Part shown: positions 1 to 23,907 of the stretch, one piece after another
Layout: each line of letters begins with the position of its first letter
Position numbering within the stretch: position 1 is the first letter of the stretch
Virus record (IMG/VR): IMGVR_UViG_3300046751_000076
Coordinates: 1-23,907 of that record
DNA length: 23,907 nucleotides
Source: a virus
Direction: 5' to 3' (one strand)
Notes under the pieces: generated by a model
Told to the model about the DNA's origin: nothing
What the model saw: only the letters and a program-made list of their open reading frames with translations
Databases searched by the model: none
Translations under genes and position numbers: made by a program

Positions 1-2
1 AT

Positions 3-62
3 ACTATCATAGAAAGAATACTAGAAGGTAAGATAAAAGTCAACCCTTCTGTAACGAGGTAA
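3..62 (+). CDS. C-terminal end of an upstream gene (partial)
   Basis: A frame open from the left edge encodes about 19 residues ending in KIKVNPSVTR and stops with TAA at 60-62, four bases before the next ATG. The tight spacing, same strand and charged, non-repetitive tail fit the end of a real upstream gene in the same operon. Too little is present to identify it. The other two forward frames stop early (10-12 and 29-31), so this is the only frame that reaches the next gene's ribosome binding site. Confidence 0.45.
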   Translation, partial: TIIERILEGKIKVNPSVTR

Positions 63-66
63 CGAC

Positions 67-945
67 ATGCCTATACGTAGAATCGGTGGAGTTACAGGTG
101 TATCCTCTATCAGTGGATTCGGGTCTGGAACTAAAGTCAAGCGAGTTACTGTCGGTCGTCCTATTAGTAATGTAGTTCAGAATATTGGGGCAAATATTAA
201 AACATTTGACGGTCTTGGTGATATACCCAGTATTGAAGAGTTAAAACTGGGCGAGATTGGTATAAATACTCAGGACGGTAAACTCTATATTAAACGAGAG
301 TATGACGGCGGTATTCAAACGATTGTAGAGATTGGCGCTGTAGGAGATGAGAGTCTCTCTGCGACAACTACATTTAACGCATACATTTACACCTCTGACG
401 GAACATTAGAGGTTATAACGGGATCAGACGACGCTGGGAATGTACTACAGTATGACCCAGACCCGAACAGTCCGTCAAGAATTCAAGTATATTTGAACGG
501 TGTCTTACTCCATCAAGGAATAGACTACGTTGCGAATGACGGGAGTACTATCTCCCTAACACATATTGTAGAAGCAGAACAAGTTGTACAAGTTGCCGCC
601 TACAATTCTACTGGCGTTTCTTTTGGAAACGACCTCATCATAGATGACCACTTTGCCTTTATTGTAGGCACCAACGAAGAAACTCGTTTTTATCATAATG
701 GTACTGACACTATTATTAAACATTTAGGTTTCAATGATAGTCAGTTCAAGATACAACACCAGAATGATGACAAACTTATCATGGATGACGCGGGAGTACA
801 GCTTCTAGGTAACTATACATTGAATGGACAAAGTGTCGCCACACAAATTGAAGTAGATGCATTACATACTAGAATTAATAATCTAGATAGTGACCTACAA
901 GAAGTTACGGAGTTATTGCAGGAACTACTACAGTTCAGGCAGTAA
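67..945 (+). CDS. Fibre-like virion structural protein (292 aa)
   Basis: Probable tail-fibre or virion surface protein. The ATG is preceded by GAGGT with 6-nt spacing. Residues 62-74 (GEIGINTQDGKLY) match the short motif repeated at the start of many phage fibre proteins. Residues 138-164 carry the YLNGVLL...GIDY...TISL pattern, a small beta module found repeatedly in fibre shafts. Residues about 190-250 are polar and beta-rich with a YHNGTD segment. The last about 35 residues (LHTRINNLDSDLQEVTELL) look like a coiled coil that could trimerise the protein or dock it on another fibre. The gene lies at the head of the fibre block. Exact role (fibre, adaptor or baseplate-attached protein) is not determined. 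The family is inferred from motifs only. Confidence 0.6.
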   Translation: MPIRRIGGVTGVSSISGFGSGTKVKRVTVGRPISNVVQNIGANIKTFDGLGDIPSIEELKLGEIGINTQDGKLYIKREYDGGIQTIVEIGAVGDESLSATTTFNAYIYTSDGTLEVITGSDDAGNVLQYDPDPNSPSRIQVYLNGVLLHQGIDYVANDGSTISLTHIVEAEQVVQVAAYNSTGVSFGNDLIIDDHFAFIVGTNEETRFYHNGTDTIIKHLGFNDSQFKIQHQNDDKLIMDDAGVQLLGNYTLNGQSVATQIEVDALHTRINNLDSDLQEVTELLQELLQFRQ

Positions 946-980
946 TAAAAAAATAACTTATTGGTTAAACTTGTTTTTGA

Positions 981-988
981 TATAAATA
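981..988 (+). promoter_or_regulatory. T4-type late promoter TATAAATA
   Basis: Perfect match to the T4 late promoter octamer, in the intergenic gap 36 nt before the ATG at 1025. It sits in the loop of a short inverted repeat (GTTTTT 973-978 with AAAAAC 988-993) nested in a second one (TGGTTAA 962-968 with TTAACCA 1000-1006). It probably drives the 119-aa gene and the two large fibre genes. The octamer is seen; late sigma (gp55-like) control is inferred from T4. Confidence 0.75.
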
Positions 989-1024
989 AAAACAGTATAT
1001 TAACCACTCTTAGTATTCCGAGAT

Positions 1025-1384
1025 ATGATCAATAATAAGTCCTTCAATAGGGTACTTGCCGAAAGTCTTTTTAACTTGGCCAAACAAAAGCAGGATCAAG
1101 TATCTGCAACTCCAGGTCAGGAAACCCAGATATTTGATCTTATCGAAGGCACCTCTTCATCAACCAATAAAGATACTATTATTCCTGAAGCACAAGCGTT
1201 TATCGCTCCAGGAGATACAGCACTCTTTACTCTGAATGGTACCCCAGTTCGTGATGACTTAATTGATGTGTGGGTGAATGATGTTCTTCAGCATCCTGAA
1301 GAAGTCTATGAAACCATCGGTAATACTATACAGTTTTTTGAGATCCCTCCGCAAGGAACGGACATCTACATTAAATTTCGTTAG
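1025..1384 (+). CDS. Small virion protein with a fibre-type beta module (119 aa)
   Basis: Unrecognised small protein in the fibre block. Residues 1-30 are helical and polar (FNRVLAESLFNLAKQKQDQ). Residues 64-119 form a module (TALFTLNGTP...DVWVNDVLQHPEEVY...IQFFEIPPQGTDIYIKF) that resembles the V-NGVLQ...Y...ITF...P-G...I module of fibre proteins. The same pattern occurs in the 292-aa protein upstream and near the C terminus of the 1970-aa fibre. The ATG has only a weak, close GAG in front of it, but it follows a perfect late promoter. It may be a fibre-attachment or fibre-tip accessory. Function is not established. Confidence 0.6.
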   Translation: MINNKSFNRVLAESLFNLAKQKQDQVSATPGQETQIFDLIEGTSSSTNKDTIIPEAQAFIAPGDTALFTLNGTPVRDDLIDVWVNDVLQHPEEVYETIGNTIQFFEIPPQGTDIYIKFR

Positions 1385-1385
1385 T

Positions 1386-1409
1386 ATATTATTAAACGTT
1401 TAATTATAT
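1386..1409. repeat. 24-nt near-perfect palindrome before the giant fibre gene
   Basis: ATTAAACGTTTAAT (1391-1404) is a perfect 14-bp palindrome. It extends to 24 nt with a single symmetric mismatch (ATAT at 1386-1389 pairs with ATAT at 1406-1409). It lies between the stop of the 119-aa gene and the ribosome binding site (TAGGAGAT) of the 1970-aa gene. There is no U-run of the terminator type after it. It could be an RNA hairpin, a protein-binding site or an AT-rich coincidence. Confidence 0.5.
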
Positions 1410-1446
1410 CCTCAAATCCAATAACACTAACTTAGGAGATAACCTA

Positions 1447-4400
1447 ATGGCATTTAGGCAGATTAAATCCCCAGCATTAGCGGACAAGGCGGTAATCAAT
1501 ACCAAACTTGACGAAAGTGCGGTACAGGGACAATCAACTCTAACGGGTATGTTAGACCCGTCTCAGTGTTTCACCCTACTATATGACGTAGGTACAGACT
1601 CACTGAAAAAGATTGGTGCAGACGCATTCTTCTCTTCATTCTCAACAGATGATCTAGCAGAAGGCGATAACCTTTACTACACACCATCTCGTGCGAACGC
1701 AGACGTTGCGGCACAGATTGATGCTGATGTATTAGTAGAGACAAATCGTGCACTAGCTGCAGAATCACTACTACAGTCTAATATCGACGCAGAAGCATCT
1801 ACTCGTTCTGCTGCTGATATTATACTACAATCAAATATCGACGCAGAGAATACACGTGCGGTTCTACGTGAAAACGCAATCGAAGCTGCATATCAATCAG
1901 CAGACGCGGCACTATCTGCTCGTATCGATCTAGTACTAAACAACACAGATTCAGACTCGCTTGATTCGTTCGCAGAAATCATCGAAGCATTCGAAGACGC
2001 AGATGATGTACTTTCTGGTTCAATCATTGCAAACAGTACTGCAATCTCTAACGAAGTTACTCGTGCAACTAATGCTGAACAAGCAATCGATGATCGTGTA
2101 ACTACAGAGATCTCTCGCGCACAATCTGCAGAATCTTCACTTGCTGGTCTAATCGGTGTAGAAGAAACTGCTCGTATCGCTGCTGACAACGCACTAGCAT
2201 CACGAATGACAACAGAAGAAGGCAATGTAGATCAACTACAATCAGACCTTGCTGCTGAGATCTCTCGTGCAACTGGCGCAGAATCGGTTATAGCTCAAAA
2301 CCTTTCGGACGAAATTACTCGTGCAGGTCTTGCAGAACAAGCAAACGCACAGAGCATCCAAGACGAAATCGCTGCTCGTGCAGTTGCTGACAACCAAGTC
2401 CGTACTGACCTAGGCGCAGATATCGTTACTGCAGAAAATGCTGCTAAGGCACACGCTGAAGCACAAGACGCACTAATGATCGGTGATGCAACTGTTGACG
2501 GTTCGACAAACAACACTGTCACAGATCGTATCGCAACTGCAAAAGCAGAAGCAATCACTGAATCAAGTAATAATGTTGCTATCGAGAACGCTGCTCGTAT
2601 TGCAGCTGACTCAGATCTAAACGCTCGCGTTGATCAAGAAATCATTGATCGTCTTGCTGGTGACGCTGCAAACTCAGCAGAAGTCGCCGCTGAGAAGACT
2701 CGTGCAGAAGGTGTTGAGGCAGGTCTACAATCACAAGTTGACTTCATCACATCAAACACTGATCCAGCCGCTCTTGATTCACTAACAGAAATCGTTGGTG
2801 CGTTCCAGTCTGCTGACTCAGATATGTCTGCTCTTATCGCATCTAACACGACTGCGATTACAAACGAAGCAAACGCTCGTTCGTCTGCAGATACTACTCT
2901 ACAGAGCAATATCGATACAGAAGCGTCAACTCGTTCAGCTGCCGACGCAAGTCTACAGTCTCAGATTGATCAACTAGAACTAGATCTTGATGTTTCTACA
3001 GAAGATGTACTTGCTGAAGCAAAGGCATACACAGATCAAGAAGCAGATGCACATCAAGCTGTTGCAATCGCACACGCTGATGCACAAGACGCTGCTCTAA
3101 TCGGTGACGCAACTGTAAACGGAACTGGTGGTAATACTGTCACTGACCGTATCGCAACTGCTAAGTCACAATCAATCGCTCACGCTAACACAATCGTTTC
3201 TGCTGAAGAAGCTGCTCGTATCGCTGCTGACACTGCACTGTCTCTACGTACTACTGTACTAGAAGACGAGATGGATGATGTTGAAGCACTTGCTGCTCAA
3301 AACGAAATCGATCTACGCGCAGAAGAAGTTGCTCGTGCTACTAAAGATTCGGACCTACAGGGTCAGTTGGATGCATTGAATGCAAACACTACAATCGATG
3401 TTGATGATCTACAAGCACAGATCACTGCGGAAGTTAACCGTGCATCAACTGCAGAGGGCGTTAACGCTGACGCAGTTGTTACAGAGCGTAATCGCGCAAC
3501 AAGTGTTGAACAAGGTCTACAGACTCAAGTCAACACTAACATCTCAAACATCTCGATTAATGCTGGTGATATCACAATCGAACGCACTCGTGCACTTGCT
3601 GCTGAACTAGGTCTAAGCAACCGTTTAGATACAGTAGAAGCAGACTTCAACGAAGCAGATTCCGATCTAAACGCTGCAATTCTTGCAGAAGTTGTTCGTG
3701 CATCTGGTGTTGAAGCGGGTCTACGTACAGACGTTGATTCTAACCAAGCACAAATTACTGCAAACGATTCAGATATCGCTGCTCTACAAAACTTAGTAGG
3801 TAACGATGTTGATGATCTACAAGCTCAGTTGGACGCAGAAGTTATTCGTGCTACTGCTGCTGAAGTAGTTAACGCAGACGCGATTGCGGCTGAAACTACT
3901 CGTGCGACAGGTGTTGAAGCAGGTCTACGCACTGACGTTGATTCTAACCAAGAACAAATCACTGCAAACGATTCAGACATCCTTGCACTTCAGATCCTAC
4001 AGGCATCTGATCACAATGATAACCAAGCACAGATCACTGCTGAAGTTAACCGTGCGACTGCCGCTGAAGGCGTCCTACAGTCTAACATCGATGCAGAAAA
4101 GACACGTGCTGAAGGTATCGAATCTGGTCTACGCACAGATGTAGATAGTGTACAGGCGCAGGTTACTGCAAACGATTCTGATATCCTTGCTCTACAAAGC
4201 CTACAAGCAGGTGATGTTACAGACCTACAGAACCAGTTAGACGCAGAAGTTTTACGTGCTACTGGTGTCGAAACTGGTATCCGTACAGACCTAACAACTC
4301 TAGAAGGTCGTGTTGACTTCATCGTTTCTAACGAAGATGGTGCTGCACTAGATTCACTAACAGAGATCGTTACTGCATTCCAAGACGCAGATTCAGATCT

Positions 4401-7359
4401 ACAAGGTGTTATCGATGCTAACGGTGGTCGTCTAACTACTCTAGAATCAGAAATGGACGCTGTTGAAGTTCGTGCTACTGACCTAGAAGCGAAAGATGTT
4501 GCTCACACAAACCGTCTAAACGGTCTAGATTCTGATCAACTAGTTCAGAACGGTCGTTTGAGTGGTGTTGAAGGTCGTGCAACTGCCCTAGAAACTAAGC
4601 AGGGTTCTGCACTTCTACACACAACTGCAACAAATGTTTCTGACGCGATTAACGAACTACATGCGGAACTAGACGGCGAAGCTGCTGATCTTACTGCACT
4701 AGAGAATCGTGTAACTACAGAAGAAGGTCATGTTGACGAACTACAGGCAGACATGGATGCTGTTGAAGCACGTGCTACTGCTCTAGAAGGTCGCGCAACT
4801 GTAAACGAAGGTGACATCGACGACCTAGAAACTAAGGTCGGAACTGCTACTCTAGCAACTGTTGCAACTGATCTATCTGCTGCTGTTAACGAACTGCACG
4901 CTGAACTAGACATAGAAGTTGGTGACCTAACTGCTCTAGAAGGTCGCGTAACTACTGCTGAAGGTGAGATCGATACACTGCAATCAGAAATGGATGCAGT
5001 AGAAGGTCGCGCAACTTCACTAGAATCACGCATGACAACTGAAGAAGGTCATGTTGATGTTCTACAGGGTCAGATGGGTACTTCTACTCTAGCAACTGTT
5101 GCGACAAATGTAACTGCTGCTGTAAACGAGTTACACACTCAAGCAGACTCTAATACTGGTCGTATCTCAACTCTAGAAACAGAGATGGATTCAATCGAAG
5201 GTCGTGGCGATTCCCTAGAATCTCGCATGGACGCGGTTGAGACTAAGAACACCGCACAAGATGGTCGTTTGACTGTCAACGAAGGTGACATCGACGCTCT
5301 AGAAACTAAGTTGGGTACTGGTGTATTCCAAACAACTGCACAGACAATCACTGGTGCAGTAAACGAAGTTCACGGTGAAGTAGACGCAGTAGAAGCTCGT
5401 ATGACTGCTGCCGAGTCTCGCGCAGACGCAGACAGTGACGCTCTAGTACAAGAGATCGCTGATCGTACTGCTGCAGATACACAGATCCGTATTGATCTAG
5501 CTGCTGACCGTACAACAGATCAGACAGACTACATCGCACGTGACGCAGTCGTTCTTGCATCTGCACAGACTTACGCAGAAAACGAAGCGGATGACGCAGA
5601 AGTTGCTGCTAAGACTTACGCAGACGGAATCGTTGCTAACGAAGCAACTCTACGTGAAAACGCAGATGATGTTCTAGATGGTAAGATCACAGCAGAAGCA
5701 AACGCTCGTGCTGCTGCCGACAATGCTCTAGATTCTCGTACTACTGTACTAGAAACAGAGATGTCTGCTACACAGTTGGGTGCAGGTCTTGCAACTGACG
5801 GAACTTATGTCACTCCAACAACAACTAACTACCTGAATGCATCTACTTCATTGGCAGATGCTGCTGCGAAACTAGACGCGGCAATCAAGGCGGTTGATAA
5901 CTCTCACAACGGAAACAAGGGTAACCTACAGTCACAGATTGACGCAGAAGTTGCATTCCGTGCTTCAGAAGATTCGGACATCCGTGCTTCACTAGCTGCT
6001 GAAGTTGCTCGTGCAACAGCGGCAGAAGTTGCCAACGGTGTACTAATCACAACTAACGCACAGTCAATCGTAGATGAGTCTACACGTGCACAGGGTGTTG
6101 AAGCATCACTACAGTCTCAGATCGACTTTGTCGTATCTAACACAGACTCTGCGGCACTTGATTCTCTAACAGAGATCGTTGCTGCACTACAGTCTGGAGA
6201 CGGTGATCTACTATCACTAATCCAAACTAACCAAACAGATATCGCTACTAACGCTTCTGGACTTGCACAAGAGATCATTGATCGTGCGGCACAGGGTGCG
6301 GCGATTCGTGGTGAGTTTGCTACTGCGGACGCAAACCTACAAACTCAAATTGATGCTCGTGTCAAGAAGTCAGGCGATTCAATGTCTGGTAACTTGGACA
6401 TGTCTGGCAACAAGGTTGAGGGTGTTGCGAACGGTACAGTACCGACAGACGCAGTAAACAAGGGTCAGTTGGACGCAGGTCTTGCGGCACAACATATCTC
6501 TCAGTTCACTACAGATGACGTTGCAGAAGGTGATAACCAATACTTCACAACAGAACGTGCTCGTGCTTCAGTATCTCTAACAGATGTTGAAGGTGCAGGT
6601 AAGGCATCTTACAACGCATCAACTGGTGTAATCTCAATCGACACTGCTAAGACTCTACTAGAACTTGCAGATGTTACTGATTCAGAATACGACGGTAAGA
6701 ATGGTTACGTCCTACGTGTAAATAACACTCTAGACGGAATGTCTCTACAAGATCCAACTCAGTTGGCATTCAACAACGCACAGCGTCAGACAATGGCTGG
6801 TGACGGTGCGCAGACTACATTCGCATTGAACTTCTATACGCAAGATCAAAACGCGATTGTATTCGTTGGTGGTGTTATTCAGGATCCAGGTACTCACTAC
6901 TCTATCGATGCGGTTAACCAGCAGATCACATTTAACAGTGCGATCCCAGTTGGCACACAGGCAGTAGTAATTGCTCAGTCTACTAACTCAGTTGGTGTAC
7001 TAGATCCTAAGTCGGTTGGTCTAGAAACTCTTGCAGACAACATCAAGGTGTTCGAGCAGGGTAACGACATCATTGCAGGAACATCTGCAACAGTCGTTTC
7101 GGCATTCAACAAAGAAACATATCGTTCTGCTAAGTACATCGTTACTGTAGAGAATGGTGGTGAGTTTGAGACTCGCGAATGTCTAGTTGTCCACGACGGA
7201 ACTAACGCATCAATCGTAGAATACGGTATCGTATTTACTGGATCTTCAGTACTAGGTGATACAGATGTACAAGTTAATGGTTCAAGTGTTGAACTATTAT
7301 ACACTGCTGAATCAGCAGGTGCTGTAGTTTCTGTCTCAGTAACTTACGTTGACGCATAA
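1447..7359 (+). CDS. Giant repetitive coiled-coil tail/collar fibre (1970 aa)
   Basis: Very long structural fibre. The start has TAGGAGAT 6 nt upstream. The N terminus (FRQIKSPALADKAV) is of the type opening many marine phage fibre genes. A YYT/YFT-type motif occurs at about residue 65 (DDLAEGDNLYYT) and again at about 1687 (DDVAEGDNQYFT). Residues about 90-1640 are Ala/Asp/Glu-rich heptad-like repeats (RATAAEG, LQSQID, VEAGLRTDVDS), predicted coiled coil. The shaft holds four ALDSLTEI-type modules (about residues 165, 431, 956, 1559), a 68-aa tandem array (nt 3718-4305) and a 79-aa tandem array (nt 4621-5385). KKSGDSMSGNLDMSGNKV at about 1640 is a common fibre motif. The C-terminal 190 residues are beta-type: GDGAQTTFALNF...FVGGVIQDPG (from about 1785) and AKYIVTVENGG...LVVHDG (from about 1895). 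No S74 chaperone is visible. It could be a long tail fibre, a neck fibre or a whisker analogue; structural role is confident, position on the virion is not. Confidence 0.85.
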   Translation: MAFRQIKSPALADKAVINTKLDESAVQGQSTLTGMLDPSQCFTLLYDVGTDSLKKIGADAFFSSFSTDDLAEGDNLYYTPSRANADVAAQIDADVLVETNRALAAESLLQSNIDAEASTRSAADIILQSNIDAENTRAVLRENAIEAAYQSADAALSARIDLVLNNTDSDSLDSFAEIIEAFEDADDVLSGSIIANSTAISNEVTRATNAEQAIDDRVTTEISRAQSAESSLAGLIGVEETARIAADNALASRMTTEEGNVDQLQSDLAAEISRATGAESVIAQNLSDEITRAGLAEQANAQSIQDEIAARAVADNQVRTDLGADIVTAENAAKAHAEAQDALMIGDATVDGSTNNTVTDRIATAKAEAITESSNNVAIENAARIAADSDLNARVDQEIIDRLAGDAANSAEVAAEKTRAEGVEAGLQSQVDFITSNTDPAALDSLTEIVGAFQSADSDMSALIASNTTAITNEANARSSADTTLQSNIDTEASTRSAADASLQSQIDQLELDLDVSTEDVLAEAKAYTDQEADAHQAVAIAHADAQDAALIGDATVNGTGGNTVTDRIATAKSQSIAHANTIVSAEEAARIAADTALSLRTTVLEDEMDDVEALAAQNEIDLRAEEVARATKDSDLQGQLDALNANTTIDVDDLQAQITAEVNRASTAEGVNADAVVTERNRATSVEQGLQTQVNTNISNISINAGDITIERTRALAAELGLSNRLDTVEADFNEADSDLNAAILAEVVRASGVEAGLRTDVDSNQAQITANDSDIAALQNLVGNDVDDLQAQLDAEVIRATAAEVVNADAIAAETTRATGVEAGLRTDVDSNQEQITANDSDILALQILQASDHNDNQAQITAEVNRATAAEGVLQSNIDAEKTRAEGIESGLRTDVDSVQAQVTANDSDILALQSLQAGDVTDLQNQLDAEVLRATGVETGIRTDLTTLEGRVDFIVSNEDGAALDSLTEIVTAFQDADSDLQGVIDANGGRLTTLESEMDAVEVRATDLEAKDVAHTNRLNGLDSDQLVQNGRLSGVEGRATALETKQGSALLHTTATNVSDAINELHAELDGEAADLTALENRVTTEEGHVDELQADMDAVEARATALEGRATVNEGDIDDLETKVGTATLATVATDLSAAVNELHAELDIEVGDLTALEGRVTTAEGEIDTLQSEMDAVEGRATSLESRMTTEEGHVDVLQGQMGTSTLATVATNVTAAVNELHTQADSNTGRISTLETEMDSIEGRGDSLESRMDAVETKNTAQDGRLTVNEGDIDALETKLGTGVFQTTAQTITGAVNEVHGEVDAVEARMTAAESRADADSDALVQEIADRTAADTQIRIDLAADRTTDQTDYIARDAVVLASAQTYAENEADDAEVAAKTYADGIVANEATLRENADDVLDGKITAEANARAAADNALDSRTTVLETEMSATQLGAGLATDGTYVTPTTTNYLNASTSLADAAAKLDAAIKAVDNSHNGNKGNLQSQIDAEVAFRASEDSDIRASLAAEVARATAAEVANGVLITTNAQSIVDESTRAQGVEASLQSQIDFVVSNTDSAALDSLTEIVAALQSGDGDLLSLIQTNQTDIATNASGLAQEIIDRAAQGAAIRGEFATADANLQTQIDARVKKSGDSMSGNLDMSGNKVEGVANGTVPTDAVNKGQLDAGLAAQHISQFTTDDVAEGDNQYFTTERARASVSLTDVEGAGKASYNASTGVISIDTAKTLLELADVTDSEYDGKNGYVLRVNNTLDGMSLQDPTQLAFNNAQRQTMAGDGAQTTFALNFYTQDQNAIVFVGGVIQDPGTHYSIDAVNQQITFNSAIPVGTQAVVIAQSTNSVGVLDPKSVGLETLADNIKVFEQGNDIIAGTSATVVSAFNKETYRSAKYIVTVENGGEFETRECLVVHDGTNASIVEYGIVFTGSSVLGDTDVQVNGSSVELLYTAESAGAVVSVSVTYVDA
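3718..4305 (+). repeat. In-frame tandem repeat, 204-bp (68-aa) period
   Basis: The GLRTDVDS block recurs at 3718, 3922 and 4126, exactly 204 bp apart. A diverged GIRTDL copy follows at 4276 after a shortened 150-bp unit. Each unit reads GLRTDVDS-(N/V)QxQ(I/V)TANDSDI-xALQ... followed by a QAQ(L/I)xAEVxRAT segment. The repeats encode coiled coil in the shaft of the 1970-aa fibre. They have diverged at synonymous sites. Confidence 0.85.
4621..5385 (+). repeat. In-frame tandem repeat, 237-bp (79-aa) period
   Basis: The NEL/VH block begins at 4651, 4888, 5125 and 5362, each exactly 237 bp apart. This defines three full 79-aa units (4675-4911, 4912-5148, 5149-5385) preceded by the end of a fourth. 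Each unit is a run of DLTALEGRVTTxEG-type coiled coil ending in a TxATxxxxAVNELHAELD turn segment. All indels between copies are absent or balanced, which suggests the unit length matters structurally. Confidence 0.88.
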
Positions 7360-7378
7360 TAACAACTTTACAATAGTC

Positions 7379-7401
7379 GGGGGAGGGATCAGCTCTCCCC
7401 C
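7379..7401 (+). other. GC-rich intercistronic hairpin between the two long fibre genes
   Basis: GGGGGAG (7379-7385) is the exact reverse complement of CTCCCCC (7395-7401), with a 9-nt loop. It lies 20 nt after the stop of the 1970-aa gene and 29 nt before the next ATG. The stem is strong, but only TCAATCAAAA follows, with no U-run, so it is a poor intrinsic terminator. An mRNA-stabilising or processing hairpin, or a partial terminator, is more likely. Confidence 0.6.
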
Positions 7402-7429
7402 TCAATCAAAATTCTAAAAGGTAAACAAA

Positions 7430-10309
7430 ATGTCTACAAATAAAAAATTTAGAATACAGAACGGAGCCGATATCCACGGTGGTGGACTTTCCATCGACGA
7501 CGTTATTGTTATTGGTGCTGACGGCAAAGTTGTCGCAGGTGCCATCCAAGAAGCAGTAGCAGAGTTAACTGCTGCTGACATCGCAGACCTGCAAGCGCAA
7601 GTTACCGCGATTCTAGGTACGTCTCCAGAAACTCTGGATACATTACAAGAAATCGTAACTGCATTCCAAGATGCAGATACAAACCTAGTGGCAAGTGTTG
7701 CGTCTAACTCATCCGACATTGCTACGATTAACGCTACTTTAACAAGTGGTGTTGCGACTCCTGCTGATGTTGCTACACTTGACACTTTTGTTAAGGGTGA
7801 TGGAACTAGTCACTTTTATGTACCAGATGAAACATACTGGACTGTTAACACTAACGGATCAATTAGTGCTGAGGGTACGCTATTTATGTTGGCGAATCCG
7901 CCTTCAAACTCTACCTTTGGTGGTGCAATTGTAAACAGTGTTGCAGTAAAATCATCCGAACTATTAACGGTGGGTGAGGAGTATACTGTTTCGTTTTCTG
8001 GTGGTAAGGCAATCGGTGTCACCAATGCGGTTTGGAAAATTATTGTACATGGTGCCAACTTAACTTCATCATCAAGCATTATCGAAGAGTATGAGTTTAC
8101 ATCTTATGACGATCATAGTTTCACTTTCACCTCACCAGATGATCGTGTATACATTAGCATAACAACGCCTTCTGGTGACGAACCCCAGCGCGCAGCTTGG
8201 GTACGAAACCTTGACATCACCAGTCCTTCATCCCTAGACACAACTGCAACTCAGGTTGTTCCAGCGATCAACGAAGTACACGCTGAAGTCGATGCACTGA
8301 CCGTTGCTGTTGCAACTGCTAAGTCAGAAGCAATCTCAACTGCTGCTGCAGATGCGACTACTAAGGCAGATGACGCTAAAGCATATGCCGATCAAGTTGT
8401 CGCTGCAACTGTTGACGCCGCTCCTGCTGCACTGGATACTCTTAACGAGTTGGCAGCTGCACTAGGTGACGACGCAAACTTTGCATCAACTGTTACTGCA
8501 TCTATCGGATCAAACACTTCTGCAATTTCATCTTTAGATGTCTTTGTTGGTGATGGTCGTACTGGACCACCAAATGCTATCACTTCAATTGCGGCATCTA
8601 ACTGGACTGTGTTACAGTCAGGTATTACTATTACTGACAACCCAGACGGTAGCGTAACATTCACAACAGATGGATCTAACGCCGGTGAAATGGCGGAGAT
8701 TCTTGTTGATGTTGACAACGTTGCATACGAGTTTGCAGCAAACGTTGTTGGTTATCATGCAACTGCTCATTATCTTTCCACTAAACGAGCATCCGATAAT
8801 GCATCCATATCCGGATTTGCCTTTAATACGGGTGGTTCAGTTGGTGGAAATGGTAGTGGTTGGAGCAACACTAGCGGGTACGCAGATCAAGTAAAAGTTA
8901 TAATTACCTTTGGAACTGTTGCAGGCGGTACTAGTTGGACTTTCAATAGTATCAGTTTATATGACCCAGAGGCTGCTGACGCTCCTGCACTAGATACATC
9001 TGCTCAAACTATTGCGGATGCGGTCAACGAAGTACACGCAGAACTAGGCGCATTGTCTGCAACTCAGTCTGGAGATACTTCATCTCTAACATCTGCGATT
9101 GCAACAGCTAAGTCAGAAGCAATCTCAACTGCATCCGCTGACGCAACCGCGAAAGCAGACGCTGCTGAAACAGATGCCAAGGCATATGCTGATCAAGTCG
9201 TTGCGGCGACTGTAGATGCTGCTCCTGCGGCACTAGACACATTGAACGAACTAGCTGCGGCACTTGGTGACGACGCGAACTTCGCATCAACCGTTACTGA
9301 TTCAATTGCTACTAAGGCAAGTCAAGTAGACCATGACGCAGAAGTTGCTCGTGCAACTGCTGCTGAAGGCGTAAACGCTTCGGCAATTGCTGCAACGAAC
9401 GCACGTACTTCCGGTATCAGCACTTCTTCAGGTTCAACTGATATTCAGATGACTGCTGAAGTTGACATGGATAGTAACAAAGTTACTAACATGGCAGATC
9501 CAACTGCGGCACAAGATGCGGCAACTAAGGCATACGTTGATGCGGCATCAACTTCTTCAAGTAGTGATCTATCTGCTGAAACTGCGGCACGTATTGCTGC
9601 AGACACTAATTTGCAGTCTCAAATCACTGCACTAAGTGGTTCTACAGACGGCAAAGACAGTGATCTACAAGACGCAATCAATGCAGAAGAATCTGCGCGT
9701 ATCGCGGCAGACGCTGTCCTACAGAATAACATTGACGCAGAAGCGGCAGTTCGCGCCTCTGCAGATCTTGCTCTGACTGGCGATATCAGTGATGAAGCAG
9801 ATGCTCGTATCGCAGGCGATAACGCAATCACTGCAGCTCTAAACACAGAGATTGGTGATCGTCAATCTGGCGATAATGCACTTCAAACGCAAATCGATTT
9901 TATCACTTCTAACACTGATCCAGCTGCTCTAGATTCTCTAACAGAGATCGTCGCAGCATTCCAGTCGGCAGACGATAGTATTACAGGTGTTGTTACTTCT
10001 AACACCACACGCATCTCTGCACTAGAAGGTTCTGTAACAGGAATCGAAGCATGGAACACTGACAACGTATCTGAAGGTACAACGAACTTGTACTTCACAG
10101 ATGCACGTGCTAAGGCATGTTTGACAGGTGGTCTATGTATCACATACAACACAACAACTGGTGAAATTTCAGTTGACGAAACAGAAGCTGAGTCTTCACT
10201 ACGTGTTGCCGAGTCTGTTGCTTCAGATGACGCTGACAAGCTAGATGGTCAGGAAGGTACTTACTACCGTATCAACGTTTATAACGTTGCTGGTACTCTA
10301 GTCAACTAA
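7430..10309 (+). CDS. Coiled-coil fibre with two inserted lectin-like domains (959 aa)
   Basis: Fibre protein immediately upstream of gene 13, the position of T4 wac (fibritin). AAAGGT lies 8 nt before the ATG. The N terminus is FRIQNGADIHGGG. A coiled coil with a TLDTLQEIVTAFQDAD module follows. The shaft is interrupted by two beta-rich domains, residues about 120-267 and 371-519. Each enters after LDxFV and exits before LDT..Q...AxNEVHAE. Their YTVSF...FTFTS...VRNLDIT and NPDGSVTFTTDG...WTFNSISLYDP patterns suggest a galactose-binding-like jelly roll. A 62/66-aa segment follows each insert. Later come DMDSNKVTNMADP (about 679), an IDFITSNTDPAALDSLTEI module (822) and NTDNVSEGTTNLYFTDARA (about 876). 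The C terminus is DDADKLDGQEGTYYRI, a common fibre ending. It is probably receptor- or glycan-binding. Structural role is confident; the lectin fold is inferred. Confidence 0.83.
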   Translation: MSTNKKFRIQNGADIHGGGLSIDDVIVIGADGKVVAGAIQEAVAELTAADIADLQAQVTAILGTSPETLDTLQEIVTAFQDADTNLVASVASNSSDIATINATLTSGVATPADVATLDTFVKGDGTSHFYVPDETYWTVNTNGSISAEGTLFMLANPPSNSTFGGAIVNSVAVKSSELLTVGEEYTVSFSGGKAIGVTNAVWKIIVHGANLTSSSSIIEEYEFTSYDDHSFTFTSPDDRVYISITTPSGDEPQRAAWVRNLDITSPSSLDTTATQVVPAINEVHAEVDALTVAVATAKSEAISTAAADATTKADDAKAYADQVVAATVDAAPAALDTLNELAAALGDDANFASTVTASIGSNTSAISSLDVFVGDGRTGPPNAITSIAASNWTVLQSGITITDNPDGSVTFTTDGSNAGEMAEILVDVDNVAYEFAANVVGYHATAHYLSTKRASDNASISGFAFNTGGSVGGNGSGWSNTSGYADQVKVIITFGTVAGGTSWTFNSISLYDPEAADAPALDTSAQTIADAVNEVHAELGALSATQSGDTSSLTSAIATAKSEAISTASADATAKADAAETDAKAYADQVVAATVDAAPAALDTLNELAAALGDDANFASTVTDSIATKASQVDHDAEVARATAAEGVNASAIAATNARTSGISTSSGSTDIQMTAEVDMDSNKVTNMADPTAAQDAATKAYVDAASTSSSSDLSAETAARIAADTNLQSQITALSGSTDGKDSDLQDAINAEESARIAADAVLQNNIDAEAAVRASADLALTGDISDEADARIAGDNAITAALNTEIGDRQSGDNALQTQIDFITSNTDPAALDSLTEIVAAFQSADDSITGVVTSNTTRISALEGSVTGIEAWNTDNVSEGTTNLYFTDARAKACLTGGLCITYNTTTGEISVDETEAESSLRVAESVASDDADKLDGQEGTYYRINVYNVAGTLVN
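8312..8497 (+). repeat. Duplicated 62-aa coiled-coil segment, copy 1
   Basis: Encodes ATAKSEAIST...AKAYADQVVAATVDAAPAALDTLNELAAALGDDANFASTVT, and follows inserted domain 1. It is nearly identical in protein sequence to 9101-9298, but many codons differ (for example Leu-Asp-Thr-Leu-Asn-Glu-Leu uses different codons at most positions). The duplication is therefore old, or the DNA identity has been eroded while the protein was kept. Confidence 0.8.
9101..9298 (+). repeat. Duplicated 66-aa coiled-coil segment, copy 2
   Basis: Second copy of the segment at 8312-8497, following inserted domain 2, with four extra residues (around AAETDAKAYAD). Together with the inserts, this defines a large unit: insert domain, then NEVHAEL linker, then this coiled coil. 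Confidence 0.8.
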
Positions 10310-10328
10310 TCTGAGATTAGTGAATAAG

Positions 10329-10354
10329 AAAGGGGACTTCGGTCCCCTTTTTTT
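10329..10354 (+). terminator. Intrinsic terminator with UUCG tetraloop
   Basis: The stem AAAGGGGAC/GTCCCCTTT closes a C(UUCG)G tetraloop and runs straight into a T tract. It lies 20 nt after the 959-aa fibre stop and just before tandem late promoters, so it cleanly ends the fibre transcription unit. Confidence 0.93.
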
Positions 10355-10361
10355 ATATTTG

Positions 10362-10369
10362 TATAAATA
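10362..10369 (+). promoter_or_regulatory. T4-type late promoter, tandem copy 1
   Basis: Perfect TATAAATA followed by G, 8 nt after the terminator and 45 nt before the gp13 ATG. It starts the neck/terminase transcription unit. Its spacing to the second copy is 12 bp start to start. Confidence 0.8.
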
Positions 10370-10373
10370 GACG

Positions 10374-10381
10374 TATAAATA
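10374..10381 (+). promoter_or_regulatory. T4-type late promoter, tandem copy 2
   Basis: Second perfect TATAAATA (context GTATAAATAGA), 33 nt before the gp13 ATG. Both copies share the 10-mer GTATAAATAG. Initiation from either would give a short leader for gp13. Confidence 0.8.
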
Positions 10382-10406
10382 GAAATAATCTTTATTGGAC
10401 ACTAAC

Positions 10407-11177
10407 ATGTATTCTACTGACCGAGATGAATTGATAGATTATTGCTTGAGGGCGTTAGGTCACCCTGTCGTTGAGATAAACATTGACGAAGAGCAATTAG
10501 ACGATCGCATAGATGAAGCGTTACAGTGGTTTCGTGAACATCACCCAGACGGTTCTCGCCGTTACTATCTCAAGCACCAACTAACCGAACAAGATATTGA
10601 AAATAAGTATATTGACTTTGCTGATGATTTAGACTTGTCTGCGGTAGTTCGAATGTTGCCTATGTCTTGGACTGCAACCCAGTCAGGTTGGTTTAGTGAT
10701 GCATGGCAACTAGTCAAGTTTACTGTCACCGACTTTACAAGTGGTGGTGGTTATATGGCAGACCTTGCGCACTACGAATCTATGCAACAACATCTGTCAT
10801 TACTTGATATGAAACTAGTGGGCACACCACAGATTACATTCGACAGACAATACAACCGTGTCAATCTGCATATTTCGAAACACAATATGACAGAAGGTGA
10901 TTATGTCGTTTTTGAGGTTTATGGCATTCGAAACCCAGACGACTCAGTAAACGAATACAACTCTCTCTGGAACCACAAGTTTGTAAAAGAATACGCTACT
11001 GCGCTTATCAAAAGACAGTGGGGTCTCAATCTGATCAAGTTTGACGGTATGGTATTACCAGGCGGCACCACGGTCAATGCAAGGCAGATCTATGAAGATG
11101 CATTGCAAGACATAGAACGCATTATGACTAAATTTAGAGAAGAAGAGGACGAAGGTCCAATTTTCTTCATGGGGTAA
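10407..11177 (+). CDS. gp13: Neck protein gp13 (head completion)
   Basis: T4 gp13-type neck protein. In T4, gp13 and gp14 complete the filled head and form the neck to which the tail joins. The first residues after ATG (MYSTDRDELIDYCLRALGHP) and VEINIDEEQLDDRIDEALQWF are the recognisable family signature (LIDYxLRxLGxPVxEIN). The GGGYMADLAHYESMQQHLSLLD region is also typical. I chose ATG 10407 (256 aa) over an in-frame TTG at 10395: TTGGA lies 7 nt upstream of the ATG, the TTG has no ribosome binding site, and the family starts close to this residue. It is shorter than T4 gp13 (about 309 aa). It is the first gene after the tandem late promoters and is followed 3 nt later by gp14. Confidence 0.92.
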   Translation: MYSTDRDELIDYCLRALGHPVVEINIDEEQLDDRIDEALQWFREHHPDGSRRYYLKHQLTEQDIENKYIDFADDLDLSAVVRMLPMSWTATQSGWFSDAWQLVKFTVTDFTSGGGYMADLAHYESMQQHLSLLDMKLVGTPQITFDRQYNRVNLHISKHNMTEGDYVVFEVYGIRNPDDSVNEYNSLWNHKFVKEYATALIKRQWGLNLIKFDGMVLPGGTTVNARQIYEDALQDIERIMTKFREEEDEGPIFFMG

Positions 11178-11180
11178 GTT

Positions 11181-12065
11181 ATGGCTACTAACCCATATTT
11201 TTCACAGAAGTATCGTCCAGAACAAGACTTGTATGAAGATCTGATCATTGAGTCGATCAAGATGTATGGTCAGGATGTCTACTATCTACCTCGCGAGATT
11301 GTGGCGTCAGAGGACATCTTCCTTGACAGCATCCAGTCTCAGTTCTCTGACACCTACAAAGTAGAAGTGTACATCGAGAACACAGAAGGTTTCGAAGGCG
11401 AGGGCGATCTGTTCACTAAGTTCGGTATCGAATTACGAGATCAGGCAACGTTTGTTATCGCACGTCGTCGATGGAAACACTTGATTGGTGATCGTCTTTC
11501 AGATGCACAGTTCCGTCCACGTGAAGGTGATGTTATATACTTGCCGTTATCCGAATCATTATTCCAAGTTATGAAAGTAGAGACCGAGTCTCCTTTCTAT
11601 CAACTTTCTCAACTACCTCTGTTCCGTATGCAATGCGAGTTGTTCGAGTTCTCAGACGAAGACTTCGACACTGGTATTCCTGGAATTGATAATGTTGAAG
11701 TCGAAGGCGCATTCCAATACGAACTCAAGATGCCAGACGAAGGCATGGGTCGTGAGATCTATTACCTTGTCGGCGAAGATGTTTATCAAGAGTTCGATGA
11801 CTTCCGTCTTGAGGGCGAAGTCACTTCTTGGAATCACGACACGCGTATTCTCAAGATTGCACATACTGGCGGTACAGATGGTAAGTATCACGAGTGGGCA
11901 ACAGACAGACCTGTTATTGGTGAGTATGCGTCACTCACACCTATTTCTGAAGAAGAGGGGATCAACGAGATTGATCGTTTGGCGCAGAAACGCACCTTTG
12001 ATGACTTTGCAGAAGACTTCCTAGACTTCACAGAGTCTAATCCGTTTGGAGATCTAACACCATGA
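11181..12065 (+). CDS. gp14: Neck protein gp14 (head completion)
   Basis: T4 gp14-type neck protein, partner of gp13. The N terminus NPYFSQKYRPEQDLYEDLI with IKMYGQDVYYLPRE is the family signature. The middle FGIELRDQATFVIARRRW and FRPREGDVIYLPLSESLFQVMKVE is also conserved. The C-terminal half is acidic and contains a SEEEGINEIDRLAQKRTFDD segment. It is 294 aa, somewhat longer than T4 gp14 (about 256 aa). GGGGTAAG serves as ribosome binding site and overlaps the end of gp13. The stop overlaps the gp15 start as ATGA, indicating translational coupling. Confidence 0.93.
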   Translation: MATNPYFSQKYRPEQDLYEDLIIESIKMYGQDVYYLPREIVASEDIFLDSIQSQFSDTYKVEVYIENTEGFEGEGDLFTKFGIELRDQATFVIARRRWKHLIGDRLSDAQFRPREGDVIYLPLSESLFQVMKVETESPFYQLSQLPLFRMQCELFEFSDEDFDTGIPGIDNVEVEGAFQYELKMPDEGMGREIYYLVGEDVYQEFDDFRLEGEVTSWNHDTRILKIAHTGGTDGKYHEWATDRPVIGEYASLTPISEEEGINEIDRLAQKRTFDDFAEDFLDFTESNPFGDLTP

Positions 12066-12820
12066 TGGGCGGACACTTCTATCACAAACGTGTGCGCACT
12101 TGTGTTGCGCTGTTTGGTTCTATGTTTGATAACATCAATATACTGCGCACCGCATCAAGCGGAAAGGTATTATCTCAAGTAAAGGTGCCTCTGTCATATG
12201 CACCCGCCAGATCGTTCATAGAGCGTCTAGAGGAGATGACAAACGGCGAAGAAGCAGAACGCAGGGTCGCACTTAAACTTCCTAGGATGTCTTTCGAGAT
12301 CGTCTCCATCATATATGACCCTACTCGACAACTTCCTAAGATTAATAGTTATGTTACATCTAACGACGACTCTCAATTTCGCAGATATGTGGGCGTACCT
12401 TATACAATTAGTTTTGAACTTCACATTTATGCAAAGTCACAAGATGATGCGCTGCAAGTCGTAGAACAAGTCATACCATACTTTGCGCCGCAATATACGT
12501 TGACAGTCAAACCATTTACAGACGAACCTGATATCAAAGAAGACGTCCCTGTATCACTTGTTGGTGTCAATTTATCAGACGACTTCGAAGGCGCGATTGA
12601 ACAGAGACGAACTATTATATACACTCTATCGTTTGATATGAAGATGAACTTCTACGGTCCTGTACAGTCTGGACCAGTTATTCGCGAGGTTAATGTCGAT
12701 CTAAATACTAATGACAACGAGTTTGCGGAATTAATAACGGTGACTCCAGATCCGATTGATGTGACCCCAGACAGTGATTATGGTTTTAACTTGGTGATAA
12801 GTGATGAGAGACAATCGTAA
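12062..12820 (+). CDS. gp15: Tail terminator / sheath stabiliser gp15
   Basis: T4 gp15-type protein. It forms a hexamer that caps the tube and sheath and connects the tail to the neck. Residues 5-13 (HFYHKRVRT) and the following CVALFGSMFDNI and KVPLSYAPARSFIERL match the family. RMSFEIVSIIYDPTRQLPKIN and VPYTISFELHIYAKSQDDALQVVEQVIPYF are the conserved core. It is 252 aa, close to T4 (272 aa). The start is ATGATG; either ATG could serve, and the first overlaps the gp14 stop by 4 nt. The C-terminal 17 nt overlap gp16. Confidence 0.92.
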   Translation: MMGGHFYHKRVRTCVALFGSMFDNINILRTASSGKVLSQVKVPLSYAPARSFIERLEEMTNGEEAERRVALKLPRMSFEIVSIIYDPTRQLPKINSYVTSNDDSQFRRYVGVPYTISFELHIYAKSQDDALQVVEQVIPYFAPQYTLTVKPFTDEPDIKEDVPVSLVGVNLSDDFEGAIEQRRTIIYTLSFDMKMNFYGPVQSGPVIREVNVDLNTNDNEFAELITVTPDPIDVTPDSDYGFNLVISDERQS

Positions 12821-13187
12821 ACCACCTGGACTTTTTGACGAAGACCAGAAAAAGAACTTTGTCCATGAACAGGACTATGAGTACTCTCGCGATACTTACT
12901 ATGACTTAATTGAGAAAGGTCGCGAGTCCCTAGAACTCATGATTGAAGTCGCGCGGGAGAGTGAACACCCTCGTGCGTTTGAGGTTCTGTCTGGCATGAT
13001 CAAGGGCATCGCAGATGTCAATGACAAGTTGATGGACCTCAACAAGAAACAAAAAGAACTTCAGAAAGAAGACAAACCTGCCGAAGCAAAAACTACTAAT
13101 AATAATCTATTTGTCGGGTCTACTACAGAATTGCAGCGTATGCTGTTGGGTGATGAGAAAGTTATAGACCAAGACGAAGATGAGTAG
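12804..13187 (+). CDS. gp16: Small terminase subunit gp16
   Basis: T4 gp16-type small terminase, which regulates packaging and recognises concatemeric DNA. It is 127 aa from ATG 12804, shorter than T4 (164 aa). An in-frame GTG at 12801 is less likely because GGTGAT is best spaced for the ATG. The central helical region YDLIEKGRESLELMIEVARESEHPRAFEVLSGMIKGIADVNDKLMDL (given here as its landmarks ESLELMIEVA, HPRAFEV and DVNDKLMDL) is the typical coiled-coil oligomerisation core. A Lys/Glu-rich hinge and a C-terminal FVGSTTELQRMLLG follow. It overlaps gp15 by 17 nt and gp17 by 8 nt. Confidence 0.88.
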   Translation: MRDNRKPPGLFDEDQKKNFVHEQDYEYSRDTYYDLIEKGRESLELMIEVARESEHPRAFEVLSGMIKGIADVNDKLMDLNKKQKELQKEDKPAEAKTTNNNLFVGSTTELQRMLLGDEKVIDQDEDE

Positions 13188-14796
13188 TTATACAAAAGAA
13201 TCTTACCTCGGAAATCCTAACGTAAAAAGAGATGGTGTCGCAGAAGAATGGGACGCCAAGAAGCTGCGTGAGTATAAGAAATGCATGAAGGACCCATCAT
13301 ATTTCTGTAAGAAGTATGTCAAGGTCATTCACCTAGACAAGGGTCTCGTGCCGTTCAAACTCTATCCGTATCAGGAAAAGATGTTCGAACACTTCAACAA
13401 CAACCGATTCAATATCGTATTGGCATGTCGTCAGTCCGGTAAGTCTATCAGTTCGGTTGGTTACTTGTTGTGGTACGCACTCTTTCACCCAGAGAAGACC
13501 ATCGCGATCCTCGCGAACAAAGGTATGACTGCAAGAGAGATGCTGGCGCGTGTCACGCTTATGTTAGAGAATCTGCCGTTCTTTCTTCAGCCAGGATGTA
13601 AGGCGCTCAACAAAGGTTCTATAGAACTGTCCAACAACTCTCGTATCATCGCTGCGGCAACATCCGGTTCGTCTATTCGTGGTATGTCAGTCAACCTTCT
13701 ATTCCTAGATGAGTTTGCGTTTGTCGAAAACGCTGCTGAGTTCTACACGTCGACCTATCCGGTAATCTCATCGGGTAAGGACACAAAAGTTATAATAACA
13801 AGTACCGCGAATGGTATCGGTAATACTTATCATAAGATCTGGGAAGGTGCCGTACAAGGTGTGAACGAATACAAACCATTTCGTGTGGATTGGTGGGACG
13901 TTCCAGGACGTGATGAGAAGTGGAAAGAACAAACGATTGCAAACACATCTAGTCTACAGTTTGATCAAGAATTCGGAAATACATTCTTCGGGACAGGTAA
14001 TACACTGATCGAAGGACAGGTGTTGTTAGACTTGAGGTCACGCGCACCTCTATCACACCACGAGGGTGGTAGTCTGCTGATATACGAAGAACCTGTAGAA
14101 GATCACATGTACATCATGACTGTGGATGTTAGTAAGGGTAGAGGACAGGACTACTCGACATTTACGGTAATCGACGTTTCACAAAGGCCATTCAAACAAG
14201 TTTGTGTATATCGAAACAATTCTATTTCTCCAATACTCTACCCGAACATTATTTATAAGTATGGCACTCTTTATAACGAAGCATATGTAATTATCGAAAA
14301 TAATGATGCAGGGATACTTGTGTGTCAAGGTCTATATCAAGACCTAGAATATGAAAACATACACCTAGAGTCTGCGGTCAAATCAGACGCTATCGGTGTC
14401 ACGATGAACAGAAAGACCAAACGCATAGGGTGCTCTGGGATCAAAGACATTTTAGAAACAGGTAAACTAGAAGTCGTAGACGAAAACACGATTATGGAAA
14501 TCTCAACGTTTGTTTCTAAAGGACAGTCGTATGAAGCGAGTGATGGTAACCACGACGACTTGATGATGAACCTAGTGATGTTTGGTTACTACTTGAGCAC
14601 ACAGTCTTTCGGTGACCTATATGACGTAGACCTGAAGTCTATGTTGTTTGAACAACGAATGAAAGAAATAGAAGACGATATACTACCATTTGGTATAATA
14701 GATGACGGTCGGGACTTCGTTCCAGAAGCAGAAGTACTGCATCCTGGATTTGGGTGGCAGCTGCCAGATCGCACTGCAGAAGACGATTTTTGGTAA
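13180..14796 (+). CDS. gp17: Large terminase subunit gp17 (ATPase/nuclease)
   Basis: DNA-packaging motor, 538 aa. The N-terminal ATPase has Walker A CRQSGKS (residues 83-89, Lys88), Walker B LLFLDE (Asp177-Glu178) and a coupling motif TSTANG. The C-terminal RNase H-like nuclease keeps its acidic triad: Asp316 in MTVDVSKGRGQDYS, Glu373 in VIIENNDAG and Asp459/460 in NHDDL. All catalytic residues are present, so the enzyme should be active. It is shorter than T4 gp17 (610 aa), as in marine T4-like phages. It works with gp16 and docks on the gp20 portal. It starts inside the end of gp16 (8-nt overlap) and ends the neck/terminase unit. A late promoter for gp18 follows 12 nt downstream, with no obvious terminator between. 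Confidence 0.97.
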   Translation: MSSYTKESYLGNPNVKRDGVAEEWDAKKLREYKKCMKDPSYFCKKYVKVIHLDKGLVPFKLYPYQEKMFEHFNNNRFNIVLACRQSGKSISSVGYLLWYALFHPEKTIAILANKGMTAREMLARVTLMLENLPFFLQPGCKALNKGSIELSNNSRIIAAATSGSSIRGMSVNLLFLDEFAFVENAAEFYTSTYPVISSGKDTKVIITSTANGIGNTYHKIWEGAVQGVNEYKPFRVDWWDVPGRDEKWKEQTIANTSSLQFDQEFGNTFFGTGNTLIEGQVLLDLRSRAPLSHHEGGSLLIYEEPVEDHMYIMTVDVSKGRGQDYSTFTVIDVSQRPFKQVCVYRNNSISPILYPNIIYKYGTLYNEAYVIIENNDAGILVCQGLYQDLEYENIHLESAVKSDAIGVTMNRKTKRIGCSGIKDILETGKLEVVDENTIMEISTFVSKGQSYEASDGNHDDLMMNLVMFGYYLSTQSFGDLYDVDLKSMLFEQRMKEIEDDILPFGIIDDGRDFVPEAEVLHPGFGWQLPDRTAEDDFW

Positions 14797-14808
14797 AAAT
14801 CGCGTTAT

Positions 14809-14816
14809 TATAAATA
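14809..14816 (+). promoter_or_regulatory. T4-type late promoter before tail sheath
   Basis: Perfect TATAAATA (context TTATAAATAGA) 64 nt before the gp18 ATG. It gives a longer leader than the other late promoters in the window. The rest of the 84-nt gap (14797-14880) is AT-rich with no other feature except the AAAGGAAA ribosome binding site. Confidence 0.78.
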
Positions 14817-14880
14817 GATACATTGATAGAATTATCTCGTATTATGACTTCTTATTATACCTTAACAAAAGGAAACTATT

Positions 14881-16533
14881 ATGGCTCTTAAATTTTCAGA
14901 GTCACCAGCAGTACGTATCCGTGAGATCGACTTGTCAGGGATTGTCCCTGCGGTCACATCTTCAACGGGTGCCTTTGTAGGTGACTTCGGTTGGGGCCCT
15001 GTAAACACGCCAGTTCTTGTCGGTAACGAATCAGAACTCGCGTCCACTTTCGGGACTCCTTTATCAGGAAGTGATGCGGCAGACTTTTTATCAGTCGCGC
15101 AATTCCTAAAATATTCTTCAAGCGCGTTTGTTGTTCGTGTAGGCAATGGATCTACTACGGCAACTGACGGTGTATTTTCTGCAAAATATCCAGGCGAACT
15201 AGGTAACTCAGTTTCAGTTCACGTTTGTGATGCCGATCATTGGGCAGATACTTCAGACACTCTAGTCCAAGATAGAGACTCAGACGGTGAACTTGTTTTT
15301 GAAACTGTTCCTGTACTTGACTCAGACGGTGCGCCTGTACTTGATTCAGACGGTGCGCCTGTGACACAGGAAGTTCCTGTGATGGTAGATGCAAGTACTG
15401 ATTCGTGGGAATATCAAGACCTTTTCTCTTCAGCACCAGAAGGTTCTGAGAGACATGTCGTTGTTATTTTCAAGAAGGGCACTGACGAAGAATCTGTACT
15501 CGAAACGTATGAGTACGTATCGACAAGTCCGACAGCAAAACTGGCTAACGGTTCTACTAACTACATCGTAGATGTTATCAATACATCATCTTCATGGATT
15601 GAGATTGACGGTCTACCTGCAAAAACAGACTACACTCTAATCAGCGGATCTAACGGAACTTCACCAAACTTTGTTGCGGCATACGGTCTATTTGCTGACA
15701 AAGATACGATTCAGATCGACTTCTTGATTCCGCCAGGCCAAAAGATGACAGACACTGCTGTTCAAGTAGAATTGGTTAGTATCGCAGAACAACGTAAAGA
15801 CTGTGTTGCGGTCGTTTCATCAGGCACTGCTCCTTCAACGGCACAAGATGTACTTGATCATGTTACAGCACTAAATCAGAATTCATCGTACCTAGTTGTC
15901 GATGGTAACTGGTTGAAGATTTATGACAAGTATAACGATAAGTACATAACAATTCCAGCAGCATCTTCAACTGCAGGTATCATGGCTGCAACCGACGCGG
16001 CATCCGCGCCTTGGTTCTCGCCAGCAGGTTCACGTCGCGGTCAATACATTGGCGTTACTGATATTGCAATCAACCCATCTAAGTCTCAGCGTGATGCACT
16101 ATACAAGGCAGGTGTTAACCCAATCGTTAGCTTCCCAGGCCAAGGTATTATGCTTTACGGTGACAAGACTCACCTATCACGTCCATCTGCATTTGACCGC
16201 ATCAACGTTCGTCGTCTATTCCTAGTCATTGAACGTGCGATCGCAGAAGCAGCACAAAACGTTATGTTTGAGTTCAACGATGACTTTACTCGTGCAGAGT
16301 TCGTTAACATCGTAGAACCATTCCTACGTGAAATTCAGGGTCGTCGCGGTATCACTGACTTCCGTCTTGTTTGTGACACAACAAACAACACGACAGAAGT
16401 TATTGACCGTAACGAATTCGTCGCATCTTGCTTCATCAAACCAGCACGATCTATCAACTACGTAACTCTAAACTTCGTAGCGGTTCGATCTGGTGTTGAC
16501 TTTGAAGAAGTCGTCGGAACATCGGGAGTATAA
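14881..16533 (+). CDS. gp18: Tail sheath protein gp18
   Basis: Contractile tail sheath subunit. The N terminus SPAVRIREIDLSGIVPAVTSSTGAFVGDF (landmarks SPAVRIREIDLSG and GAFVGDFGWGP) is the hallmark of the T4 sheath family. The C-terminal domain (DRINVRRLFLVIERAIAEAA, FEFND, REIQGRRGITDFRLVCD, RNEFVASCFIKPARSINYV) is the conserved sheath-contact domain. The middle is the variable surface domain. Around residues 144-161 it contains a short tandem PVLDSDGA repeat, with a third DSDG upstream. At 550 aa it is shorter than T4 gp18 (659 aa), so some surface insertions are missing. AAGGAAA lies upstream of the ATG. gp19 follows after 2 nt. Confidence 0.96.
   Translation: MALKFSESPAVRIREIDLSGIVPAVTSSTGAFVGDFGWGPVNTPVLVGNESELASTFGTPLSGSDAADFLSVAQFLKYSSSAFVVRVGNGSTTATDGVFSAKYPGELGNSVSVHVCDADHWADTSDTLVQDRDSDGELVFETVPVLDSDGAPVLDSDGAPVTQEVPVMVDASTDSWEYQDLFSSAPEGSERHVVVIFKKGTDEESVLETYEYVSTSPTAKLANGSTNYIVDVINTSSSWIEIDGLPAKTDYTLISGSNGTSPNFVAAYGLFADKDTIQIDFLIPPGQKMTDTAVQVELVSIAEQRKDCVAVVSSGTAPSTAQDVLDHVTALNQNSSYLVVDGNWLKIYDKYNDKYITIPAASSTAGIMAATDAASAPWFSPAGSRRGQYIGVTDIAINPSKSQRDALYKAGVNPIVSFPGQGIMLYGDKTHLSRPSAFDRINVRRLFLVIERAIAEAAQNVMFEFNDDFTRAEFVNIVEPFLREIQGRRGITDFRLVCDTTNNTTEVIDRNEFVASCFIKPARSINYVTLNFVAVRSGVDFEEVVGTSGV
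15310..15357 (+). repeat. Tandem 24-bp repeat in the sheath surface domain
   Basis: Two adjacent copies of the codons for PVLDSDGA (15310-15333, 15334-15357) differ at one synonymous position (GAC/GAT), followed by a partial third (CCTGTG). A related DSDGELV occurs just upstream. The near identity suggests a recent slippage duplication. Confidence 0.85.
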
Positions 16534-16535
16534 TC

Positions 16536-17060
16536 ATGTCACTAAGAGTAGATGATTTCAAAGCAAAAATCCGTGGTGGTGGCGCTCGTCCTAATCTGTT
16601 CCGTGCAACAGTCAACTTCCCAGCATACGCTGGTGGTGATGCCGAACTAACTTCATTCATGTGTAAAGGCGCACAGTTGCCTGCATCTGTAATGAATGTT
16701 ATCGAAGTCCCTTTCCGTGGACGTCAGTTGAAGATCGCAGGCGATCGTACTTTCGAACCATGGACTGTAACAGTCATCAATGATGTAGGTTTCGAAGTTC
16801 GTAACGCAATGGAACGTTGGATGAACGGTATCAACTCGCACAGCGCGAACGTAGGTATCACTAACCCAGTTGCATATCAGGCAGACCTAATTGTAGATCA
16901 ACTAGATAAAGATGGTGATGTAGTTAAGACATACAACTTCCGTGGTTGTTTCCCGACTAACATCTCTGCAATTGACCTAAGTTATGAGACTAACGACGCT
17001 ATCGAAGAGTTCACAGTAGAATTCCAAGTTCAATATTGGGAGTCAAATACCACAAGTTAA
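16536..17060 (+). CDS. gp19: Tail tube protein gp19
   Basis: Inner tail tube subunit, 174 aa (T4 163 aa). The RPNLFRATVNFP opening, FMCKGAQLPASVMNVIEVPFRGRQLKIAGDR (landmarks CKGAQLPAS, VPFRGRQLKIAGDR) and FEPWTVTVINDVGFEVRNAMERW (landmark WTVTVINDV) are the conserved tube-fold strands. NFRGCFPTNISAIDLSYE near the C terminus is also typical. It pairs with gp18, encoded 2 nt upstream, and is followed by a terminator. GGGAG ahead of ATG 16536 is the ribosome binding site. Confidence 0.95.
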   Translation: MSLRVDDFKAKIRGGGARPNLFRATVNFPAYAGGDAELTSFMCKGAQLPASVMNVIEVPFRGRQLKIAGDRTFEPWTVTVINDVGFEVRNAMERWMNGINSHSANVGITNPVAYQADLIVDQLDKDGDVVKTYNFRGCFPTNISAIDLSYETNDAIEEFTVEFQVQYWESNTTS

Positions 17061-17081
17061 TGGTATAATAAGTAATGTGAT

Positions 17082-17113
17082 GGGGTGGGTAACACCACCC
17101 CCATTTTTGTTTT
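17082..17113 (+). terminator. Intrinsic terminator after tail tube gene
   Basis: GGGGTGG (17082-17088) pairs with CCACCCC (17095-17101) around a 6-nt loop, and is followed by CA and a T-rich run (TTTTTGTTTT). It lies between gp19 and gp20. No TATAAATA follows it before gp20, so it may work as an attenuator rather than a full stop. Confidence 0.8.
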
Positions 17114-17119
17114 AGAGGA
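17114..17119 (+). promoter_or_regulatory. Ribosome binding site fixing the portal gene start
   Basis: AGAGGA, 4 nt before ATG 17124. It rules out the in-frame GTG at 17085, which lies inside the terminator stem and has no such site. Confidence 0.75.
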
Positions 17120-17123
17120 TTAT

Positions 17124-18644
17124 ATGGCAGAACCAAATAACAGTATTCTATCGGCATTCGGTTTTGAACTGAAACGAGTATCAAGACAACAAGAAGAAAA
17201 CCCAAAAGCGCCTTCTATTGTACCTCGCGTAGATGAGGATGGTGCGGGATATGTGACTGCCTCAGGTTCTTACTTTGGCCAGTATGTCGATATGGAAGGT
17301 ACTGCAGCCAAAGACACTTCAGAACTCATCCGAAAATATCGTGCGATGGCAGAACACCCAGAGTGTGACGCTGCTATTGAAGATATCATCAATGAGTCTG
17401 TTGTCTCTGGAGAACTAGAATCTGCAGTTTCTCTAAACCTAGACAAAGTTGAAACCAGCGACAAAATCAAAAAAGTATTGACAGAAGAGTTTGAAGGCAT
17501 TCTTGGAATGCTAAACTTTGAAGAACACGGTCATGATATTTTTAGGTCGTGGTATGTAGATGGCAGAATGTATCACCATTTGGTCGTCAATGAATCTAAT
17601 CTAAAGTCGGGTATCTTAGAGATTCGTCCTGTTGACGCAACTAAGATCCGCAAAGTCAAAGAAGTTACACACAAAAAAGATCCTAAAACTGGCGCAAAAC
17701 TTGTAGATAAAGTAAATGAGTTTTACCTATATCAAGAAAAGGCTGGTACAAGTAATGGTATCAAATTGACACCGGAATCTATTTCGTATGTCACTTCGGG
17801 TCTGCTTGACCCTAGCAAGAAGAGAGTCCTTTCTTACTTGCAAAAAGCAATCAAACCAATGAATCAATTACGTATGATGGAAGACTCTTTGGTCATCTAT
17901 CGTATGGCACGTGCACCTGAACGCCGCATCTTCTATATCGATGTCGGTAACTTACCAAAAGGTAAATCAGAGCAACATATCAAAGACATCATGGCGCGTT
18001 ATCGCAACAAGGTTGTCTATGATGCAAACACTGGCGAAATAAAAGACGATCGCAAGCATATGTCTATGCTAGAAGACTTCTGGTTACCACGTCGCGAAGG
18101 CGGTCGAGGAACAGAGATCAGTACTCTACCAGGCGGTGAAAACCTTGGTCAGATCGATGACATCATTTATTTTCAAAAGAAGTTATATCGTTCACTGAAC
18201 GTACCGATCAACAGGCTAGAGCAAGAAGCGCAGTTCTCCCTAGGACGTTCAACCGAGATTACACGAGACGAAGTGAAGTTCCAGAAGTTTATCGATCGTC
18301 TTCGTCAGAAGTTTGCAAACCTATTCCTTGGCATTCTAAAGAAGCAATGCCTACTAAAAGGTATCTGTACCGAACAAGACTGGGAGTCTTGGAAGAATGA
18401 GATACAGGTCGACTATAATCGCGACAACCACTTCTCAGAACTGAAAGACGCAGAACTATTACGTGAACGTCTACAAACAATGGATCAGATTTCACAATAT
18501 GTGGGCGAGTACTTCTCTCGTACATGGATTATGAAGAATGTAATGATGTTCGATGAGAAAGACATCGAAGAAATGATCAAACAAATCAACGTCGAGACAG
18601 AAGCGTCTGGCGGTGGTGAAAATGAAAATGACAATGAACAGTGA
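17124..18644 (+). CDS. gp20: Portal vertex protein gp20
   Basis: Dodecameric portal at the unique head vertex. It initiates prohead assembly and is the docking site for the gp17 motor and the neck. From ATG 17124 it is 506 aa (T4 524 aa). Family landmarks: ELIRKYRAMAEHPECDAAIE and DIINESVV (residues about 67-94), RMARAPERRIFYIDVGNLP (from about 261), DRKHMSMLEDFWLPRREGG, TLPGGENLGQIDDI and FIDRLRQKFANLF. The C terminus is acidic with GGGENEND. The stop precedes the gp67 ATG by 8 nt. There is no own late promoter; transcription must read through from gp18/gp19 or start elsewhere. Confidence 0.96.
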   Translation: MAEPNNSILSAFGFELKRVSRQQEENPKAPSIVPRVDEDGAGYVTASGSYFGQYVDMEGTAAKDTSELIRKYRAMAEHPECDAAIEDIINESVVSGELESAVSLNLDKVETSDKIKKVLTEEFEGILGMLNFEEHGHDIFRSWYVDGRMYHHLVVNESNLKSGILEIRPVDATKIRKVKEVTHKKDPKTGAKLVDKVNEFYLYQEKAGTSNGIKLTPESISYVTSGLLDPSKKRVLSYLQKAIKPMNQLRMMEDSLVIYRMARAPERRIFYIDVGNLPKGKSEQHIKDIMARYRNKVVYDANTGEIKDDRKHMSMLEDFWLPRREGGRGTEISTLPGGENLGQIDDIIYFQKKLYRSLNVPINRLEQEAQFSLGRSTEITRDEVKFQKFIDRLRQKFANLFLGILKKQCLLKGICTEQDWESWKNEIQVDYNRDNHFSELKDAELLRERLQTMDQISQYVGEYFSRTWIMKNVMMFDEKDIEEMIKQINVETEASGGGENENDNEQ

Positions 18645-18652
18645 GAAAAATT

Positions 18653-19027
18653 ATGAGTGAAGCAGAAAACCTAGACCTAGAACTAGAACTAGAAACAGAA
18701 GTCGAAGCAGAGTCTAACCCTGCGCTTGATCTTATCAATGCGTTACAACGAGGGGACTTCAATGCGGCAGACCAATTGTTCCAAGACACACTAGGCGCTA
18801 AAGTACAAGACACACTTGACGCAGAGAAAGTCGCAGTCGCAGGTCAAATCTTCAACGGTGAAGAACCATATGACGCTGAAGAATATGAAGAAGACGGCGT
18901 TGAGGATGTAGAATACGGTTCAGAAGCAGAAGAGTTCGGTGAAGACGACTCTGAGGTTACTTCTGAATTAGAAGAAATCGAGGACATAAATCTCGATGAG
19001 ATAGACGATTTTATCGAAGTAGAGTAA
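18653..19027 (+). CDS. gp67: Prohead core protein gp67-like
   Basis: Small, strongly acidic protein directly after the portal gene, where T4 has gene 67. Residues about 20-65 (ALDLINALQRGDF, LFQDTLGAKVQDTLDAEKVAVAGQIF) match the helical core of gp67. The rest is almost all Glu/Asp (EEPYDAEEYEEDG...), as in the T4 acidic tail. gp67 is a scaffold-core component processed by gp21; L-x-E sites are frequent here. ATG 18653 gives 124 aa, longer than T4 gp67 (about 80 aa). An in-frame GTG at 18641 overlaps the gp20 stop and is less likely. Identification rests on synteny plus composition. Confidence 0.78.
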   Translation: MSEAENLDLELELETEVEAESNPALDLINALQRGDFNAADQLFQDTLGAKVQDTLDAEKVAVAGQIFNGEEPYDAEEYEEDGVEDVEYGSEAEEFGEDDSEVTSELEEIEDINLDEIDDFIEVE

Positions 19028-19028
19028 T

Positions 19029-19682
19029 ATGAACCTCACTAAAAGAATGGTTCATATTTGGATAGGACCTTATGAACCACCTTTAGATTGGATGAATACT
19101 TGGAAGGAGAAACATCCAGATTGGGAGTATATGGTATTCACAGATGAGATGTTAAAGTCGCGCAAGTGGCATAATCAACATCTAATTGACGAATATTATA
19201 GAAGAGGTACTTGGGCAGGCGTTGCTGATCTGATTCGATACGAACTGCTATATGAAGGAGGAGGGTTTTTACCCCCAGCAGATGCAGTGTGTTTACACAA
19301 TACGGATGAGTTATTTACGAGTCCGCCAGATCATGCATACAGTGTATATGAAAATGATCGTGACAAACACCTTGCACCTAACTATATCTCTCCAATTATG
19401 GCATGTAATGCAGGAAACACTTTTGTTAAACTATTGATAGATACTTTACATAAACTGCCTGCAAATCAACTGCAACCAGCTCCTTGGAAAAGTACAGGTA
19501 ATGCTTGGTTGTCTAAGTTTGTACCGAACAAAGAACAACATAAATTAATTATTTGGCCGTCGCATTATTTGATACCAAAACATTACTCGATTCGATCAAC
19601 ACCATACAAAGGTGATGATAAAATATATGCTGAACAGATGTGGGGAAGCACAAAAAGACGCTATAAAAAGATAAAGTTATAG
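19029..19682 (+). CDS. GT32-type glycosyltransferase with degenerate DXD
   Basis: Probable sugar transferase of the 'glycosyltransferase sugar-binding DXD' (GT32-like) group. Landmarks: MVHIWIGP (residues 7-14), WKEKHPDWEYMVFTDE (25-40), ADLIRYELLYEGGGF (66-80). The usual YLDxD metal-binding motif reads LPPAD (81-85), so the first Asp is Pro83 and only Asp85 remains. Length (217 aa) is compact. It starts 1 nt after the gp67 stop, with TAGAG upstream. It lies between core gene 67 and the protease gene 21, where T4 has no enzyme. A hand count over 19081-19680 gives about 38% G+C versus about 43-45% in neighbours, suggesting transfer. It may modify a virion protein or host surface glycan. Substrate and activity are unknown. 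Confidence 0.75.
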   Translation: MNLTKRMVHIWIGPYEPPLDWMNTWKEKHPDWEYMVFTDEMLKSRKWHNQHLIDEYYRRGTWAGVADLIRYELLYEGGGFLPPADAVCLHNTDELFTSPPDHAYSVYENDRDKHLAPNYISPIMACNAGNTFVKLLIDTLHKLPANQLQPAPWKSTGNAWLSKFVPNKEQHKLIIWPSHYLIPKHYSIRSTPYKGDDKIYAEQMWGSTKRRYKKIKL

Positions 19683-19709
19683 CTAAATGTCAGTTAAAAA
19701 ATTTTTTTG

Positions 19710-19717
19710 TATAAATA
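19710..19717 (+). promoter_or_regulatory. T4-type late promoter for the head-maturation genes
   Basis: Perfect TATAAATA preceded by an A6T7G tract (19696-19709), 17 nt before ATG 19735. It drives the 66-aa protein, gp21, gp22 and gp23. Its position shows that the in-frame ATG at 19687 would lie outside the transcript. Confidence 0.8.
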
Positions 19718-19734
19718 CTACAAAAGAGGGTGGT

Positions 19735-19935
19735 ATGAAAACTTTTCGACAATTAAGAGAATCATCTAAACCAGTCTTCAAAAAGAAGATGGGTGGATAC
19801 CCTGTCGTTATCACAAAGACCTCAAAAGGGTTCGAGTTGACGATAGATGGTGACAAGGTCGATACTTTCAAATCACAAAAAGAAGCGGAGTCAACCGCGA
19901 AGCAAGTCCTCAAGGACTTAGGAAAAATAAAATGA
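19735..19935 (+). CDS. Small basic protein, possible internal head protein (66 aa)
   Basis: Unidentified small basic protein between the core and protease genes, roughly the place of T4 gene 68. The start is set by AGAGGG 4 nt upstream and a late promoter just before it; an earlier ATG at 19687 overlaps that promoter. The N terminus MKTFRQLRES resembles the capsid-targeting peptide of T4 internal proteins (MKTYQEFI-type). LRE at residues 7-9 fits the gp21 cleavage rule (Leu/Ile-x-Glu). The body is Lys-rich with two short beta stretches (YPVVITKTSKGFELTIDGDKVDTF) and a helical C terminus. It could be a core protein or a DNA-associated internal head protein. The stop overlaps the gp21 ATG by 4 nt. 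Confidence 0.7.
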   Translation: MKTFRQLRESSKPVFKKKMGGYPVVITKTSKGFELTIDGDKVDTFKSQKEAESTAKQVLKDLGKIK

Positions 19936-20591
19936 AACTGATAAGCGAATACGTAGAAAACGATTTACAATGCATCGTTGAAGCCAAAGAGAATGGTGAT
20001 AAAAATTTCGTCATTGAAGGTGTATTTGCACAAGCAGACAAAAAGAATCGTAACGGTCGTGTTTACCCTAAACCAATTATGGAGAAGGCAGTAGACACGT
20101 ACGTGAAAGATCAAGTTAACAAAAAGCGTGCCGTCGGGGAACTCAATCACCCTGAAGGTCCAACTGTTAACTTGGATAAAGTTTCTCACCTTATTACTGA
20201 TCTTCGTTTTGAAGGCAATGATGTGGTTGGAAAGGCACAAATATTGGATACCCCAATGGGCAAGATTGTGAAAGGTCTCTTAGAAGGTGGTGTTCAACTA
20301 GGTGTGTCAACTCGTGGAATGGGAAGTCTTGAGAGCAGAAACGGCGTAATGTACGTCAAAGATGATTTTATTCTTAATACGGTAGATATCGTACAAGATC
20401 CATCGGCACCGGAAGCATTTGTTAATGGGATTATGGAAGGTGTAGACTGGGTCTGGAATAACGGAATTCTTGAGCCTCAAGTCATTGAAGATATAGAGAC
20501 TGAAATTAAGCAAGCACCTATCGCACATCAACCTGAAGTGCAGATTCGTGAATTCAAGAATTTCCTCTCGTTAATCAAATCTAAACTATAA
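19932..20591 (+). CDS. gp21: Prohead maturation protease gp21
   Basis: Serine protease that cleaves core and capsid proteins during head maturation. The N-terminal domain contains GVFAQADKKNRNGRVYPKPI, the family signature. The catalytic His is in GELNHPE (His73) and the catalytic Ser in LGVSTRGMG (Ser127). VDIVQDPSAPEAF follows with candidate acidic residues (Asp152/Asp156). Length is 219 aa (T4 212 aa). The start overlaps the previous stop (ATGA), with AGGA upstream. The adjacent genes encode its expected substrates gp22, gp23 and gp67. Confidence 0.95.
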   Translation: MKLISEYVENDLQCIVEAKENGDKNFVIEGVFAQADKKNRNGRVYPKPIMEKAVDTYVKDQVNKKRAVGELNHPEGPTVNLDKVSHLITDLRFEGNDVVGKAQILDTPMGKIVKGLLEGGVQLGVSTRGMGSLESRNGVMYVKDDFILNTVDIVQDPSAPEAFVNGIMEGVDWVWNNGILEPQVIEDIETEIKQAPIAHQPEVQIREFKNFLSLIKSKL

Positions 20592-20601
20592 AGGAGTCAC
20601 T

Positions 20602-21654
20602 ATGACTGATTTAAATCAAGTAGAAAGTGAAATCCGCGATACCGAGATTGAAACTAACGAAATCGTGGAGGAAACTCTCGAAGAAGCACAAGCTCCTAAA
20701 GCAAAAGGAAAGCCAGACGCAAATGCAACCTCTGAACCAGAGTCAATTGCATCTGTCGATAAGGCGGCTAACGCAACTTCAAAAGTTGCCCCGCCAAAGC
20801 CAAAGACAAAAGCTGGCATGGTAAACGCAATCTACAGCGCAACTTCAAAGATGAAGAAGGCTGATTTGATGGCAGCATACGATAAAGTATGCGAAGGCGT
20901 TGACCTAGAAGATGTTGCAGAACTAGACACAGGCGCAGAACTATCTGCAATCGTTGAAGGTGAAGCGACTCTATCTGAAGAGTTCAAGGAGAAGACTGCA
21001 ATCATTTTTGAGACTGCGGTCAAGACTAAGTTATCTGAAGAAGTTACTCGTTTAGAGGAACAGTACGCAGAAGAGCTTGCTGAAGAAGTCGAAACAATCA
21101 AGACCGATCTAGTCGGTAAGGTTGATTCATACCTAAACTACGTGGTTGAAACTTGGATGGAAGAAAACAAGGTGGCAATCGAAGCTGGTCTACGTACCGA
21201 AATCGCTGAAGGTTTCATGAACGGTATGCGTGATCTATTCGTTGAGTCATATGTTGAAGTTCCAGAGACTAAGGTCGACCTAGTTGATGAACTAGCAGAA
21301 CAAGTAAGCGAATTAGAAGAAAAGCTAAACGCAACTACTGGTGATGCAATTTCACTTGCTGAGGAACTAGAGACTTACAAGCGTAATACTATTATCGCAG
21401 AAGCATCTCGTGGCCTAGCAGACACACAAGCAGAGAAGTTAGCTGAACTTCTAGGCAATGTTGACTTTGAAGACGAAGAGACTTTCGTCACTAAGGTAAA
21501 CACTGTCAAGGAATCATACTTCTCAAAAGAAATCCCAGAGCAACTTGAAGAGTCAATGTCCACACTAACAGAAGACACTGAACAAGAAGAAGTAGAAGTT
21601 TCGTCATCGATGGAAATTTACTTGAATGCTCTTCGTAAAACCTCTAAGAAATAA
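20602..21654 (+). CDS. gp22: Prohead scaffold protein gp22
   Basis: Major scaffolding core protein lying between protease and capsid genes, as in T4. It is acidic, Glu/Ala-rich and almost entirely predicted helical or coiled coil (LAEQVSELEEKLNATTGDAI, FKEKTAIIFETAVKTKLSEEV). YLNALRKTSKK at the C terminus is the usual family ending. Many L/I-x-E sites fit complete degradation by gp21. At 350 aa it is longer than T4 gp22 (269 aa). The extra length includes an N-terminal low-complexity Ala/Lys/Pro stretch (residues about 30-75). AAGGAG upstream of ATG 20602 is a strong ribosome binding site. Confidence 0.9.
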   Translation: MTDLNQVESEIRDTEIETNEIVEETLEEAQAPKAKGKPDANATSEPESIASVDKAANATSKVAPPKPKTKAGMVNAIYSATSKMKKADLMAAYDKVCEGVDLEDVAELDTGAELSAIVEGEATLSEEFKEKTAIIFETAVKTKLSEEVTRLEEQYAEELAEEVETIKTDLVGKVDSYLNYVVETWMEENKVAIEAGLRTEIAEGFMNGMRDLFVESYVEVPETKVDLVDELAEQVSELEEKLNATTGDAISLAEELETYKRNTIIAEASRGLADTQAEKLAELLGNVDFEDEETFVTKVNTVKESYFSKEIPEQLEESMSTLTEDTEQEEVEVSSSMEIYLNALRKTSKK

Positions 21655-21666
21655 GGAATTAGAAAA

Positions 21667-22998
21667 ATGAACAATTCATACGATCAATTGATCGAGAAGT
21701 GGTCACCAGTTCTAAACGAAGAATCTGCTGGCACAATCACCGATCATCACAAGAAGGCAGTAACGGCTGCTATCCTAGAAAACCAAGAACGCGCTATGAT
21801 GGAAGAGCGTGGTGCAATGAATGGTTTCCTAACCGAAGACGCACCAACTAACTCAACTCACGCGGGTGCTTCCCCACTAGCTAACTGGGATCCAGTATTG
21901 ATCTCACTAGTACGTCGCGCAATGCCAAACCTAATGGCATATGACCTATGTGGTGTCCAGCCAATGGCAGGACCAACTGGTCTAATCTTCGCGATGAAGT
22001 CACGTTACAACGGAATGTCTGGTCCAGAAACATTCTTCGACGAAGTTGAAACTCGTTTCTCAGGTCTAGGTGGAACTCTAGATCAACCAGAAGACGGTTC
22101 AGGCATGTCTGGATTCGATGCTGTAACTCCACGTGAACTAGATCTTGCTGGTCGTCCAATGTCAACACAAGAAGCTGAGACTCTAGGTCGTGGTGGTCCA
22201 ACGGATCAAGCGTTCCAAGAGATGGGTTTCTCGATCGACAAGGCGACTGTTACTGCTAAGTCACGCGCATTGAAGGCAGAGTACTCTCTAGAACTAGCGC
22301 AAGACTTGAAAGCAATCCACGGTCTTGACGCTGAGACAGAACTAGCAAACATTCTGTCTACAGAGATTCTTGCTGAAATCAACCGCGAAATCATTCGTAC
22401 AATCAACTCTCAGGCAAAGCTAGGTGCACAGACATCTAACGTTACACTTCCAGGTGTATTTGACCTATCAACAGACGCTGATGGTCGTTGGTCTGCAGAG
22501 AAGTTCAAGGGTCTAGTTGTACAACTTGATCGTGAAGCAAACGTTATCGCGAAAGAAACTCGTCGCGGTAAGGGTAACATCGTAGTATGTTCTTCTGACG
22601 TTGCAACTGCACTTGCAGCTTCTGGCATGCTAGATTACACTCCAGCAATGAACACTTCATTGTCAATCGACGACACCGGTAACACGTTCGCAGGTACTCT
22701 AAACGGTCGCCTACGCGTATTCATCGATCCATATGCAACTACCAACTACGTAACAGTAGGTTATAAGGGTACTAACCCATATGACGCTGGTATGTTCTAC
22801 TGCCCATACGTACCACTACAGATGGTCAAGGCAGTTGGCGAGAACGACTTCCAGCCACGTATCGGGTTCAAGACTCGTTATGGCATGGTTGCAAACCCAT
22901 TCGTCACAGACAACCCAACTAGCGACATCGATGCAACTAAGGGTGTAAACCAGTACTACCGTATCTTCCGTGTAGACAACATCCTAGACAAGGCATAA
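21667..22998 (+). CDS. gp23: Major capsid protein gp23
   Basis: HK97-fold major capsid protein. Landmarks: KWSPVLNEE near the N terminus, ASPLANWDPVLISLVRRAMPNL and LCGVQPMAGPTGLIFAMKSRY (landmarks PVLISLVRRAMPNL, GVQPMAGPTGLIFA), TVTAKSRALKAEYSLELAQDL (landmark KSRALKAEYS), DAGMFYCPYVPLQMV and GFKTRYGMVANPF. It is 443 aa versus 521 in T4, as in marine T4-like phages. The N-terminal propeptide probably ends at FLTE (Leu55-Thr-Glu57), an L-x-E gp21 site followed by DAPTN. This would give a mature protein of 386 aa. Codon bias is strong (CTA Leu, CGT Arg), fitting very high expression. It ends its unit at a UUCG terminator. Confidence 0.97.
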   Translation: MNNSYDQLIEKWSPVLNEESAGTITDHHKKAVTAAILENQERAMMEERGAMNGFLTEDAPTNSTHAGASPLANWDPVLISLVRRAMPNLMAYDLCGVQPMAGPTGLIFAMKSRYNGMSGPETFFDEVETRFSGLGGTLDQPEDGSGMSGFDAVTPRELDLAGRPMSTQEAETLGRGGPTDQAFQEMGFSIDKATVTAKSRALKAEYSLELAQDLKAIHGLDAETELANILSTEILAEINREIIRTINSQAKLGAQTSNVTLPGVFDLSTDADGRWSAEKFKGLVVQLDREANVIAKETRRGKGNIVVCSSDVATALAASGMLDYTPAMNTSLSIDDTGNTFAGTLNGRLRVFIDPYATTNYVTVGYKGTNPYDAGMFYCPYVPLQMVKAVGENDFQPRIGFKTRYGMVANPFVTDNPTSDIDATKGVNQYYRIFRVDNILDKA

Positions 22999-23006
22999 TA
23001 AAAAGA

Positions 23007-23020
23007 ACTAGTCTACTAGT
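23007..23020. repeat. Short inverted repeat ACTAGT-CT-ACTAGT
   Basis: Two copies of the palindromic hexamer ACTAGT separated by CT, 8 nt after the gp23 stop and just upstream of the terminator stem. It could add a small second hairpin to the 3' end of the capsid mRNA. A 2-nt loop is too tight for full pairing, so the significance is uncertain. Confidence 0.45.
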
Positions 23021-23026
23021 CATTTT

Positions 23027-23052
23027 GGGGAGTCTTCGGACTCCCTTTTTTT
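23027..23052 (+). terminator. Intrinsic terminator with UUCG tetraloop after gp23
   Basis: GGGAGTC/GACTCCC closes a C(UUCG)G tetraloop and is followed by seven T residues. The design matches the terminator at 10329-10354. It separates the capsid unit from the next late promoter, 6 nt downstream. Confidence 0.93.
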
Positions 23053-23057
23053 ATGCG

Positions 23058-23065
23058 TATAAATA
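23058..23065 (+). promoter_or_regulatory. T4-type late promoter after the capsid terminator
   Basis: Perfect TATAAATA (context GTATAAATAAA), 6 nt after the T tract of the terminator and 22 nt before ATG 23087. It is arranged like the terminator/promoter junction before gp13. Confidence 0.8.
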
Positions 23066-23086
23066 AAGTGACTAAGAGGATATATT

Positions 23087-23551
23087 ATGGACCTAACACC
23101 TAACAAAAACTTTTTGCAACCTACGGGGTTCTGTGTTATCATAGAACGTGCGTTCGGCAATCTAAAGTTTTTTGCGCATACAGTATCACATCCTGGTGCA
23201 ACAGGAACTGCGGCAGAGATGGCAGTGCCTCGTGTTCAAAGATTGCCTTTGCCACCAGACACTATCAACTATGGCGAACTCACTATTAGTCTCATCCTAG
23301 ACGAAGATCTTGAGTGTTACAAGGAAGTTCTTGAGTGGTTGGAAGGTATTACTTACGGCACAAAAGAAACGACACATCACGATATTCAAGTGATTATCCT
23401 CACAAGTCACAATAACTCTAATGTGACTATCAAATACAAAGACTGTATTCCTACGCAAGTAGGGAACATCGAACTAACGTCTACTGCAGGCGATGTCACA
23501 TATCTTAACTTTGACGCTACATTCAGATTTACTGAATACGAACTAATCTAA
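23087..23551 (+). CDS. Tail-tube-like (gp19-fold) virion protein, 154 aa
   Basis: Recognisable as a T4-like tail-tube-fold protein found in marine T4-like phages, but its exact counterpart is unclear. Landmarks: FLQPTGFCVIIERAFGNLKFF, HTVSHPGATGTA, VPRVQRLPLPPDTINYGELT (landmark VPRVQRLPLPPD), ISLILDEDLECYKEVLEWLEG. The same strand order (F..V..PG......VP......P.....LT.....D.......W) is seen in gp19. The C-terminal CIPTQVGNIELTSTAGDVTYL parallels gp19's GCFPTNISAIDLSYE. It may be a tube paralogue, a tube initiator (gp54/gp48-like) or another baseplate component. The start is fixed by AGAGGA and the late promoter. The next gene follows after 10 nt. Confidence 0.68.
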   Translation: MDLTPNKNFLQPTGFCVIIERAFGNLKFFAHTVSHPGATGTAAEMAVPRVQRLPLPPDTINYGELTISLILDEDLECYKEVLEWLEGITYGTKETTHHDIQVIILTSHNNSNVTIKYKDCIPTQVGNIELTSTAGDVTYLNFDATFRFTEYELI

Positions 23552-23561
23552 GGATCATATT

Positions 23562-23907
23562 ATGGCACAATATAGTGTAGGTAGGGGAAGACACCTAAAC
23601 AAACGCAATGACATTCACGAAGTCGTAATGATTGCGGACAAAGACGGAAACATTCTAAACACCTCTGGTGCGGCAAGTAACATCCCAATCGCAGCCGGTG
23701 ATGTATCTGGTTACGCACATATTAACAAATTTGGTGCGACTAACGGGGACGTGACCGAAGGAACTGTTTGGGACGGTAATGATGACGATGTTGCATACCC
23801 ATACCCAGACGCTGGTTTAGTTTCCATATCTTCTCTAACACAGGTTGGTGAAGATGTGATCGTTGACGGTCTAGACGCAGACTATAATCTACAGAGTGAG
23901 ACGATTG
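23562..23907 (+). CDS. Virion structural protein (partial, runs off the window)
   Basis: Starts at ATG 23562 with AAGGAT upstream, 10 nt after the previous stop, and stays open for 115 codons to the window edge. The sequence begins MAQYSVGRGRHLNKRNDIHE. It contains INKFGATNGDV...GTVWDGND..YPYPDAGLVSISS, then VIVDGLDADYNLQSETI. The NKFG...VW...YPY...SISS...V.GLDADYN.QSE pattern is one I associate with a virion structural protein family in many marine podo- and myoviruses. That assignment is from memory of the pattern only. The C terminus is missing here. Confidence 0.6.
   Translation, partial: MAQYSVGRGRHLNKRNDIHEVVMIADKDGNILNTSGAASNIPIAAGDVSGYAHINKFGATNGDVTEGTVWDGNDDDVAYPYPDAGLVSISSLTQVGEDVIVDGLDADYNLQSETI

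Follow-up and report, generated by a model that had tools for sequence, protein, structure and literature searches.

Exchangeable, predicted CBM-like modules at recurrent sockets in a coiled-coil fibre of a probable marine T4-like myovirus

It is well established that carbohydrate-binding modules (CBMs) occur in and on virion proteins (PMC6669499), and that T4-like phages shuffle modules of their adhesins (gp37/gp38) and swap the C-termini of fibritin (PMC3797505). In the lactococcal 936 siphophages CBM-like domains are found in the ‘evolved’ Dit, in an extension of the major tail protein and in the neck-passage fibres, whose triple helices they terminate, and these CBMs resemble BppA (PMC6669499). 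The very long fibrous part of the fibritin of AehI was proposed to act in host recognition (PMC3797505), and in pelagimyophages the host recognition cluster that precedes gp14 is hypervariable (PMC7029224). The fibre described here resembles the evolved Dit in holding CBM-like domains within a conserved virion protein, present in some phages and missing in others. The carriers differ, however: Dit, major tail protein and neck fibres in the 936 phages, and here a coiled-coil fibre of an apparent T4-like myovirus, with several internal sockets and at least two unrelated fold classes. With T4 gp37/gp38 and fibritin it shares modules that are exchanged laterally within otherwise conserved T4-like fibre genes, a segmented coiled-coil shaft and a fibritin-like gene position. 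However, what is exchanged in those systems is either the C-terminus or a distinct tip adhesin, while here internal parts of the shaft vary between two conserved ends, and the fibritin swaps are described as ancient, whereas here near-isogenic phages differ. As in the host recognition cluster of pelagimyophages and cyanomyophages, a hypervariable region of fibre genes immediately precedes the neck genes in marine T4-like phages, but there the variability is at the level of genes (PMC7029224) and here domains are exchanged at a defined socket within one gene. A diversity-generating retroelement would produce point diversification, in contrast to the whole-domain replacement seen here. Several internal sockets on one shaft, filled with different folds and swapped between near-isogenic phages, were not found in the literature searched, which had most subscription journals outside its reach.

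The window (the whole 23.9-kb virus record that was analysed) contains T4-type neck, terminase, sheath and portal genes according to PHROG matches. The portal shares 83% identity with its counterpart in phage C48C1, the nearest named relative, which has Kyanoviridae in its taxonomy line, and ~54% with pelagiphage and cyanophage portals, so that the source is most likely a marine T4-like myovirus. Related records are referred to by L-numbers, and all of them except C48C1 are metagenomic. The fibre ORF (7430-10309, + strand, as are all features below) encodes a coiled-coil protein of 959 aa with matches to tail-fibre PHROGs, and is followed directly by the head-tail adaptor and Hc2 genes, in a gene order identical to that of C48C1. 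By sequence the shaft resembles solved phage fibre, collar and needle proteins, with short stretches of the ORF matching the fibre/collar proteins 9d93 gp4, 23sh gp9 and 6v8i gp68. We rejected an identity as evolved Dit for the carrier, as it matches tail-fibre PHROGs and fibre/collar structures and not Dit.

The position directly upstream of gp13/gp14-type neck genes is that of T4 fibritin (wac), and this raises the possibility that the protein is a whisker, or collar fibre, instead of a tail fibre, its modules on the neck acting as auxiliary adhesins or environmental sensors. Fibritins are likewise segmented coiled coils with C-terminal module swaps, extended in AehI by the long fibrous part (PMC3797505), and CBMs sit at the ends of the lactococcal neck-passage fibres (PMC6669499). 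Nevertheless, Pfam, PHROG and PDB sequence searches returned no fibritin similarity, including the C-terminal foldon, although distant versions may escape these searches, and in pelagimyophages the same region is the host recognition cluster, with its tail fibres (PMC7029224). A collar location thus seems somewhat unlikely; it bears on where in the virion the fibre sits and does not conflict with the socket model that we propose below.

The initial annotation had described two domains unlike the Ala-rich shaft, and their composition confirms this, with limits that fall within 1-6 residues of those given then. Alanine makes up 6% of module 1 and 13% of module 2, against 23-29% of the shaft after the first socket and 17% of the N-terminal 116 aa, while W, Y, F, H, P and C together account for 18% and 15% of the two modules and for 4-5% of the shaft. 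A foreign base composition of the modules was rejected, since their GC content is 43-44% compared with 45-49% in the rest of the fibre and GC3 is similar. Both modules are entered through LDxFV(K/G)G and left through LDT-A----(A/P)A(I/V)NEVHAE, so the same-register insertion originally noted, after LDxFV and before the NEVHAE motif, holds for the two of them. Socket 1 consists of the entry motif LDTFVKG (aa 117-123; 7778-7798), module 1 (aa 124-267; 7799-8230) and the exit SLDTTATQVVPAINEVHAEVDAL plus a helix (8231-8299), and leads into the first copy of a shaft repeat (8305-8505). Socket 2 is built from the entry motif LDVFVGDG (aa 369-376; 8534-8557), module 2 (aa 377-520; 8558-8989) and the exit LDTSAQTIADAVNEVHAELGAL plus a helix (8990-9055), with the second shaft repeat copy downstream (9094-9306). 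Both exits, LDTTATQVVPAINEVHAE and LDTSAQTIADAVNEVHAE, are recognised by an exit-motif profile, and the two repeat copies (direct repeats D2/D3) are 78% identical. The ends of the fibre are its more conserved parts among relatives, the C-terminal end (9884-10306) being 55-88% identical in the alignment.

In a set of 25 non-redundant complete fibres, variable globular segments picked by composition alone were followed by the exit motif in every case (17/17; two ‘other’ rows of the set are native beta segments of the fibre itself, and the start positions of several modules were set by eye), and therefore the register is shared more than expected by chance. Searched with the exit-motif profile, related fibres yield numerous copies, some empty and some filled. 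At the position of socket 1 the fibre of L215, a more distant relative, has an empty socket, LETFVKG-GA-SLSTVATNVVPAINELVSEV, i.e. ATPADISGLDSDIGVLETFVKG-GA-SLSTVATNVVPAINELVSEV, while the window has ATPADVATLDTFVKG-[module]-SLDTTATQVVPAINEVHAEV. Judging from this alignment of an empty with a filled socket, the module stands in place of a short loop of two or three residues that joins coiled-coil segments. Empty sockets are also found in the short collagen-like fibres of L142, L023, L140 and L143. There the socket runs straight into a GPT-type collagen-like stretch (L023 5580, L140 2254, L142 5935 and 9508, L143 1187), and L142 has three ORFs with the same N-terminus as these collagen-like fibres. 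A peptide of socket plus shaft had no match in annotated phages, and DNA scans with the entry motif returned mostly unrelated matches and added no new module family to the module profiles.

What are the modules then? AlphaFold models of both are beta-sandwiches, with mean pLDDT of 53 for module 1 and 66 for module 2; the underlying alignments are shallow (3 and 6 aligned sequences, respectively) and model confidence is modest. Top PDB matches in Foldseek and VIA-align are mostly CBMs and other galactose-binding-like domains and span most of the insert. The module 2 model aligns with the C-terminal part of arabinanase EndoMA1 (Z 12.0), with CBM29 (11.6) and with CBA120 tailspike 4 and a porphyran-binding CBM (11.5), and that of module 1 with EndoMA1 (9.9) and the porphyran-binding CBM (9.8). 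Measured against a background best Z of 7-8, the predicted fold match appears clear for module 2 and suggestive for module 1, which is only modestly above that background. Similar domains, some labelled CenC-like or CBM6, were found in many phage tail proteins when predicted viral structures were searched with module 2. Pfam scans of both modules and 18 others gave no CBM model above the cut-off, and we therefore call the modules CBM-like and assign no CBM family. The galactose-binding-like CBM type proposed initially is thus supported as a predicted fold, with modest confidence.

The two modules share little sequence, as had been suggested, their best local match being 11 aa long (E 0.13); duplication of one module into two was rejected, as they are without similarity to each other. 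Their near-equal length (about 148 aa in the initial annotation) is probably a coincidence, because other socket modules measure 114-183 aa or 400-463 aa. Module 2 has remote relatives in other sockets, namely L148m1 (phmmer E 4e-5), L148m2, L149m, L150m2 and L169m2, while a sequence profile of module 2 and its relatives retrieved neither a solved structure from the PDB nor a relative from bacterial or archaeal genomes. Neither module has a close relative in IMG/VR and annotated phages, where the only match was one of 28% (E 0.2) to an Acinetobacter phage tail protein. Other equivalent sockets hold domains of 400-460 aa, two of which score as FG-GAP_2 propellers (L173 1.6e-12, L191 7.4e-7), so that, counting the CBM-like sandwiches, no fewer than two fold classes are accommodated by these sockets. 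In L028, L144, L139, L140 and L102, fibres that share the N-terminal motif reach 2100-3300 aa and contain several globular blocks of about 400-600 aa; among four such long fibres scanned, a Pfam match came only from L144 (FG-GAP_2, E 0.001). In 13 of 19 small modules a tryptophan, often preceded by S, T, D, E or N, lies 16-55 residues downstream from the beginning of the entry motif, and its recurrence in otherwise dissimilar small modules is possibly a hallmark of the fold.

The phages closest to the window lack both modules. L103, the closest together with L096, has an adaptor 99.2% and an Hc2 97.6% identical to those of the window (98.1% and 94.2% in L096). The DNA of L103 and L096 follows the window collinearly as far as 7774-7777 and resumes at 9348-9374, and the 1.57-1.6 kb of the window in between correspond to 28 nt in L096 and L097 (block 7778-9347 by collinear blastn, left edge aligned) or to 46 nt in L103 (window 7775-9373). 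The similarity to L096/L097 ends with the base that immediately precedes the LDTFVKG codons. The C48C1 fibre orthologue, of 594 aa, is also without modules, and L168 and L169, with neck proteins 100% identical and 1111 nt after the site 100% identical, differ in a module present in L168 only. Separate datasets repeat the arrangement, L096/L097 without modules and L231/L232 with them. The possibility raised in the initial annotation that homologues hold these regions as inseparable parts of the shaft is thereby answered in the negative. In L006 and L169 (contig IMGVR_UViG_3300050343_000117) the fibre frame is split into ORFs of 355 aa and 1319 aa; the split falls within the propeller-like stretch of the first socket and may be a frameshift, an assembly error or a broken gene.

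Altogether 8 of the 25 non-redundant complete fibres carry one to three modules and 17 carry none, so the modules are not essential for infection. This agrees with a reading in which they bind an abundant polysaccharide matrix, such as marine gels, mucus or particle and algal glycans, increasing encounter or retention without setting host range. The porphyran-binding CBM (8xmz) is among the best structural matches, and porphyran is a marine algal polysaccharide; furthermore, the distal CBM of the neck fibre of phage A-1(L) does not bind host cells (PMC10966104). We consider matrix binding in place of a host receptor unlikely, however, as near-isogenic phages swap unrelated modules rapidly, a pattern better matched by selection on specificity than by generic adhesion, and a ligand cannot be read from similarity of fold.

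Such swaps are seen in L182 and L191, whose neck proteins are 99% identical. Four blocks of their fibre backbone DNA, stopping no more than about 12 residues from the module edges, match at 90-98% identity. In none of the three sockets do the contents align as DNA; at the protein level both pairs of small modules are unrelated and the propeller pair is 24% identical over about 200 aa. At socket 2 the DNA match between the window and L169 runs to aa 376, is lost over the module and returns at aa 520. A conserved backbone with a replaced domain, the mark of a modular phage fibre, is thus found in L182/L191, in L168/L169 and in the window with L103 and L096: near-isogenic phages share the socket, differ in whether a module is present, and have exchanged its contents. 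Modules also spread between lineages, since L168m and L150m3 are 84% identical in amino acids while the fibre C-terminal ends of the same phages are 43% identical. In L231 and L211 the last 2 kb of the fibre are 99% identical in nucleotides, against 87% identity for the adaptor and 74% for Hc2. In related phages the socket is found empty, occupied or differently occupied, which supports the initial suggestion of interchangeable modules in one socket. The exchange probably proceeds by homologous recombination in conserved shaft DNA, for which the repeated shaft, with its 78% identical copies, offers homology.

Repeats of this kind could also have led assemblers to join unrelated pieces of fibre genes, as all records but C48C1 are metagenomic, the shafts are repetitive and metagenomic contigs can be chimeric. 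An assembly artefact is nonetheless extremely unlikely, in our opinion: the shaft copies of the window are too divergent to be readily confused during assembly, the modules keep the reading frame, the socket rule has held in every segment, and the pattern recurs in many independent assemblies. The inserts might instead be structural, as knobs or spacers that adjust the length, bend or stability of the fibre or as docking points for other virion proteins, with no ligand of their own. Many related fibres do have beta modules of their own type (‘nativebeta’) between coiled-coil stretches, and so beta domains in these shafts need not be binders. A structural or docking part should be conserved, however, and the socket contents are unrelated in near-isogenic phages, with 114-aa sandwiches at one extreme of size and 460-aa propellers at the other; moreover, the best-matching folds are binding folds, so a purely structural role is quite improbable.

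We consider it likely that the protein is a coiled-coil display fibre, probably trimeric, in which an inter-segment loop docks interchangeable, probably glycan-binding domains that are exchanged through recombination. The carrier would be a long fibre of a marine T4-like myovirus, and the short loop between two of its coiled-coil segments would serve as the docking site at which whole globular domains are inserted in frame, those of the window being predicted galactose-binding-like beta-sandwiches of carbohydrate-binding-module type. The modules would project sideways, each socket holding three of them should the fibre be trimeric, and would bind cell-surface or matrix glycans, providing extra adhesion sites along the fibre, while the conserved ends would maintain the interface with the virion and any fixed function of the tip as the modules vary. 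Gain, loss and replacement of modules together with their linkers would probably occur via homologous recombination in the flanking conserved, repeated shaft. The fold here is predicted with modest confidence, and the trimeric state, glycan binding and any effect on adsorption or host range we infer. Several receptor specificities on one fibre, as initially suggested, are plausible with such putative binding modules, and the primary receptor binder may be another fibre.

If the modules bind, adhesion would be varied along the fibre and not at its tip, and could be changed by importing a ready-made domain via conserved shaft DNA, which would help to explain why the host-recognition loci of marine myoviruses turn over quickly. 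One would then expect different adhesion targets in near-isogenic phages whose socket contents are their sole difference. More tentatively, and with somewhat less than an even chance in our view, a standing pool of folded modules (CBM-like sandwiches and FG-GAP propellers) may circulate among marine T4-like phages, with up to three per fibre at standard shaft sockets, setting host or surface specificity combinatorially while both fibre ends stay fixed. If so, this would be a natural plug-in display system with a layout opposite to that of tip-based tail fibres. The socket itself indicates a natural point at which a folded domain can be built into a coiled-coil fibre.

Socket motifs are not confined to the fibre ORF. 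The upstream ORF (1447-7359; 1970 aa) is almost all coiled coil, in a style like that of the fibre ORF, and has three empty socket motifs at aa 1057, 1136 and 1215, e.g. LETKVGTATLATVATDLSAAVNELHAELD. A stretch of its shaft shows sequence similarity to gp26, the tail needle of P22-like phages (PDB 4lin, E 1.8e-8; also 3c9i), another coiled-coil virion protein, the likeness being limited to the coiled-coil type and to a short stretch. We know of no side-mounted inserts in the gp26 shaft. At the place of the 1970-aa ORF, relatives have long coiled-coil ORFs of 1300-1830 aa, some of them cut by contig ends. Another contig, L002, is 98.4% identical over its positions 1-4174 to 9391-13563 of the window; the match starts just 3' of the two-module block, where the contig ends.
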